From positions 62,001 through 126,000 of the forward strand of contig CASFCH010000009.1 of assembly GCA_949293315.1 (NCBI GenBank): a stretch of DNA of 64,000 bases, given 5' to 3'. Below, piece by piece: positions 1-64,000 of the stretch. The DNA comes from an uncultured Oscillospiraceae bacterium (GTDB lineage Bacteria > Bacillota > Clostridia > Oscillospirales > Acutalibacteraceae). The stretch's first letter is position 1. The number at the start of each line of letters is the position of its first letter. A model generated the notes under the pieces. That model was not told the DNA's origin and did no database searches. It saw only the letters and a list, made by a program, of their open reading frames with translations. The translations under genes and the position numbers were made by a program.

Positions 1-479
1 CCCACGCGCTCGCGGGCGATCAGATGGGCGATGACCTCCGAATCGATCGTGGTGTGGAACATCGCGCCGCCCTGTGCCAGCTCCTCCCGGATCTCCTCCG
101 CGTTGACGAGGTTCCCGTTGTGCGCCACGGCAAAGCGGCCCTTGAGATAGCGCATGATGAGCGGCTGCGCGTTTTCCACCACGGACTTGCCCGCCGTGGA
201 ATACCGCACATGGGAGATGGCGATCTGGCCGTCCAGGTCCGCCGGGACCTCCCGGAACACCTCGCTGACCAGGCCCATCCCCTTGCGCCCGTCGATCACG
301 CCCATGTCGGACACGGCGATGCCGCAGCTCTCCTGCCCCCGGTGCTGTAAGGCGTACAGCCCGTCCCGGCACAGGGAGGCCGCGTGGACCTCCCCGGCCG
401 AATAGACGCCGAACACGCCGCACTCATCGTGCGGAATATATCCGTCAAAGATCTTATCCTTATGCTCCTGCTGAGCCAA
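1..479 (-). CDS. purF: Amidophosphoribosyltransferase PurF, N-terminal part (truncated by window edge)
   Basis: This is the glutamine PRPP amidotransferase that makes 5-phosphoribosylamine, the first committed step of purine synthesis. The visible part is the N-terminal Ntn-hydrolase glutaminase domain. It shows DECGVFGVYS with the nucleophile Cys (as a short propeptide form), then ALQHRGQESCGIAV and RYSTAGKSVVENAQP, all PurF hallmarks. The start chosen is TTG at 477-479. A GGAG lies 8 nt upstream and a stop lies 9 nt upstream in frame, so no ATG start is possible. The gene follows purC by about 19 nt in the same direction. The C-terminal phosphoribosyltransferase domain is outside the window. 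Confidence 0.93.
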   Translation of the reverse strand, partial: MAQQEHKDKIFDGYIPHDECGVFGVYSAGEVHAASLCRDGLYALQHRGQESCGIAVSDMGVIDGRKGMGLVSEVFREVPADLDGQIAISHVRYSTAGKSVVENAQPLIMRYLKGRFAVAHNGNLVNAEEIREELAQGGAMFHTTIDSEVIAHLIARERV

Positions 480-498
480 AAACAATCACTCCGTAAAA

Positions 499-1206
<708 letters not shown>

Positions 1207-1278
1207 GACCCATTCTCCTTACATGATGATTGATTTTTAATGTCAAGGGGCGGAAGAGTCCGCACCCGCTATGGATAG

Positions 1279-2499
1279 CTATTTGCCAAAATAGTTTTGG
1301 ATGCGCTGTACGGCCTCCCGGGTGCGCTCCGCGTTGCCAAAGCCCGTCAGGCGGAAGTAACCCTCGCCCGCAGGGCCAAAGCCCTCGCCCGGCGTACCGA
1401 CGACCTGGAGCTCGTTGAGCAGCAGGTCGAAGAAATCCCAGGACTTCATGCGATCCGGCGTCTGAAGCCACACGTACGGGGAGCATTCCGCCCCCCAGGT
1501 GCGCAGGCCGACCTCCTTCAGGCCGGCGGCAATCACGCGGGCGTTATTGCGGTAATACGCGATATTCTCCATGATCTGCCGGCGCCCCTCCGGTGTGTAG
1601 ATGGCCGCCGCGCCGCGCTGCGTGATGTAGGAGACGCCGTTGAATTTGGTGGTCTGGCGGCGCGCCCACAGCGCGTTGAGGGCGGTGCCATGGACCTTCA
1701 GCGCCTTAGGGACCACGGTGTAGCCGCAGCGCACCCCCGTAAAGCCGGCCGTCTTGGAGTAGCTGCGGAATTCGATCGCGCACTCCTTGGCGCCCTCGAT
1801 CTCATAGATGGAGTGGGGCAGATCGCTGCTCTCCGGGATGAACGCCTCATACGCCGCGTCGTAGAGGATCAAGCTCTCATTGGCGCGCGCATAGTCCACC
1901 CACTTTTTCAGACCCGCCTGATCGATGGCCATGCCGGTGGGGTTGTTCGGGAAGCAGAGATAGATGATATCCGGCCGCTCGTCGGGCAGCTCGGGCAGGA
2001 AGTTGTTCTCCGCCGTGCAGGTCAGATAGATGATGTTGCTCCAATGGCCGTCCGGCTGGTATTCACCCGCGCGGCCGCCCATGACGTTGGTGTCCACATA
2101 TACGGGATACACGGGATCGCAGATGGCGACCCGGTTGTCCGTGCCGAAGATATCGCCGATATTGCCCGTGTCGCTCTTGGCGCCGTCGGAGACGAAGATC
2201 TCATCCGGATCGAGCTGTACGCCGCGGGGGGCGAAGTCATACTTTTGGATGTCCTCCAGCAGGAACTTCTGCCCCAGCTCCGGCGGATAGCCCTGGAAGG
2301 TCTCCTCGTGCGCCATATCGTCGACCGCCTTATGCAGCGCATCGATCACCGCCGGCACCAGCGGACGCGTCACATCGCCGATCCCCAGCCGGATCACATC
2401 GGCGCTCGGATGGGCCGCGCTGTAGGCGGCCACCTTTTTGGCGATATTGGCAAACAGGTAGCTGGATTTCAGTTTCAAGTAGTTTTCATTGATCTGCAA
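1279..2499 (-). CDS. dapL: LL-diaminopimelate aminotransferase DapL
   Basis: This PLP enzyme converts tetrahydrodipicolinate plus glutamate directly to LL-diaminopimelate, the short lysine and peptidoglycan route used by many Clostridia. The N-terminus [15 protein letters not shown] is the DapL signature. The PLP lysine lies in [17 protein letters not shown], and [12 protein letters not shown] is the aspartate-aminotransferase fold motif. The start chosen is TTG at 2497-2499 because GGGAGG lies 7 nt upstream. A longer frame from 2517 would put this ribosome site inside the gene. The protein is 406 residues, matching the family. It starts 14 nt after dapF. Confidence 0.96.
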
Positions 2500-2513
2500 G
2501 ATGATCCCTCCCG

Positions 2514-3368
2514 TCAACGGTCAATATCCGTGATGTCGATCTCCCCGGTGAAGACCGTCTCCGCCGGGCCGGTCATATATACGTCGTTTGTCGCACAATC
2601 CCAGCGGATGGTGAGTTCGCCGCCGCGCAGGATCACGCGGATGTCCTCGTCTTTGCGGCATATTCCGTTTAGAACCATTGCCACGGCCGCGGCACAGGAT
2701 CCGGTGCCGCAGGCGAGCGTCTCGCCCGAGCCGCGCTCCCACACGCGCATCTTGAATGCGCCGGGGCCCACGCGCTCGATGAACTCCGTGTTCACCCGGT
2801 CCGGGAAGAGGGGATCGTTTTCAAACAGCGGGCCGATCTTCTCGATCTCCAGCTTGTCCACGCTGTCGATCACGGTCACGCAGTGGGGATTGCCCATGGA
2901 GACGCACGTGACGGTGTATTCCTGCCCGCCGACGGTCATCTTCCGCCCGACGGCCGTCTCGCCGTCAAAGCGCACCGGAATATCCGCAGGCTTCAGGATG
3001 GGGGCGCCCATGTTGACGCGGGCCGCCGTTACTTTGCCGTTTTCCTTTATAACCTTGATATACTTGATGCCGCTGAGCGTCTCAAGGGCGATCTCGTCCT
3101 TGTCGGTCATGCCGCTGTCGCACACGTATTTGGCCACGCAGCGCGACGCGTTGCCGCACATTTTACCCTGAGAGCCGTCGGCGTTGTACATATCCATCTT
3201 AAAATCGGCCACATCGGACGGCTCAATACAGATCAGCCCGTCCGATCCGATCCCGAAATGGCGGTCGCTGACAAATCTGGCCACGTCGCCGCGGTGATGG
3301 ATCTGCTCCTGAAAGCAGTTGACATAGATATAGTCGTTGCCCGCACCCTGCATTTTTGTAAATTTCAT
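2514..3368 (-). CDS. dapF: Diaminopimelate epimerase DapF
   Basis: DapF interconverts LL- and meso-diaminopimelate without a cofactor. The protein has 284 residues. The start [16 protein letters not shown] is the family N-terminus, and the two catalytic cysteines lie in MCGNASRC and [13 protein letters not shown]. The ATG at 3366-3368 is preceded by GGAGG. An open frame continues upstream to 3512 but has no family similarity. The gene precedes dapL, giving consecutive steps in reverse pathway order. The promoter at 3409-3437 should drive this operon. Confidence 0.96.
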
Positions 3369-3408
3369 TAAGGTCCACCTCCGCTGCCTGTAAATCCTCA
3401 ACATTATT

Positions 3409-3437
3409 ATTATAAAACCGCACCGGGTATAAATCAA
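3409..3437 (-). promoter_or_regulatory. Predicted sigma-A promoter of dapF-dapL(-purC-purF)
   Basis: On the minus strand a TTGATT -35 box (3432-3437) and a perfect TATAAT -10 box (3409-3414) are separated by 17 nt. They lie about 40 nt upstream of the dapF start. No other convincing promoter is seen before purC. Confidence 0.7.
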
Positions 3438-3548
3438 TAGGAAAATCCGTGCGCAGACCGGCCGGAAAGGGCTGTAAAATTGTACAACCCGCCCGTTTCC
3501 ACCGGCAGACAAAACGGCGGTTCTCTATACAATTTTGCCAAATATTCG

Positions 3549-3577
3549 TTGACCTTCAACGGAGTTTGGTGTAGAAT
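3549..3577 (+). promoter_or_regulatory. Predicted sigma-A promoter of the GH13 gene
   Basis: TTGACC (3549-3554) and TAGAAT (3572-3577) are spaced by 17 nt and lie about 65 nt upstream of the GH13 start. The region between this and the dapF promoter is divergent and holds no gene. Confidence 0.65.
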
Positions 3578-3642
3578 AGCAAATGGAATGCCCGAATTCT
3601 GTGTTTGGGCGCACAGAGAGAATTGAAAAGGGAGGCTTACGT

Positions 3643-5232
3643 ATGCCAAAATGGCTCAGCAACGCGCTTTTTTATGAGATCTATCCACAGAGTTTTTACG
3701 ATTCCAACGGGGACGGGATCGGCGATCTGAACGGGATCCGGCAGAAGCTCGACTATATCCAGTCCCTGGGGTGCAATGCGATCTGGCTGAACCCGTGCTT
3801 TGACTCCCCGTTTCAGGATGCGGGGTACGACGTGCGCGACTACCGCAAGATCGCCCCGCGCTACGGCACCAACGGGGATATGAAGGCCCTGATCGACGAC
3901 GTCCACGCGCGCGGGATGCACATCCTGCTCGATCTGGTGCCCGGGCACACCTCCATTGAGCACCCGTGGTTCAAGGCCTCCGCTCAGAGCGACAGCGGAC
4001 CGCTGGCCGGCCGGTATATCTGGACCAATACCAGGGAGGAGGCTGACGATCCCGATTTAAGCGCGGAGACGCGGGAAAAGCTGGCCGACTACCCCGGCGC
4101 CGGGCGCGGCGGCAAATACTATTTCAACTATTATGACATCCAGCCCGCGCTCAACTACGGCTTTGCCCATCCGACAAAGTCCTGGCAGAGCGCGACGGAC
4201 TCCCCCGAGGCGCTCGCGACGCGCGAGGAACTGAAAAACATCATGCGCTTCTGGCTGGATATGGGGGCGGACGGCTTCCGGGTGGATATGGCGTATTCCC
4301 TGGTGAAAAACGACGGCGCCGGCCACGAGGAGACGCAGAAGCTCTGGCGCGATGTGCGCGCCATGCTGGATGCGGAGTATCCCAATGCGGCGATCGTCTC
4401 CGAGTGGTTCAATCCCTCCCAGTCCCTCGCGTGCGGCTTTCACGCGGATTTTTACCTCCAGGCGAACCTGAGCTATATGGCCCTGGTCATGACGGGGGAG
4501 GACGCCTTCTTCAACCCGGCAGGGGACGGCAACTGCGCCGGATTTGCCGAGGAGTACACGGAGTATCTGCACACGGCCGCGTCGTTCCCCGGCAGTTACG
4601 TGAGCACCCCCACCGGCAACCACGATGTGCTGCGGATGTCCTACGGCCGCAGCGAGCGGCAGATCAAGCTGCTGCACGCCTTTGACATGACGCTGCCCGG
4701 CCTGCCGGTGATCTACTACGGCGACGAGATCGGCATGAAGTATCTCGAGCTTGAGAGCAAGGAGGGCGGCCTGTACCGGACCGGCTCCCGCACGCCGATG
4801 CAGTGGGACGCCACCAAAAACGCCGGATTCTCCGCGGCGGACGATCCCGCTGCGCTGTATCTGCCCATTGATCCGGATGAGAACCGCCCCACTGTCGAGG
4901 GGGAGGAAAACGATCCGGACTCCATTCTCAGCAACATGCGCCATCTGATCCGGCTGCGTAAAAGCACCCCTGCGCTGGACAATGACGGGAAGTTTGAGAT
5001 CATCCATGCGGAGTTCTGCGAGTATCCGCTCGTCTACAAGCGGTATAACGAGAATTCCCGCTGCTATATCGTTGTCAATCCGGGGGCGAAGCCGTGTACC
5101 GTCTCCTTTGACACGTGCTATGCGCTGAAGGAGCCCATCTATGCGATCGGCGACGCCATGGCGGTTGCGCGCAACGGCAATACCAACACGATAAGCGTAA
5201 CGCCCGAAAGCTTCGCGATTTTTACCGAATAA
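3643..5232 (+). CDS. GH13 family alpha-glucosidase-type enzyme
   Basis: This 529-residue cytoplasmic enzyme of the alpha-amylase superfamily has no signal peptide. The N-terminus NALFYEIYPQSFYDSNGDG is typical of oligo-1,6-glucosidase, alpha-glucosidase and trehalose-modifying subfamilies. Conserved regions are DLVPGHTS (region I), GFRVDMAYS with the nucleophile Asp (II), VSEWFN with the acid/base Glu (III) and TGNHDV with the transition-state Asp (IV). A C-terminal beta domain follows. GGGAGG precedes the ATG at 3643. An upstream in-frame extension to 3583 overlaps this ribosome site and was rejected. The gene stands alone, and its exact substrate cannot be read from sequence. Confidence 0.9.
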   Translation: MPKWLSNALFYEIYPQSFYDSNGDGIGDLNGIRQKLDYIQSLGCNAIWLNPCFDSPFQDAGYDVRDYRKIAPRYGTNGDMKALIDDVHARGMHILLDLVPGHTSIEHPWFKASAQSDSGPLAGRYIWTNTREEADDPDLSAETREKLADYPGAGRGGKYYFNYYDIQPALNYGFAHPTKSWQSATDSPEALATREELKNIMRFWLDMGADGFRVDMAYSLVKNDGAGHEETQKLWRDVRAMLDAEYPNAAIVSEWFNPSQSLACGFHADFYLQANLSYMALVMTGEDAFFNPAGDGNCAGFAEEYTEYLHTAASFPGSYVSTPTGNHDVLRMSYGRSERQIKLLHAFDMTLPGLPVIYYGDEIGMKYLELESKEGGLYRTGSRTPMQWDATKNAGFSAADDPAALYLPIDPDENRPTVEGEENDPDSILSNMRHLIRLRKSTPALDNDGKFEIIHAEFCEYPLVYKRYNENSRCYIVVNPGAKPCTVSFDTCYALKEPIYAIGDAMAVARNGNTNTISVTPESFAIFTE

Positions 5233-5239
5233 TCTGTAG

Positions 5240-5266
5240 GCCCCGCCAAAAATGGCGGGGCTTTTT
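5240..5266 (+). terminator. Intrinsic terminator after the GH13 gene
   Basis: GCCCCGCC pairs with GGCGGGGC across an AAAAAT loop and is followed by five Ts, 8 nt after the stop codon. Confidence 0.9.
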
Positions 5267-5285
5267 GTAAATGAGAATATTTTTA

Positions 5286-5314
5286 TTGAAATAAAAGGTC
5301 GGTTATGGTATCAT
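5286..5314 (+). promoter_or_regulatory. Predicted sigma-A promoter of carAB with about 200-nt leader
   Basis: TTGAAA (5286-5291) and TATCAT (5309-5314) are spaced by 17 nt. The predicted transcript has a leader of about 200 nt before carA at 5522. The leader contains small GC-rich inverted repeats near 5384-5412 followed by an A7/T4 tract. I see no PyrR-binding consensus or clear terminator, so control of carAB cannot be assigned. Confidence 0.55.
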
Positions 5315-5521
5315 TTTAAGTTAGGAAAAGCCGATAATAGGGTTTGCCGGTACCGAGATCCGCCCGTTCCACCTGTGGCGGCGGAGCACTCCGGCTGCGC
5401 GTGAGCGCAAAAAAATTTTACCCTTTTTTACCCTCCAATCCATCGCAGGCGGCACGACGTCCGGCGGGGCCGCGCGCATTTCCACGCCCCGGACAACCAT
5501 CACAGAAAGGCAGGTAAAGAG

Positions 5522-6610
5522 ATGAGCAAAACTTCCTACCTCTATCTTGAGGACGGCTCGGTCTACGAGGGCGAGGCCCGCGGGGACTTCCGGCAGATGG
5601 TGTGCGAGATCGTGTTCAACACCTCCATGACCGGCTACCTGGAGATCCTCACCGATCCCTCCTACGCGGGGCAGGGCGTCGTGATGACGTACCCGATGAT
5701 CGGCAACTACGGGGTCGAGCGCGAGGACTACGAATCCATCCGCTTCCAGCCGTGCGCGTTCATCATGCACGAGCTGTGCGATAAGCCCTCCAACTTCCGC
5801 TGCGAGGCCACGCTCGAGGAAGTGCTCAAGGAGTTCCACATCCCCTGCCTGACAAAGGTGGACACGCGCTCCATCGTCAAGCGTCTGCGCGAGGAGGGGG
5901 CGATGCGCGGCGTCCTGACGGACGATATCTCCGACAGGGACGCGCTCATGAAGATGATCAAGGACTTCAAGCAGGAAAAGCTGGTGGAGTCCGTCAGCCG
6001 GAAGGAGAAGGAGATCTTTGGCGCAGGCAACACGGGCGCGAAGATCGCGCTGCTCGACTACGGCGTAAAGACGAACATCGCCCGTTCCCTCGCAAACCGC
6101 GGCTGTGAGGTCACAGTGTTCCCCTGCGGCACGACCGCGCAGGAGATCATCGATTTTAAGCCGGACGGCGTCATGCTCTCCAACGGCCCCGGCGATCCGC
6201 AGGATTGCCGTTCCATCATCGCGGAGGTTAAAAAATTATACGACTACGCCATCCCGACCTTTGCGATCTGCCTCGGGCACCAACTCATGGCGCTCGCCAC
6301 GGGCGGCGATACGGAAAAGATGAAGTACGGCCACCGCGGCGCCAACCACCCGGTCAAGTTCCTGCATGAGGATAAGACCTACATCTCCTCCCAGAACCAC
6401 GGCTACATGGTCAAGGCGGACAGCCTGCCCGCCAACGCGGAGGTCAACTGCATCAACGTCAACGACAGGACGGTCGAGGGCGTGATCTACCACGGCAAGC
6501 CGATCTTTACCGTGCAGTTCCACCCGGAGGCATCCCCCGGCCCGCACGATACGGCGTTCCTGTTCGACAAATTTATTAAGATGATTAAGGAGGGCAAGCT
6601 CGATGATTGA
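5522..6610 (+). CDS. carA: Carbamoyl-phosphate synthase small subunit CarA
   Basis: CarA is the glutaminase subunit supplying ammonia to CarB for carbamoyl phosphate, used in pyrimidine and arginine synthesis. The N-terminal domain is SYLYLEDGSVYEGEA...NTSMTGYLEILTDPSY. The C-terminal class I amidotransferase shows FAICLGHQLMALATGG with the nucleophile Cys and VQFHPEASPGPHD with the His-Glu pair. The 362-residue length is normal. The gene overlaps carB by 8 nt (ATGATTGA), which indicates translational coupling. Confidence 0.97.
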   Translation: MSKTSYLYLEDGSVYEGEARGDFRQMVCEIVFNTSMTGYLEILTDPSYAGQGVVMTYPMIGNYGVEREDYESIRFQPCAFIMHELCDKPSNFRCEATLEEVLKEFHIPCLTKVDTRSIVKRLREEGAMRGVLTDDISDRDALMKMIKDFKQEKLVESVSRKEKEIFGAGNTGAKIALLDYGVKTNIARSLANRGCEVTVFPCGTTAQEIIDFKPDGVMLSNGPGDPQDCRSIIAEVKKLYDYAIPTFAICLGHQLMALATGGDTEKMKYGHRGANHPVKFLHEDKTYISSQNHGYMVKADSLPANAEVNCINVNDRTVEGVIYHGKPIFTVQFHPEASPGPHDTAFLFDKFIKMIKEGKLDD

Positions 6611-9600
6611 TAAGTCTATCAAGAAAGTACTCGTCATCGGGTCCGGCCCGATTATCATCGGCCAGGCCGCGGAGTTTGACTACGCCGGCACACAGGCCTG
6701 CCGCTCCCTGCACGAGGAGGGATGCGAGGTTGTCCTCGTCAACTCCAACCCCGCCACCATCATGACGGATAAGGACATCGCGGACAAGGTCTACATTGAG
6801 CCGCTGAATGTCCCCACCCTGACAAAAGTGATTGAAAAGGAGCGCCCCGACTCCATCCTCCCCACGCTGGGCGGACAGACCGGTCTGAACCTGGCCATGG
6901 AGCTGGAGGAAAAGGGCATCCTGGAGCAGTATAATGTCCGCCTGATCGGTATTTCCGCCCGCGCCATCCGCATGGCGGAGGACCGCCAGGAGTTCAAGGA
7001 CACCATGGAGCGCATCGGCGAGCCGTGCGTGGACTCCCTTGTGGTGCACGACGTCCAGTCCGCACTTGACTTTGCGGACAAGATCGGCTATCCCGTCATC
7101 GTCCGCCCGGCCTACACGCTCGGCGGCACCGGCGGCGGCATCGCCTATGACCGCGACCAGCTGCACGATATCGCCTCCAACGGCATCCGCCTCTCCCGCG
7201 TGGACGAGGTGCTCATTGAGCGCTGCATCGCCGGGTGGAAAGAGATCGAGTACGAGGTCATGCGCGACAGCAAGGGCAACTGCATCACGGTCTGTAACAT
7301 GGAAAACTTCGACCCCGTCGGCGTCCATACGGGCGATTCCATCGTGGTGGCGCCCAGCCAGACCCTGACGGATAAGGACTATCAGATGCTGCGTTCCTCT
7401 GCACTGAATATCATCTCCGCGCTGGGCATCCAGGGCGGGTGCAACGTACAGTTTGCCCTGAACCCGGACTCCTTTGAGTATGCGGTCATCGAGGTCAACC
7501 CCCGCGTGTCCCGTTCCTCCGCCCTCGCCTCCAAGGCGACCGGCTATCCGATCGCCCGCGTCGCGGCCAAGATCGCGCTCGGCCTCGGGCTCGACGAGAT
7601 CCCCAATGCCGTCACGGGCAAGACCTTTGCGAGCTTTGAGCCTGCGCTCGACTACTGTGTGGTGAAGATCCCGAAGTGGCCGTTTGACAAGTTCGTCACT
7701 GCCAAGCGCACGCTCGGCACGCAGATGAAGGCCACCGGTGAGGTCATGGCGATCTCCCGCTCCTTTGAGTGCGCGCTGCAAAAGGCCGTCCACTCCCTGG
7801 AGGAGAACCGCACCACGCTGCTGAACAAGGATATCATGAAGCTGGATGTGGCGCAGCTGCGCGAGAAGCTGCACAATGTGGATGACGAGCGCCTGTACAC
7901 GGTGTCCGTCGCCATCTTCAAGGGTATTCCGCTGGAGGAGATCCACGAGATCACCAAGATCGATCTGTGGTTCCTCAACCGGCTCAAGAATATCACCGAC
8001 ATGGAGAAAAAGCTGCGCGGCGGCGTCTGTGATGAGGACACCCTGCGCGAGGCCAAGCGCATTGGCTTTACGGACGATGTGATCGCGGCCGATCTGGGCG
8101 TGGCGCAGAGCGCCGTGTTCAACATGCGCAAGATGTGGAATATCATCCCCGCCTTCTCCGTGGTCGATACCTGCGCTGCGGAGTTCGCGGCGCAGACCCC
8201 CTACTATTACTCCGACTACTGCGTCGAGAACGAGGTGGATCCGTCCACTACCAAAAAGAAAGTCCTCGTCCTCGGCTCCGGCCCCATCCGCATCGGCCAG
8301 GGCATCGAGTTTGACTACTGCTCGGTCCACAGCGTGTGGGCGCTCAAAAAACTCGGGTACGAGACGATCATCGTCAACAACAACCCCGAGACCGTCTCCA
8401 CGGACTTCGACGTGGCGGACAAGCTCTACTTTGAGCCGCTCACGCCGGAATATGTGGCCAATATCGTCGCGCTCGAGAAGCCGGACGGCGCCATCGTCCA
8501 GTTCGGCGGTCAGACGGCCATCAAGCTGACAAAATCCCTGCACGATCTGGGTGTGCACATCTTCGGTACGGATGCCGACCATGTCGATGCCGCAGAGGAC
8601 CGTGAGCGCTTTGACGAGATCCTGGAGGCGTGCAACATCGCCCGCCCGAAGGGACACACCATCTTCACCGAGGAGGAGGCGCTCGCCGCCGCACACGAGC
8701 TGGGTTATCCGGTGCTTGTGCGCCCGAGCTATGTTCTGGGCGGCCAGGGGATGCAGATCGCCGTCTCCGACGACGATATCCGCGAGTTCATGGGCATCAT
8801 CACCCGCACGGTGCAGGAGCATCCGGTGCTGGTCGATAAGTACATCATGGGCACGGAGGTCGAAGTCGACGCCATCTGCGACGGCTCCGATATCCTGATC
8901 CCCGGCATCATGCAGCACATCGACCGCACGGGTATCCACTCCGGCGACTCGATCTCGGTCTATCCGTCGATCACGCTGTCCGACAAGGTGGTCGAGAACC
9001 TGATCGACTACACGCGCCGCCTCGCCTCCGCACTGGAGGTTGTGGGCATGATGAATATCCAGTTTATCGTCCTCAATGAGGAGATCTACATCATCGAGGT
9101 CAACCCGCGTTCCTCCCGTACCGTTCCGTATATCAGCAAGGTGACGGGCGTCCCGGCGATCGCGCTGGCAACCCGCGCCATGATGGGGGAAAAGATTCGC
9201 GATATGGGCTACGGTACCGGACTTTACAAGCCGAGTGGCTACTATGCCATCAAGATGCCGGTCTTCTCCTTTGAGAAGATCCTGGGCGCGGACCCGAGCC
9301 TCGGGCCGGAGATGAAGTCCACCGGCGAGGCGCTGGGCATCTCCAAAAACTATGACGAGGCGCTCCTGAAGGCGTTTGACGGCGCCGGTACCTCCCTGCA
9401 AAAGAATGGGAAGATCATCGTCACCGTCTGTGATAAGGACAAGGCCGAGGTCTGCGAAATGTTCAAAAAGTTCCAGGACGATCCGTTCGACCTGTATGCC
9501 ACGCCTGGTACGCGCAAGGCGTTGGCGGAGGCCGGCATCGAGGCCAAGCCGGTCAACAAGATCTCCGGCGAATCCCCGAACATTATCGATATGCTCCACG

Positions 9601-9797
9601 AGGGCGGGGTGTCCCTGATTATCAACACGCCTACGCACGGCCGCGTGGAGAGCCGCGACGGGTTCAAGCTCCGCCGCATCGCCGTGGAGGCCGGCACTTC
9701 CTGCATCACCTCCCTCGACGCCGCACGCGTGTTGATGGAGAGCGCGCGCCGGGTGCGCGAGGACCAGATCTCCGTGACGGATATCGCGACACTGTAA
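6603..9797 (+). CDS. carB: Carbamoyl-phosphate synthase large subunit CarB
   Basis: CarB makes carbamoyl phosphate from bicarbonate, ammonia and two ATP. The 1,064-residue length is normal. It shows the duplicated architecture: two ATP-grasp halves, each opening with a related phosphate-loop segment (VLVIGSGPIIIGQAAEFDY near residue 10 and VLVLGSGPIRIGQGIEFDY near 555). The helical oligomerisation domain lies between them. A C-terminal MGS-like allosteric domain begins near residue 935 (KIIVTVCDKDKAEVCEMFKK). A long antisense open frame over this gene is a codon-bias shadow. Confidence 0.98.
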   Translation: MIDKSIKKVLVIGSGPIIIGQAAEFDYAGTQACRSLHEEGCEVVLVNSNPATIMTDKDIADKVYIEPLNVPTLTKVIEKERPDSILPTLGGQTGLNLAMELEEKGILEQYNVRLIGISARAIRMAEDRQEFKDTMERIGEPCVDSLVVHDVQSALDFADKIGYPVIVRPAYTLGGTGGGIAYDRDQLHDIASNGIRLSRVDEVLIERCIAGWKEIEYEVMRDSKGNCITVCNMENFDPVGVHTGDSIVVAPSQTLTDKDYQMLRSSALNIISALGIQGGCNVQFALNPDSFEYAVIEVNPRVSRSSALASKATGYPIARVAAKIALGLGLDEIPNAVTGKTFASFEPALDYCVVKIPKWPFDKFVTAKRTLGTQMKATGEVMAISRSFECALQKAVHSLEENRTTLLNKDIMKLDVAQLREKLHNVDDERLYTVSVAIFKGIPLEEIHEITKIDLWFLNRLKNITDMEKKLRGGVCDEDTLREAKRIGFTDDVIAADLGVAQSAVFNMRKMWNIIPAFSVVDTCAAEFAAQTPYYYSDYCVENEVDPSTTKKKVLVLGSGPIRIGQGIEFDYCSVHSVWALKKLGYETIIVNNNPETVSTDFDVADKLYFEPLTPEYVANIVALEKPDGAIVQFGGQTAIKLTKSLHDLGVHIFGTDADHVDAAEDRERFDEILEACNIARPKGHTIFTEEEALAAAHELGYPVLVRPSYVLGGQGMQIAVSDDDIREFMGIITRTVQEHPVLVDKYIMGTEVEVDAICDGSDILIPGIMQHIDRTGIHSGDSISVYPSITLSDKVVENLIDYTRRLASALEVVGMMNIQFIVLNEEIYIIEVNPRSSRTVPYISKVTGVPAIALATRAMMGEKIRDMGYGTGLYKPSGYYAIKMPVFSFEKILGADPSLGPEMKSTGEALGISKNYDEALLKAFDGAGTSLQKNGKIIVTVCDKDKAEVCEMFKKFQDDPFDLYATPGTRKALAEAGIEAKPVNKISGESPNIIDMLHEGGVSLIINTPTHGRVESRDGFKLRRIAVEAGTSCITSLDAARVLMESARRVREDQISVTDIATL

Positions 9798-9813
9798 AAA
9801 CAGATCATGACCC

Positions 9814-9848
9814 AAAACTCCCGCTGTTCACGAACAGCGGGAGTTTTT
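9814..9848. terminator. Bidirectional intrinsic terminator between carB and the EFR1-type gene
   Basis: AAAACTCCCGCTGTTC pairs with GAACAGCGGGAGTTTT. T tracts flank the stem in both directions, and it lies between two convergent genes, so it can end both transcripts. Confidence 0.92.
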
Positions 9849-9883
9849 ATATAAGTCAGAGCAGATAGATACCTGTTTGAGGC

Positions 9884-10633
9884 TTATTTTTCCGCAATAT
9901 AATAGCGGTTGCGGTTCTTGGATTTTTCGCCGTACTCGATCGCCCTGGCCGGGCAGCCGCCGATGCAGGCCATACAGTGTGTGCAGTTTCCGTGCCAGAT
10001 GGGTCGCCCACCGTGCAGCGTGATATTGTTCAGCGGGCAGCGCTGAGCGCACTTTCCGCACGAGATACAGGCGTTTGTCACGGTGAATTTTTTGTCGTGG
10101 ACGAACAGGGAATAAAACAGCGGGTTGACCGGACCGCTCTCAACTCGATCGGCGGGGGTGATGCGTTTTTCGGGCAGCGGCTCTTCACTCCGGATCCGCG
10201 CGCCGACAGCGTCGATCACGGGCTCTGCCCGCCGGAGAATCTCCCGGCACTCGTCCGCGTTTGGGGTGGGGAACATTGCCAGGTAGTTTTCCGGCATGAC
10301 AACCTCCGCCAGGCCACGGAATCGGAATCCCTTTGCCGTGCAGAGTTCCCGGATATATTTTGCCGCATTGCCGCAGTTGCCCCCGCAGGTGAGGACAAAG
10401 TAAGCGTCGCGGTTCCCGTCAAAGCGGGCGTCGCGGATCCACTTTTCCACAATCCGGGGGATGCGCCACGCATAGGTGGGCGCGACGAAGACAAGCGGTT
10501 TGTCGGAGTGGAAAGCTCCGCTCCCGTTTGCCCGCAGCATGTCGTTGATGGAGACCAGCTCGTCCCCGGTGATTCCGGCGATCCGTTTAGCGGCAAGCTG
10601 GCTGTTCCCAGTGCCGCTGAAGTAGAAAATCAT
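9884..10633 (-). CDS. EFR1-type protein: flavodoxin-like domain fused to 2[4Fe-4S] ferredoxin
   Basis: The 249-residue protein starts with MIFYFSGTGNSQLAAKRI, a flavodoxin FMN-phosphate loop. It ends with two ferredoxin clusters, CISCGKCAQRCPLNNI and CTHCMACIGGCPARAIEYG. This matches the EFR1 family of anaerobic electron carriers, whose physiological partners are generally unknown. The protein should be cytoplasmic. GGGAGG precedes the ATG. The gene is a single transcription unit convergent with carB. Confidence 0.9.
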   Translation of the reverse strand: MIFYFSGTGNSQLAAKRIAGITGDELVSINDMLRANGSGAFHSDKPLVFVAPTYAWRIPRIVEKWIRDARFDGNRDAYFVLTCGGNCGNAAKYIRELCTAKGFRFRGLAEVVMPENYLAMFPTPNADECREILRRAEPVIDAVGARIRSEEPLPEKRITPADRVESGPVNPLFYSLFVHDKKFTVTNACISCGKCAQRCPLNNITLHGGRPIWHGNCTHCMACIGGCPARAIEYGEKSKNRNRYYIAEK

Positions 10634-10747
10634 CTGTGATGCCTCCCTGTTTTTTCTGAAGAATGTGGTGGAGCAAGTACAGTCCCCATACCGTCAGGAT
10701 ATATAAATAATTATACTACAATTTTTATATTTGAAACAAGATGATGC

Positions 10748-10786
10748 AAATATGGCGTCTCGGTTTCAGGCCGAGACGCCATATTT
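10748..10786. terminator. Perfect 16-bp inverted repeat downstream of the aldo/keto reductase
   Basis: AAATATGGCGTCTCGG is followed by a 7-nt loop and its exact complement. It lies 42 nt after the reductase stop codon in that gene's direction. The minus-strand T tract is short (three Ts), so this is a strong hairpin but an imperfect terminator. Confidence 0.65.
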
Positions 10787-10828
10787 TAGAAGAGGTGATT
10801 TTGGATTTTAGTTGAGCAGATAGATAGC

Positions 10829-11668
10829 TCAGACCATAGACATGAACCATTCCACCGTCTGTGGATCGTAGTGCGAAAAGAAGAGGCTTTTCCCGCCGTC
10901 GAGCGCCTCAAGCCGCGCCATTTCCTCCGGTGTAAGTGTGAAATCGAAGATATCAAAATTTTCCCGCATCCGATTCTCATGAACGGACTTGGGGATGATC
11001 ACCACATCACTCTGCAACAGAAAGCGCAGCGCCACCTGCGCGGGCGTCTTGCCATGCGCCTGACCGATCTCCTTTAGGGCGGGCGTGTTAAAGTAGTCGT
11101 TGCGCCCCTCTGCGAACGGCCCCCAGGACATGATCTGTGTGCCGTACTTTTTCAGATACTGCTTTGCGATTTTCTGCTGCTGGAACAGGTGAGTCTCCAC
11201 CTGGTTGACGGCGGGCTTGATCTGTGCAAAATGCGCCAGATCCAGATAGCGGTCCGGGTAAAAATTGGATACGCCGATCGCGCGGACCTTGCCGGCCCGG
11301 CAGGCGTCCTCCATCGCCCGGTAACTGCCATAGTAGTCGCCGAACGGCTGGTGAATCAGCAGCAGATCAATATAGTCCATCTTCAGCTTGTGCAGGGACT
11401 CCTCAATAGAGGTGCGTGCCTTTTCGTATCCGGCGTTGCTGATCCAGATTTTGGTGGTGATAAAGAGCTCTTCGCGCGGCAGGCCACATTTGGCAATCGC
11501 GTTCCCGACCCCCTCCTCGTTGCCGTAAGCCTGTGCGGTGTCGATACTGCGGTAGCCAACCTCAATCGCCTGAGCCACGCAGCGTTCCGTGTCCTCCGGT
11601 GGTGTCTGGTATACGCCGTAGCCCAGCTTCGGCATCTTAACCCCGTTGTTCAGTGTTACATATTCCAT
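10829..11668 (-). CDS. Aldo/keto reductase
   Basis: This is a 279-residue NAD(P)H-dependent carbonyl reductase of the AKR5-like type (2,5-diketogluconate reductase relatives). Signatures are GVKMPKLGYGVYQ, the catalytic Asp/Tyr stretch GYRSIDTAQAYGNEEGVG, the Lys in ITTKIWISN, and IPKSVHENRMRENFDIFDF, which binds the cofactor phosphate. The ATG at 11666-11668 has GGAGG 8 nt upstream, so the upstream extension to 11686 was dropped. It is divergently arranged with the LysR gene, its likely regulator. The substrate is unknown. Confidence 0.93.
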   Translation of the reverse strand: MEYVTLNNGVKMPKLGYGVYQTPPEDTERCVAQAIEVGYRSIDTAQAYGNEEGVGNAIAKCGLPREELFITTKIWISNAGYEKARTSIEESLHKLKMDYIDLLLIHQPFGDYYGSYRAMEDACRAGKVRAIGVSNFYPDRYLDLAHFAQIKPAVNQVETHLFQQQKIAKQYLKKYGTQIMSWGPFAEGRNDYFNTPALKEIGQAHGKTPAQVALRFLLQSDVVIIPKSVHENRMRENFDIFDFTLTPEEMARLEALDGGKSLFFSHYDPQTVEWFMSMV

Positions 11669-11804
11669 AACAGATCCTCCCAACATTTCAATATATGAAA
11701 TAAAATAATCTTTGCAAATACCAGTTTACAGCATTATAATGGGATTGTACAATATCAAAACCGGAATATATATTTCATAAAATGAATAGTAAAGGAGAGA
11801 TCGT

Positions 11805-12659
11805 ATGCTGGATTTAGTGGAATTAGAGCAGTTTGTTGCGTTTGCGGACTGTGGCACGCTGTCCCGGGCGGCGGAGCGGGTCCATATTTCGCAGCCCACC
11901 CTGACCCGGACCATGCGCCGCGTGGAGGATGCCTTTGGGGTCTCTCTATTCCACCGCGGAAAAAACAGGATCGAACTGAATGAGACCGGTCAAAAGGCGG
12001 TGGAATATGCGCGCAAACTGCTGTTTGACGCGGAGAATGCCGTGCGTGCGGTTCAGGCATTTGACAACGGTTTACGGGTCATTCACGTGGAATCCTGTGC
12101 GCCGGCACCGCTGTGGTCGCTGCTGCCGGCCATCTCCCACAAATACCCGCAAAATACGATTTCCACCAAGATTGTGGATATTGACGTCATTCTGGCAGAT
12201 GTCGCGGACGGGGCGTGTGATATCGGCATCCTGCCATATCACTGCCCTGAGGATGCGCTTGTCGACTGCCCCTATGTCCGAGAAATCCTGTCTGTCTGTG
12301 TGCCTGTGGGCAGCCCGCTGTCCACAGAGGGAAAATTGACGTTTGAACAACTCAATGGCTATAACTGCCTGCTGCGGGATCAGATCGGCTTCTGGACGGA
12401 TCTGTGCCGGAGGAAGATGCCCGCTTCACGATTTTTGATTCAGACGGATGAATTCGAGTTTCAGGAACTGGTGCGGACCTCCACATTGCTGTCGTTTGTG
12501 ACGGATCTGGCCAATCCGCAAAATCTCGTCCCGCCCGGGAGGACGGTTATCCCCATCACGGACCCGGAGGCGGATGTCACCTATCACCTGATCGGCCGGC
12601 CGGAAAAAAGAAGATGGCTCGCACAGTTTGGCAAGCCGTCAGCTCAAAAGATATATTGA
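11805..12659 (+). CDS. LysR-family transcriptional regulator
   Basis: The 284-residue protein has the N-terminal LysR winged helix, visible as LEQFVAFADCGTLSRAAER and the recognition region HISQPTLTRTMRRVEDAFGV. A periplasmic-binding-protein-like effector domain follows from about residue 90. The gene is divergent from the aldo/keto reductase with a 136-nt shared intergenic region, the usual LysR arrangement for controlling the neighbour and itself. The effector cannot be inferred. Confidence 0.93.
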   Translation: MLDLVELEQFVAFADCGTLSRAAERVHISQPTLTRTMRRVEDAFGVSLFHRGKNRIELNETGQKAVEYARKLLFDAENAVRAVQAFDNGLRVIHVESCAPAPLWSLLPAISHKYPQNTISTKIVDIDVILADVADGACDIGILPYHCPEDALVDCPYVREILSVCVPVGSPLSTEGKLTFEQLNGYNCLLRDQIGFWTDLCRRKMPASRFLIQTDEFEFQELVRTSTLLSFVTDLANPQNLVPPGRTVIPITDPEADVTYHLIGRPEKRRWLAQFGKPSAQKIY

Positions 12660-12872
12660 TCACATTGATCGCTGTCCAGTAGTACGTATTCGTAGGAATT
12701 TCGCCGCAACGCCATCTTTACGGGATGGATTTCCCGCTGGAATTGATGGATTTTTTGCTTCACGATCCGGTATAACGGGAGTAAGAAAAGGGGGAAACGC
12801 CTCTGGAGGTGAACGCCAGCACCAGTTTGGAGATCGAACAGGCGATCCGGGCGGCGCTCCCTCTGGGAGATC
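12660..12872. other. Decayed intergenic DNA without a supportable gene
   Basis: Both strands have open frames, but none has a plausible start, ribosome site or family signature. A plus-strand stretch encoding GMDFPLELMDFLLHDP near 12721-12768 and another starting NASTSLEIEQAIRAALPLGD near 12811 look protein-like and may be fragments of a lost gene. Confidence 0.4.
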
Positions 12873-13061
12873 AAGTTCCCGGATCATGGTCATCATTCTG
12901 GGATGGAACCCTTCTTTTAAAGCTAAAAGGGGCGCCTTTTTCCAATAATTCTCATGAATCCGATCCAAGTGGTCTTTGTCCAGAGAGACAATGTACTCCT
13001 CAAGTTCGACCAGCAGATCGCGCACCTCTTCCAGATAATCTTCCTTGTATTCGATAATCAT
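12873..13061 (-). pseudogene. GNAT N-acetyltransferase remnant with internal deletion
   Basis: The frame starts MIIEYKEDYLEEVRDLLVEL after a ribosome-site-like GGGG, which resembles the N-terminus of a Clostridial GNAT acetyltransferase. After about 50 residues (ALKE) it jumps directly to GFHPRMMTMIREL, which resembles the last strand of the same family. The roughly 90 central residues that bind acetyl-CoA are absent. The open frame then runs on into unrelated sequence to 12660. I infer an in-frame internal deletion. The assignment rests on remembered family sequences, not a search. Confidence 0.6.
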
Positions 13062-13142
13062 TCCCCTCACCCACCCCAATGGTACTACATTTTTTCGTGC
13101 GAATCAACCGGAAGGGGATCGGATTTCACAAAAAGGGAGGGG

Positions 13143-14474
13143 CTACTTTTGAAAAGTGCGACGATTTTGCCGCCTCTGATAGAACACATAGAGCCCTGCA
13201 CCCAGCAGGGCGACCAGCAGCTCCGTCAGCGGGAAGGCGAGCCAGACGCCGGTCATCTCCCAGATCGCTGCCAGGAGGAAGGCGAGCGGAATGATGAGGA
13301 TAAATCCCCGCAGCAGGGAGAGGATCTGTGCCGGGAGCGCCCGCTCCACGGAGGTAAAATACATCGAGAGAACGATATTGAAGCCCACAAAGACCGCGGA
13401 GGTGAAATACAGCTTTAATCCGTCCACGGCGATCTGCTGAAGTGCCGTATCGTTTTCACTGTTGAAGATCCGGGCGATCGGATTCGCCCAGATGAGAATG
13501 ACCAGATAGATGGCGGCGGAAAGGATCAGCATCAAGATCATGGAATACCGTAAGAACCGGTGTGCATCTTTGGGCTTTTGTTCGCCGTATGCCCGGCTGA
13601 CCAGCGGCTGCATGCCCTGCGCAATCCCCGTGTAGACGGAGGTGACCACCAGCGAGATGTTCGCGATTACGCCGTATGCCGCCACGCCGGTATTCCCGGC
13701 CAGCCGCAGGACAATGGTGTTGAACACGATCATCACGATGCCGGAGGACACCTGCCCGAGCAGGGAGGGGAACCCCAGAGAAAAATCCGTCTTTATGTGC
13801 TCCGCCCGGAGCCCCGTTTTGACCGGATGAAAGCCCGCCGATTTTTTCAGCGCGTGCGGGAGCATGATCAGGATGCCGAGCACCGGGGAGACGCCGGTGG
13901 CCAGCACCGCGCCGAAGATGCCCATCCCGCAGGGGAAGATGAAAACATAGTCCAGCACGATGTTGGTCAGGCTTCCGGCCACGGTGGCGATCATGGACAG
14001 CCGCGGGCCGCCGTCGTTGCGCACAAAGCAGAGCAGAATATCGTTTAAGATAAATGCGGGGGAGAACAGGAGCAGCACTTTCAGATAGGTGCTTGTCATG
14101 GCGAACACCGCGCTGTCCGCCCCCAGCAGTACGGCCAGCCGGCCGGACAGGAACAGCCCGACGGCCATAAAGAGCACGGAGCATATCGCACCGAGATAGA
14201 GGGTGTTGGTGTAGAGGACGTCGGCGCTCTTGTGATCGTTCCGGCTCTTGTAGATCGAGAACTTGGTCGCGCCGCCCATACCCAGCATCAGCCCGGTGCC
14301 GTGGATAAAGTTGTAGGCCGGGATCGCCAGGTTCAGCGCGGCCAGCCCGTTGGTGCCCAATCCCCGCGCGACAAAGAAGGTATCGGCGAGGATATAGCAC
14401 GAGATGGCGATCATCCCGAGCACGCTCAGGGAGGCGTACTTTAAAAATTCACGGAGCGGCTTGGCTGCAATCAT
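13143..14474 (-). CDS. MATE family efflux transporter
   Basis: The 443-residue membrane protein has about 12 hydrophobic segments in two related halves, each of six helices. The N-terminal LREFLKYASLSVLGMIAIS and the central DYVFIFPCGMGIFGAVLATG are typical of MATE Na+ or H+ drug antiporters of Firmicutes. The start is ATG with GGAGG upstream. Its leader carries a strong terminator-like hairpin at 14497-14553, downstream of its own promoter, so expression may be controlled by attenuation. The substrate is unknown. Confidence 0.92.
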   Translation of the reverse strand: MIAAKPLREFLKYASLSVLGMIAISCYILADTFFVARGLGTNGLAALNLAIPAYNFIHGTGLMLGMGGATKFSIYKSRNDHKSADVLYTNTLYLGAICSVLFMAVGLFLSGRLAVLLGADSAVFAMTSTYLKVLLLFSPAFILNDILLCFVRNDGGPRLSMIATVAGSLTNIVLDYVFIFPCGMGIFGAVLATGVSPVLGILIMLPHALKKSAGFHPVKTGLRAEHIKTDFSLGFPSLLGQVSSGIVMIVFNTIVLRLAGNTGVAAYGVIANISLVVTSVYTGIAQGMQPLVSRAYGEQKPKDAHRFLRYSMILMLILSAAIYLVILIWANPIARIFNSENDTALQQIAVDGLKLYFTSAVFVGFNIVLSMYFTSVERALPAQILSLLRGFILIIPLAFLLAAIWEMTGVWLAFPLTELLVALLGAGLYVFYQRRQNRRTFQK

Positions 14475-14496
14475 CCCTTAGACCTCCATTACAATC

Positions 14497-14553
14497 AAAA
14501 AAAGCGCTGCATTTTGTATCTTCAAAGGCCTGTCGATACAAAATCAACGCTTT
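14497..14553 (-). promoter_or_regulatory. Terminator-like hairpin in the MATE leader (candidate attenuator)
   Basis: Read on the minus strand, AAAGCGTTGATTTTGTATC pairs with GATACAAAATGCAGCGCTTT. This is about 19 base pairs including one G-U pair, with one bulged G and a 14-nt loop, and it is followed by seven Ts. It lies between the predicted promoter (14584-14612) and the MATE ribosome site, so it would stop transcription before the gene unless disrupted. Confidence 0.75.
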
Positions 14554-14583
14554 ACCCGGCGGTAAAATTTTTATCTGGTACAC

Positions 14584-14612
14584 AGGATATCAGAAAATCC
14601 GGCGCCTGTCAA
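14584..14612 (-). promoter_or_regulatory. Predicted sigma-A promoter of the MATE gene
   Basis: On the minus strand TTGACA (14607-14612) and TATCCT (14584-14589) have a 17-nt spacer. Transcription would begin near 14577, upstream of the attenuator-like hairpin. Confidence 0.65.
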
Positions 14613-14708
14613 TCCCCAATCGGTTTTCAGGGGGGCATCGGTAGTCGGCGTTTAAAAATACCCGGAAATCATGCCGCAATCTTGGTTATTTTGCGCTCCG
14701 GCTTTACA

Positions 14709-14738
14709 TTGACAGCGGGCTTACTTCTATTGTATAAT
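14709..14738 (+). promoter_or_regulatory. Consensus sigma-A promoter of purA-guaA
   Basis: Perfect TTGACA (14709-14714) and TATAAT (14733-14738) boxes are separated by 18 nt. They lie about 80 nt upstream of the purA start. A palindrome begins only 3 nt after the -10 box. Confidence 0.85.
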
Positions 14739-14740
14739 AA

Positions 14741-14772
14741 ATTGCGGTGTTTGGAAGGACACCGCAATTTTT
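14741..14772 (+). promoter_or_regulatory. Palindrome at the purA transcription start, followed by T tract
   Basis: ATTGCGGTGT and ACACCGCAAT form a perfect 10-bp stem with an 8-nt loop, followed by five Ts. The predicted start site (about 14744-14746) falls inside the left arm. The element could be an operator, a 5'-terminal mRNA hairpin or a weak early terminator. Confidence 0.6.
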
Positions 14773-14819
14773 GTTTATTCAGACAGCACCCCACTATTAT
14801 TTTAACGGAGGCGGTCATC

Positions 14820-16100
14820 TTGGTAAAAGCGATTGTAGGCGCCAACTGGGGCGACGAGGGCAAGGGCAAAATCACGGATATGTTCGCACAGGAGGCGGAC
14901 ATTGTCATCCGGTTCCAGGGCGGAGCCAACGCGGGCCATACCATTATCAACGAATACGGCAAGTTCGCGCTGCATCAGCTCCCGTCCGGCGTGTGCTACT
15001 CCCACACGATGAATATCATCGGCAACGGCGTGGCGCTGAATATCCCCAAGTTTATCGAGGAGATCAAATCCGTCACGGATGCCGGCGTGCCCGCGCCGCA
15101 CATCATGGTGTCCGAGCGCACGCAGATCATGATGCCGTACCATGTCCTGCTCGACACGTATGAGGAGGAGCGCCTGGCGGACCGCCAGTTCGGCTCCACC
15201 AAGTCCGGCATCGCGCCGTTCTACTCCGACAAGTACGCCAAGATCGGCTTCCAGATCAACGAGCTGTTTGACGAGGAGGGCCTGCGCGATAAGCTGGAAC
15301 ACGTGCTGGAGGTCAAAAACCTGATGCTTGAGCACGTCTATCACAAGCCGCTGCTCAAGGTGGACGAGATCTTTGACGAGCTGATGCGCCAGCGCGAGCT
15401 GATCGCCCCCTACGTCGGCGATACGACGACTTACATCCACAACGCGCTCAAGGCGGGCAAGAACATCCTGCTCGAGGGCCAGCTCGGCTCCCTGAAGGAC
15501 CCGGACTTCGGCATCTATCCGATGGTCACCTCCTCCTCCACGCTCGCGGGGTACGGCGCCGTCGGCGCAGGGATCCCGGCTTACGAGATCAGGGATATCG
15601 TTGTGGTCACCAAGGCGTACTCCTCCGCTGTCGGTGCGGGTGAGTTCGTCAGTGAGATCTTTGGTGAGGCGGCGGATAAGATGCGTACCCACGGCGGCGA
15701 CGCCGGCGAGTATGGCGCCACCACGCACCGCCCGCGCCGCATGGGCTGGTTCGACTGCGTGGCCACCCGCTACGGCATGATGGTGCAGGGGGCGACCCAG
15801 GCCGTCCTGACGGCACTTGACTGCCTCTCCTACTTGGATGAGATCCCCGTCTGTGTCGGCTACGAGATCGACGGCAAGGTGACAAAGGACTTCCCTGTAA
15901 CCCACCTGCTCAAAAAGGCAAAACCGGTCCTCAAGGTGCTGCCCGGATTCAAGCAGGATATCAGCGGCATCAAGGAGTTCGATCAGCTCCCCAAGGCCGC
16001 GCAGGAGTATGTGGAGTTCATTGAGCAGGAGATCGGCGTGCCGATTACGATGGTCTCCAACGGACCGCGCCGTGAGGATATGATCTTCCGGAACAAATAA
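14820..16100 (+). CDS. purA: Adenylosuccinate synthetase PurA
   Basis: PurA joins IMP and aspartate with GTP, the first step from IMP to AMP. The 426-residue protein opens with VKAIVGANWGDEGKGKITD, the GDEGKGK phosphate-binding loop. It contains GGANAGHTI, LEGQLGSLKDPDFGIYP (where most homologues have LLEGAQG) and THRPRRMGWFD. The start is TTG at 14820-14822 with GGAGG 8 nt upstream. The frame is open further upstream to 14514 but overlaps the promoter. guaA follows after 18 nt. Confidence 0.96.
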   Translation: MVKAIVGANWGDEGKGKITDMFAQEADIVIRFQGGANAGHTIINEYGKFALHQLPSGVCYSHTMNIIGNGVALNIPKFIEEIKSVTDAGVPAPHIMVSERTQIMMPYHVLLDTYEEERLADRQFGSTKSGIAPFYSDKYAKIGFQINELFDEEGLRDKLEHVLEVKNLMLEHVYHKPLLKVDEIFDELMRQRELIAPYVGDTTTYIHNALKAGKNILLEGQLGSLKDPDFGIYPMVTSSSTLAGYGAVGAGIPAYEIRDIVVVTKAYSSAVGAGEFVSEIFGEAADKMRTHGGDAGEYGATTHRPRRMGWFDCVATRYGMMVQGATQAVLTALDCLSYLDEIPVCVGYEIDGKVTKDFPVTHLLKKAKPVLKVLPGFKQDISGIKEFDQLPKAAQEYVEFIEQEIGVPITMVSNGPRREDMIFRNK

Positions 16101-16118
16101 GCCGCGGAGGTTCGTGCT

Positions 16119-17648
16119 ATGTATGAAAAGATTCTGGTGCTCGACTTTGGCGGGCAGTATAACCAGCTGATCGCGCGCCGCGTGCGCGACAACAATGTGT
16201 ATGCGGAAGTGCTGCCGTATACCACACCGCTGGAAAAGATTCGGGAAACGGGCTATAAAGGCATCATCTTTACCGGGGGACCCAACAGCGTGTACAAGGA
16301 GGAGTCCCCGCACTATGATCCGGCCATTTTGAAGTTGGGCGTGCCGGTGCTGGGCATCTGCTACGGCGCGCAGCTGATCACCTATATGGCGGGCGGGGTG
16401 ATCGAGTCCGCCCCGGTGAGCGAGTACGGCCCCGTGGAACTGCATGTGGAGCAGAGCGTCCTTTTTGAGGACATTCCGTCCCACAGCAGCTGCTATATGA
16501 GCCATACCGACTATATCAGCAGGCCGCCGGCGGGGTATACCGTCACGGCTCACACGGCGGACTGCCCGTGTGCCGCGATGGAGGACCGGGAGCACGGGAT
16601 CTATGCGGTGCAGTTCCACCCGGAGGTCACCCATACCGAATATGGCAAGCAGATCCTGCGCAATTTCCTGTTCCGGGTCTGCGGCTGCAAAGGCGACTGG
16701 ATCATGAGCGACTTTGTCGCACGGTCTATTGCGGAATATCGGGAAAAGATCGGCGACCGCAAGGTTCTGTGCGCCATGAGCGGCGGAGTGGATTCCTCCG
16801 TGGCCGCCGTGCTTTTGCACAAAGCCATCGGCAAGAATCTCACGTGCATTTTTGTCGATCACGGCCTCATGCGAAAGAATGAGGGGGACGAGGTCGAGTC
16901 CGTCTTTAAAAAGCAGTTTGATATGAACTTGATCCGGGTCAATGCGGAGGAGCGCTTTTTGAGTAAGCTCGCCGGTGTGGTCGACCCGGAGCAGAAGCGT
17001 AAGATCATCGGCGAGGAGTTCATCCGCGTCTTTGAGGACGAGGCCAAAAAAATCGGCTCTGTGGACTATCTGGTACAGGGGACGATTTACCCGGACGTGA
17101 TTGAAAGCGGGCTGGGCGCTTCCGCGGTCATCAAGAGCCACCACAATGTCGGCGGTCTGCCGGACTGTGTGGACTTTAAGGAGATTATCGAGCCGCTGCG
17201 CGACCTGTTCAAGGACGAGGTGCGCAAGGTGGGCACGGAGCTCGGCATTCCGGACTTTCTCGTCTGGCGGCAGCCGTTCCCGGGCCCGGGCCTGGCCATC
17301 CGTGTGATGGACGATATCACACGGGAAAAGCTCGACATCCTGCGCGATGCGGATGCGATCTTCCGGCAGGAGATCGCCAACGCCGGGTTGGACCGCAGCG
17401 TCAGCCAGTACTTTGCCGTGCTGACCAACGTGCGCAGTGTGGGCGTGATGGGCGATGCGCGTACCTATGAGTATACCCTCGCCCTGCGCGGCGTCGTCAC
17501 AGACGACTTTATGACTGCCGAGTGGGCAAAGATCCCGTATGAGGTGCTGGAGAAGGCGTCCAAGCGGATCACCAATGAGGTCAAGCATATCAATCGTGTC
17601 GTCTACGACATCACCACCAAACCGCCTGCGACGGTCGAGTGGGAGTAA
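16119..17648 (+). CDS. guaA: GMP synthase (glutamine-hydrolysing) GuaA
   Basis: GuaA aminates XMP to GMP. The N-terminal class I amidotransferase shows [17 protein letters not shown], the nucleophile Cys in VLGICYGAQ and the [10 protein letters not shown] motif. The ATP-pyrophosphatase domain has the P-loop [13 protein letters not shown]. The C-terminal dimerisation domain ends in KPPATVEWE, the conserved GuaA tail. The gene is intact at 509 residues even though a mobile element is inserted right after it, so integration apparently preserves the coding end. Confidence 0.97.
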
Positions 17649-17722
17649 GAATGAACGCCCCGGAAACCCAGCAGTCATGCGGGTTTGCGGGGTTTCTTTC
17701 TGCCCCGGGGTACACGAAAGGT
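17620..17722. other. Putative element attachment region (left end) at the guaA 3' end
   Basis: The last codons of guaA adjoin an integrase gene that points towards it, the standard arrangement of elements that insert into the guaA 3' end. The core crossover sequence should be a short stretch within the conserved last codons, repeated at the other element end, which is outside this window. Two copies of GGTACAC, 11 nt apart from start to start (17709-17726 area), could be integrase arm sites. A weak hairpin (GAAACCC with GGGTTTC) near 17663-17696 may terminate guaA. Confidence 0.55.
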
Positions 17723-17753
17723 ACACGGAGGTATTTCAGGCGTCTCTCTTATC

Positions 17754-18812
17754 TCACGCACAGAGCCTGTCCAGGCGCCCTGCGACCTCTTCATCCTTGT
17801 GCGGATACAGGTGCCCATAGATGTCTAAAGTGGTCTGCACATCTTCGTGCCCAAGCCGTTCGCTGACGAGCAGAATGTTCGTGCCAAGCTCGATCAGTAG
17901 GCTGGCGTGGCTGTGGCGGATGTCGTGGATCCGGATTTTTTTGACGCCGCTTTTTTCGCTGATGCGCTTCATCTCGTGATACAGAAATCCTTTGGTCACC
18001 TCAAACAGCCGGTCGCCGTCCTCGTAATCCACCAGCCGGGAGGCGTAATCCCGTACCATATCGCATACGACACCCGGTAGCCCGATGGTGCGGTTGCTCT
18101 TCGGTGTTTTCGGTTCGAGGATCAGGTCTTCACTGTCCAGTCTGGCGTAGTTTTTGTCAATCGTAACTGTCCGTGCCTCAAAGTCGAAATCCCGGAGGGA
18201 CAGCGCCAGCAGTTCGCCGGAACGCATCCCGCTCCAATACAGCAGATTGAAAATAGTTTTGGTCATAATCTTGTTCCCAATCGCCTCGTTGAAGGCACGG
18301 AACTCGTCCAGCGTCCAGAAATCCATTTTGTCCGCTTTTTTCTTCCCCATGGAACCGCAGCTTCTCGCCGGATTTTCCCGCAATCCGTAGAACCGGCAGG
18401 CATAGTTAAAGGCAGCCGACAGCTGGTTGTGTATGGATTTCAGGTAGGTCGGCTTATACTTTCCGGACGACAGCATTTTGGTCTGCCATTGTCTGACGGT
18501 GGCGGCCGTAATCTCATTCAGCTTCAGCTCGCCGAAATACGGTAAGATATGCTTTTCAAACATATTGACCTTACCGGGATAGGTCGTCACCTTTAGCCGC
18601 GCCTTGCAGTCCTCCAGATACAATTCCGCAAACAGCCGGAACTTCATATCGCAGGAAACCTGAGATTTGCTCAGGAAATCCAGTTCGTATTCCTTTGCTT
18701 CCTTCTGCAGGCGGAACCCCTTTTTCTTTTTCTGCCGCCGTGCGCCCGTCCAATCCGTGTATACGAATTTGCAGTACCACAGCCCGGTTTTTTCGTCTTT
18801 GTAGGTCGGCAC
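17754..18812 (-). CDS. int: Tyrosine-type site-specific recombinase (integrase)
   Basis: The 352-residue integrase mediates insertion and excision of the element. Domains in order are a basic arm-binding N-terminus (YKDEKTGLWYCKFVYTDWTG), a SAM-like core-binding domain (about 65-170) and the catalytic domain. The catalytic residues are Arg in YWSGMRSGELLAL, His-x-x-Arg in IHDIRHSHAS, His in LGHEDVQTT and Tyr in DIYGHL. It ends about 105 nt from guaA. The excisionase-like gene lies 56 nt upstream in the same direction, forming a xis-int unit. Confidence 0.95.
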   Translation of the reverse strand: MPTYKDEKTGLWYCKFVYTDWTGARRQKKKKGFRLQKEAKEYELDFLSKSQVSCDMKFRLFAELYLEDCKARLKVTTYPGKVNMFEKHILPYFGELKLNEITAATVRQWQTKMLSSGKYKPTYLKSIHNQLSAAFNYACRFYGLRENPARSCGSMGKKKADKMDFWTLDEFRAFNEAIGNKIMTKTIFNLLYWSGMRSGELLALSLRDFDFEARTVTIDKNYARLDSEDLILEPKTPKSNRTIGLPGVVCDMVRDYASRLVDYEDGDRLFEVTKGFLYHEMKRISEKSGVKKIRIHDIRHSHASLLIELGTNILLVSERLGHEDVQTTLDIYGHLYPHKDEEVAGRLDRLCA

Positions 18813-18868
18813 GATTTGTCACCTCTTTTCTTTGACAGGGTGGTCGTGACGATCTACTGTTCCCGAAA

Positions 18869-19075
18869 TCACAGGTAGGTGTTTTCATAAAAGTATCTGG
18901 CGGACACCTTGCCCGCCACGGTGATCTTGCCGACCTTATCCAGCTCCGCATTCAGCCTGCGGATGATGCGGTAGGCCGTGCTTCTGGACACATCCAGGAT
19001 TTCGGCGACTTCCGTTGCCGTCAGGAATTTTTTCCGCTCAGGCGGACAGGCTGCCGTTTGCTTGCAATCCGTCAT
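18869..19075 (-). CDS. xis: Excisionase-like helix-turn-helix protein
   Basis: This 68-residue protein has a MerR/excisionase-type winged helix, FLTATEVAEILDVSRSTAYR, followed by a short wing and VSARYFYENTYL. Its size and position directly before the integrase suggest the directionality factor. The ATG at 19073-19075 has GGAGG 5 nt upstream. A longer frame to 19102 is possible but lacks its own ribosome site. The conserved box at 19139-19165 lies about 65 nt upstream. Confidence 0.8.
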   Translation of the reverse strand: MTDCKQTAACPPERKKFLTATEVAEILDVSRSTAYRIIRRLNAELDKVGKITVAGKVSARYFYENTYL

Positions 19076-19131
19076 TTCAGCCTCCTTTCCGGCAGCAGGC
19101 ATACGCAGCAGAATCCCTCACGACCTCATAG

Positions 19132-19166
19132 TTATTATACAACTTTTTGCAGAAGATCCCCCTGCG
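19132..19166 (-). promoter_or_regulatory. Conserved box, copy 1, upstream of xis-int (candidate element promoter)
   Basis: On the minus strand the sequence GGGGGATCTTCTGC...AAAAAGTTGTATAATAA contains a TATAAT with GGGGGA 17 nt before it instead of a normal -35. Nearly the same 27-nt sequence occurs at 53,591-53,618 upstream of another minus-strand operon. This suggests shared control, perhaps by an element-encoded sigma factor. Confidence 0.5.
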
Positions 19167-19449
19167 CCGCCTTGCTGCCAAATTTTATTTCATTGTTTGC
19201 AGATTTAAATACACCTTCTCGCCGGGCCATTTCCTGCGCTCGCTTTGACCGCGTATTGCCAGGTTGCCGCTGTGCGGCATTTCATCTGTGGGTGCGCTCC
19301 TGTCTTCGCTGCACTGTCCGCAGACCCTGTATAACTCCCGGAGGAGGCTGTTCTGTTTTCAAGGTACAATGGCGGACACCGCTTCTGCTTATCCGTCCAT
19401 ACATAAACATGCCGCAGCATCCTGTTTTTCTGCAAATCGGGAGAAACGC
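19167..19449. other. Non-coding stretch of the element left end, nothing recognised
   Basis: The open frames here overlap on both strands, have no ribosome sites and show no family signature. I see no clear origin of transfer or further repeat. Confidence 0.4.
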
Positions 19450-19640
19450 TATATATAGATTGTTTTTCTTGACAATATCAATATATAGTGTTATAATATT
19501 TCTGTAATTGATTTTTGTGCGCTGTTCTTTTTTGGGACTGCGGTTTTTAGACCGCCTTGCACACATTGTTGATTGTTTGTATTTCTGCCAGTAGGAGTAT
19601 TACGCCGTCAGGCGCGTTTCTTACTGGCTTTTTGTTTTTA
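19450..19640 (+). promoter_or_regulatory. Promoter-leader module, copy 1, ending in an intrinsic terminator
   Basis: Perfect TTGACA (19469-19474) and TATAAT (19492-19497) boxes have a 17-nt spacer and sit in an AT-rich near-palindrome (CTATATATAG...CAATATATAG). The leader starts near GTAATTGATTTTTGTGCG (19504-19521), has a small GCGG/CCGC hairpin, and ends with GCCAGTA (19587) pairing with TACTGGC (19622) before a long T tract. A related module in reverse orientation lies at 48,690-48,903. It could yield a small RNA of about 130 nt or attenuate the downstream genes. Confidence 0.7.
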
Positions 19641-19798
19641 TGGTTTTATCCCCATACACAGCGAGAATGACGCCGGCTCACGGTTTCGTGGGCAATAGGA
19701 CCGTATTTTGCGGTTTGAGGTGTTGTTCCCGCTTTTTTTATTGCCCAAAAAGCCCTGCGGCTTTGGGATAAATATTTTTTAGAAAGGTGGAACTGTGA
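19641..19798 (+). other. Possible structured leader between the terminator and the first gene
   Basis: GGGCAATA near 19690 can pair with TATTGCCC near 19738, enclosing about 40 nt, and a second hairpin AAAGCCCTGCGGCTTT follows just before the next ribosome site. No gene is present. A structured RNA is possible but not identified. Confidence 0.35.
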
Positions 19799-19963
19799 AT
19801 GAAAAGACGAACCTGCCGGCGCTCTAAAAGACGGGTGCCAAGGCCTGCTGAACTCAAACAGCAGATTTTAAGGGGGGAGGCACGCAAATACGCCAAGTAC
19901 CCGACGCGCTTCATTTATCTGCCTGCCGCCTATGTGCGGCACGTAAGAAAGCGAGGTGCATAG
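19799..19963 (+). CDS. Small basic protein of 54 residues, unknown
   Basis: This short frame starts at an ATG preceded by AAAGGTGG and ends 3 nt before the YqaJ gene. The product is very basic (MKRRTCRRSKRRVPRPAELK at the start, YVRHVRKRGA at the end) with no cysteine cluster or membrane segment. The charge suggests nucleic acid binding, which is inference only. Its position as first gene behind the element promoter supports it being real. Confidence 0.55.
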   Translation: MKRRTCRRSKRRVPRPAELKQQILRGEARKYAKYPTRFIYLPAAYVRHVRKRGA

Positions 19964-19966
19964 GGA

Positions 19967-21022
19967 ATGCCGGATAAAACGCAAGAGTATGAACCTTCGG
20001 TGCTGGTGGATACCGCCGGACTGCCGGAGGAGGAATGGCTGGAGTACCGCAGACAGGGAATCGGCGGCAGCGCCGCCGCCGCTATTTTAGGACTGTCCCC
20101 GTTTGCAACAGCGAGGGATCTCTATTACGATAAGCAGAAGCTGGTCGGATATGAGGATCGCGAAAGCAACTGGGTGGCGAAAAAGGTTGGACATCTGCTT
20201 GAGGATCTGGTGGCTGAAATTTTCCATGTGAAAACAGGTTACCGGATCTATCAGGTTAAAAAGATGTTTTACCATCCGCAGCATCCTTTTATGCTGGCGG
20301 ATGTCGATTATTTCATCGACCTGCCCAATGGGAAAACGGCCATCCTGGAGATCAAGACAACCCACTATCAGGCAAAAGACCACTGGTGGCGTGACGGAGA
20401 AGAGGTTGTTCCTGTTAATTACGAAGTCCAAGGGCGGCATTATATGTGCGTCATGAATATTGACGAGGTATATTTCTGCTGCCTGTACGGCAACAGCGAG
20501 GATGACGTCATCATACGGCACATCACGAGAAACATGGCATACGAAGCGGAACTGATCGCACTGGAAGAAGATTTCTGGGAAGGCCATATCCAGAGCAGAG
20601 TCCCTCCTCCGTATACGGAGGACGGCGACTTGATTTTGGATAGCGTGCGCAGCCATTTCGGTCCTGCCGATCCCGATGCGCCGGCTATTGAGCTGAGTTT
20701 GCCGATGGCGGGCAGCATCGCCCGTTTTCTGGAACTGCAGGCGCAGAAAAAACAGCTTGACGCCCGGATAAAGGAACTGGAAAGCGAGATGAAACGCATA
20801 CAGGGCCGCGTTGTCGCCGAGATGGGGAGAAGTTGTACGGCGCTTTGCACCGTCGGCGGAGAAGCGTATACGGTCGCTTATAACCCCGTGAAAAAAAACG
20901 GCATCAATAAGGATGGGCTGATACGCCTGCAGGCGCAGCACCCGGACATTTACGAAGATTATGTTACCGTTTCGGAAAGCAGAAGGTTTTATGTAAGGAA
21001 GTCGCAGGAAACTGCGGCTTAA
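19967..21022 (+). CDS. YqaJ-family viral recombinase / lambda-exonuclease-like nuclease
   Basis: The 351-residue protein has the YqaJ fold of PD-(D/E)XK exonucleases used for single-strand annealing recombination. Visible motifs are QGIGGSAAAAILGLSPFAT, the Glu in LEDLVAEIF, the Asp in MLADVDYFID and the E-x-K in ILEIKTTHY. A C-terminal helical segment (about 245-290) looks coiled-coil. In related elements it is followed by a RecD-like helicase, and here the helicase start is also present but broken. It probably processes DNA during element maintenance. Confidence 0.9.
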   Translation: MPDKTQEYEPSVLVDTAGLPEEEWLEYRRQGIGGSAAAAILGLSPFATARDLYYDKQKLVGYEDRESNWVAKKVGHLLEDLVAEIFHVKTGYRIYQVKKMFYHPQHPFMLADVDYFIDLPNGKTAILEIKTTHYQAKDHWWRDGEEVVPVNYEVQGRHYMCVMNIDEVYFCCLYGNSEDDVIIRHITRNMAYEAELIALEEDFWEGHIQSRVPPPYTEDGDLILDSVRSHFGPADPDAPAIELSLPMAGSIARFLELQAQKKQLDARIKELESEMKRIQGRVVAEMGRSCTALCTVGGEAYTVAYNPVKKNGINKDGLIRLQAQHPDIYEDYVTVSESRRFYVRKSQETAA

Positions 21023-21052
21023 TTTTTTAAGAAAGGATCTGAGGATGAAGCA

Positions 21053-21239
21053 ATGAGCTATATGGGTACTTATGACAGGACGATTTTCTATAATCCCGTC
21101 AACAAGTATTGCGTCATCAGCGTAAAGACCAACGACCAGAGCATACCGCAGCAGGCCCGCAGCGCTTACAGGCATAGAGACCGCCTGATCCGTTTTGTGG
21201 CGACAGGCTATGAGCTGCCGCAGACGGACAAGGTATCCG
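21053..21239 (+). pseudogene. RecD-like helicase, N-terminal fragment broken by cargo insertion
   Basis: The frame starts MSYMGTYDRTIFYNPVNKYC and continues VISVKTNDQSIPQQARS, then FVATGYELPQTDKVS. This matches the N-terminal OB-like segment of the RecD2-type ATP-dependent helicase that follows YqaJ in Clostridial elements. After about residue 62 the similarity stops. The frame stays open to 21619 but the rest is unlike a helicase and overlaps the AraC gene. No Walker motifs or C-terminal part are found anywhere in the window. The family call is from memory. Confidence 0.65.
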
Positions 21240-21394
21240 CTCCGCTATCTTCCAAGGTTCCTGTGCTTCTCACACGATCATCTCTCATATCACATCCCGA
21301 TGAAATGAATGGTACAGCTTCCTCTGCCGTCCTTGTAGTTGGCGCATCGGAAAAGTTCCTGGTTGCACTTCGGCGATTTGGCGGCGCCGAAACT

Positions 21395-22603
21395 TTATAT
21401 CTGTTTTGCCTTGCGGTAATCATTAGGCGTTGCGCCGACTTGCTTTTTAAATACAGTTTGAAAATAGGCTTGGCTCGAAAAGCAAAGATGATTGCTGATC
21501 TCCGACAGAGTTTTGTCCGTATAGCGCAGAAAACGTTTGGCTTCTCGGATCTTGCTTTTGGTAATAAAATCGGTGATGCTTTCGCCGGTCTCTTCGCGGA
21601 ATTTTTTGGTCAGATATGAGCGGCTCCTTCCGATATGTTCGGCGACATCATCAATGCCGATTGAACAGTTCGTGTGGTTCTGAATGAATTGAACGCTGAG
21701 GAAGATTTCTCGGGACATGTTTTCGGGAGATTTGTTTTGCGCTACGCGTTCCGCAAAATCTAGAAGCATATTGTATTGCAGCAACTTGATTGAATCCGTT
21801 GACGAGGATTTTTCGCATTCTTGAATGTACAGATCGATCAGGCGATACGTTTCTTCTATATTTAAGCCGCCGCCAATCGCGCCGATCTTCCCCACCATGG
21901 TGGCGATGCCGATGAAAAGATTTTTCGCCTGCCGAAGCAGCGAATCGGCTAACTTCCCCTCATGCAGCTCGGTCGATTGAGCTGTCTGCAGCAAAAAATC
22001 CGTAAGCTTCTCGACTTCGCCGTCGCGGATGAGCGCCAACATCAGATTTTCAAAATTATACGTGTCGTGCAATATTTGTTCATCCTGTGAATCATAGATA
22101 TCTTTAGCCTGCGCAGCGGCAAGTCTGCTGTTGACGGTTTTGGACGCTGTATTGAATTGCTCAGCAATGCTGTAAATTTCCCGGTTGATCGTGTAATTCA
22201 AAAATCCCAGCAGATTGGCAAATTGGTTGTAAGTATAGTTCGGGATAGAGGACAAATAACCTTTTAATGCGTCGATACGGTCGTTTCCTATAAAATTTTG
22301 CTTGGCCACAGCCGAAACAATGTTCTGCGTGACCGGGAAACTGAACATCGGTCCAATCAGTAGATGAAAAGGTGTTTCGTGGACGCGGATGATACCGTAC
22401 ATGCCCTGTTCGGAGAGAGTAAGGATATACGGGCTGCGACCGGATCTTACCATTTCCTGAAATATGTTGGTAAAAATATCCAGATCCGACTCGGACGAAT
22501 AAATCTGTACAAGCGTATCCGCTTGGTACAGCACGACCGGTATATAATGTGACGCGTAAAACATGGCGCATATGTTCCGAATATGTTGTTCCAAAATCTT
22601 CAC
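21395..22603 (-). CDS. AraC-family transcriptional regulator of the glycoside operon
   Basis: The 402-residue regulator has a long N-terminal sensor region (about 1-290, no clear motif) and a C-terminal double helix-turn-helix. The latter is visible as IGIDDVAEHIGRSRSYLTKK and ISNHLCFSSQAYFQTVFKK. It is divergent from the lipoprotein and transporter genes and is the only regulator in the cargo, so it probably controls them in response to the sugar. The start is GTG at 22603 with only a weak ribosome site. Its own promoter is at 22626-22654. Confidence 0.9.
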   Translation of the reverse strand: MKILEQHIRNICAMFYASHYIPVVLYQADTLVQIYSSESDLDIFTNIFQEMVRSGRSPYILTLSEQGMYGIIRVHETPFHLLIGPMFSFPVTQNIVSAVAKQNFIGNDRIDALKGYLSSIPNYTYNQFANLLGFLNYTINREIYSIAEQFNTASKTVNSRLAAAQAKDIYDSQDEQILHDTYNFENLMLALIRDGEVEKLTDFLLQTAQSTELHEGKLADSLLRQAKNLFIGIATMVGKIGAIGGGLNIEETYRLIDLYIQECEKSSSTDSIKLLQYNMLLDFAERVAQNKSPENMSREIFLSVQFIQNHTNCSIGIDDVAEHIGRSRSYLTKKFREETGESITDFITKSKIREAKRFLRYTDKTLSEISNHLCFSSQAYFQTVFKKQVGATPNDYRKAKQI

Positions 22604-22625
22604 CTGATTTATCTGAATTTATAAT

Positions 22626-22654
22626 ATTATAGCTGATAACGAAATACAAAGCAA
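22626..22654 (-). promoter_or_regulatory. Predicted promoter of the AraC regulator
   Basis: On the minus strand TTGCTT (22649-22654) and TATAAT (22626-22631) have a 17-nt spacer and give a leader of only about 16 nt. Confidence 0.6.
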
Positions 22655-22772
22655 GATATATTTGATAAAATCACATCATAAAGAGCATGTTTTTTAGATG
22701 AATTCCTGTTTTTAAGACTGCTTTAGAAGCAAAAGCGTCTAAAAAACTCGCCGGAAAGAAGGAGGAAAACCT

Positions 22773-23399
22773 ATGAAAAAATTTTTGAGCATACTCATCG
22801 CTATTGCTGTAACCGCTTCTCTTGCAGGCTGCGGGCAGGAAAGTGAAACCGAGGATGTGCCTTCGACAGGAACTCCGGTCACGGTTTTGGAAACAGAACC
22901 TGCGACCCAGGCTCTGGAACCGACTGATCTGGAATCAACCAAGCCGGAATCATCAACCGAGCCGGAATCAACCGAACAGAGGGCGACTGAACCGACGACG
23001 GAAGCACCGTTTGCTGCAGTCAGCCGCAAGACAGGGGATATTCTGAAAGCGGAAACGGATAAGAAAATCTGGGCTGGGATTGTGGGGGAAGCCTATGTTT
23101 TACTCCGAAATATTTCCGAGCCAAACGAATGGGGCGAGACGGGCAAAGTATATGAGTTGCACTGCGCTCAATTTGCCGGACAGTATTCCATGTGGAGCGA
23201 TGGATATTGGGAATTGAGCGACGACGGAACACAGTTGACGCTGACGCCGAAAAACCAGGGCGAAAACGGCAGCATCGGTGTGGCAGCAGGACAAAGCAAA
23301 ACATACAAAGGTCAAAATGGTATATTTACGGTCGAGTGGACCTTTGAGCAAGGCGGAAAGGCTGCCATTACGTTTGATTTCAATCAGGTTACGGCGTAA
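22773..23399 (+). CDS. Lipoprotein of unknown function
   Basis: The 208-residue protein has a lipoprotein signal peptide with lipobox SLAGCGQE, so Cys 20 or so should be lipidated. A Thr/Glu/Pro-rich linker (about 25-75, repeated EPES/KPES units) follows, and then a C-terminal globular region that includes EWGETGKVYELHCAQFAGQY and TVEWTFEQGGKAAITFDF. I do not recognise the domain. It is anchored outside the membrane next to a sugar transporter gene, so it may bind substrate or modulate uptake, which is inference. AGGAGG precedes the ATG. Confidence 0.75.
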   Translation: MKKFLSILIAIAVTASLAGCGQESETEDVPSTGTPVTVLETEPATQALEPTDLESTKPESSTEPESTEQRATEPTTEAPFAAVSRKTGDILKAETDKKIWAGIVGEAYVLLRNISEPNEWGETGKVYELHCAQFAGQYSMWSDGYWELSDDGTQLTLTPKNQGENGSIGVAAGQSKTYKGQNGIFTVEWTFEQGGKAAITFDFNQVTA

Positions 23400-23429
23400 C
23401 GACACATTCAAATAGAAAGGGCTCGCTTT

Positions 23430-23472
23430 GCCGTGGTAGACCGTTTTACTTTTAGAACGGTCTGTCACGGCG
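23430..23472 (+). other. Large intercistronic hairpin between the lipoprotein and transporter genes
   Basis: GCCGTG-gt-AGACCGTT pairs with AACGGTCT-gt-CACGGC, interrupted by one internal loop. There is no T tract, so it is more likely an mRNA-stabilising or processing element than a terminator. Confidence 0.6.
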
Positions 23473-23504
23473 ATTAGCGCTCAAGTATCAAGAAGGGTGA
23501 ATAC

Positions 23505-25223
23505 ATGAAAGAGATCAATTTGCTTGAAAAAAGCTTCTTGAATTCCAAATTTTTTGATTCGCGGATCAAAACAAATTCGGTATCCCGAAAAGAAAAAATT
23601 TTAGGACATCTAATTGGGCCGCTTGGCCTGATTCTGGTCGTGAACACGGTGGCGGCGCTGGTTGAAAAATTCTTTACACAGCAGGTCGGCGCGCTTTATG
23701 GGCAGGAAAATGTTGAAATGATTTCCGTAATGGGCGGCAAGTACGAGGTTGTGATGACGGTTGCAAAAGTCCTTGCCATGTTTACGGGCATCCTGATTTC
23801 CTGGCTGATATCCCACACAAAAACCAAGCAGGGCCGGCTTCGCCCATGGTACCTTATATTCAGCTTTATCTCCATCATTATCGGAGCGACGATCTTTTTG
23901 TTCAGCGGCGATACGCTTGGGGACAATTACTGGTATTATTTCTTTTTCCTGCTGATCTGCTATCATACCGTGGGCACATCCTATTTCCTTGTGTTCCGCG
24001 ACAATATCGTTTCGCTTTCCTCGCGCAATGCAAGGGAAAAAACGCAGCTCACCTTTTTCAGAAAGCTTTCGTGGACCCTTCTTTCTGGAATATTGATCGG
24101 TATGCTGGTTTCATCGGTGGTTATACCCTTCTGGCTTCAATATGACATCAAGGGCTATGCCGAGCTTATGATCGGAGTTTCGATCGTTGCTATTCCACTG
24201 GTCTTAATGGAATACTTTTACACAAGAGAGCGCGTTATTGAAGATGTGGCGGAAGAAAAAGGGCTTGAAAACGAAAATAAGGTTCCCCTTATCGACCAGA
24301 TGAAAGCGCTTTTCACAAACAAATACTGGGTTATCCTGAATGTGCTGATACTTTTGCAGGGTATCGTGGATCAGTTTAAGGGCGGAAATGTTCAGTATTT
24401 TTACATTCAATATATGCTTGGCGGAATGGACAACAATTTTATGCAGGTCATATATCAGATCGTGACCGGCGTTCCCTTGGGTATAGGCGCGTTCGCGATC
24501 TACCCGCTTGCTAAAAAGATTGGCATTAAAAATCTGACGATTATTGGCTATTCACTGGTTCTGTGTGGCAGCATACTCGGCTGGATCTTCCCAGACCAGA
24601 TGGTCCCGGCGCTGATCGGCGGTTTCCTTCGCAATATTGGATGGATGCCGAACTCCTATATTTTCATCACGCTTTTGTGTTTTGCTTTTGACAGCATTGA
24701 GTATAAATCCCATGTTCGCCTTGAAGGCCTGATGGGGACCGGTATTGTGACAGCGGTGATGACGCTGATCTATGCGCCTTTTGCGGGTGGCTATGAATCG
24801 GCGATCCTTCGCCTAGGCTTTGTTGATGTACCCGGTATTGTGCCAAGCGAAGAGGTCAAGGCATTCATGACTCTTGCATTTTATTTGTTTGACATCATTC
24901 TTGCCGCAGCCTTCATAATACTACTGCCGTTTGTTGATGTTGAAAAGAAAATGCCAAAGATTACAGCAGAACTGCTACGCCGGAAAAAGGAAGCGATTCT
25001 TGCCAAGGGCGAGGAATGGATCGAGCCGGAGGAGCAGGACAGACTGGAACAAGAACGTGAAGCAAAAGAGCTGGAAGAGAATCGAATTGCCGATCTGAAG
25101 GCGCGCTGTGCGAAAAAAGGTCTGGATTTTGAAACGGAAAATGCAAAGTACCTTGCCAAACAGGCCGAAAAAGAACGAAAACAACAAGCCCGGCTTGCCA
25201 AAAAACAGGCGAAACGGAAATAA
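23505..25223 (+). CDS. GPH/MFS-type sugar:cation symporter
   Basis: The 572-residue membrane protein has about 12 predicted helices and the glycoside-pentoside-hexuronide symporter look (SWLISHTKTKQGRLRPWYL, and the central loop before LFTNKYWVILNVLILLQG). The last 90 residues form a highly charged Glu/Lys-rich cytoplasmic tail (for example EEQDRLEQEREAKELEEN). It is the first gene of the nine-gene operon and probably imports the intact glycoside or oligosaccharide. The substrate is not identifiable from sequence. Confidence 0.88.
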   Translation: MKEINLLEKSFLNSKFFDSRIKTNSVSRKEKILGHLIGPLGLILVVNTVAALVEKFFTQQVGALYGQENVEMISVMGGKYEVVMTVAKVLAMFTGILISWLISHTKTKQGRLRPWYLIFSFISIIIGATIFLFSGDTLGDNYWYYFFFLLICYHTVGTSYFLVFRDNIVSLSSRNAREKTQLTFFRKLSWTLLSGILIGMLVSSVVIPFWLQYDIKGYAELMIGVSIVAIPLVLMEYFYTRERVIEDVAEEKGLENENKVPLIDQMKALFTNKYWVILNVLILLQGIVDQFKGGNVQYFYIQYMLGGMDNNFMQVIYQIVTGVPLGIGAFAIYPLAKKIGIKNLTIIGYSLVLCGSILGWIFPDQMVPALIGGFLRNIGWMPNSYIFITLLCFAFDSIEYKSHVRLEGLMGTGIVTAVMTLIYAPFAGGYESAILRLGFVDVPGIVPSEEVKAFMTLAFYLFDIILAAAFIILLPFVDVEKKMPKITAELLRRKKEAILAKGEEWIEPEEQDRLEQEREAKELEENRIADLKARCAKKGLDFETENAKYLAKQAEKERKQQARLAKKQAKRK

Positions 25224-25238
25224 ATCGGGAGACGGCGC

Positions 25239-27575
25239 ATGATCTTCGACTTTAACGAAAATTGGATCTTTGAAAAGGTAGGCGGCGAAAAGCGAATGCT
25301 TCATCTGCCGCATGACGCGATGCTTGAAGAAAAGCGGTATGCCGCCTGTCGAAACGCATCGCAGAGTGGATATTTCCCTGGAGGAAAGTATCGGTATACC
25401 AAAACTTTTAATATCAAGGAGGAAGATGCCGGCAAAAATATTATCCTGCATTTTGAGGGCGTTTATCGAAACGCCACTGTATTGGTGAACGGCAAATGTG
25501 TCTGTAAGCATAAGTACGGGTATTCACCGTTTATGGCAAATGTGTCCGATTTTGTCAAAGCCGGAGAAAATCATGTGCAAGTCTATGTGGACAACAGCCT
25601 TGTACCAAATTGCCGTTGGTATTCCGGCAGCGGGATTTACCGCCCCGTGCACCTTGAAATAACAGCGAAAAGCGCTCCGACTTTTCTCAGGGCGAAAACC
25701 GTCTCTTATGAGCCTGCAGTGGTGGAAATAAGCACAGACGATGACGCAATAGTGCAAATATATAATGCGGAAAAAGAGCTTATCGCTCATGGCGAAAAAG
25801 GAAGGTTCACCATCGAAAATGCAAAGCTTTGGAGCGCAGAATCCCCCTATCTTTACACAGCAAAAGCAGTTCGAGGCGGGCAAGAGTGTGTTTGCCGATT
25901 TGGTATCCGGCTTCTGGAATGGAGCGGTCAAAAGGGCTTTTTGGTAAACGGCAAAGAGACGCTTCTTCGCGGCGGCTGCATCCACCATGACAACGGTGTG
26001 CTCGGCGCGTGCAGCTTCGCCGATGCGGAGCGTCGCAGAGTGCGCATCCTGAAAAATCAGGGCTTCAATGCCCTTCGTATGGCGCACAATCCGGCGTCTT
26101 CAGCGCTTCTTGACGCTTGTGATGAGATGGGAATGTATGTGCTGGACGAGGCGTTTGACGGCTGGTATATTCCGAAAGATTACCACGATTTTTCGCGCGA
26201 TTTCTTTGATGAATACAAAGATGTTCTTAAAACGATGGTACAAAAGGACTTTAATCATCCGAGCGTTATCATGTATTCCCTTGGCAACGAGGTCACAGAA
26301 AGCTCGCAAAAAAAAGGGATAGATCTTTGCGCCGAAATGCGTGATATCCTGCACGGACTTGACGATACGCGGCCTGTTACCTGCGGCATCAATGTGCTGC
26401 TTGATGTTTACGCAAAGCTCGGGATAGGCGTTTACAGCGATAAAAAAGCATATCGCCGTGAGCCGCTTCCGGAAGGAGGAGAATATAAGGAGAAAAAATC
26501 CGGCTCCGCCTTCTTTAATTTCTGGACGGAAAAGCTTGGAAAATTATTTTTTTTGATGAGCAAGGGAAAACTTGCCGAAAAGGTCGTGCGGGATGTTGCT
26601 CCATCGCTCGATATCGTCGGGCTGAATTACGCTTCTTCCAGATATGACATCGACGCGAAAAAATATCCCGACCGTCTGATGCTGGGCACGGAGACGATGT
26701 CGGGGGACCTGCCTTATAACTGGAGCCGCATTTTAAACCACAAACAGCTTATCGGCGATTTCGTTTGGTCCGCTTGGGATTATATAGGCGAGACCTGTAT
26801 GGGCTGGACTTATCAGTCCTATCCCGGCTTGCCGCTGCTTTCCGGTCAGGGGATGATAGACATAACCGGTCTTCCGCTTGCTCAGATGGCATTTATGCAG
26901 TGCGTATGGGGATTTCGAAAAGCGCCGTATATTGCCGTCAGGCCGCTGAATCACAGCAGCGAAACGCCGTCCATGGGTGCATGGCAATTTACAAATGCGC
27001 TTGAAAGCTGGACATGGCATGGCTTTGAAGGCAAAAGCACCGTTGTGGAGGTTTATTCTGCCGCAGATTCCGTGCGCCTCAGTTTAAACGGCAAAAAAAT
27101 AGGCACAAAAAAGCTGAAAAATAACAGGGCGCTTTTTAAAGTCCAATATCAGCCCGGCACGCTTGCGGCGGAGGCGTTGGACAAAAACGGAAAAACAATA
27201 GAGAAAAGCGCGCTTGCAACGGGCGGCAAAGATGTTGTATTTTCTGTTCATACGGATAAAGAATCGCTTTGCGCGAATCACCAGGACCTCTGCTTTGCCG
27301 AGATTGAGTTTACGGACGGGCGCGGCAATCTGCTGCCATACATCGAACAGCGTGTTGAGGTGCAGATAAGCGGCGACGCGGTCGTACTGCAGGGGCTCGG
27401 CAGCGCGCTCACTAAAACCGACGAGGTGTTTACTAAACCCTATCACAACGCTTACCGGGGCAGGGCGCTCGCCGTTTTCAGAGCGAACGGGCAAGCCGGA
27501 AAAAGCATTGTGACCATATCGTCAAAAGGCGCAGCGGCGTCCTTTGAAATAGAGGTGACGAATCAGAATGAGTAA
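25239..27575 (+). CDS. Glycoside hydrolase family 2 (beta-galactosidase-like)
   Basis: This 778-residue retaining hydrolase has no signal peptide, so it is cytoplasmic. It has an N-terminal jelly-roll sugar-binding domain (YRYTKTFNIKEEDAGK...VLVNGKCV), an Ig-like domain and a TIM barrel. The acid/base Glu is in MYSLGNEVTES and the nucleophile Glu is in LGTETMSGDLPYNW. Extra C-terminal domains follow. The specificity could be galactosidase, glucuronidase or another GH2 activity. It overlaps the next gene by 8 nt. Confidence 0.9.
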   Translation: MIFDFNENWIFEKVGGEKRMLHLPHDAMLEEKRYAACRNASQSGYFPGGKYRYTKTFNIKEEDAGKNIILHFEGVYRNATVLVNGKCVCKHKYGYSPFMANVSDFVKAGENHVQVYVDNSLVPNCRWYSGSGIYRPVHLEITAKSAPTFLRAKTVSYEPAVVEISTDDDAIVQIYNAEKELIAHGEKGRFTIENAKLWSAESPYLYTAKAVRGGQECVCRFGIRLLEWSGQKGFLVNGKETLLRGGCIHHDNGVLGACSFADAERRRVRILKNQGFNALRMAHNPASSALLDACDEMGMYVLDEAFDGWYIPKDYHDFSRDFFDEYKDVLKTMVQKDFNHPSVIMYSLGNEVTESSQKKGIDLCAEMRDILHGLDDTRPVTCGINVLLDVYAKLGIGVYSDKKAYRREPLPEGGEYKEKKSGSAFFNFWTEKLGKLFFLMSKGKLAEKVVRDVAPSLDIVGLNYASSRYDIDAKKYPDRLMLGTETMSGDLPYNWSRILNHKQLIGDFVWSAWDYIGETCMGWTYQSYPGLPLLSGQGMIDITGLPLAQMAFMQCVWGFRKAPYIAVRPLNHSSETPSMGAWQFTNALESWTWHGFEGKSTVVEVYSAADSVRLSLNGKKIGTKKLKNNRALFKVQYQPGTLAAEALDKNGKTIEKSALATGGKDVVFSVHTDKESLCANHQDLCFAEIEFTDGRGNLLPYIEQRVEVQISGDAVVLQGLGSALTKTDEVFTKPYHNAYRGRALAVFRANGQAGKSIVTISSKGAAASFEIEVTNQNE

Positions 27576-29274
27576 AATTCAGTGCAATCCAATGGAGATC
27601 GCATATAAATACCAGCACCCGCTGTTTGGAAAATATGCGTACAAGGAAGCGGCGGATCCCACAATTATCCTTTTTAAAGGGAAATATTATCTTTTTACAT
27701 CAAAATGCGGCGGGTTTTATTATTCCGACGATCTTATAAAATGGGATTTTCACGAGGACAGAAAACTGGAGATCCACGGCTATGCGCCGGATGTCAGCGA
27801 GCATAACGGTTATTTATATTTCTGCGCATCTGCTTACACAAAAAAATGCAGGATTTTGCGCACAAAAGACCCGTTCGCCGGATTTGAATTCGTATCCGCG
27901 CCTTTTACGTTTTGGGATCCACACCTTTATTTTGAGGATGACAGATCTTATCTTTACTGGGGTTGTTCCTCTACGGAGCCTATCTACGGCATTGAGATGG
28001 ATCCCAAAACGATGATGCCGGTAGGGAAAAAGAAAGGCATTGTATCCGCCGACAAGAAAAATCACGGCATAGACAATAAGGATATATATGCCAATCAGAA
28101 AATCAGTCTGTGGCAGCGATATATCAATCTTTTTGTCGGCACAGGTGCTTTTATAGAAGGCGCTTTCCTCAATAAAATCGGGTCAAAATATTATTTTCAG
28201 TATGCAACGCCCGGTACAGAATTTCCGACTTACGGCGACGTCGTTTTGGTCGGCGACAGCCCGCTTGGAGAGTTCCGGTGGCAACAACATAATCCGTACT
28301 CCATTGTACCCTCCGGCTTTTTACAGGGCGCCGGGCACGGCAGCACCTTTTACGACAAGGCCGGCAATCTCTGGCACGCTTCTTCTGTCTGTGTGGGTGT
28401 GAACCACAATTTTGAGCGCCGGCTCGGCCTTTGGCCCGCAGGCGTGGATAAAGACGGCAATCTGTTTTGCAACCAGTATTTTGCCGATTATCCGAAGCGC
28501 ATACCGGACAGCCGATTCGACCCGATGTCTATCGAGCCGGAGTGGATGCTGCTTTCCTACCGCAAACAGGCGCAGGCCTCCTCTTTTTGCGAAGGTTTTT
28601 CTCCCGAACAGGCGGTGGATGAGCACATCAAAACCATGTGGCGCGCGCAAAGCAGCAAAAGCGGCGAATGGCTTTGCATAGACCTTGGCAAGCTTTATGA
28701 TGTGTCGGCCGTTCAGATGAATTTCGGCGACTGGCAAACCAAAAAGAAAACGGCGCCGCTCAAGGAATACGGCGGCACCTTTACACAGGAGCGGTATATT
28801 GAAGAAGAGCTGGTAAAATACCAATATGCACTTTTTTACAGTGCCGACGGGGAAAAATGGCTGCCATACGGTACGGCGCAGAATACGACTCTGCCCCACA
28901 AGCTGATGGAGCATCCGGCAAAAGCGCGTTATATCAAAGCCGTTTTTGAAAGCGCGCCGTACGGGCAGAATTACGCGGTTTCGGGGCTCCGCATTTTTGG
29001 CAGGGGCAACGGCACTTTGCCCGGGCAGAGTGCAAAAGTGACAGCCAAAAGGCTCGATGCCGTTACCGGCGTCATCGAGTGGCAGCCATCGCCCGAAACG
29101 CATTACTGTATTCGAATCGGAACAGCGCCGGATAAGTTGTATAACAGCATACTGCTTTATGAGGGTGGCGCCTACACAGTCACATTTTTAAATCGGGAAA
29201 CAGAGAAATATTACTATGCCGTGGATACATTTAACGAAAACGGTATCACAAAGGGCAGAGTAAATGTTTTTTAA
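27568..29274 (+). CDS. GH43-like hydrolase with discoidin-like and fibronectin-like domains
   Basis: The 568-residue protein starts with a five-bladed propeller. The general base Asp is in EAADPTIILFKGKYYLF, the pKa-modulating Asp in FWDPHLYFED and the acid Glu in FIEGAFLNKIG. All three catalytic positions are kept. A discoidin (F5/8 type C)-like domain (about 325-490, EWLCIDLGKLYDVSAVQMNF) and a fibronectin-like tail follow. No signal peptide is present. It probably removes xylosyl or arabinosyl units inside the cell. Confidence 0.85.
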   Translation: MSKIQCNPMEIAYKYQHPLFGKYAYKEAADPTIILFKGKYYLFTSKCGGFYYSDDLIKWDFHEDRKLEIHGYAPDVSEHNGYLYFCASAYTKKCRILRTKDPFAGFEFVSAPFTFWDPHLYFEDDRSYLYWGCSSTEPIYGIEMDPKTMMPVGKKKGIVSADKKNHGIDNKDIYANQKISLWQRYINLFVGTGAFIEGAFLNKIGSKYYFQYATPGTEFPTYGDVVLVGDSPLGEFRWQQHNPYSIVPSGFLQGAGHGSTFYDKAGNLWHASSVCVGVNHNFERRLGLWPAGVDKDGNLFCNQYFADYPKRIPDSRFDPMSIEPEWMLLSYRKQAQASSFCEGFSPEQAVDEHIKTMWRAQSSKSGEWLCIDLGKLYDVSAVQMNFGDWQTKKKTAPLKEYGGTFTQERYIEEELVKYQYALFYSADGEKWLPYGTAQNTTLPHKLMEHPAKARYIKAVFESAPYGQNYAVSGLRIFGRGNGTLPGQSAKVTAKRLDAVTGVIEWQPSPETHYCIRIGTAPDKLYNSILLYEGGAYTVTFLNRETEKYYYAVDTFNENGITKGRVNVF

Positions 29275-29300
29275 GAGGGCACTTGAAAAGGAGAAGGACT

Positions 29301-31814
29301 ATGTTTGCCATTGATGAAATTAAAATTGAAAATACGTCGGCTGCGGTCGTCACCGACAACGAGGAGCCCGTCCTTTCCTTTTCTCTGCGTTCAGACAAAG
29401 AGGGCTGCCGGCTTGAAAGCGGCATTGTCCGAATCGGCAATTGGAAAAAACGCATAAATGCGCAAACAGGTATCGTTTTAAAGGGGCTGAAATTTCGGCC
29501 TTTTACAACCTACACCGTTAAGCTTACGGCGTTTGATAACTACGGCAATCAAGCGGAAAAATCAGCCTCATTTTCAACCGGCCGGCTCCAAACGCCCTGG
29601 TCCGCCAAATGGATAACGGATAAAAGCTATGGCTTTAAGCGCGGCACTTCTCCGGCACCGTTTATCTTCCGCCGAAGCTTCAAGCTCCAAAAGCCTGTTC
29701 GGCGCGCCTTTATCACGGCAACTGCGCTTGGAATATACGAGCTTGAACTGAACGGCAAAAAAGTCGGAAACGAATATTTCGCCCCCGGATTTACCAGCTA
29801 CAAGCATGATCTGCAGTATAATTTTTATGATGTGCGCGAACTGCTTGGCGAAAGCAATACCCTGATTGCCGTTGTCGGCGGCGGCTGGGCTGTCGGCCGG
29901 TTCACCTACGCAAGCAAAAGCAAAATCACCTGCGACCGGTCGGCTTTTAAAATGGAGCTGTTTTTGGAATATGCGGACGGCACGAAAGAAAAACTGACCA
30001 CAGACACCGCATGGCAAGTCACACAGGAGGGAAACTTCCGATTCGGCGATTTTTACGACGGCGAAATTTACGATGCAACGGTCGATTTGGAAAAGGTACA
30101 TTGGAAAAGCGCCGATACATATCAGCCCGGATTTGAGCCAAATATCACCGCGCGTTACGGCTGCGCGGTAACCAAGCATGAAACGCTCAATCCGGTCGCC
30201 TCATTTCCTGCGAAAAACGGCAAAGAAACCATCTATGATTTCGGACAGAATTTTGCAGGCGTTATTAAATTAAAAATAAACGGAACAAAAGGCCAAAAAA
30301 TAGTGGTTCGTCATGCTGAAATACTGCTTGACGGAAATTTATGTGTTAAGTCTTTGCGTACAGCAAAGGCAACGGCAGTTTATATTTGCGCAGACGGTAT
30401 TCAGGAATATTCCCCTCGTTTGACGTATATGGGCTTTCGTTACATAGGCATATCAGGGATTGTGGCAGAAAAGGTTCAGGTTGAGGCGATTGTTCTTCAT
30501 TCTGATTTTGAAGAAATAGGAACATTTGAATGTTCAAATCCCATGCTTAATCAGTTGCAAAACAATATCCGTTGGTCGGGTAAATCGAATTTTCTTGATA
30601 TTCCTACCGACTGTCCGCAAAGAGATGAGCGGCAGGGCTGGACGGGCGATATTTCCGTGTACGCCTCCACGGCGTGTTTTAATTTCGACCTCTCTCGTTT
30701 TTTTGACAAGTGGCTCCGGGATGTCCGTTCGGAGCAAAGCCGCACGGGCGGTATACCGCAGGTCGTTCCAAAGCAAGGGTACGGCGCGCCGGCTGTGCCG
30801 ACCGCGTGCTGGGGCGATTGCTGCATTCTTGTGCCGTGGGCGGAATATCTTGCCCGCGGAAATAAGGAACTGTTAAAAAAACAGTATCCGTGTATGAAAA
30901 AATATCTCAGCGCAGTTAAATTCTGGGCAGGCTTATTTAGTATAAATAAGAATAAAAAGCATATTTGGAAATGGCTCTTCCAGTTTGGAGACTGGTGTGC
31001 ACCCGAAGGAAATATAATGGATTGGATGGCAAAGGGCAAATGGGTCGCCACCGCCTATTACGCCAATTCCTGCAATATCGTTTCCAAAATCGCCGAAATA
31101 CTCGGGGAAAAAGAGGATGCGCTTTATTATCACAATTTATATAAAGACATATCTAATGCTTACAGAAGTGTTTTTACAGATCAAAACGGGAATTTGAAAA
31201 ACGAATTTCAAACAGGATATGTTTTGCCTCTTTATTTTAATATGGCAAGCAGCAATGAAGCAAAGAAAATGGCTGAAAACCTAAACAGGCTCGTTGCTGA
31301 AAAAGATTATCATTTAAGTACAGGATTCACAGGCACGCCCTATCTGTTGTTTGCACTTGCCGATAACGGCTATGCGGATACGGCATACAGGGTGTTGTTT
31401 CAGGAGACAAGTCCATCTTGGCTTTCCTGTATCAAAAAAGGTGCCACCACCACTTGGGAAGAGTGGGATATAGATCCCAAAAGTTCTAATAAAGACGGCA
31501 ATATTCCGTCGTATAATCACTACGCATACGGCGCGGTGGGCGATTTCCTTTATCGGCGCGTATTGGGCATTGAAGCAAACGAGGGAGGATATAAAAGATT
31601 TACCGTCAAGCCGATTTTGGGCGGCGGTCTAACTTACGCCAGGGGCGAAACGAAAACGCCGTTCGGAAAGATCGGCGTACAGTGGGAAATAAAAGGCGGC
31701 GGCTTCGGAATAGATGTCCGCGTGCCGGTGTCCGCTTCCTGCACGCTCGTTTTGCCGAGCGGCAAAACACATTTGCTTGACAGCGGAGCTTATCATTTTG
31801 AGGAGGCATATTGA
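29301..31814 (+). CDS. GH78 alpha-L-rhamnosidase
   Basis: The 837-residue inverting enzyme removes terminal rhamnose. Visible features are the N-terminal beta-sandwich domains (KPVRRAFITATALGIYELEL), the GH78 catalytic motif DCPQRDERQGWTGD with the acid Glu and TTWEEWD with the second Glu. The (alpha/alpha)6 barrel lies at about 430-760, with a C-terminal sandwich after it. No signal peptide is present. ATG at 29301 has AAGGAG upstream, while the frame to 29283 includes that site and was trimmed. It overlaps the GH1 gene by 1 nt. Confidence 0.93.
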   Translation: MFAIDEIKIENTSAAVVTDNEEPVLSFSLRSDKEGCRLESGIVRIGNWKKRINAQTGIVLKGLKFRPFTTYTVKLTAFDNYGNQAEKSASFSTGRLQTPWSAKWITDKSYGFKRGTSPAPFIFRRSFKLQKPVRRAFITATALGIYELELNGKKVGNEYFAPGFTSYKHDLQYNFYDVRELLGESNTLIAVVGGGWAVGRFTYASKSKITCDRSAFKMELFLEYADGTKEKLTTDTAWQVTQEGNFRFGDFYDGEIYDATVDLEKVHWKSADTYQPGFEPNITARYGCAVTKHETLNPVASFPAKNGKETIYDFGQNFAGVIKLKINGTKGQKIVVRHAEILLDGNLCVKSLRTAKATAVYICADGIQEYSPRLTYMGFRYIGISGIVAEKVQVEAIVLHSDFEEIGTFECSNPMLNQLQNNIRWSGKSNFLDIPTDCPQRDERQGWTGDISVYASTACFNFDLSRFFDKWLRDVRSEQSRTGGIPQVVPKQGYGAPAVPTACWGDCCILVPWAEYLARGNKELLKKQYPCMKKYLSAVKFWAGLFSINKNKKHIWKWLFQFGDWCAPEGNIMDWMAKGKWVATAYYANSCNIVSKIAEILGEKEDALYYHNLYKDISNAYRSVFTDQNGNLKNEFQTGYVLPLYFNMASSNEAKKMAENLNRLVAEKDYHLSTGFTGTPYLLFALADNGYADTAYRVLFQETSPSWLSCIKKGATTTWEEWDIDPKSSNKDGNIPSYNHYAYGAVGDFLYRRVLGIEANEGGYKRFTVKPILGGGLTYARGETKTPFGKIGVQWEIKGGGFGIDVRVPVSASCTLVLPSGKTHLLDSGAYHFEEAY

Positions 31815-33133
31815 TGCAAAAAGGTTTTTCAAAGGATTTTCTGTGGGGCGCCGCGACCTCTGCCGCGCAGATAGAGGGCGGCTTTGACTGCGGCGGAAGA
31901 TCCCCGAGCATTTGGGACGCCGCGCCGAAAGAAAAGATAAAAGATGGCGCTGACTGCCATACCGCGTGCGACCATTTTCACCGCTTTCGGGAAGATGTTG
32001 CCATAATGAAAGAACTGGGGCTGAAATCTTACCGCTTCTCCGTTTCATGGTCGCGCGTTGTTTCCGCCGACGGCGTCGTGAACCGCCGTGGGCTCGACTT
32101 TTACAGCGCGCTTGTGGACGAGCTGCGCAAAAATAATATAGAACCGCTGGTCACGCTTTATCACTGGGATCTGCCGCTTTGGCAGTACGAAAAGGGTGGC
32201 TGGCTGAATGAAGCCGTTATCGATGATTTTCAATTTTATTTAAAAACAGTGGTGGAGGCACTGTCCGACCGGGTCACTTACTGGATAACCTTCAACGAGC
32301 CCTCCTGTTTTTTGATGAACGGCTATATGCAGGGCGTGCACGCGCCGTTTAAGCGCAAATATCTTGCACTGCCGAAATTCACAAAGATTTTTATGCGCGC
32401 TAATCAAAAGGCAGTCGAAACCATACGCAGACATGCAAAAATAACGCCGAAGATAGGGCTATCGTTTGCGGCGGGCGCCTTTATTCCTGATCATGAAGAA
32501 GATACAAAAAGCGTAGAAGAGGCTTACAGAAAATCGTTTCATAAAACGATGGGCACCATGAACAACCGCTGGTGGATGGATCCGATTTTACTCGGCAAGC
32601 CGGTCAGCGCTTACGGGATCTATCGAACGCGCGAAAGGGATATGAAAAACTGCAAGGCAGACCTTGATTTCCTTGCGATAAACAACTACGAAGCGTTCAA
32701 CTATTCCGCCTGGGGCGGCGATAAGGGGATCGACAGATCCAAGCTGAAAACCACCGCGATAGATTGGGTGATAGACGGGCGATCCATTTACTGGACTTTG
32801 CGGTTCCTTTATAAAAGATACCGTTTGCCCATTATGATAACGGAAAACGGCATGGCAAACGACGACCGTGTGCAAAACGGCGAGGTGAAAGACGATATTC
32901 GCGCCGAATTTATGGACGAATATCTATTCCATGTACACAAAGCGATCTGCGACGGCGTGCCCGTGCTCGGTTATCAGCACTGGTCACTTTTAGACAATTT
33001 TGAATGGGCGGAGGGTTACGGCCCGCGGTTTGGCCTTGTGTATGTGGATTATAAAACGCAGAGCAGGATTATTAAAAATTCTGCCTATCACTATAAAAAA
33101 ATAATTGAAACAGACGGGGAATGTATTTTATGA
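31814..33133 (+). CDS. GH1 family beta-glucosidase
   Basis: The 439-residue cytoplasmic enzyme opens with FSKDFLWGAATSAAQIEGGF, the GH1 N-terminal signature. The acid/base Glu is in ITFNEPSCF and the nucleophile Glu in MITENGMAN. LLDNFEWAEGYGPRFGLVYVDY is the conserved aglycone-side end. The family acts on unphosphorylated or 6-phosphorylated beta-glucosides and related sugars. With no PTS gene nearby an unphosphorylated substrate is more likely. It is translationally coupled to GH78 (TGATG) and to the next gene (ATGA). Confidence 0.94.
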   Translation: MQKGFSKDFLWGAATSAAQIEGGFDCGGRSPSIWDAAPKEKIKDGADCHTACDHFHRFREDVAIMKELGLKSYRFSVSWSRVVSADGVVNRRGLDFYSALVDELRKNNIEPLVTLYHWDLPLWQYEKGGWLNEAVIDDFQFYLKTVVEALSDRVTYWITFNEPSCFLMNGYMQGVHAPFKRKYLALPKFTKIFMRANQKAVETIRRHAKITPKIGLSFAAGAFIPDHEEDTKSVEEAYRKSFHKTMGTMNNRWWMDPILLGKPVSAYGIYRTRERDMKNCKADLDFLAINNYEAFNYSAWGGDKGIDRSKLKTTAIDWVIDGRSIYWTLRFLYKRYRLPIMITENGMANDDRVQNGEVKDDIRAEFMDEYLFHVHKAICDGVPVLGYQHWSLLDNFEWAEGYGPRFGLVYVDYKTQSRIIKNSAYHYKKIIETDGECIL

Positions 33134-34581
33134 ATCCGCTTTTTCCGCTAAATGAATATGTGCCGGACGGCGAAGCGCATGTTTTCGGCGACAGGGTCTA
33201 TATCTACGGCTCGCGCGACAGCGAAAACGGCGAGCGGTTTTGCACCGGCGACTATACGGTATATTCCGCAGATATTAAAGATTTATCCGAATGGAAATGC
33301 CATGGCACGAGCTATAAAAAAGAGCAGGATCCGAGAAGCACCGGCGACAAGCTCGTAGACTTTTATGCGCCGGACTGTGTGCGCGGAAATGACGGCAAAT
33401 ACTATCTTTATTATTTTGCCGCCGGACTGAACACACAGGCGTTCGGTCCTCTTTCCGTGGCGGTTTCCGACCGGCCGGAAGGCCCGTTTACCTACCTGAG
33501 CGATATCAAACATAAGGATGGCACGCCGGTTTTAAATTTTCTGACCAATGACCCCGCTGTCATCAATGACAACGGCAGAATTTGGCTTTATTACGGTTGG
33601 GGCCTTGGCAGAGATTTCAGAAATAAAATTTTATCACCGCTTTACAATTTCGTATTAAGCAAGCTGGGACACCGTCCTTACCATGAGGTGAAAAGGACGA
33701 AGCCGAGTATACTCTCCTGCGCCGTTGTGGAATTGGAAGACGATATGTGCACGGTCAAGGGCGAGCCGCGTGCGGTGCTGGACAGCAAAACGACTGCCGA
33801 CAAAAACAGTGAATTTTATCATCATGCATTTTATGAAGCACCATCTATTCGAAAATTCGGTGATTTATATTATCTTGTTTATTCGTCAGGTGAAAATAAC
33901 GAGCTTGCCTATGCTACAAGTAAGTATCCTGACAGAGATTTTGAATACCGAGGAGTTATTATTTCAAACAGCGATTTAGGATATAACGGCAACAAACAGC
34001 GTAAAGCACCTGCCGGAACCATACACGGAAGTATTGAATGTATAAAAGGTAAATATTATGTTTTTTATCATCGCTGTACCAATAACACAGATTTTTCACG
34101 GCAGATGTGCGCCGAACCGGTGGAGATACTGCCGGACGGAACAATAAATCAGGCGGAGATCTCAACACAGGGTGCCGGTCTGCCGTTAAAAGCAAAAGGT
34201 GCGTTCCCGGCGGCGCTTTGCTGCAATCTGTATAATGCGAAAACAAAAAATGTGCAAGGACCCGGCAAAAGCGATAGACAGCCGAATATTGCCGCAAAAA
34301 ACGGCGAGAGCTTCGTTACAGCCGTTACGGACGGCACGGTGATTGGCTATAAATATTTCGATTTCCAAAATGTGAAAAGCATTTCTGTCACTGTGCGCAA
34401 TGCGAACGGAAGCTTGGATATTTTTTCAGGCGATAAAAAAACCGGAGCAATCACGGTGCACTGCGGCGGTGAATGGCAAGAATTTGAAACGGTCGTTTTG
34501 GCTGAAAACGGCATTTTCCCTCTTTTCCTAATTTACAGAGGCAAAGGAAAAATGGATATGAAGTCTTTGGAGTTTAAATAA
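33130..34581 (+). CDS. GH43 family hydrolase with C-terminal CBM-like domain
   Basis: The 483-residue enzyme has its propeller base Asp in YVPDGEAHVFGDRVYIYG, a second Asp in DFYAPDCVRG and the acid Glu in HHAFYEAPSIRKFGD. This is the pattern of GH43 arabinofuranosidases and xylosidases. Residues from about 390 form a beta-sandwich resembling CBM6 (GYKYFDFQNVKSISVTVR). The start chosen is ATG at 33130, giving a 4-nt overlap with GH1. ATG at 33121 is an alternative. No signal peptide is present. Confidence 0.88.
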   Translation: MNPLFPLNEYVPDGEAHVFGDRVYIYGSRDSENGERFCTGDYTVYSADIKDLSEWKCHGTSYKKEQDPRSTGDKLVDFYAPDCVRGNDGKYYLYYFAAGLNTQAFGPLSVAVSDRPEGPFTYLSDIKHKDGTPVLNFLTNDPAVINDNGRIWLYYGWGLGRDFRNKILSPLYNFVLSKLGHRPYHEVKRTKPSILSCAVVELEDDMCTVKGEPRAVLDSKTTADKNSEFYHHAFYEAPSIRKFGDLYYLVYSSGENNELAYATSKYPDRDFEYRGVIISNSDLGYNGNKQRKAPAGTIHGSIECIKGKYYVFYHRCTNNTDFSRQMCAEPVEILPDGTINQAEISTQGAGLPLKAKGAFPAALCCNLYNAKTKNVQGPGKSDRQPNIAAKNGESFVTAVTDGTVIGYKYFDFQNVKSISVTVRNANGSLDIFSGDKKTGAITVHCGGEWQEFETVVLAENGIFPLFLIYRGKGKMDMKSLEFK

Positions 34582-34595
34582 AGGGAGCTAAATAT

Positions 34596-37091
34596 ATGGC
34601 GTTTTTTATACCTGTTTTGGCAAAAAAATACAGCCCGTATGATATTGACGCCGGTATGTTTGCCCTGCAATATCCGGCAGTCAGAAGCGTACCTGTTGTT
34701 TGCACCAAGATGATAGCGCCAAACGGATACGGCGAAGCAACCGTGAACGGCAAACCGATTTCCAAAGGCCGGTGCGTTAAATTTGATTTTTCACCGCTTC
34801 CGATTTATTTTTTACCGGTCGGCGAAGCTGCAACGGAATTCGGGAAAAAATATACCGTTCGCTTGCGAGGCTACAGGGATGAAAACGGCAAAAAATTCAG
34901 GGATATCACATTTACCGTTCAAACAGCCAAAAAGCTTACGGATGATAAAAAGCACCGGGCAGTAGAAAAAATTGCAAAAGATGTGTCAGACGAGGGGATC
35001 GTTCTGCTTAAAAACAGCGGTGTTCTTCCCCTACCGTTCAACACAAAAATAAAGCTGCTCGGCGAATATCAAAACTACCGCATCACGGCAACCGGCGCAA
35101 GCCTCATCAAGCCGAGGTGGTCTTTAAATATGAAAGAAGCCATCGCACAGTGTGAAGCTCTGGAGCTTGCCGATGATGCAGAGACCGCTTTGTATTTTAT
35201 ATCAAGAGGAAGCGGTGAAAACAGGGACAATAAGCCCATTCCCGGAAATTATTACCTTACGGATGATGAAAAGGCCGGTTTGACAGAGGCGGTTCAAAAA
35301 TACAAAAATGTGATTTTAATTTTGAACACAGGCTATCCGGTAGAAATGCGTTTTATTAAAAGTCTCCGGCTCTCCGCCGTTTTGTGGACCGGATTTTCCG
35401 GCCAGCGGGGTACAGAAAGCCTATGCGATATCCTGTGCGGCAGGGTGAATCCGTCCGGTAAGCTTGCCGATACCTGGCCGCTTGATTATTTCGATACGCC
35501 CGCGTCTCACAATTTTATAAATCTTAACGAAGATTCGCCGGTTTATTCGGACGACGGCAAAAAATACGGCGCGCAAATATATTATGAAGAGCAGCAGTTT
35601 GTCGGCTATCGGTATTTTGACACATTCAAAAAGGCAGAAGCCTACTCTTTCGGGCACGGACTTTCCTATACAGATTTTTCCGTTCACACTTTAGCAGGTT
35701 TTGAAAATGGAATATTAAAAGTGGATGTCCAAGTGACAAACACAGGAACAACCGCCGGAAAAACGGCAGTGCTTGCCTATGTGCAGTTTCCGGACGGCGG
35801 CCGCATGAAGCCTGCACGCGTGTTTTGCGGCTTTGAAAAGACAAAGCTGCTTGCCTGTGGGGAAAGGCAAACGCTACATATTGAAATACCGCAAAAGGAT
35901 TTCTCTGTTTACGATGCCAAAAAGGCCGCCTTTCTTTTGGAGGCGGGGCAATACAAGCTGTGGGTCGGCGGCAGTATGGATGAAGCCGAATGCGCCTTTG
36001 ACTTTTTTGTGGATAAGGAAATGATCGTGTCGCGCCTCTGCGCTGCGCTTGCGCCCACAGAGCCGGTCGGTTCGATCAAGGCAGACGGCAGCGTAGAAGA
36101 ACGTTCCAAAATAATGCAGGCCCAAAACTGCATTTTATCACCCGCTGCATACAGCAAGAGAAATTACGAGGAACTTCCTGCATATAAAGGCAGGAAATTG
36201 AAGCTTGCAGATGTAAAAAAAGACGGCGCCAGGCTTGACGATTTCGTTGCACAGTTTACGACAAAGGAACTCGTGAACTTTACGGTCTGCAACGGCCACT
36301 GCTTTTCACCGTGGAAAAACGGCGCGGCAGGCAAGCTGGCTTCAAGCAGACGGCTGGGTGTGTCCGTCATCTATATGAGCGACGGAAACTGCGGTGTAAA
36401 TGTAAATGCGCGCACAACAGGTTTCCCGGCAAGCAATCTGCTTGCCGGCACGATGAACAAAGAGCTTGCATATGCCGTTGGCAAAGCGATCGCCGCCGAT
36501 TCGAGGGAGCAGCAGATTGCAATCAATCTCGGTCCGGGCGGAAATCTGCACCGCAATATCCTTTGCGGTCGGCACAGCGAATACTTTTCGGAGGATCCGA
36601 TCCTTGCCGGCACGATGATGGCGTTTCAGGCAAAAGGGCTGGAGGACAACGGCGTTATCGCAACATATAAGCATCTGCTTGCAAATGGGATCGAATTTGA
36701 GAGGAAATCAGCGCACAGCATTATAGATACCCGCACGGTTTATGAGTTGTATCTGCGCGTGTTCGACAAGGCGCTTTCGCTCTATAAACCCGGCTGTATG
36801 ATGACCTCCTATAACCCGGTAAACGGCATATATCCGTGTGAAAACACAAAACTGCTTAACGATATTATACGCGATGGCTTTGGCTTTGACGGATTTATTA
36901 TGACAGACTGGGGATCATACGACACCGCTGACCCGGTTCGCTGCGTAAATGCCGGCACCAATCTTTTGACGCCAGGTGATAAAAAGCATTTCCGGCAGAT
37001 ACTTCGTGCTGCAAAACGCGGCGAAATCAGCAAAGCTACGCTGCAAAACAGTGTAAAGCAGATCATAAAGGTTTTGGTGAAGTGCATATGA
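34596..37091 (+). CDS. GH3 family beta-glycosidase with permuted domain order
   Basis: In the 831-residue protein the usual GH3 C-terminal domain comes first (EKIAKDVSDEGIVLLKNSGV, then GFSGQRGTESLCDILCGRVN, RYFDTFKKAEAYSFGHGLSY), followed by a fibronectin-type domain (about 365-470). The catalytic barrel comes last (NLGPGGNLHRNILCGRHSEY, ATYKHLLANG, nucleophile Asp in GFIMTDWGSYD). Such reversed GH3 enzymes are known in rumen Clostridia. No signal peptide is present. Specificity may be beta-glucosidase or xylosidase. Confidence 0.88.
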   Translation: MAFFIPVLAKKYSPYDIDAGMFALQYPAVRSVPVVCTKMIAPNGYGEATVNGKPISKGRCVKFDFSPLPIYFLPVGEAATEFGKKYTVRLRGYRDENGKKFRDITFTVQTAKKLTDDKKHRAVEKIAKDVSDEGIVLLKNSGVLPLPFNTKIKLLGEYQNYRITATGASLIKPRWSLNMKEAIAQCEALELADDAETALYFISRGSGENRDNKPIPGNYYLTDDEKAGLTEAVQKYKNVILILNTGYPVEMRFIKSLRLSAVLWTGFSGQRGTESLCDILCGRVNPSGKLADTWPLDYFDTPASHNFINLNEDSPVYSDDGKKYGAQIYYEEQQFVGYRYFDTFKKAEAYSFGHGLSYTDFSVHTLAGFENGILKVDVQVTNTGTTAGKTAVLAYVQFPDGGRMKPARVFCGFEKTKLLACGERQTLHIEIPQKDFSVYDAKKAAFLLEAGQYKLWVGGSMDEAECAFDFFVDKEMIVSRLCAALAPTEPVGSIKADGSVEERSKIMQAQNCILSPAAYSKRNYEELPAYKGRKLKLADVKKDGARLDDFVAQFTTKELVNFTVCNGHCFSPWKNGAAGKLASSRRLGVSVIYMSDGNCGVNVNARTTGFPASNLLAGTMNKELAYAVGKAIAADSREQQIAINLGPGGNLHRNILCGRHSEYFSEDPILAGTMMAFQAKGLEDNGVIATYKHLLANGIEFERKSAHSIIDTRTVYELYLRVFDKALSLYKPGCMMTSYNPVNGIYPCENTKLLNDIIRDGFGFDGFIMTDWGSYDTADPVRCVNAGTNLLTPGDKKHFRQILRAAKRGEISKATLQNSVKQIIKVLVKCI

Positions 37092-38632
37092 AAATTACGA
37101 TTGACAAAAATGCAAAAACCACGCCCACGGATTTTTCCTGGCAGTTCGGTATAGGCAACGATCATGCCTTCCAGCTTCACAGGAAAGATGTCTGCGCGCA
37201 TGTCAAAACTGTGCACGATGAACTCGGCATGCGGTATATCCGATTTCACGGCATATTTGACGACGATATGTTGTGCATACAGCGCCTGTCCGATTACAAG
37301 CCGTTTGGCAATATCCCCTGCTCGAATCGTGTGACGGAAACCAATTTTAATCAGATAGCGGATGTTTTCAACAATGTACTGGCATGCGGAATGAAGCCGT
37401 TCGTAGAGCTCTCTTTTATGCCCGGCGCGCTTGCAAGCGGCAAAAAAACAGGGATACGATACCAAAACAATATCACGCAGCCGATATCGCTGGAAGCCTG
37501 GGCGGCTTTTATAAAAAAGTTCATTCTGTTTTTAAAGGACTATTACGGCGAGGCGGAAATCCGGCAATGGTATTTTGAGGTGTGGAACGAGCCGGATCTT
37601 TCCATATTTTTCAAAGGCAGCCAAAGTGATTATTTCCGGTTTTATGCGGCTACGGCAAAAGCCGTAAAATCCGTAGATGCGCAGCTGCAAATCGGCGGCC
37701 CGTCCTCTTCGGCGTGCCTTTGGATCGATGACTTTGTGAATTACTGCAGAAAAAATAGTGTTCCGTTTGATTTTATATCCACACACCACTACCCCGGCGA
37801 CGCTTTCGGCAATTCTTTTTCCATGCGCGACGCCTTCAAAATGATGTCGATCGTCAAAAGTGCTGCAAAAAGCGGCAAGGCTTTGTCCGACGTGATGCAG
37901 GAGATGTTTTTTAAACCCGACATATATAAAAAGTGGGATAAAGGAATTCTTGCCAGGATGGATGAAAAAGCCGCTGCCAAGGCCGGCGATAAACCGCTTT
38001 TCATAACGGAATGGAACAGCATGGCGGTTTTTGCCTCCCCTGCACACGACGAAAAATATGCCGCCGCGTTTATTGTCAAGAGCTGCATGGACCTGAAAAA
38101 CAGAATAAAAGGGTATATGTTTTGGTGCTGCTCCGATATTTACGAGGAACAGTTCATGCTCGGCAGGCCGTTTCACGGCGGATTCGGCCTGATCAACAAC
38201 TGCGGCATCCCAAAGCCGAATTTCTATGCCTTTAAACTGCTTTCCCGGCTTTATCCGCAAAGATTAGACCTGTCCTATAAAAGCAGCGGAGATGTGGAGT
38301 GCGCGGCTTTTACAGACGGAGAAAAGTTGCAGATCCTTGTGTATTCACAGAGTATGGATTATACTAAAAATGATGAAACGAAAATCCAGCTTGAAATCAA
38401 TTTTGCCGCCAAGGCAGTTATGGCGCAATACATTGACGATGCGCACTGCAATCCGAAAAAAGAGTGGCTGCAAATGGGCGCTCCCGATATTTTGAGACCT
38501 GCGCAGATCACCGAAATACAAAGCCGAACTTCGCTTACGAAAGAATCGATACCTTTTACAGCGGAGCACGGTCACACACAAATCGCCCTGACACTGCGAA
38601 CGAACGACATAGTTTTACTATCGCTTTCATAA
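37088..38632 (+). CDS. GH39 beta-xylosidase
   Basis: The 514-residue retaining enzyme has FSWQFGIGNDHAFQL and HDELGMRYIRFHGIFDDD, typical of GH39 xylosidases. The acid/base Glu is in YFEVWNEPDLS and the nucleophile Glu in FITEWNSMA. A C-terminal beta-sandwich follows. The start chosen is ATG at 37088, in a 4-nt overlap with the GH3 stop. A GTG two codons upstream is possible. It has no signal peptide and should release xylose in the cytoplasm. Confidence 0.92.
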   Translation: MKITIDKNAKTTPTDFSWQFGIGNDHAFQLHRKDVCAHVKTVHDELGMRYIRFHGIFDDDMLCIQRLSDYKPFGNIPCSNRVTETNFNQIADVFNNVLACGMKPFVELSFMPGALASGKKTGIRYQNNITQPISLEAWAAFIKKFILFLKDYYGEAEIRQWYFEVWNEPDLSIFFKGSQSDYFRFYAATAKAVKSVDAQLQIGGPSSSACLWIDDFVNYCRKNSVPFDFISTHHYPGDAFGNSFSMRDAFKMMSIVKSAAKSGKALSDVMQEMFFKPDIYKKWDKGILARMDEKAAAKAGDKPLFITEWNSMAVFASPAHDEKYAAAFIVKSCMDLKNRIKGYMFWCCSDIYEEQFMLGRPFHGGFGLINNCGIPKPNFYAFKLLSRLYPQRLDLSYKSSGDVECAAFTDGEKLQILVYSQSMDYTKNDETKIQLEINFAAKAVMAQYIDDAHCNPKKEWLQMGAPDILRPAQITEIQSRTSLTKESIPFTAEHGHTQIALTLRTNDIVLLSLS

Positions 38633-38647
38633 AGGAGGCTATATAAA

Positions 38648-40129
38648 TTGAAAAACATACCTGAGATCAAAGTAGGCATCGTTGCCGTAAGCCGCGACTG
38701 CTTTCCGGAAAGCCTGTCTGTAAACCGAAGAAAAGCGCTGGTGAAGGCATATGAAGCCCAGTACGGCAAAAGTGAAATTTACGAATGCCCCATCTGTATT
38801 GTGGAAAGCGAGCTCCACATGCTTCAGGCGCTGGAGGATGTGAAAAGTGCGGGCTGCAACGCACTTTGCGTTTATCTCGGAAATTTTGGCCCGGAGATAG
38901 CAGAAACGATGCTGGCGCAAAAATTTGACGGCCCTGTGATGTTTTGCGCCGCCGCCGAGGAAAACATTGCCGTGCTTGCAGATGACCGCGGCGACGCCTT
39001 TTGCGGCATGCTCAACGCAAGCTACAATCTGAAGCTACGAAATGTGCGGGCATATATACCGGAATATCCGGTTGGAGACGCAGCGTACTGTGCAAAGCTC
39101 ATTCACGAATTTGTGCCTGTTGCCAGGGCGATCGTCGGCCTTAAAAACCTGAAAATCATCTCGTTCGGGCCGCGTCCGCTGAATTTTTTGGCCTGCAATG
39201 CGCCGATTAAAAAGCTTTACGACCTCGGCATAGAGATTGAGGAAAATTCCGAACTCGATTTGTTTGAGGCGTATAATTCGCACCAGGATGATGCGCGTAT
39301 ACCGGATGTTGTTGCCGATATGGAAAAAGAACTGGGCGCCGGCAATCAAAAGCCGTTCATACTGCCGAAGCTCGCGCAGTATGAGCTGACCCTGCTCGAC
39401 TGGATAGAAGCGCACAAAGGCAGCAAACCCTATGTTGCGCTTGCCGGCAAGTGCTGGCCGGCGTTCCAGACCCAGTTCGGTTTCGTGCCGTGCTATGTGA
39501 ACAGTCGCCTTACCGCAAGAGGCATTCCCGTTTCCTGCGAAGTGGACATTTACGGCTGCCTTTCGGAATACATAGGCGTATGCGTGTCCGGCGACGCCGT
39601 TACGCTTCTGGATATCAACAACACCATTCCCTCCGAATTGTATCAAAAAGAGATAAACGGCCGGTTCGATTACCGACTGCGCGACACCTTTATGGGCTTC
39701 CATTGCGGAAACACTTGCGCCCAAAAGCTTTGCAGTCCGGTAATGAAAAACCAAAAGATCATGGCGCGCAGCCTGCCTGATTCGGTCACGAATGGAACGC
39801 TGGAGGGCGATATAAAGCCGGGTGACATTACCTTTTACCGCCTGCAATCCACTGCAGACAACCATCTGCTTGCCTATGTGGCCGAAGGAGAGGTTTTGCC
39901 CGTGAAAACCCACTCTTTCGGAAGCATCGGCGTTTTTGCCATCCGCGAAATGGGGCGTTTTTACCGCCATGTTCTGATAGAAAACGGATTTCCGCATCAC
40001 GGTGCCGTGGCGTTCGGCCATTTTGGAAAGCCCATTTTTGAAGTGTTCAAATATCTCGACGCTGAAAAAATAGGATTTAATCAACCTTCTAATATACTTT
40101 ATGATATGGAGAACCCTTTTGATGATTAA
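38648..40129 (+). CDS. L-fucose/L-arabinose isomerase-like protein
   Basis: The 493-residue protein has an N-terminal region IKVGIVAVSRDCFPESLS and later LKIISFGPRPLNFLACNAP, typical of the fucose/arabinose isomerase superfamily. The C-terminal half (AGKCWPAFQTQFGFVPCYVN) carries Glu, Asp and His residues suited to metal binding. The start is TTG at 38648 with GGAGG 9 nt upstream. It overlaps the kinase gene by 8 nt. The pairing with a xylulokinase-like kinase and xylosidases suggests aldose-to-ketose conversion of a pentose, probably D-xylose, replacing XylA. That specificity is inference. Confidence 0.8.
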   Translation: MKNIPEIKVGIVAVSRDCFPESLSVNRRKALVKAYEAQYGKSEIYECPICIVESELHMLQALEDVKSAGCNALCVYLGNFGPEIAETMLAQKFDGPVMFCAAAEENIAVLADDRGDAFCGMLNASYNLKLRNVRAYIPEYPVGDAAYCAKLIHEFVPVARAIVGLKNLKIISFGPRPLNFLACNAPIKKLYDLGIEIEENSELDLFEAYNSHQDDARIPDVVADMEKELGAGNQKPFILPKLAQYELTLLDWIEAHKGSKPYVALAGKCWPAFQTQFGFVPCYVNSRLTARGIPVSCEVDIYGCLSEYIGVCVSGDAVTLLDINNTIPSELYQKEINGRFDYRLRDTFMGFHCGNTCAQKLCSPVMKNQKIMARSLPDSVTNGTLEGDIKPGDITFYRLQSTADNHLLAYVAEGEVLPVKTHSFGSIGVFAIREMGRFYRHVLIENGFPHHGAVAFGHFGKPIFEVFKYLDAEKIGFNQPSNILYDMENPFDD

Positions 40130-41576
40130 CTACTACATAGGACTTGACATAGGTACATCATCTGTCAAAGCGATGCTGATAAGCGAGGATTCCATCATTA
40201 AAACCGTATCTTTGGATTATCCGATCCGCTATCCGAAGCCCGGATACAGCGAACAGGACCCACACGACTGGTTCAACAAAAGCATTGCCGCTGTTCGTTC
40301 GCTTACAGAGGATGTTGATAAGAGCCTTGTTCGGTCCATCGCTTTTTCAGGACAGATGCATGGGCTTGTGCTGCTAGATGAAATAGATGAAGTCATCCGG
40401 CCTGCCATTTTGTGGAACGATGGCAGAAGTGAAAAAGAGGTTGCGTATCTCAACGAAATGATAGGCAAGGATTTTCTTTTGTCCAACACCGGAAACATCG
40501 CCTTTGCGGGCTTTACGGCGCCGAAGCTGCTGTGGGTGCGTGAAAATGAACCGGAAAATTTCAAACGCATACGCAAAATCATGCTGCCTAAAGATTATGT
40601 GGCTTACAGATTTTCCGGCGCATTTGCAACTGACCCATCCGACGCTGCCGGAACGCTGTATTTTGATGTGAAAAACAGACGCTGGTCAAAGCCGATGCTG
40701 AAGCTGCTGCAAGTGGAAGAAAGCAGGCTGCCTCAAATTTTTGAAAGCAGCGCGGCAATAGGCTGTATAAAACCGGAAATTGCGGCGAAGCTCGGGCTTT
40801 CGGCAGATGTGAAAATTGTGATTGGAGCGGGCGATAATGCCGCTTCGGCAATAGGCACCGGCACGATAAACAGCGGCGACTGCAACATCTCTCTCGGCAC
40901 CTCAGGCACGGTATTTGTTTGCGCGGACACATTTGGCTTTGACCGCGAAAATGCCATTCATTCCTTTTGCTCGGCAAACGGAATGTACCATTACCTTGCC
41001 TGTACGCTTACGGCAGCAGCATGCCAAAAATGGTGGGTGGAAGATATTTTGCGCTCCGATTACGCAAGCGAAAACAATATGGAACAATTTATCGGCAACA
41101 GCAGCGTATTGTTTCTGCCCTATCTTATGGGTGAGCGCTCGCCGGTGAACGACACAAATGTCAGGGGTTTATTTGCCGGTCTTTCCATGACAACGGCAAG
41201 GGAAGAAATGACGCTTGCGGTGCTGGAGGGCGTGGCATTTTCGCTTAAGCAAAATGTAGAGGTCATCCGCTCGCTCGGTGTGGACATAAGGCGTTCAAAA
41301 ATCTGCGGCGGCGGCGCAAAAAACAGACTTTGGTGCCGGCTTCTGGCAACGGTTCTGGGTATCGAGCTTGAAGTGCCCGTATTGGAACACGGCGGTGTGC
41401 TGGGCGCATGCCTGCTTGCAGCAATGGGGGACGGAAACGATATTGCGCATAATTTTTACGGCGTAAAAGAAACTATTTCGCCGGACGAGATGTACGCAGA
41501 TTATTACGCACAAAAATATCAAAAATATCTGTCGCTCTATCCGGCGGTAAGCCATCTGAATTCTGCAACATTATAA
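40122..41576 (+). CDS. xylB: FGGY carbohydrate kinase, xylulokinase-like
   Basis: The 484-residue protein begins YYIGLDIGTSSVKAMLI, the ATPase phosphate-1 motif. SIAFSGQMHGLVLLD and ILWNDGR are xylulokinase substrate-site signatures. GDCNISLGTSGTVFVC and KICGGGAKNRLWCRLLATV are the second half of the actin-like fold. It should phosphorylate D-xylulose to enter the pentose phosphate pathway. It is the last gene of the operon and is coupled to the isomerase gene. ATG at 40122 was chosen over 40101 because of a GGAG upstream. Confidence 0.88.
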   Translation: MINYYIGLDIGTSSVKAMLISEDSIIKTVSLDYPIRYPKPGYSEQDPHDWFNKSIAAVRSLTEDVDKSLVRSIAFSGQMHGLVLLDEIDEVIRPAILWNDGRSEKEVAYLNEMIGKDFLLSNTGNIAFAGFTAPKLLWVRENEPENFKRIRKIMLPKDYVAYRFSGAFATDPSDAAGTLYFDVKNRRWSKPMLKLLQVEESRLPQIFESSAAIGCIKPEIAAKLGLSADVKIVIGAGDNAASAIGTGTINSGDCNISLGTSGTVFVCADTFGFDRENAIHSFCSANGMYHYLACTLTAAACQKWWVEDILRSDYASENNMEQFIGNSSVLFLPYLMGERSPVNDTNVRGLFAGLSMTTAREEMTLAVLEGVAFSLKQNVEVIRSLGVDIRRSKICGGGAKNRLWCRLLATVLGIELEVPVLEHGGVLGACLLAAMGDGNDIAHNFYGVKETISPDEMYADYYAQKYQKYLSLYPAVSHLNSATL

Positions 41577-41962
41577 ACAAAGAGTTTTGTAATAGAGATC
41601 ATTTCAGGCTTTGCGAAAACTAAAAGAATAGATATAAGATACATCATTAGTTACAAATCACAACAAACAATAAAAGATCCTACAGAAGCGAACTAACGAA
41701 TTTTATTGTTTTATAGCCATATGGAGAAACTAACAGTCTGCTCGCTCAGCCAATACAGAAAACCGGAGAAAGCAACGTTGCTCTCTCCGGCTTGACTTTG
41801 ATTTTTTTCGCCTTTGCTTTTGAAAACTTGATGATCAAGGACTCCACAGCGTCGGTATAGTGATCTTCCTGCCGCAATTTCAGAGAGATTTTGAATAAGA
41901 AAGCAGCGCTCATTTTCCGACAGATAGATACGTTTTCACACTCTCAAACTATCGGGGATTTT
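41577..41962. other. AT-rich right junction of the cargo with terminator hairpins
   Basis: No confident gene is present. AACAATAAAA (41666) and TTTTATTGTT (41701) can pair and may end the operon. CCGGAGAAAGCAACG with its near-perfect complement (41762-41789) is a strong bidirectional hairpin next to T-rich DNA. On the minus strand a 55-residue frame (41746-41913) contains LRQEDHYTDAVESLI in one frame and YLSENERCFLIQNLSEI in a second, which suggests a frameshifted remnant of a small backbone gene. Confidence 0.45.
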
Positions 41963-42919
41963 TTACCGCTTAGGACACCAGTGAGGGGAGGTTCTCGTGT
42001 ATCTCCCTGGAATATGCTGTCCACTTATTTCTTTATACCTGTTCAGAACCTTTCGGTGGCGACAGATATGCCGGTTTCCCCGCTTGCCTTCTTGGATGAT
42101 TTCACAATCCGGGCAGCTGTTGCACCGGGGAATCGGCTTGTCTTTTGGCCGCTTTAAAAGAACGGGATATTGCTGGATCAGCCGTCCTTTCCAAATGGTG
42201 CGGATGGCACTGTTCCTTTTTATATAGACCGGAGTATCGCTGCGCTGCTCCAAAATTGCGTCCAGCCAATCGCGTTGCGGCAAATTGCGGCGGCTTGGCA
42301 GCAGTTCTTCACAGCCGATGATGATCCATTCCGTTTGGGGCAACAGATAACTTTCTGCAAAAGCGCCCAAGGGCTCGATGCAGACAAAAGTATGGTACTG
42401 ATCGGAAATGAACGCCTCCGACAGACTATTGATCCGCGTCCCATACCAGAAATTGTCTCCTGCCGGCAACAGACCGAGATGGCTCAGCTCCGCATACCGC
42501 TCCGGATTCTTTGTCAGGAATAAGTAGTTGTGCCACGGAGCCGCCCTGCAGGCGTCAAAAACCGCTGTGATCCATTCCAAAGGCACCCAGTCTCCGAACA
42601 ATTCGCCCATACCGCATACATAGATGTTGGCAGGCTTTTTCTTGTCAGTTACCATACGCAGACGATAGCGGTGAAGCGTTGGCTCAAAGCCGGCTGGAAA
42701 CTGAAGCACATGATCTTCTTCGTTATGAAAGGGCTTTTCCAGAGCAAACAGCCTGTTTTTCCAATCGCACTGGATTTGCGGGCTGCCGAGATTCAGCCGC
42801 ACTGCCCCACAAAGCCTTGACGCCAGCTTGCGGCCATAACAGAAATCACACTGTATTTTACAGCCGGTGACAGGGTTCCATGAGAAATCGCACCAACCGA
42901 TCTGACTTTTATTCATCAT
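41963..42919 (-). CDS. DUF5131/phage Gp37-Gp68-like protein with radical-SAM-type cysteine motif
   Basis: The 318-residue protein starts with SQIGWCDFSWNPVTGC followed by a C-x3-C-x2-C motif (Cys 20, 24, 27), the pattern that binds the radical-SAM 4Fe-4S cluster. The remainder (YLFLTKNPERYAEL, EWIIIGCEE) fits the Gp37/Gp68 family. A late CNSCPDCEI motif may bind a second metal. No biochemical role is established that I know of. It is the last gene in a minus-strand set of Cys-rich proteins. Confidence 0.85.
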   Translation of the reverse strand: MMNKSQIGWCDFSWNPVTGCKIQCDFCYGRKLASRLCGAVRLNLGSPQIQCDWKNRLFALEKPFHNEEDHVLQFPAGFEPTLHRYRLRMVTDKKKPANIYVCGMGELFGDWVPLEWITAVFDACRAAPWHNYLFLTKNPERYAELSHLGLLPAGDNFWYGTRINSLSEAFISDQYHTFVCIEPLGAFAESYLLPQTEWIIIGCEELLPSRRNLPQRDWLDAILEQRSDTPVYIKRNSAIRTIWKGRLIQQYPVLLKRPKDKPIPRCNSCPDCEIIQEGKRGNRHICRHRKVLNRYKEISGQHIPGRYTRTSPHWCPKR

Positions 42920-42959
42920 ACAAGTGAATGCCTCCTTTCTGGCATATGTTGATGATTTT

Positions 42960-43628
42960 TTACTTATTTTGAAGGCTCTTGAGTTTGGCGGCTAAAAATG
43001 CCATGTTATCCTGAAACTGAGGTAAAAACGGTTCAGAGAAATCATAGGCAAAATAGTAAAAGCTGAGTGTCAATATCTCCGCTTCACGCAGTCGTGCTTT
43101 GGGAATCTCATGGAGCAGTTCCCCAATCAACGGAATACGCTTATCTTCCTCCCTGAAAAAGAGGCTATCTTCATCCTGCAGAAATCTCCGCTGCCATTCG
43201 CGGGCGGTCACATGGCCACCTCGAAAATGATGGAGCTGATCCAAACACAGTTCCCAGTCTGCGCTTCCGTCTGCTTTGAATTTCGGCGAGAATGGATAGA
43301 TCCGGCATGTAAAAGGCCGGGCTGCATAAACGGTACAGCGGTTATCCTGCAAAAAGGTGCAGACGCCGTTATTGGCTGTTTTCAGCACATAGACATAAAA
43401 ACCGCGGGTCAGTTCTTTCAGTTCTGCAATACTCTCCAAAGTTTCCATCGGCTGAATCTTGACGCCTTCCTTTTGCAGGAAGTTAATCAGCCGGTAGGTG
43501 TCCAGCGGCGTTAAAAGAAGGCTGTCCCGGACATTTTTGCAGCAGGCGCCGCAGCCGGTGCAGGAAAAAACAATACGCTCCCGGGCGGTTACCTTTTGTA
43601 TGTTTGAGAATTTCGGAAAAATAAACAT
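42960..43628 (-). CDS. YkgJ-family cysteine-cluster protein
   Basis: The 222-residue protein has the YkgJ signature: FSCTGCGACCKNVRDSL near the N-terminus, then CTFLQDNRCTVYAARPFTCR, giving the CxxCxxCC and spaced-Cys pattern thought to bind a metal or iron-sulfur cluster. The function is unknown. The ATG at 43628 has GGAGG upstream, while a longer frame to 43706 includes the previous gene's end. It starts immediately after the upstream 162-residue gene, so the two are coupled. Confidence 0.85.
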   Translation of the reverse strand: MFIFPKFSNIQKVTARERIVFSCTGCGACCKNVRDSLLLTPLDTYRLINFLQKEGVKIQPMETLESIAELKELTRGFYVYVLKTANNGVCTFLQDNRCTVYAARPFTCRIYPFSPKFKADGSADWELCLDQLHHFRGGHVTAREWQRRFLQDEDSLFFREEDKRIPLIGELLHEIPKARLREAEILTLSFYYFAYDFSEPFLPQFQDNMAFLAAKLKSLQNK

Positions 43629-43629
43629 T

Positions 43630-44118
43630 TCACATCCCTCCGTGATATTTGCAGACGGCTCCGAAATAGTAAGGGGTTTTCGGATCAACCGTCCGCAGGA
43701 ATTCATCCATCGGAATCAGCTGGTTGACATCCAGGCAGACATAATCGTCGTTTTCATCCACTAAGACTTTCATCAAATCCGACACCATATCCCGTACTTT
43801 GTCAAAGCACAGCAGATAGATCCCTTCAGTGACTCTGGCAAGGTTGAGGGTGAGATGATGAAACCGAGCATAACGGTCTGCAAAATGACGCTCGCAGGAT
43901 GCGGCTGGCGAAAACCGTATCACTCCGCTGTCCACATTCCCTAATTCTTCTTTTTTGAGCCACTTTGTAAATTCCTTAATGGCGGCATCCCGTTCTTCTT
44001 CCTTTATATCATCGACATAATTGCTACTTGAAAGAAATAGGGGATGGTCGCTGAGCAGATCGGCGTCTGTCCATTCTTCATCAGGCTGGCGAAGAAGCTG
44101 ATAAATATTGCAGTACAT
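43630..44118 (-). CDS. Conserved hypothetical protein of the element, 162 residues
   Basis: I do not recognise the family. The protein (start MYCNIYQLLRQPDEEWTDAD) is acidic and soluble, with FADRYARFHHLTLNLARVTE and NDDYVCLDVNQLIPMDEFLR as its most distinctive parts. GGAGG precedes the ATG, and the next gene (YkgJ family) begins right at its stop, so they are probably made together. Confidence 0.7.
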   Translation of the reverse strand: MYCNIYQLLRQPDEEWTDADLLSDHPLFLSSSNYVDDIKEEERDAAIKEFTKWLKKEELGNVDSGVIRFSPAASCERHFADRYARFHHLTLNLARVTEGIYLLCFDKVRDMVSDLMKVLVDENDDYVCLDVNQLIPMDEFLRTVDPKTPYYFGAVCKYHGGM

Positions 44119-44143
44119 AATAAGAGCGTCCTCCTTCAAATGA

Positions 44144-44170
44144 GAAGCCGCAGCAGGTCGCTGCGGCTTC
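44144..44170. other. Intercistronic hairpin
   Basis: GAAGCCGCAGC pairs with GCTGCGGCTTC around a 5-nt loop, between two minus-strand genes. It lacks a proper T tract and is probably an mRNA-processing or stability element. Confidence 0.6.
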
Positions 44171-44180
44171 CCGGTTGTCT

Positions 44181-44408
44181 TTACGCACACATTTTTAACG
44201 GTACGGCGCTTTGCACGGGGATCGGCGCGGGCGCTGAAACGCAGTAAACGGAGTTCATTGTTTCAAAGCACGCATAATCCTCACGCTGCTCCAGGATCTC
44301 CACCACGCAGGACGTACAGATGCAATCGCCTCCGCGTTGGATAACTGCCCGTTTCCCTTCACTCAGCGGGAACAGAAGATAGCCGCTGATATGCACTGTC
44401 TTTTTCAT
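44181..44408 (-). CDS. Small element protein of 75 residues with Cys pair
   Basis: The protein starts MKKTVHISGYLLFPLSEGKR and contains GGDCICTSCVVEI, a CxCxxC group that could bind metal. The start is ATG at 44408 with a GGAG-like site. A longer frame to 44546 overlaps most of the upstream gene and was rejected. The function is unknown. Confidence 0.6.
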   Translation of the reverse strand: MKKTVHISGYLLFPLSEGKRAVIQRGGDCICTSCVVEILEQREDYACFETMNSVYCVSAPAPIPVQSAVPLKMCA

Positions 44409-44694
44409 TTTCTCCATCTCCTTCCTCATGAAAATAACATCGGCCGTGCTTGCATTCTCCCTGTTTGAAGCAAGGCGTTTCTTCCGCATAATAGGGCCGG
44501 CAGATTTTTTTGCCCGCTTTCTGCAAAGCCGTCTGTGCCGCCTCAACGATAGGGCAGATTACAGACATATCCCATGCGAGTATGTCTTCTGCTGCTGTCT
44601 GCTCCGGGTGTGTCCGCAGCAGTGCGGCCGCCAGTTCATAAGCTGCGTTGTCAATTTCGTTTCCCTTATATGCAAGGAAGTCTTCAAACTCCAT
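44359..44694 (-). CDS. Small element protein of 111 residues with C-terminal Cys cluster
   Basis: The product starts MEFEDFLAYKGNEIDNAAYE and ends in a Cys-rich segment (ETPCFKQGECKHGRCYFHEE), possibly metal binding. It overlaps the next gene by 50 nt, which is unusual but both frames look coding. The ribosome site is weak. I do not recognise the family. Confidence 0.6.
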   Translation of the reverse strand: MEFEDFLAYKGNEIDNAAYELAAALLRTHPEQTAAEDILAWDMSVICPIVEAAQTALQKAGKKICRPYYAEETPCFKQGECKHGRCYFHEEGDGENEKDSAYQRLSSVPAE

Positions 44695-44710
44695 TCTCTT
44701 TCGTATATCG

Positions 44711-45247
44711 TCACCCGCATAACACACGGATGATCGTGGGATAAGCACCGGCCAGCAGCTCGTTGATGGCGCGGTAGGTCATATGCTCCGCTTTTGCAAT
44801 CTCGTTCATTTGCCTGCCGTCTGCTTTCATACGGATGATCCGCATTTCACGGGGCGGCAATTCACACGCCAGCGCATGAAGCAGCAGTTCGGTTTCAAAA
44901 TCCAGCATCATGCTGTCCGGAATGCTGACAATATCGCCCCAGCACAGGCCGGAAATGCTGTCTATTTCTTCATCAAAGCTGACAACCGGAGCGCATCGCT
45001 TCGGCCTGGTCAGATATTTCGTATATTTTGAAAGCTCGCTTTCCATCCACTTCCACGCAATCGTGGAAAAGCGGTACCGGCTTTTCTTTTTCCGTACGCA
45101 GTATTTCTGCACCGCTTTCAGATAGCCGAATATCACGACGTCGTAATACAGCGAAACTGGCAGTTCCTTTTCCCGCAGGAAAGCGAACACCAGCTCGTGG
45201 TTCTCCGCCGCAAAGCGCCTTTCTTCAGTGTTCAATGGCTTTATCAT
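44711..45247 (-). CDS. Sigma-70-like RNA polymerase sigma factor of the element
   Basis: The 178-residue protein has a region-2-like part (SLYYDVVIFGYLKAVQKYC, RFSTIAWKWMESELSKY) and a region-4-like helix-turn-helix at the end (LPPREMRIIRMKADGRQMNEI then TYRAINELLAG). It could direct transcription of element promoters such as the shared boxes at 19,139 and 53,591, but this is inference. It has GGAGG upstream and follows a double hairpin. Confidence 0.75.
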   Translation of the reverse strand: MIKPLNTEERRFAAENHELVFAFLREKELPVSLYYDVVIFGYLKAVQKYCVRKKKSRYRFSTIAWKWMESELSKYTKYLTRPKRCAPVVSFDEEIDSISGLCWGDIVSIPDSMMLDFETELLLHALACELPPREMRIIRMKADGRQMNEIAKAEHMTYRAINELLAGAYPTIIRVLCG

Positions 45248-45269
45248 CGTATTCCTCCTGAAAACAAAG

Positions 45270-45330
45270 AAAGGGATACCGCCGTGTTGCCGGCGATATC
45301 CCTTTGGTTTTTGCCTGCACCGTGCAGGCG
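45270..45330. terminator. Double hairpin between the 283-residue gene and the sigma-like gene
   Basis: AAAGGGATA-c-CGCCG pairs with CGGCG-a-TATCCCTTT, and CCTGCAC with GTGCAGG just beside it. T-rich tracts occur on both flanks but are short, so partial termination or processing is likely. Confidence 0.55.
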
Positions 45331-45334
45331 GCTC

Positions 45335-46186
45335 TTACAGCGGCAGGTCTCCGCGTTCACCGTCGATAACATCGCCGGTGATAGTAAAATGGCTGCCGCT
45401 TTCTGTGGTCTGGTAGTCATTTTCCAGATCATAGACCGTCGTATCCGACATACTCTCCGTTAATGCGGCACGCTGCTGGTTCATCAGGCGTACCTGTTCG
45501 CGGAAGGAATCGGCATACTGTTTGACCTGGGCCAGCTGTTCGCCCGTGATGTTCGCTACCTTACGGAAAGAAGCGATACTGTACGGGCTGCTGCCGTTGT
45601 CCACCCGTTTCAAACTGATCTGCGCAATAGCGGACCAGGTGGGGCGGCGACGCGTGATAAACGCCGTATTCATAAACTCGTTGAACGGCTTCAGGCTGGT
45701 CGGAGGCAGGGAGAGAAGGAGGGGCAGATATTCTCCGCTTCGCAGAATATAGAGATTCCGCATATTCTTGCAGGCTTTTCCTTTGCTCGGATTGCCCTTC
45801 GCATCCACGCCGGTGCCATACTTATTCAGAGCGCACAGGGCGCACGCCCCGCCAGGTTCGCCGATGCCGGTTTTCCCGTCTACCGAAGAGCAGAGCGGCG
45901 GCACATTGTCATCATATTCCGCGCCCTCCGGCCAATAGGCACCGGCCGCGTGGTTGTAGACGATGATCACTTCAATGGTTTTGACCGAATCGGGGCTCTC
46001 CGGATCATCGCCCGGGACTTCAAAGCTGACCGCTCCGCCGCCGGGAATCTTGACCCGGGGGAAATTCACCTGAAGGCCGTCGAAATCCTCGGCAAGCTCT
46101 TCGCTCGAAAAGTTATCCTCCGGCATCATGTCGGGCAGGATAAAATTGCTGACGGTTTCCATTAAAGCAGTATCGTTGTAAGACAT
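45335..46186 (-). CDS. Conserved element protein with Cys motif, unknown (283 residues)
   Basis: The protein begins MSYNDTALMETVSNFILPDM. It has an acidic N-terminal region, then GGGAVSFEVPGDDPESPDSV, and a central Cys group (PPLCSSVDGKTG...GGACALCALNKYG...GKACKNM) likely to bind zinc. The C-terminal part is helical. I do not recognise the family. Its position between a DUF932 gene and a sigma-like gene in the SSB operon suggests a role in DNA processing, which is inference. Confidence 0.75.
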   Translation of the reverse strand: MSYNDTALMETVSNFILPDMMPEDNFSSEELAEDFDGLQVNFPRVKIPGGGAVSFEVPGDDPESPDSVKTIEVIIVYNHAAGAYWPEGAEYDDNVPPLCSSVDGKTGIGEPGGACALCALNKYGTGVDAKGNPSKGKACKNMRNLYILRSGEYLPLLLSLPPTSLKPFNEFMNTAFITRRRPTWSAIAQISLKRVDNGSSPYSIASFRKVANITGEQLAQVKQYADSFREQVRLMNQQRAALTESMSDTTVYDLENDYQTTESGSHFTITGDVIDGERGDLPL

Positions 46187-46223
46187 AAATTCGTTCCTCC
46201 AATTTCATTTGATTTTTAACTGC

Positions 46224-47297
46224 CTAAGCGGCAGCGCTGTTCAGATGGTTCCAATGCGAATCGGATATGGACAGGATCCCAAACCCGATTCCTTCCAGTT
46301 CGGTCGCACGGTCATAGCTTTCGACCTGCTGGCCGTACTGCGATACGGCGTTGGCAAGTCCGTACCGGTTCATTTCACCGCTTTGGGTAAGGGACAGCAG
46401 AACGCCGTCCTGCTCGGTTTCCGTTACATGAAATTCTCCGCACACCGCTCTGACGACGCCGGGAATATCATCAGCGTTCATCGGCGCCGCACGTGCGTTG
46501 CGGATTTGCTCCATAAGCTGTAAAAAGCGGTTTTCGTCAAACGCTTCATGAATGGTCTGCCGGATTTTCATCAGAAAAGGCGAGCCTTCCATAAGTGTGT
46601 ATTGTTCCGGGCGGATCTGAAACATCGTGTCCGCAGAATAGACCGGACCGGAGTGGTTCCTCCTGGCGGTAGCCGTCTGTACGATCATTCCGAGATCTTT
46701 TTCCGGACAGTATATCATCGGCTGGATATTGACCGAACCGGCTCCGATTTCACTGTTGCTGATCAAAAGCGCCGACTGGATGGTCAGATCCGGCCCTACG
46801 CTCTGCTGAAGGCCAGGGTGCGCCAACTTAATATACATACGGCTTTCGGTCATCTGGCAGCTGAGAAACTGCACGTCGGGAATTTCGCCCAGAATGGGGA
46901 TTACCGCGCAGGACACCTCATGATGGTCAATCCGCAGATACCGGTTGCTGACAAATGCGCGCATCCGGCCGTCCAGCACCCGCAGCATCCGCTGCGCGTC
47001 GGCGCGGGAAAACCAGCCGTTGACATTTTCCGTCAGCAGCTTGGGGTATTCATCGAGCATCCGGCTGTAATATTTCGCCGGAATGTTCAGATAAGCGCCG
47101 ATCTGACGGTGCGCGTAATCGCCGATATCCAATGGCTCGATACGGTCTATGCCGCTGTTGTCAAGCACATGCAGTACAAGGCTTTCGCCGCAGGGCTCCA
47201 TAAACAGCCGGTGCGCGTGGACGATATAATCCGTTTTGCATTCCTTCTGCCGCATGATCTCAGCGGCCAGCTCCTCCATTGTCGTACCCGCTTTCAT
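46224..47297 (-). CDS. DUF932 family protein
   Basis: The 357-residue protein matches DUF932, found widely in phages and plasmids. Typical parts are YLNIPAKYYSRMLDEYPKLL, WFSRADAQRMLRVLDGRMRA and FVSNRYLRIDHHEV, then ISNSEIGAGSVNIQP. The molecular role of the family is unclear, and association with recombination functions is common. It starts with an ATG preceded by GGAGG and lies 33 nt after the previous gene. Confidence 0.85.
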   Translation of the reverse strand: MKAGTTMEELAAEIMRQKECKTDYIVHAHRLFMEPCGESLVLHVLDNSGIDRIEPLDIGDYAHRQIGAYLNIPAKYYSRMLDEYPKLLTENVNGWFSRADAQRMLRVLDGRMRAFVSNRYLRIDHHEVSCAVIPILGEIPDVQFLSCQMTESRMYIKLAHPGLQQSVGPDLTIQSALLISNSEIGAGSVNIQPMIYCPEKDLGMIVQTATARRNHSGPVYSADTMFQIRPEQYTLMEGSPFLMKIRQTIHEAFDENRFLQLMEQIRNARAAPMNADDIPGVVRAVCGEFHVTETEQDGVLLSLTQSGEMNRYGLANAVSQYGQQVESYDRATELEGIGFGILSISDSHWNHLNSAAA

Positions 47298-47330
47298 GCG
47301 TTTTCACCTCCTTTCCCGCAGGCGGGACCG

Positions 47331-48155
47331 TTACCACGACAAAAGGATGCCGTTGTCGGTGATATCCGCCGCCATGCCTTCCCGTTCAAAGACCTTGACA
47401 AGCCTGGGCCAGTACATCCGTTCCGGCACCGATTCAAAAGCCAGCTTGACAACATCGGCGTTTGCCTGCTGAATGGAAATCTCGCCGTTTTCTCTGATTG
47501 TCAGGCTACTGTGCCCTCGGGAGTCCAGATCGGCTATCAGGTTTTTGAGTACCTTGCGTGCCTTCACTTCGTACCACACCTGCGGATCAACCGTGTTTTT
47601 CGGCTTCTGTTCCGCTTCTGCCGTGTCAGCCGGAGGAGCAGGATTCCCGTTCAGATCAGCCAACGGTACGATTTTCAGCATAGCACAGCGGATGCCGGCA
47701 TTCTGATCGAATGTCACGTCGGCGTAATTGAAGTCGGCAACTCCGAAAATCTGAATTCTGCCGATGCCGCCCTTTGATACGATGCGTTCGGGAAATTCCT
47801 CACGCCATTCCCATGTGGCGTCCGGATACACAGACTGAATATACGATGAAATGCGGTAGTTCACATGCCTCAGCAGGACGGTTTCCGCCGGATCGGATAA
47901 ATCCGGAATCTCACACTTCGTTTTTTCTTCCTGCGACTCGCACTGCTTTCGTATCCTGCGGGCCTTATAGCGGTATGTCTGCGCTTTGACATAGGGCACC
48001 AGGAACCATACGGCGGCCCAGATTCCCCACGCGGCGAAAGCGGCCGCAAAGAGCCATACCTGCAGCTGCCCACGGGCAAAAGCGGTTATGGCAAGCACCA
48101 ATACAATCAATACCGATACGCCCGACCAAAGAGATTTTTTGTCTTTCATCATCAT
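47331..48155 (-). CDS. Membrane-anchored element protein, unknown (274 residues)
   Basis: Two adjacent N-terminal hydrophobic segments (LWSGVSVLIVLVLAITAFA and VWLFAAAFAAWGIWAAVWFL) are followed by a soluble domain of about 220 residues ending FEREGMAADITDNGILLSW. The hairpin membrane anchor suggests the domain faces the cytoplasm. The start chosen is the first of three ATGs at 48155, downstream of a GAAAGG. I do not recognise the family. Confidence 0.7.
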   Translation of the reverse strand: MMMKDKKSLWSGVSVLIVLVLAITAFARGQLQVWLFAAAFAAWGIWAAVWFLVPYVKAQTYRYKARRIRKQCESQEEKTKCEIPDLSDPAETVLLRHVNYRISSYIQSVYPDATWEWREEFPERIVSKGGIGRIQIFGVADFNYADVTFDQNAGIRCAMLKIVPLADLNGNPAPPADTAEAEQKPKNTVDPQVWYEVKARKVLKNLIADLDSRGHSSLTIRENGEISIQQANADVVKLAFESVPERMYWPRLVKVFEREGMAADITDNGILLSW

Positions 48156-48189
48156 TCGTTCATCCTTTCGTTCTAATTTTTCTGCAAAT

Positions 48190-48235
48190 AAAAAAAGGAA
48201 CCATATGCGTCCTTTCTCAAAACACATACGGTTCC
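48190..48235 (-). terminator. Intrinsic terminator directly after ssb
   Basis: On the minus strand GGAACCGTATG pairs with CATATGGTTCC (one mismatch) and is followed by seven Ts. It lies 16 nt after the ssb stop, so most transcripts from the 48,882 promoter may end after ssb alone. Confidence 0.85.
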
Positions 48236-48250
48236 TCTGCGCGCCGGTTG

Positions 48251-48649
48251 TCATCCCGGCAGGGGTTCTCTGTCTCCGTCAATTTCCGCAGATGCTGCGG
48301 TCAATTTGGAGGGTGGTTGTTCCAACACATCTTTGTTTGCGATCGGGACAAAGCCCCAGTTATCCAGCAATATTTTCAGCCGCTTGTCTGTGGTGGTCCC
48401 GCCTTTTCCGGTGAATATTTCCAGTTCCAGAGAACCGGACACCCAGATCAGGCTGCCTTTCTTTACGCGGGCCCGAATAAGCCTGTCGGCATCGCCGCCC
48501 ATCGCGCAGATCTGAAAATACTGCGTCCTGCTGTGCCCTCTGCCGCCGATGTTCTCGGCGATATCGAAACGCACATAGGGATGCTGGTTTATACTGATCT
48601 TTCGTTCTAAATCAGCGGTTACCCGGCCAATCACATAGGTCTGTGCCAT
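48251..48649 (-). CDS. ssb: Single-stranded DNA-binding protein
   Basis: The 132-residue protein has the OB-fold order of SSB: TYVIGRVTADLERKIS, then FDIAENIGG, TQYFQICAMGGDADRLIRAR and KKGSLIWVSGSLELEIF. It lacks the long C-terminal acidic tip typical of housekeeping SSB. It is probably the element's own SSB protecting transferred single strands. The ATG at 48649 has AAAGGAG upstream. It is the first gene behind the promoter-leader module at 48,690-48,903. Confidence 0.88.
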   Translation of the reverse strand: MAQTYVIGRVTADLERKISINQHPYVRFDIAENIGGRGHSRTQYFQICAMGGDADRLIRARVKKGSLIWVSGSLELEIFTGKGGTTTDKRLKILLDNWGFVPIANKDVLEQPPSKLTAASAEIDGDREPLPG

Positions 48650-48688
48650 CTCGCTCCTTTCTGCCTTTCGGCCAAAATATCTATATAT

Positions 48689-48903
48689 AAAAAAGAGCCG
48701 GCACACAGTTTCCGCCCATGAGGGCAAAACCGTACTGTCGACACTTTGCATACAAACTTGACAAACGTGTGCAATGTGGAGAACACCCCACGATACAAAC
48801 CAACAAGGTCTGCAAATCCAAAAGGATCACGCACAAAAATCAATTACAATGCCATTGTAACACTATATCTTGTGTTTGTCAAGTTTATAAAATCAATATA
48901 TAG
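48689..48903 (-). promoter_or_regulatory. Promoter-leader module, copy 2, upstream of ssb
   Basis: On the minus strand TTGACA (48877-48882) and TACAAT (48854-48859) have a 17-nt spacer, with CTATATATTG upstream. The leader start GTAATTGATTTTTGTGCG (48830-48847) is identical over 18 nt to the module at 19504-19521. Further shared pieces are a small hairpin, TTGTTG with TTTGTAT nearby, and TTGCACAC. The leader ends in a T-rich tract at 48689-48694. Confidence 0.7.
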
Positions 48904-48963
48904 ATATTTTGTGTTTAATTTTCCTTTCAGGTAAATGGAATATGCTTTCAGGCAATAGCCCTA

Positions 48964-49593
48964 TCATCGGCTTTGCCCGATTAAGTAGGTTACCAGTTTG
49001 TGAACTGTCGTGGCTGGATTGCTGGCGCGGGTCAGAATCTCTGTGCCGTCCCGGCGGAGCTGCTCCGACCTTTTTTCAGCCCGTTTAACCGCTTCCTGCT
49101 GATGAGGCAAAAGATCAAAAAATACGTCCAGGCTTTTTTCGTAATTTTCCAGCCTTCCTCTTTCTTTGAGTAGGCGTATGGCTTCATCGGCGCCCTTCAG
49201 GTGGGCGTTGTGCTGAACAAAATGAAGCAGATACCAGTATTCAAAGCAGGGATTGGAAAAGGCGATGCCATAACCGGCCTGCTCTGCAAATACGGCTGCG
49301 TTTTTCAACGCTTCATCCGTGTTGTCATCGCAGTCGAAAACGCACCAGATTTGGTCGCCGTCTTTCGGATAGTAGGCGGCCGGCTTGAGCATATCCTTCG
49401 CATGGCGGACAAGGTGTTCTGCCGCCTTGTGCTTGGACGAAATAGGGACGATATCTACAAGGCAGTTTCGTGTGCGGAAATGCCTGAAATATTTGGTTTC
49501 CGTTTCTTTGCCCTCGCAAATGATGTAGATGACCGGCCGGCGTTTCCGCCTGGCTGCTCTGTTGGGATTGTATTCTTTCTTCATTCCTGCCAT
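48964..49593 (-). CDS. rloB: RloB-like protein (TOPRIM-type effector of a defence pair)
   Basis: The 209-residue protein shows the RloB/AbiLii pattern: YIICEGKETETKYFRHFR with the TOPRIM-type Glu, WCVFDCDDN with acidic metal ligands, and FSNPCFEYWYLLHF. In known systems of this class the nuclease-like partner acts under control of an ATPase. It overlaps the upstream ATPase gene by 13 nt, indicating a two-gene operon. The phage-defence role is from family knowledge and is untested here. Confidence 0.88.
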   Translation of the reverse strand: MAGMKKEYNPNRAARRKRRPVIYIICEGKETETKYFRHFRTRNCLVDIVPISSKHKAAEHLVRHAKDMLKPAAYYPKDGDQIWCVFDCDDNTDEALKNAAVFAEQAGYGIAFSNPCFEYWYLLHFVQHNAHLKGADEAIRLLKERGRLENYEKSLDVFFDLLPHQQEAVKRAEKRSEQLRRDGTEILTRASNPATTVHKLVTYLIGQSR

Positions 49594-50765
49594 AACCGGT
49601 CACCTCCAATAAACGGGATGGCTCCGAAGCGGCCCTGCAGATAGCCTTTACGGACATTTTCTCCCTTGCGCGGGGAGAAGGAAGCAAGAGAATACAGCTC
49701 CGTCGCAGCGGATTTGTCATTCTTTTCCGCAAACCAGATTTGATCCCGGCGGAGGAAATCCAAGTCCAGCAGGATAGCGTCATGCGTCGTAAAAAGAAGC
49801 TGCGCCCCGTTTGTGTTGACAGAACTGTCCTGTACCATCTCAATCAGCCTTCGTGTCAGCAGCGGATGCATACTGGCCTCGATTTCATCCACGACTAAAA
49901 GAGAGCCGCTGTCCAGCGCCTGCAGCCAGCCGCCGATCCGCGAGAAAAACCGCTGCGTACCGGAGGATTCCTGCTCCATCAGCAACTGGAAATATTCTGT
50001 ATCGCCGCTTTCATTTTGAATACGGTGCGTAGTCGTGATGACCGTTTCATCCTTCTTTCCGCCAAGCGTCTTGATCGTCACATCGGAGATGCCCAAATCA
50101 GCCAGCAGCAGTTCCTTCAGGATACGCGCTTTCCGCTCATCCCCCTTGGCGATTTCCGCGATGGTTTCCGCAGGGACGGACGGCTGATCCAGCATACCGG
50201 TCAGTTTTTCCAAAAACCACTTATAGGCATTTTCCGTCTGCGGCAGATTCCAGTCGTTAGAGGACACCAGATACAGCTTGTTGTCCGGCGTCCGGTTGCT
50301 GAGCGTCGCCTGCTCCGAGACATTCTCCCGAAATTCATATTTCCCGTCTTCCCGGGAAAAAATCAGAGCTTCCCGGCCGTTGGGCCAATGGTAAAGATAT
50401 TCGCTGTAAATTCTCTTTGCATCAAACGAAAAGCCGTATACATAGCGGATGGAGTTGTAGATATACATTACTTCAAAGGAAGTCGGCTTCCCGTTTCCTG
50501 CAAAAGGCTCCCATGGAAGCTTCTGTCCCTTTGAGACCTTGGAAGCGCTGCCGCATACCATGTTCTGCATGGTGAGCAGGGCGTGCAAAACATTGCTTTT
50601 ACCGGCTGCATTCGCTCCGTAAAGGGCAATGACCGGCAGCAGCGTCCGCTTCTCGTCAGGATGGAGCAGGCAGGCTTCCAGTGACTTATCCTTGGATGCG
50701 GCAAAACTGATAACGGCGTTTTCCTTAATGGAACGGTGATTTTCCACACTGAATTGTATGAGCAT
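49581..50765 (-). CDS. rloA: RloA-like AAA ATPase of a defence pair
   Basis: The 394-residue OLD/SMC-like ATPase starts MLIQFSVENHRSIKE, with Walker A in LYGANAAGKSNVLHAL near residue 50. The signature and Walker B lie in SGTQRFFSRIGGWLQAL and SLLVVDEIEASMHPLL, and the His switch is in LFTTHDAILLD. GGGAGG precedes the ATG at 50765, and a longer frame to 50822 overlaps the promoter. It would act with the RloB-like protein. It has its own promoter, so it can be expressed separately from transfer genes. Confidence 0.9.
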   Translation of the reverse strand: MLIQFSVENHRSIKENAVISFAASKDKSLEACLLHPDEKRTLLPVIALYGANAAGKSNVLHALLTMQNMVCGSASKVSKGQKLPWEPFAGNGKPTSFEVMYIYNSIRYVYGFSFDAKRIYSEYLYHWPNGREALIFSREDGKYEFRENVSEQATLSNRTPDNKLYLVSSNDWNLPQTENAYKWFLEKLTGMLDQPSVPAETIAEIAKGDERKARILKELLLADLGISDVTIKTLGGKKDETVITTTHRIQNESGDTEYFQLLMEQESSGTQRFFSRIGGWLQALDSGSLLVVDEIEASMHPLLTRRLIEMVQDSSVNTNGAQLLFTTHDAILLDLDFLRRDQIWFAEKNDKSAATELYSLASFSPRKGENVRKGYLQGRFGAIPFIGGDRLWQE

Positions 50766-50810
50766 AGGCAGATACCTCCCTTTAGACATAGTATATCGTA
50801 TTCTGCCAGC

Positions 50811-50839
50811 ATTATAACACATAAATCTTGAGCAGTCAA
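50811..50839 (-). promoter_or_regulatory. Predicted sigma-A promoter of rloAB
   Basis: On the minus strand TTGACT (50834-50839) and TATAAT (50811-50816) have a 17-nt spacer and lie about 50 nt before the ATPase start. Confidence 0.75.
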
Positions 50840-50889
50840 TATTTATAACGAAATTTTGCAGAAAAAGTGCAAAATATAAAAATAAAATA

Positions 50890-51396
50890 TCAACTGTTAC
50901 TTTTTGAAAAGGGAATGTCAGACGATTTATCGCCTGCGGCTTCTAGTTCTCCCAGCTCTTCAAATCCCAAAAAACAGTCGGAGAAAAGGGCAGAGTCAAA
51001 ATATTCGCTGCCCAGTGTTAGCCGCTGCGTCTTTTTGAAGTAGAACCGGTATCGAAAGCCTATCTGGATTTTGGAATGCTTGCCGAGCAGAAGGGCGGAC
51101 TCGTTGCCTTCATCGTCCATAATCCGGATTTTCCGGTATTTACGCAAAGGTTTTGGGACGATGCCGACACAAGTGCCCTCCACGACCTCATATGTTTGCT
51201 TTATGATAATACGGGAGATGATCCATGCCCTGCAAAAGCTGAGAATACAGACGGCGGCGCTTAATAGCAGCGTCGTTTTGTCCTTTGCAAACAGGAAGAT
51301 GGCAAGCCCGATCAAAAGGCAGGCGAAGCCCACCAGCACGGTCAGTATCAGCCGGCGCCTTAGCGGTGCCGGAGCGTTCAGGATTTTTTCCATCAC
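50890..51396 (-). CDS. Small membrane protein of the element, unknown (168 residues)
   Basis: Two hydrophobic segments lie near residues 15-33 (LILTVLVGFACLLIGLAIFLF) and 38-58, followed by a soluble region of about 100 residues (VVEGTCVGIVPKPLRKYRKI, ALLLGKHSKIQIGFRYRFYF). I do not recognise the family. It starts directly at the previous gene's stop, so the two are coupled. Confidence 0.65.
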   Translation of the reverse strand: MMEKILNAPAPLRRRLILTVLVGFACLLIGLAIFLFAKDKTTLLLSAAVCILSFCRAWIISRIIIKQTYEVVEGTCVGIVPKPLRKYRKIRIMDDEGNESALLLGKHSKIQIGFRYRFYFKKTQRLTLGSEYFDSALFSDCFLGFEELGELEAAGDKSSDIPFSKSNS

Positions 51397-52086
51397 TCAG
51401 ATCCTTTCAAAAATGATTTGTTTACGCAGATACAAATTGGCAACGGACAGTACCACAGGACGGCGTTCCGGAAAATACCGGACCATAAAAGCCAGATTGT
51501 CGCTGTTTGTGTATTCGTCACGGTAGAGAACGTCCATCATGTGCTCCTCCGATACAAAGCCTTCGGCTTTCTGCTGGAAGCATTTGACGAGTTCTGCTGT
51601 GGAGAGAGTCGCCTGATTTGCCAGCCGCATGACTCTTTTTTCATCCTCGCTGCGCTTGTCCCGCCTAAATATCTTTCTGGTTACGGAGAAAGGGATTCTT
51701 TGAAACAACGTCAGCCTGATAAATGAGAAGAGACGCAGCGGCAGGCTTTCGGAGATCGGCACGACATATAATTCCGAAAGCAGATCATACAATGCGTCCG
51801 CAGCAGTTTCCCCGCTGCCTTCTGCGACAAGGCCGCGCTGTATAAGCCGGCGAAGGCAATCCTCCATCGGCCGGTTAGAAGAAAAACTGGTTTCCAGCTC
51901 CTTTTGCTCGTAAAGCGTCTGAATTTCATCCAGTTCCAAAATGCGCCAGTTGAGACTGCTCCACAGCAGCATTTCCTGCACATCCAGAATGTACTCCCGC
52001 CGGCCGATCACCACCTGCGGACAGCGGACGCCCCGAAAATGCCTGTGGATCTCAAAACGGCCGACTGCCGTATAAAACCTGTTCAT
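51397..52086 (-). CDS. Conserved element protein, unknown (229 residues)
   Basis: The protein begins MNRFYTAVGRFEIHRHFRGV. The region QVVIGRREYILDVQEMLLWS followed by MEDCLRRLIQRGLVAEGSGE resembles a winged-helix arrangement, so DNA binding or regulation is possible. There are no membrane segments apart from a modest hydrophobic stretch (LPLRLFSFIRLTLFQRI). The family is not recognised. It is directly followed by the membrane protein gene. Confidence 0.65.
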   Translation of the reverse strand: MNRFYTAVGRFEIHRHFRGVRCPQVVIGRREYILDVQEMLLWSSLNWRILELDEIQTLYEQKELETSFSSNRPMEDCLRRLIQRGLVAEGSGETAADALYDLLSELYVVPISESLPLRLFSFIRLTLFQRIPFSVTRKIFRRDKRSEDEKRVMRLANQATLSTAELVKCFQQKAEGFVSEEHMMDVLYRDEYTNSDNLAFMVRYFPERRPVVLSVANLYLRKQIIFERI

Positions 52087-52120
52087 GATAACACCTCATT
52101 TTTTATATATTTACGACCTG

Positions 52121-52726
52121 TCAGGACGCTTTTTCAACAGAGCCGCGAAAATAATCCTTAAATGCATCGTTTTGCTTCAGCCGGCTTTTGGCTCTGGAAA
52201 TCCACGCGCCGACGAGATTAGGCTTGACACCGTACATGACGGCAATCTCTGCTCCGGAATAACCTTGCACCTTCAGTTCTATCGCTTCTATCCCCAGCCG
52301 GACTGTACCGCTATACTGCCGCTTCATGCGATGCAGCAGCTGTATGGCGTCTGTTTCGGCGATGATATCGTCCTGATAATCGGAAACGGGGATCTGTTCC
52401 AGAGAAAATAAATTGTCATCCGGCTCCGCATGTAAGGGCAGAGTACGGCACCGCTGCTGTTTGCCGCACATCAGGCGGCAGTAGGTGCGCAGGCCGTTGG
52501 CGACCACCTTTTCCGCATAATGTGGAAAGGGAATCCCTTTGTCCGCCTGAAAGGTGGCGGCCGCTTTACAGAGCCAGATGCAGCCCTCCTGATACAGGTC
52601 ATTGTATTCAAATCCGAATACGTTTTCGTTGACGATGATATGCCGGTGAATTGCCCGGGATACAACCTGCAAATTTTCTTCTGCAAGTTTTCGCTGACCG
52701 TCTGTCAGGCAACGAATCCCACTCAT
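52121..52726 (-). CDS. Sigma-70 family RNA polymerase sigma factor
   Basis: The 201-residue protein has region 2 (EYNDLYQEGCIWLCKAAATF, FPHYAEKVVANGLRTYCRLM) and region 4 (VQGYSGAEIAVMYGVKPNLV then GAWISRAKSRLKQ) of sigma-70 factors of the SigF/SigK size class. It is located downstream of the shared box at 53,591. It may be the factor that recognises element promoters, which is inference. A GAGTG-type site precedes the ATG. Confidence 0.85.
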   Translation of the reverse strand: MSGIRCLTDGQRKLAEENLQVVSRAIHRHIIVNENVFGFEYNDLYQEGCIWLCKAAATFQADKGIPFPHYAEKVVANGLRTYCRLMCGKQQRCRTLPLHAEPDDNLFSLEQIPVSDYQDDIIAETDAIQLLHRMKRQYSGTVRLGIEAIELKVQGYSGAEIAVMYGVKPNLVGAWISRAKSRLKQNDAFKDYFRGSVEKAS

Positions 52727-52761
52727 TTTTTCTCACTCCTTTTTCGCAGTGTTTCCTGATT

Positions 52762-53172
52762 TCAGGCGGCGGCCCGTATGTTTTCCCTTGTCTGCCGGCA
52801 AAGGGCGATCAGCTGGCCGCACATATACTCGCTGAACTTGGCAATATGCGCCTGATCCTCGTTCAGTCCCAGCTTTGCCTGCATCCACTTGTAGGCCTGC
52901 CGCTTGGACATCATCCCGCTTTTCCACATCCAGTCGAACGCTTTATGCGCCTCGATGCGCTTATGCCGTAAATCTCCATTGGCTAAGGTTCCCATTGGGA
53001 GTCTGGATTTTCGGTGGGCCGCCACATAGGCATCGCATTTCGGGTACCGGTCGCAGACATATAGAAAACCGTCTGTTTTGGCTGCGACGCCATAAACGGC
53101 GCTGGACGGCCGCAGCGTAGCCTTTGCTCCGCAGTATGGGCAGCGGATTTGTACTTTTTTCGTAGATATCAC
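52762..53172 (-). CDS. DUF3268-type zinc-finger protein
   Basis: The 136-residue protein begins with a zinc ribbon, QIRCPYCGAKATLRPSSAVY and then VCDRYPKCDAYVAAHR, giving two Cys pairs. A helical C-terminus (HKAFDWMWKSGMMSKRQAYK) follows. This matches the zinc-finger-containing DUF3268 family common in phages and conjugative elements. Its function is unknown. GGAGG precedes the start. Confidence 0.82.
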   Translation of the reverse strand: MISTKKVQIRCPYCGAKATLRPSSAVYGVAAKTDGFLYVCDRYPKCDAYVAAHRKSRLPMGTLANGDLRHKRIEAHKAFDWMWKSGMMSKRQAYKWMQAKLGLNEDQAHIAKFSEYMCGQLIALCRQTRENIRAAA

Positions 53173-53196
53173 CTCCTGTACGGTTTCAATATGGGC

Positions 53197-53544
53197 TTAA
53201 TACGTATTGGAAGCCTGGTTATTGTTCTTCTGAATGATCTGGAGAATGCCGCAGTGTCTCGGTGACGTTGTATGCCAGAGAAGCCAGCTTCGATAAAGCT
53301 GTTCAAATGTGTATCCGCTCATTTTGCCGATGCATTCGTCTTTAGTGATGAATTCCCCGGTCTGCCGGCAGAACGCCTCGACGGGATACAAAAGCGGCTG
53401 CCCGTCGGCATCGGCGGTCAGGAGATAGCCTGGACAGAGCTGCTCAGAAAACGGACACACGGAGCATTGTATAAATACGGCGTTTCTCCAGTTGCCTTCG
53501 CAGGCATTGAGAAAGCGGTAGAGATACTGACGGTTATATTGCAT
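53197..53544 (-). CDS. Small Cys-containing element protein, unknown (115 residues)
   Basis: The product starts MQYNRQYLYRFLNACEGNWR and contains FIQCSVCPFSEQLCPGYL, a Cys group that may bind metal. The ATG at 53544 has GGAGG 9 nt upstream. A longer frame to 53565 would include this site. It is the first gene after the shared box at 53,591-53,618. The family is not recognised. Confidence 0.65.
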   Translation of the reverse strand: MQYNRQYLYRFLNACEGNWRNAVFIQCSVCPFSEQLCPGYLLTADADGQPLLYPVEAFCRQTGEFITKDECIGKMSGYTFEQLYRSWLLWHTTSPRHCGILQIIQKNNNQASNTY

Positions 53545-53583
53545 GGACTGATTCCTCCAGTTCAAAAAAATATGCCTGCATTC

Positions 53584-53618
53584 TTATTAAACAACTTTTT
53601 GTAGAAGATCCCCCCTGC
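53584..53618 (-). promoter_or_regulatory. Conserved box, copy 2, upstream of the 53.5-kb operon
   Basis: On the minus strand GCAGGGGGGATCTTCTAC is followed by AAAAAGTTGTTTAATAA. This is nearly identical to the box upstream of xis at 19,139-19,165. Both are 45-75 nt before a minus-strand start codon. Confidence 0.5.
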
Positions 53619-53632
53619 AGGCAGTTTCAAGG

Positions 53633-53672
53633 GGAAAAAGGACCAGGGCATTGCGTCATACAATGCCCCGGC
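53633..53672 (-). terminator. Intrinsic terminator after the adhesin gene
   Basis: On the minus strand GGGGCATTG and CAATGCCC pair around a 7-nt loop and are followed by a run of five Ts, a few nucleotides after the adhesin stop. Confidence 0.8.
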
Positions 53673-53685
53673 ACCTCTCATTTCC

Positions 53686-56600
53686 TTATTCGGCAAGAGT
53701 CCGTTTTTTACGGTTTCGTATTACCATGAGTATGATGGCGCCGAGAGAAGCGGAGGCTGCGCCGACCCATAACCAGATGTTGAAATCGTCTCCGGTTTTC
53801 GGCGGTTCTGTCGGTTCTTCCGGTTCCTCCGGCTGCTCCGGCGGTGTAGTCGGTTGGTTGATGAAGCCTACGCCGGCCTCGTTTTCAATCACAACCACCT
53901 GGCCGGCCTCGCGGATTTCAAAGTAATAGTAGCGGTCATCCTTGATGAAGTTCTCCGGGCTGCGTTCCTCGTACAAAAAATATCCGTTATACTTCAGCCC
54001 GTCCAGCCGGTAAACGCCTGTCTCGATTTCCGTCATATGGTCTACAAAGGTATCAACGTCCTTGTCAAACACCTTATTGCCATTGACGTCGAGATAGATT
54101 CCAAACAGCGCATCCGACAGCTTGTTGTCCGGATAATCCGCGTCCACCTTGGTTGTCTGGATCGAACCGGTAATCCACTCGTTGACCGCCTCGATTTCAA
54201 TGCGCTGCGCCTGCTCGCTCACCGTTACCCGGAACAGTTCTCCAGAGAGGACAAATTGCGGCGGGCAGGACAATTCCTTGATAACCCAGTCGCCGAAAGG
54301 CACGCCCAAAAAGGAAAATTCACCCGAGTCCCCGCTTTCATCGGTCATCAGTGCATTTTCCTCCGTAAACTCCGTCTCATCCGGCGCAAACAAACCGAAC
54401 ACGGCGCCGCTAACCCCTTCGCCATCCTCGTTTACCTTCAGGCCGTAGATGTCACCGCGGATCAATTCATTTACAATGGGCTCGCCGTCATTTACGCTGA
54501 TGTGGACAACTGCTGTCTCCTGTCCCTGATAGGCAAATTCAACCGGATATTTTTCATCGGAGATAATGTAGTGGCTGTCGGTTGCGTACTCTTTGACATA
54601 CAGTTTGGAATCCGCCGGCACGTCGGTTTTGAACGTCGCCTTGCCGTTTTCATCACAGTAGACGATCTCCAGCAGTCCATCCGCCGGAATCACGCTGCTG
54701 TCCGCAGCGGTCAGATCCTCAGCAGCGTAAAGCCCCCAGGCAACGTGCCGGATTTCACCGTTCATTCCGAGACCGAAACACTCGTCCTGTTCCAAAATTT
54801 TTTGCAGGTCAATCTGTACCTTCTGCCTTTCGTTGGTGAAGTGTGCTTCAGCAGTTGTGATCTGCACATTTTGTCCCGCATAGCTCAATGTAACGGTAAC
54901 CGGTTCGGGATTGAGCACCATGCCGTAGGGAGCTTTTCGTTCAAAAATCTGGTAAGTGGATAAATACAGGGGCTCGCTGGTTGCCCAGCCGTCTGGGCCG
55001 GTGGTTAAGGTCGCCACCGTTTCGCCTGCACTGTAACGGAGCACACCGCCAGAATAGACATCTTCCGTGGCGACAATATCGTATTCGCCGTCTGCCAGTC
55101 CGGTTTTTGCATAGACCGGCTGATAGATCAGCGGGCTGTCTCCGCCGCCGGCAGTGGTGACGGAAGAAAATACTTCGCCGTCTTTGTAGAGGGAGATAGT
55201 GCCTTTCTGCGGCATATTTTCCTTTTCCACTACAACGACGGTCACACCGCCCTCTTCAGCAGCTTCTTCTGGTACAATATCGAAATAGACCGGCGTGGGA
55301 TCCAGAACATAAGGCTCCACCGTTTCTACTTCTACAAGCGAATAGCCCTTGCCGTAAGGCAGGCTCTCCGGTGTAATGAGCGTCCCATCCTCCGCTGTGT
55401 AGAAGGTGTCAAGCTCCACGACCTCCGGATAGGTGATAGTCATGGTGATCTGATTGCCCTCCGGATCGTAAAGCTCATAGCCATGCCCGGCCAGCGGGAC
55501 AGTATTGCCGGTTTCGGCGTCCTTCTTGACAACCATCACGCGGCTTTCAAACTGCGCGTTGTTCAGCAGATACCGGTATACCTGCCCGTCCTCTGAGATA
55601 AATATATCGATGTCCTTGACGAACTCAGTTCCGGGTACACCCGATTTCGTTTGATGCAACCGATACCAGCCGAAAGGCAGGTCGATACTTTCGTCATAAC
55701 CAAATTCATCGCAAATCAGGATATCCCGATCAGTCTCTTTGGCGTTTTCGTAGGAGCCAGCGGAACGCAGGAACAGTTCAAACTCTGCGCCGGCTTCCGG
55801 CGTTTCAATTCCTGTGGAGCCGTCGCCGCTGTGCTTGATAATGGCAACCCGGCCTTTTAATACATCTTCGTCTGCATCAACGGCTACCTCGTTGTACTCC
55901 AGTTCGTACAGCTCCGGCTCGGCGCCGACTTCGTAAACCTCCGGATTGAGCTTGTAGCCTTCACTTGGTTCCAGCTCTTTGATCGTCCAGCCCGCGCCGC
56001 AGTTGTACCAGTCCGTTGTGAAATCGCCGTTCGGCCCTGTAAAATAGCTGTCTACCAGCTGCCCATCCTTGAACACGCCATACTCGGCATTTTCCAGGCT
56101 GGCGTCGCCTTGGGCGGTACCGGTCTCGCTGTCGGATTTCGTCAGGGTAGCCCGCCATTTCTTCAGTACATTGTCGAACGACTTATGCGTTACCTTGTTC
56201 CACTCAATGGTAGCCTGCTGCGGATCTGGGATAACGTATTTGTCCTCCGTACCCACCTCTTCGAGGGTATAAGTCTGGTCTCCGGAGATCAAAACGTCCT
56301 CAAAAGTGGCGACACCGCGTTCATCGGTGACAGCGTATTCATCTACCGGAAGCCCGGACAGGCTTGTGCCGTACAGATGAAAGGTCTTGTCCTCGACAAA
56401 ACCGTCCTCAGCGGTTTTGGTTACGGAAAGATCACCCCGTTTGAGAACATTATCAAAGGTAACGGTCGCAGTCTGGCCGGATACCACCGTGACTCGTTTG
56501 GTTGCCTGGGGTTCATATTTGTTTTCTGTCTGTTCGGTGATTTCATAGACGCCGGGACGGAGATCCTCCAGCAAAAATGTCCCGTCCGACAGGGTACGGA

Positions 56601-57729
56601 TATCCTGATTGACTCCATTCCCGCTGATATGGAATGGTACGTTGCCCACTTTGCCGTCTTCGCTGGTTTTTACCAGCTTGACGCTGCCCGCAGGTGCGGA
56701 AACTTTAAGGAACGCCGGAACGGGGTCGTTGTTGGCAGGCACGCCGCTCACCATGTCCTGATTGGCATCTTCTTTTCCCGGTACAGACCAGATCAAAAAA
56801 CTGGTAGTATTATTTGTGGAAGGCATTTTGCGGTTGAGCTTTATCAGCACTTCGTCTGTGATCGGACGGGAAGAAGAAAGCGTCAGCTTGTTCCCGCTTA
56901 TGGAAGCAGTGACGTTCCCGCTGGAAGTGATGCGGTAATCCTGAAGGACATTGTTTTTGTCGGTCAGAGTAATGGTGTATTTTCCGTCCACAAAGTCCAT
57001 CTCATAGGTAGGGGCATAGCTCTGAGGAGTCCCGGCAAAGCTCGGGTAGGTGTAGTGCTCTGCCATATCCGACAAAATACGGTCATAAAAGTCCTTGAAA
57101 TACTTGTTGCGGCAGAGCTGTTCGGTCATCGTGCCGCTGTAACCGCTGACCGGATAGGTCTTGTCGTTCAGTTCCGTAGGCGAGCTGCGGAAACCGAGCG
57201 TTATTTGCCAGACGATCAACTGTGTGGCCGAATAGCAGGCATTGGCGTCAGCAGACGTTTCCAGATCGGTGCGGTTCGGATAACCGTAGGCCAAAGCCAG
57301 CGACAATAAATCTTTTTGCTCCACCGACAGCTGTTCATATTTATTGCCGTGCGTCGCGTTGCTGGAGCCGGCATAGCTGGTGTCATCGGGCAGAGGGATC
57401 CCGTGTTCTATGCAAAAGCAGTAGACGTAATCCTTGCCATACACCCAGTCTGATTTGTTCCCTGATAGGCCGGGACGCTTGGCTGTGTAGTCGTGCATGT
57501 TCCGAACCAGCGGAGCGACTGAATAGCCGAAAGGATTGTCTTCGGCGCGCAGCCCGTAGCCTGCAGTGAATTTGTTACCTTCCGCGTCGGTCAGGGTGTA
57601 ATCCCAGCTGACCTCGCACTTGGATATATCCATTGTGACGTCAGCGGCAAAAGCTGTCGTCGGGAGAATTCCAAGGAGCATCACAGCCGCCATCAGCAGA
57701 GAGAGCAGCCGCTTTTTCGTTTTTATCAT
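53686..57729 (-). CDS. Cell-wall-anchored thioester-domain adhesin with CnaB repeats
   Basis: The 1,347-residue surface protein has a signal peptide (LLSLLMAAVMLLGILPTTAFA). A thioester domain follows, with the Cys in VYCFCIEHG (residue 106) and the partner Gln in SATQLIVW (residue 170), able to bond covalently to host or matrix amines. Roughly nine CnaB-like beta-sandwich repeats come next, many with Lys/Glu patterns for isopeptide bonds. A Pro/Glu spacer, a PPKTG sortase motif, a membrane helix and the basic tail NRKKRTLAE close the protein. It probably mediates cell contact, perhaps between mating cells or with the host. Confidence 0.92.
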   Translation of the reverse strand: MIKTKKRLLSLLMAAVMLLGILPTTAFAADVTMDISKCEVSWDYTLTDAEGNKFTAGYGLRAEDNPFGYSVAPLVRNMHDYTAKRPGLSGNKSDWVYGKDYVYCFCIEHGIPLPDDTSYAGSSNATHGNKYEQLSVEQKDLLSLALAYGYPNRTDLETSADANACYSATQLIVWQITLGFRSSPTELNDKTYPVSGYSGTMTEQLCRNKYFKDFYDRILSDMAEHYTYPSFAGTPQSYAPTYEMDFVDGKYTITLTDKNNVLQDYRITSSGNVTASISGNKLTLSSSRPITDEVLIKLNRKMPSTNNTTSFLIWSVPGKEDANQDMVSGVPANNDPVPAFLKVSAPAGSVKLVKTSEDGKVGNVPFHISGNGVNQDIRTLSDGTFLLEDLRPGVYEITEQTENKYEPQATKRVTVVSGQTATVTFDNVLKRGDLSVTKTAEDGFVEDKTFHLYGTSLSGLPVDEYAVTDERGVATFEDVLISGDQTYTLEEVGTEDKYVIPDPQQATIEWNKVTHKSFDNVLKKWRATLTKSDSETGTAQGDASLENAEYGVFKDGQLVDSYFTGPNGDFTTDWYNCGAGWTIKELEPSEGYKLNPEVYEVGAEPELYELEYNEVAVDADEDVLKGRVAIIKHSGDGSTGIETPEAGAEFELFLRSAGSYENAKETDRDILICDEFGYDESIDLPFGWYRLHQTKSGVPGTEFVKDIDIFISEDGQVYRYLLNNAQFESRVMVVKKDAETGNTVPLAGHGYELYDPEGNQITMTITYPEVVELDTFYTAEDGTLITPESLPYGKGYSLVEVETVEPYVLDPTPVYFDIVPEEAAEEGGVTVVVVEKENMPQKGTISLYKDGEVFSSVTTAGGGDSPLIYQPVYAKTGLADGEYDIVATEDVYSGGVLRYSAGETVATLTTGPDGWATSEPLYLSTYQIFERKAPYGMVLNPEPVTVTLSYAGQNVQITTAEAHFTNERQKVQIDLQKILEQDECFGLGMNGEIRHVAWGLYAAEDLTAADSSVIPADGLLEIVYCDENGKATFKTDVPADSKLYVKEYATDSHYIISDEKYPVEFAYQGQETAVVHISVNDGEPIVNELIRGDIYGLKVNEDGEGVSGAVFGLFAPDETEFTEENALMTDESGDSGEFSFLGVPFGDWVIKELSCPPQFVLSGELFRVTVSEQAQRIEIEAVNEWITGSIQTTKVDADYPDNKLSDALFGIYLDVNGNKVFDKDVDTFVDHMTEIETGVYRLDGLKYNGYFLYEERSPENFIKDDRYYYFEIREAGQVVVIENEAGVGFINQPTTPPEQPEEPEEPTEPPKTGDDFNIWLWVGAASASLGAIILMVIRNRKKRTLAE

Positions 57730-57753
57730 AAATAACCTCCTAAATTTGGGCGC

Positions 57754-57783
57754 AAAAAAGCGCCATTCAGAAGAATGACGCTT
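57754..57783 (-). terminator. Intrinsic terminator between lipoprotein and adhesin genes
   Basis: On the minus strand AAGCGTCATTC and GAATGGCGCTT pair (one mismatch) around TTCT and are followed by six Ts. It separates the lipoprotein transcript from the adhesin. Confidence 0.85.
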
Positions 57784-57803
57784 ATCTGCAATATTCCGTT
57801 TTT

Positions 57804-58604
57804 TTATCCATACAGGACGACAAAGGCGATGTCGCCGTCTACCGTTACCTGCATAACCTTGTAGTACGCTGAATACCCAGGGGTTCCAGGCCCACCAGCT
57901 ATTTTCACAATCTTGTCAATATGATACTTCAACATCTCGATGGTGCCGTCCACACCCTCGTATTTGACACGAGGCGTTCCCATCCAGCCGGCTCCGCTCT
58001 CCCAGCTGAACTCCAGCGAATCGTCCCAGACAAAGGTAAAGCCCTTTGCTGCGTAGCTTTCCGCATAGGCCACCGTCTTCCGGATGATCCGGGCGTATTC
58101 GGCTTCCATATCCGGCTCCGGCTGGCTTGCAGTCTCCGTTGGTTGAGATGTAGGCAGTTCAGGCTGTTCGGATATCGGAGGTACAGTAGGGTTTTCCTCC
58201 GAAGGCGGTGTTATCGGCGGGGTGGACGAGGCAGATGCGGAGGAAGAACTGCCGCTGGCGCTCTCCGGCGGATTGGTTTGTTCCGGCGCTGCCGTTGGCT
58301 TTTGCTCCGCAGGTGCAGCTGGTTTTTGTGAAGTCGCAGCCGTGGCGTCATCCGGCCGACTGGCGGAGGACGGATCTTCCGCCGCATCGGATAATGGGGC
58401 GGAGGAAGTATCGCCGGTGTCTGAAGATGACGAATCCCCTGATGATATGCTCTCATCGGGGCAGGTATTCATAGCGGATGCTTCGGAAATGGTTTTTGCT
58501 GAATCCGATGCTGAAGAAGCGGCGGCATCCGGAAACTCATCCGACCGGCAGCCTGTAAAAGCAGCCAGCAGGGTTAAAAGCAAGACGAATAGAAATTTAC
58601 GCAT
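57804..58604 (-). CDS. Lipoprotein with long low-complexity linker
   Basis: The 266-residue protein has a lipoprotein signal (LLLTLLAAFTGCRSDE, Cys at the lipobox). A Ser/Pro/Ala-rich linker of about 130 residues follows, long enough to cross the wall. The C-terminal domain of about 95 residues begins near EYARIIRKTVAYAESYAAKG and ends DGDIAFVVLYG. The domain is not recognised, although similar lipoproteins occur beside conjugation genes. It may act at the cell surface in mating or exclusion, which is inference. Confidence 0.75.
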   Translation of the reverse strand: MRKFLFVLLLTLLAAFTGCRSDEFPDAAASSASDSAKTISEASAMNTCPDESISSGDSSSSDTGDTSSAPLSDAAEDPSSASRPDDATAATSQKPAAPAEQKPTAAPEQTNPPESASGSSSSASASSTPPITPPSEENPTVPPISEQPELPTSQPTETASQPEPDMEAEYARIIRKTVAYAESYAAKGFTFVWDDSLEFSWESGAGWMGTPRVKYEGVDGTIEMLKYHIDKIVKIAGGPGTPGYSAYYKVMQVTVDGDIAFVVLYG

Positions 58605-58677
58605 AGCGTATCCCTCCCAGAACTGAATTTTCGTCTTTACTTTCTATATACGACCAAACACCGCTGTTTTTCAACAA

Positions 58678-59913
58678 TCAGAGATTTTGGCGGATAATGC
58701 GGGTGATGATTCCCAGAGCCACGCCGCGCTCTTCATCAATACCGGTAACGACAAAACTGACATCGTCCTTCTTTCCTGGACGGCGGCGATCATAGCAGGA
58801 ATGGGCGATGGCGTTGACGCCGTTGGTCAGCCGGATATACACCACGCCCTTGTGGACATCAGTAACCGTGCCGGCGTATTTGCTTTGAAGCCGGCACAGG
58901 CGGAGATTATCCTGCCGGGCATCGGATACGCTGCGCAGGTCCGCCTTGATGGAAATATGCTCAATATCTTCCCGGTTGACGCTGAGAACACGCACCAGCA
59001 CCTGGTCGCCCACCGCAAAACGGTCACGGGCATCGCCGATCCAGTCCCAGGATAAATCGCGTGCCATAACCGAACACTCCACTCCGAACGCTTCAATACG
59101 GATGGCTTTTTCGGCTGTTGCAATTACCCGCGCCTGGATAATCCGGCCGTCGTAAATGCGGTATTCCCCGGAATCGTCGGTGTCCATATAGAAGATTTTG
59201 CGCTTTTTGAGCATGGCCTCCTTACGGCTGGCGACAATGCTGCGGGTTTTGGAATCAATCCCCTTGACGACAAAATCGATCTCCGCCCCCAGCATACGGC
59301 TGAGCAGCTTATGCTGGCGGACAATCATGGCGTTGTAGGCGTCCCCGGTGAGATTGTTCTGGTATCCCATTACCATCTCTTTCAGCGGGATAACGACTCG
59401 AAAGCCCTTGTATTCCACAATGGCGATAGTCTTCCCGCTGTCCGTCTGCTCCAGGCCGCCGAGCGTCCCGGTCAGTATCCTGCGGGTGCGGTAGGCGTTG
59501 TGGATTTCATGCCAGGCAATATCCGCAAGGCTTTCTTCGGTATCAACGTCAGCCCCCACCTCCAGCGTCAGAATCGGTGCCGGACGCGGTGGTGCGGAAT
59601 CTGGTTTTGAAACAACGGCCCCAGCTGCCGGCTCTTCGGAAACGGCTGGATCCGTTTCCTCCGGGAGCGCGGCCTCCTGTGCTTCAGCGAGGGGTACGCT
59701 GCCGGCCTCCTCAACAGCCGTTTTCTTGCGGCGGGTACGCTTGGGCTTTGGAGCTTCCACAGCTTCAGCGGGCGCTTCCTCGGGGATTTCTGAAACCGGA
59801 ACCTGCGCGGCGTCTGTTTGTTCATCCATTTCCTCCGTTTCGGCGGCCGGAATCTCAGGCTGTACCGTTAATTCCTCAGCCGCATCCAAATTTTCTGTGT
59901 TCTTTTTGGGCAT
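58678..59913 (-). CDS. S1-domain-containing element protein
   Basis: The 411-residue protein has a disordered acidic N-terminus (about 1-115) with a basic patch KPKRTRRKK, then a folded region including EYKGFRVVIPLKEMVMGYQN. Two S1-like OB segments follow (GRIIQARVIATAEKAIRIEA and QSKYAGTVTDVHKGVVYIRL). S1 domains bind RNA or single-stranded DNA, so it may work with transfer DNA or mRNA. It lies 16 nt after the coupling-protein gene in the same operon. Confidence 0.78.
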   Translation of the reverse strand: MPKKNTENLDAAEELTVQPEIPAAETEEMDEQTDAAQVPVSEIPEEAPAEAVEAPKPKRTRRKKTAVEEAGSVPLAEAQEAALPEETDPAVSEEPAAGAVVSKPDSAPPRPAPILTLEVGADVDTEESLADIAWHEIHNAYRTRRILTGTLGGLEQTDSGKTIAIVEYKGFRVVIPLKEMVMGYQNNLTGDAYNAMIVRQHKLLSRMLGAEIDFVVKGIDSKTRSIVASRKEAMLKKRKIFYMDTDDSGEYRIYDGRIIQARVIATAEKAIRIEAFGVECSVMARDLSWDWIGDARDRFAVGDQVLVRVLSVNREDIEHISIKADLRSVSDARQDNLRLCRLQSKYAGTVTDVHKGVVYIRLTNGVNAIAHSCYDRRRPGKKDDVSFVVTGIDEERGVALGIITRIIRQNL

Positions 59914-59929
59914 AGGTTACCTCCTTCGG

Positions 59930-61834
59930 TTAATGGTCGGACGACATGATATCGTCCTTGGTTGCCGGAACAAAGCCCGGCTGGGATTTCTGCGCATCCG
60001 GCGGTTTCGGTTTCCGGCCGGTGCGTTTTTGGGGCTTTGGCGGAGCGCTCACCTCCTCTCGCGGGAATTTGCTCCACTTCGGAATATGGGCGGAAGCCTT
60101 GCAGGGTTGCAATTTGGAAGCCTCCGGATGATGGGTGTAGTCCAGCTTATCCACCTTCAAAATCTTCCGCCCGCGGATTATCACCAGCGCCTGGGATACC
60201 GGAAGCCGCAGAACTTCGTCCATAGTAAGCAGTTTGCGCCGGCCGACGCCGCTGGTCTCCCGGTACTCCGGCACATAATTGCTCACCCGCCATGTGCCAA
60301 GCTGCTTTGCCTTGCTCTGCACATGGACGGACACTTCGCCGGACCGTTCGCTGATGTATTCAGCGGTCAGCGGATCGGAACAGCCGAGAAAATACTGGAT
60401 ATCGCAGTTTCCCAAAATCTCCTGCCACTGGTTCTGCGGATAACGGTTCTGTAGGCCCGCTAAATTCTGGAACATGCACGACATACTGATATTTCTCGAA
60501 CGAATGACTGAAATGCGGCGTGACAAGCTTTCTATGACCCCGCAGGCGGTCAGCTCTTCGCCCAGCACATGCACCGGGACAGGCAGCCTGCCGCCCGGAC
60601 AGTTTTTATCGGCGTACCGGACAAGCTTAATAAAACAAAAGGATATAAACAGCGACGAAAGAAAATCAAAGGTACTGTCCTGGTCGGAATTGACGACGTA
60701 ATAGGCGCAGGGCTTTTGCCCCGGCATCTCCAGGTCAATTTCATCAAAACTGGTGATATTGCAGATCTTCTTGTTTTGGAAAACCTGCAAGCGCGAACCG
60801 AGACCGATAATAACGCCGCTGCGCACCGTATCGGACGCCTGCTTGAAAATTGCATAGGGCGCTTTGGCAGGGTGGGTGGAAGGCAGCAGGTCGAACAGGC
60901 TGCTCAGTTCCTTTTCCGATGTGCGTGTAATCAGCTTGTAGACCTCTTCCATGGTTTTCCGTCCCTCCGGGTAACCCTGTTCAACATACAAAACCAAAGC
61001 CTTGAGGAGATTCGTTTCTGCGCTGTCCCAGAAGTGATCGCCCCGCTCGCTGCCGGTATTTTTAATAATGACGTCACAAAAGAGCTGTGCCATCAGTTCG
61101 TCTCCTTCGATTTCTGAAAGGCAGGCCCAGGAGTCCGAATTTTCCGGCGACACCAGATTGAAAACGCGGACAGTGTATTCCTTGTCCCGCAAATACTGGC
61201 TGGTGGTTTCATACAGTTCCGATTTGGGATCGCAGATAATCAGCGATTCACCCTGCGCTGCCGCCTGAAGGATGCGGTTGATGCAGTAGGCTCTGGTTTT
61301 CATCGATCCGCTGGCGCCGTATACGGCAATATTCCGGTTGAGCCGGCTGTTCTCTGGCACGCACACATACTTGCCGTTTAACGTACCCAGTATGGTGCCG
61401 GTGTGCTTTTTCAGGCTGGCGGTCAAATCCAGTACTTCCTCCGCTTCCTTTTCGGACATAAATCCGGACGTACCGTAAGTGCCCTTCTTGGAATAGATGA
61501 AATTCCGGTCCTTGTCATATTCGCCTGTATCCCCATAGCCCATCCGCATCACCATAACAATGAGCAGAGCCAGCACGCCGACGCAAATGAGTGCGCCGAT
61601 AACCCCATACGGGAAAGTGAACATGGCCTCAAAGCAGGCGTCCAAAGAAAAGGACGGCATTTCCGGTGATGTCCCGCCTCCGGGTGTGCCACCCGCGGCC
61701 TGCCATTCCCTGTAGTTGCGAATAAACTGCGCGATGTACCCGCCGCCGTAGAGCAGGGCAAAAAGAAGCGGCGGCAGTCCGAAGAGAATCGAAAACAGTC
61801 TTTTGCGTCTTATATGCAAAATCTCCTTTCCCAT
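59930..61834 (-). CDS. VirD4/TraG-type conjugative coupling protein
   Basis: The 634-residue ATPase links the relaxosome to the transfer channel. Two N-terminal membrane helices (about 13-32 and 75-97) are followed by Walker A in VYGASGSMKTRAY (173-180) and Walker B-like ESLIICDPKSELYE. The later motifs PVPVHVLGEELTACG and FQNLAGLQNRYPQNQWQEIL are typical of TraG/VirD4. A basic Pro-rich tail closes the protein. It overlaps the next upstream gene by 25 nt. It is the clearest evidence that the element is conjugative. Confidence 0.93.
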   Translation of the reverse strand: MGKEILHIRRKRLFSILFGLPPLLFALLYGGGYIAQFIRNYREWQAAGGTPGGGTSPEMPSFSLDACFEAMFTFPYGVIGALICVGVLALLIVMVMRMGYGDTGEYDKDRNFIYSKKGTYGTSGFMSEKEAEEVLDLTASLKKHTGTILGTLNGKYVCVPENSRLNRNIAVYGASGSMKTRAYCINRILQAAAQGESLIICDPKSELYETTSQYLRDKEYTVRVFNLVSPENSDSWACLSEIEGDELMAQLFCDVIIKNTGSERGDHFWDSAETNLLKALVLYVEQGYPEGRKTMEEVYKLITRTSEKELSSLFDLLPSTHPAKAPYAIFKQASDTVRSGVIIGLGSRLQVFQNKKICNITSFDEIDLEMPGQKPCAYYVVNSDQDSTFDFLSSLFISFCFIKLVRYADKNCPGGRLPVPVHVLGEELTACGVIESLSRRISVIRSRNISMSCMFQNLAGLQNRYPQNQWQEILGNCDIQYFLGCSDPLTAEYISERSGEVSVHVQSKAKQLGTWRVSNYVPEYRETSGVGRRKLLTMDEVLRLPVSQALVIIRGRKILKVDKLDYTHHPEASKLQPCKASAHIPKWSKFPREEVSAPPKPQKRTGRKPKPPDAQKSQPGFVPATKDDIMSSDH

Positions 61835-62931
61835 TTTTCAAAGTCGATGGTTTGAAACCGTATCTGCTCCCCACAGCAGCGGCGGAGAACTTCCGCCTGA
61901 AAGTCGAAACAAATAAGCGTGCCGGCTTTATTCTGGAGCCGGATCGCCGTGTCAAACCGCTTGATGCGGGGCAGGTCGCAGGTGTAGGCGAAAAGGACGG
62001 GGCGGCCGCTGCCGTCGATGGCGTCGTTTTCTATGGGAAGCCCTTCGTCCTTCTCCCACAGATCCGTCAGCAGGACGGCTTCCAGCCTTTCGGACAATTC
62101 CGCGCTGCACAGCATCCGCAGCAGCTTTTCGCCCCTGCGGTCGTTGGTGAGGTAATGAAAATGCTCATAACTGCCGTCAAGGAGAAAATACTGCTTGCCG
62201 CCGTCTCCGGTAAGGATAGCCGCCGCCAACTCCATGCTGTCTCCCAAAAGCAGGCCCTTTACAGATTCCGGTTCGTATTGCCCCGGCAGACGTTCCCGGC
62301 AAAGGATGGTCTGCATCAGAGCCTTTGTACGCATCTCCGCCCGGTACTGCCATTTCATCAGAGAGCCGCCCAGGTTATATACCACAAAAACAGCGTTTTC
62401 TGTCAGCAGGACGCCGACCGAACGGGCGCCTTTGATTTTGACGAATACCGTGCCCAGTTCTTTGATCTCGCGGGAATTGTAGAAAGCGGGAGCTGTGATG
62501 AAAACCCCTGCACTTTCGTCCCACACAGGAGAAAAAATTTCGGGCTTCTCATCCCGGTAGACCGCCGCGCCCGCGTTCTGCATGGTGACGGTGGACTCGG
62601 CAATGCGATGAAGGCGCAAACGGCGGGCGGCCTCACTTTTGATGTGGTTCGTTTCCGCCGCACCGGTCAGGAATGGAAAAAAACGTTCCGGCCGGTCGGC
62701 TATGAGAAGTTCCTTTGCCTTTGCCGTCAGACGGTATCCGCGCAGCCCGTCCTTGTAAAAGGTGCGGAGGAGACGTTTTCGCTTTAGCTCCTTCACAACA
62801 TTTTCCTTGTAATAGTCTCCACCGGGCAGACGGGAAAGCTGGCCGGCCGGAAGTTCGCCGGATATGGCGATAAGCTCCAGAAGACGATAGCCCGCCGTGT
62901 GTCTGCCGGGAAGTATTTGCGGGGATGGAAT
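61810..62931 (-). CDS. Replication-relaxation-like winged-helix protein (possible ATT start)
   Basis: The N-terminal winged helix is GYRLLELIAISGELPAGQL through ENVVKELKRKRLLRTFYKDG and GLRGYRLTAKAKELL, as in replication-relaxation family proteins next to coupling-protein genes. Coding similarity extends upstream of the first GTG (62796) to the TGA at 62947-62949 with no ATG, GTG or TTG in between. GGGAGG is placed 8 nt before an ATT at 62929-62931, so I propose ATT as start (373 residues). If GTG is used, half of the winged helix is lost. Confidence 0.6.
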   Translation of the reverse strand: MPSPQILPGRHTAGYRLLELIAISGELPAGQLSRLPGGDYYKENVVKELKRKRLLRTFYKDGLRGYRLTAKAKELLIADRPERFFPFLTGAAETNHIKSEAARRLRLHRIAESTVTMQNAGAAVYRDEKPEIFSPVWDESAGVFITAPAFYNSREIKELGTVFVKIKGARSVGVLLTENAVFVVYNLGGSLMKWQYRAEMRTKALMQTILCRERLPGQYEPESVKGLLLGDSMELAAAILTGDGGKQYFLLDGSYEHFHYLTNDRRGEKLLRMLCSAELSERLEAVLLTDLWEKDEGLPIENDAIDGSGRPVLFAYTCDLPRIKRFDTAIRLQNKAGTLICFDFQAEVLRRCCGEQIRFQTIDFEKWERRFCI

Positions 62932-62949
62932 ATCGGACGCCTCCCTTCA

Positions 62950-62984
62950 TAAAAATTACCCAGTTACGATTGACCTGGGTAAAA
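62950..62984. terminator. Bidirectional hairpin between element genes
   Basis: TTACCCAG pairs with CTGGGTAA around about 11 nt, with A/T tracts on both sides. It separates the 63,073-63,735 gene from the winged-helix gene. Confidence 0.7.
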
Positions 62985-63072
62985 ATCTGTTTTCGACTTG
63001 CCGGCTGGATGCGGGCAAAGCCGTATTTTTCATGCCGATTTCCCGCGTCCCGTTTTGAAGCCCCGGAAAATG

Positions 63073-63735
63073 CTAAAAATCGGATATGGATTTCAGGCGG
63101 TTTTCACGCTCTGCGATCCATTCAAAAAAGCGTTCCTTTCCCATAACGGAGATGCAGGTACAATCCTGTTCGCCCAGCTCCGTCGTATTGTAGGCATCGC
63201 ATAAAAGGCCGCTGTCATCTTCCATGACGAAAGCGGCAATCACATCCAGCAGCTGCTTCAATTCCAGATTGTCGTAATCCCTTACCCGTGACAAGGGAAG
63301 CTCTTTGCTGTAAATATGGGAAAAGCAAATCACACAATGCTGAAACTTCGGCAGTTCATGGCTGTCCGCGTATTGGCTCAGGGTGAAGTACAGCGGATCC
63401 GTCAGAAACTCTGAATTTTTCCGTCCCTTCCTCTTGGAGATCAGGCGGGGAAGAAAGATATTCAGTACACCGTCTTTTTCAGAAATCCGAATGCCCTGTA
63501 CGACACCGGCAGAAGTAAGATACTCGGACTTTTTCATGTTCGTGCTGCCATACAGCAGATGCCGCATCTTACAGGCAATCAATTCGCTGTGAAGCGCGGC
63601 GTCGGTTGAAAGCATCCCGTAATTGTCCGGGTATCGCTCTATATCCGTATTGTTCATCGCGCACAGCGTATTGGACAGCTTGGAGATATCCGCAAGCAGA
63701 CTGTTTATGTATTTTGAAATATGTGCTCGGTTCAA
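63073..63735 (-). CDS. Conserved element protein, unknown (possibly DUF6100-like, 220 residues)
   Basis: The protein starts at TTG (63733-63735), overlapping the upstream stop, with CAGGAGG in front. It includes YINSLLADISKLSNTLCAMN, KMRHLLYGSTNMKKSEYL and LPRLISKRKGRKNSEFLTDP, then QHCVICFSHIYSKELPLS. The last part resembles proteins seen next to replication-relaxation genes in Clostridial elements, but I am not certain of the family. It is soluble and slightly basic. Confidence 0.65.
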   Translation of the reverse strand: MNRAHISKYINSLLADISKLSNTLCAMNNTDIERYPDNYGMLSTDAALHSELIACKMRHLLYGSTNMKKSEYLTSAGVVQGIRISEKDGVLNIFLPRLISKRKGRKNSEFLTDPLYFTLSQYADSHELPKFQHCVICFSHIYSKELPLSRVRDYDNLELKQLLDVIAAFVMEDDSGLLCDAYNTTELGEQDCTCISVMGKERFFEWIAERENRLKSISDF

Positions 63736-64000
63736 TAAGGTTCCTCCTGTTTCTGCTTAAAATACTGAATTTCGCCCGTGTCTGTTACCGTGCAGAAAGC
63801 GGCGGGATCGGAGACACGGAGCCGGGCAATCTGCTCTGCGTCCTCGACAATAAAAATCCGTCTGCCGTCCTCTTCGCCGGACTGGGAGAGCGCGTGTTCA
63901 ATCAGCGCCTCCTTATCCGGCGGGACACAGATGATTTCATAGGTTTCGCCGTCTGCAAAAAAGATGATTTTTGTCGGGAAGTCATCGGGGGAATGGTATT
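63732..64000 (-). CDS. Element protein, C-terminal part only (possibly DUF5697-like)
   Basis: About 88 C-terminal residues are visible, including FFADGETYEIICVPPDKEAL, GRRIFIVEDAEQIARLRVSD and TVTDTGEIQYFKQKQEEP. The stop (63732-63734) overlaps the TTG start of the next gene, so the two are translationally coupled. The family resemblance is tentative. The N-terminal part lies outside the window. Confidence 0.6.
   Translation of the reverse strand, partial: YHSPDDFPTKIIFFADGETYEIICVPPDKEALIEHALSQSGEEDGRRIFIVEDAEQIARLRVSDPAAFCTVTDTGEIQYFKQKQEEPY

Follow-up and report, generated by a model that had tools for sequence, protein, structure and literature searches.

We describe here a DUF5131 protein that is encoded at the end of an operon in a conjugative element and is very probably, judging from its cysteine motif and predicted fold, a radical-SAM enzyme resembling spore photoproduct lyase (SPL). 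Our findings are consistent with a model where an SPL-type radical-SAM gene would have been captured once from phage by a family of conjugative elements. The operon usually carries a YkgJ-type gene without DUF5131, and the adjacency of the two is happenstance; thus, cysteine proteins lying side by side in the window do not imply a shared pathway.

The window, the whole stretch of 64,000 nucleotides that was analysed (G000:C9:62001-126000), holds a run of five genes (table 1), for which gene calls and coordinates agree with those of an earlier note made from the same DNA, where they were described as consecutive on the minus strand. A GGAGG-type site precedes each main gene of the run. The ATG of the YkgJ gene, with its GGAGG site, lies one base past the stop codon of the 162-aa gene, and, on this arrangement, translation of the two is likely to be coupled, as had been proposed. 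Rightward of the run, DUF6100 and the type IV coupling protein are found on the same strand, followed by a TraG/VirB4-type ATPase (PF19044, 7e-20 in L031) and DUF5697; leftward, the plus-strand genes of a different operon finish at 41576. Thus, the five genes form the distal end of the element operon, and the mobile element suspected from the sequence is, given its type IV secretion genes (coupling protein and TraG/VirB4-type ATPase), a conjugative one. Neither integrase nor relaxase was seen within the examined parts of the window element; among related elements, L061 has an integrase and L062 a MobA/MobL relaxase. Nine related backbone loci were compared (L024 and L061-L068), eight of them long enough to score presence or absence. 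The AbiL/RloAB pair recurs at the equivalent site of the L061 backbone (67% and 76% identity) and is absent from the other relatives, so this site looks like a hotspot for defence cargo.

Table 1. Genes of the run and of the surrounding conjugative element (window coordinates).
Feature	Position	Strand	Evidence
DUF5131 protein, 318 aa	41963..42919	-	PF07505 E 3e-26
YkgJ-type CxxCxxCC protein, ~222 aa	42960..43628	-	PF03692 E 4e-12
162-aa protein	43630..44118	-	sequence; without family match
75-aa protein, small ORF of element backbone	44181..44408	-	alignment of 7 homologues
111-aa protein, C-terminal CX5CX4C, overlapping next gene	44359..44694	-	frameshifted homologue in L062
Sigma-70-like regulator, backbone	44711..45247	-	phrog_351 6e-11; TIGR02937 7e-8, below cut-off; syntenic in relatives
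phrog_23155 protein, phrog_1362 protein, 307-aa protein, SSB; backbone	45335..48751	-	syntenic in 7-8 related elements
RloB + AAA ATPase (AbiLii/AbiLi matches, 8e-31, 2e-93)	48964-50822	-	
1347-aa surface protein, element cargo: thioester domain (TED), eight SpaA repeats, weak LPXTG anchor match	53686-57729	-	
Type IV coupling protein	59930..61834	-	PF02534 8e-45

The DUF5131 protein matches PF07505 with 92.8 bits in the Pfam search (gathering cut-off 28.9) and carries the cluster motif C20-KIQ-C24-DF-C27, of the CX3CX(aromatic)C type. In alignment, 89 of 94 homologues retain CX3CX2C, and Gly19, Cys20, Cys24, Cys27, His130, Asn156, and Glu182 are among the invariant positions of a 17-row alignment. 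An AlphaFold2 model built on 17 aligned rows (mean pLDDT 86.4, pTM 0.83) displays the partial TIM-barrel fold of radical-SAM enzymes. With Foldseek, the first six PDB matches of the model are SPL (best E 1.1e-3, probability 1.00), and VIA-align likewise ranks SPL at the top (Z 12.5, rmsd 3.2, 189 residues, model 1-235), with the next family about 1.5 Z units lower; the matches after SPL are viperin-like enzymes, SuiB, RlmN, NifB, lysine aminomutase, and lipoyl synthase, which are likewise radical-SAM enzymes. The overall fold of SPL is therefore matched by the model, as are, at lower Z, other radical-SAM enzymes. A sequence search of solved structures with the DUF5131 and YkgJ proteins gave no match. 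Together, conserved motif and predicted fold bear out the earlier description of the protein as radical-SAM-like. The SPL-like core (residues 1-257) is followed by a C-terminal module of cysteines (C266, C269, C272, C286, and C315; ending ..SPxWCPxR), which does not vary among the three element copies and is mostly present also in a subset of prophage copies. Cluster spacing varies within the family. A second DUF5131 in the genome of the window (L033, G000:C61:3665-4306) has the non-canonical CX6CX2C spacing (CRKLSPGCQNC) and yet outscores the window protein against PF07505; from these sequences, two cluster spacings seem to be pooled in the one Pfam family. Two further relatives (L086 and L088), from Pirellulales and Chloroflexi bins, have in common a WEMPDG insertion within the three-cysteine motif, which in L086 reads C-x3-C-WEMPDG..-C, an unusual spacing for radical-SAM.

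The DUF5131 family is widespread, with at least 489 viral matches besides plasmids, and its neighbourhood is that of DNA genes, a DNA-related context of the sort that the earlier note had suggested. Among 64 non-redundant DUF5131 loci, 29 encode a DNA methyltransferase no more than 3 kb away. These are of several unrelated Pfam kinds, with ParB-like/N6_N4, C5, helicase-N6_N4, and D12 types recurring; RecU, SSB, the DNA polymerase III beta clamp, an MmcB-like protein, and a DUF7768/deoxyribosyltransferase-like protein are also recurrent neighbours. In 6 of the 29 loci the methyltransferase adjoins DUF5131 (the sister element L062, L163, L166, L169, L179, and L186), as it does in the class-level locus L221; in the window element itself, no methyltransferase adjoins it. 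Methyltransferase density is 9-15% of the sequence within 3 kb of DUF5131 versus 5% at 3-5 kb, a modest enrichment that is suggestive only, because near neighbours had served as the source of the seeds. In any case, genes of the DNA methyltransferase type abound in phage replication regions.

In a 72-row tree, the DUF5131 proteins of the window, L062, and L074 group together (SH-aLRT 99), nested in a clade of 27 rows that otherwise consists of prophage and viral sequences (SH-aLRT 96), a topology consistent with one transfer event from phage into the element family. All three element copies have lost the GxETG motif (GCEEL, GGYGK, and GCQPF in its place), which is kept by nearly all phage copies; the automatic "xTG" label of L062 in the tree is spurious, stemming from LLETG at another place in the protein. 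The otherwise near-invariant Lys234 is also missing from L062. Activity or substrate may thus differ in the element clade. Nonetheless, none of the three copies is truncated, and all retain CX3CX2C, the C-terminal cysteines, His130, Asn156, and Glu182. The helicase-methyltransferase type of L061 and L067 is also found in L074, where a Fic/DOC family gene lies close upstream of DUF5131 (L074:3867-4580).

From the likeness to SPL and the DNA-gene context, we infer that DUF5131 probably acts on DNA. Residues C20, C24, and C27 would ligate a [4Fe-4S] cluster for SAM cleavage, and the C-terminal cysteines may bind a second metal, probably Zn, and help hold nucleic acid. The substrate would be a base in the DNA of the element or of the host, and the most likely step a radical base modification alongside the co-encoded DNA methyltransferases, such that modified element DNA would be protected from restriction during transfer. 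Of base modification, repair, and defence, we tentatively favour the first, while holding it somewhat short of probable. A bolder proposal, rather unlikely in our estimate, is that DUF5131 enzymes modify, or work with, the bases written by the diverse adjacent methyltransferases, the element clade making a different modification upon loss of GxETG. Direct reversal of a DNA lesion, protecting single-stranded transfer DNA or phage DNA and adding no modification, is possible but not likely: although the best structural match is itself a lesion repair enzyme, and SSB, RecU, and the beta clamp occur beside DUF5131 relatives, identity to SPL is only 11-12%, the catalytic H-donor Cys of SPL (C140, 4FHF numbering) is unmapped in DUF5131, the host, an anaerobic gut-type bacterium, presumably meets little UV, and the methyltransferase neighbours would be left unexplained. 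It is also unlikely that the gene is element cargo for anti-phage defence. The protein does match the PADLOC components PDC-M41B (5e-31) and PDC-M30B (4e-28), and AbiL/RloAB are in the same element; yet the PDC entries are candidates only, the gene adjoins replication genes in phages and prophages, and the usual partner, TcmP, which we assume to be component A of PDC-M30 and PDC-M41, was found beside DUF5131 in one Streptomyces plasmid and one Gordonia phage, and is absent from the other DUF5131 loci. A TcmP-paired system was in fact rejected for the window, with no TcmP (TIGR04474) in the whole genome. More doubtful still is a loss or change of the ancestral activity that would have left the element DUF5131 as a binding protein, acting for example via its C-terminal cysteines; the missing GxETG and Lys234 would suit such a change, but not the full-length copies with their retained cysteines and core residues.

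A single new metalloenzyme pathway uniting DUF5131, YkgJ, the 162-aa protein, and the small Cys proteins, as the earlier note had envisaged, is highly improbable. The genes share a strand and are tightly packed, and DUF5131 and YkgJ are close in L062 also, but their distributions are separate. YkgJ occurs in six of the eight related elements (L024, L062, and L064-L067) and DUF5131 in one (L062); among about 100 DUF5131 loci, the element-type YkgJ lies near DUF5131 in L062 alone. Neither YkgJ nor backbone genes were found at 15 DUF5131 loci drawn from 84,980 genomes or at seven further class-level loci of DUF5131 relatives, and DUF5131 is missing from all 24 viral YkgJ loci. L074 was left out of this judgement, as its contig stops where YkgJ would be expected. 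Thus, the gene-neighbourhood comparison, which had been suggested as a check, gave a general lack of co-occurrence, with the sister element L062 and the distant viral L019 as exceptions, and one pathway for all five genes was rejected on the strength of the distribution across elements, genomes, and viral loci. The L019 contig (L019:20-2131) encodes a distant DUF5131 with a likewise distant PF03692 CxxCxxCC protein 0.7 kb downstream (E 1.5e-7), and is the only such pairing seen outside the element family.

YkgJ is instead a separate, recurrent gene of the element backbone, with no obligate DUF5131 partner. The protein matches PF03692 with 47.1 bits (cut-off 23), and seven cysteines are invariant in all ten sequences (C22, C25, C28, C29, C89, C97, and C107, numbered from the residue following the start Met), giving a CX2CX2CC spacing plus distal cysteines. 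Its model (pLDDT 85.8) found no substantial counterpart in the PDB (best Z 3.9), which does not imply a new fold. In the flagellin lysine methylase FliB, a CX4CX3CC motif binds a [4Fe-4S] cluster needed for SAM-dependent methylation (PMC8598068). Given the similar motif, an Fe-S role is plausible for YkgJ, which is probably a small protein with Fe-S or Zn. At L023:9166-10861 and L025:6810-8257, CxxCxxCC proteins occur in tandem ahead of a conserved protein of ~221-223 aa; one of these elements sits elsewhere in the genome of the window. The 162-, 75-, and 111-aa proteins have no significant family match in Pfam. The first lacks grouped cysteines, and its sole weak relative among the related elements is in L067 (E 5e-7). 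Cysteine groups had been noted across the run: those of DUF5131 and YkgJ are conserved, those of the 75-aa protein are not (six homologues, seven aligned sequences), and the CX5CX4C of the 111-aa protein recurs only in the sole homologue found, the frameshifted one of L062.

No paper was found in a literature search for DUF5131 by name, and the family is so far without assigned function; the link to SPL and the methyltransferase neighbours make it a testable radical-SAM DNA enzyme. If the bolder proposal above holds true, phages and conjugative elements would have a new radical-based way to hypermodify DNA. In comparison with known systems, the YkgJ protein has the clustered cysteines of PF03692 and, in this respect, of FliB; however, the FliB spacing differs, the window protein has just 222 aa, and it does not match the FliB model. 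The component B profiles of PDC-M30 and PDC-M41 are of DUF5131 type and match the window DUF5131. The related model TIGR04471, radical SAM mobile pair protein A, was rejected (62.8 bits, 3e-17; cut-off 355). The three-cysteine cluster motif and the fold over residues 1-235 are common to SPL and the window DUF5131, whereas the C-terminus is different. PF07505 itself (DUF5131, phage Gp37/Gp68 family) is also among the closest systems, with a full-domain match, CX3CX2C, and the same occurrence in phages and mobile elements; from PF07505 and TIGR04471 the window protein differs by its C-terminal Cys module and by belonging to an element clade without GxETG.
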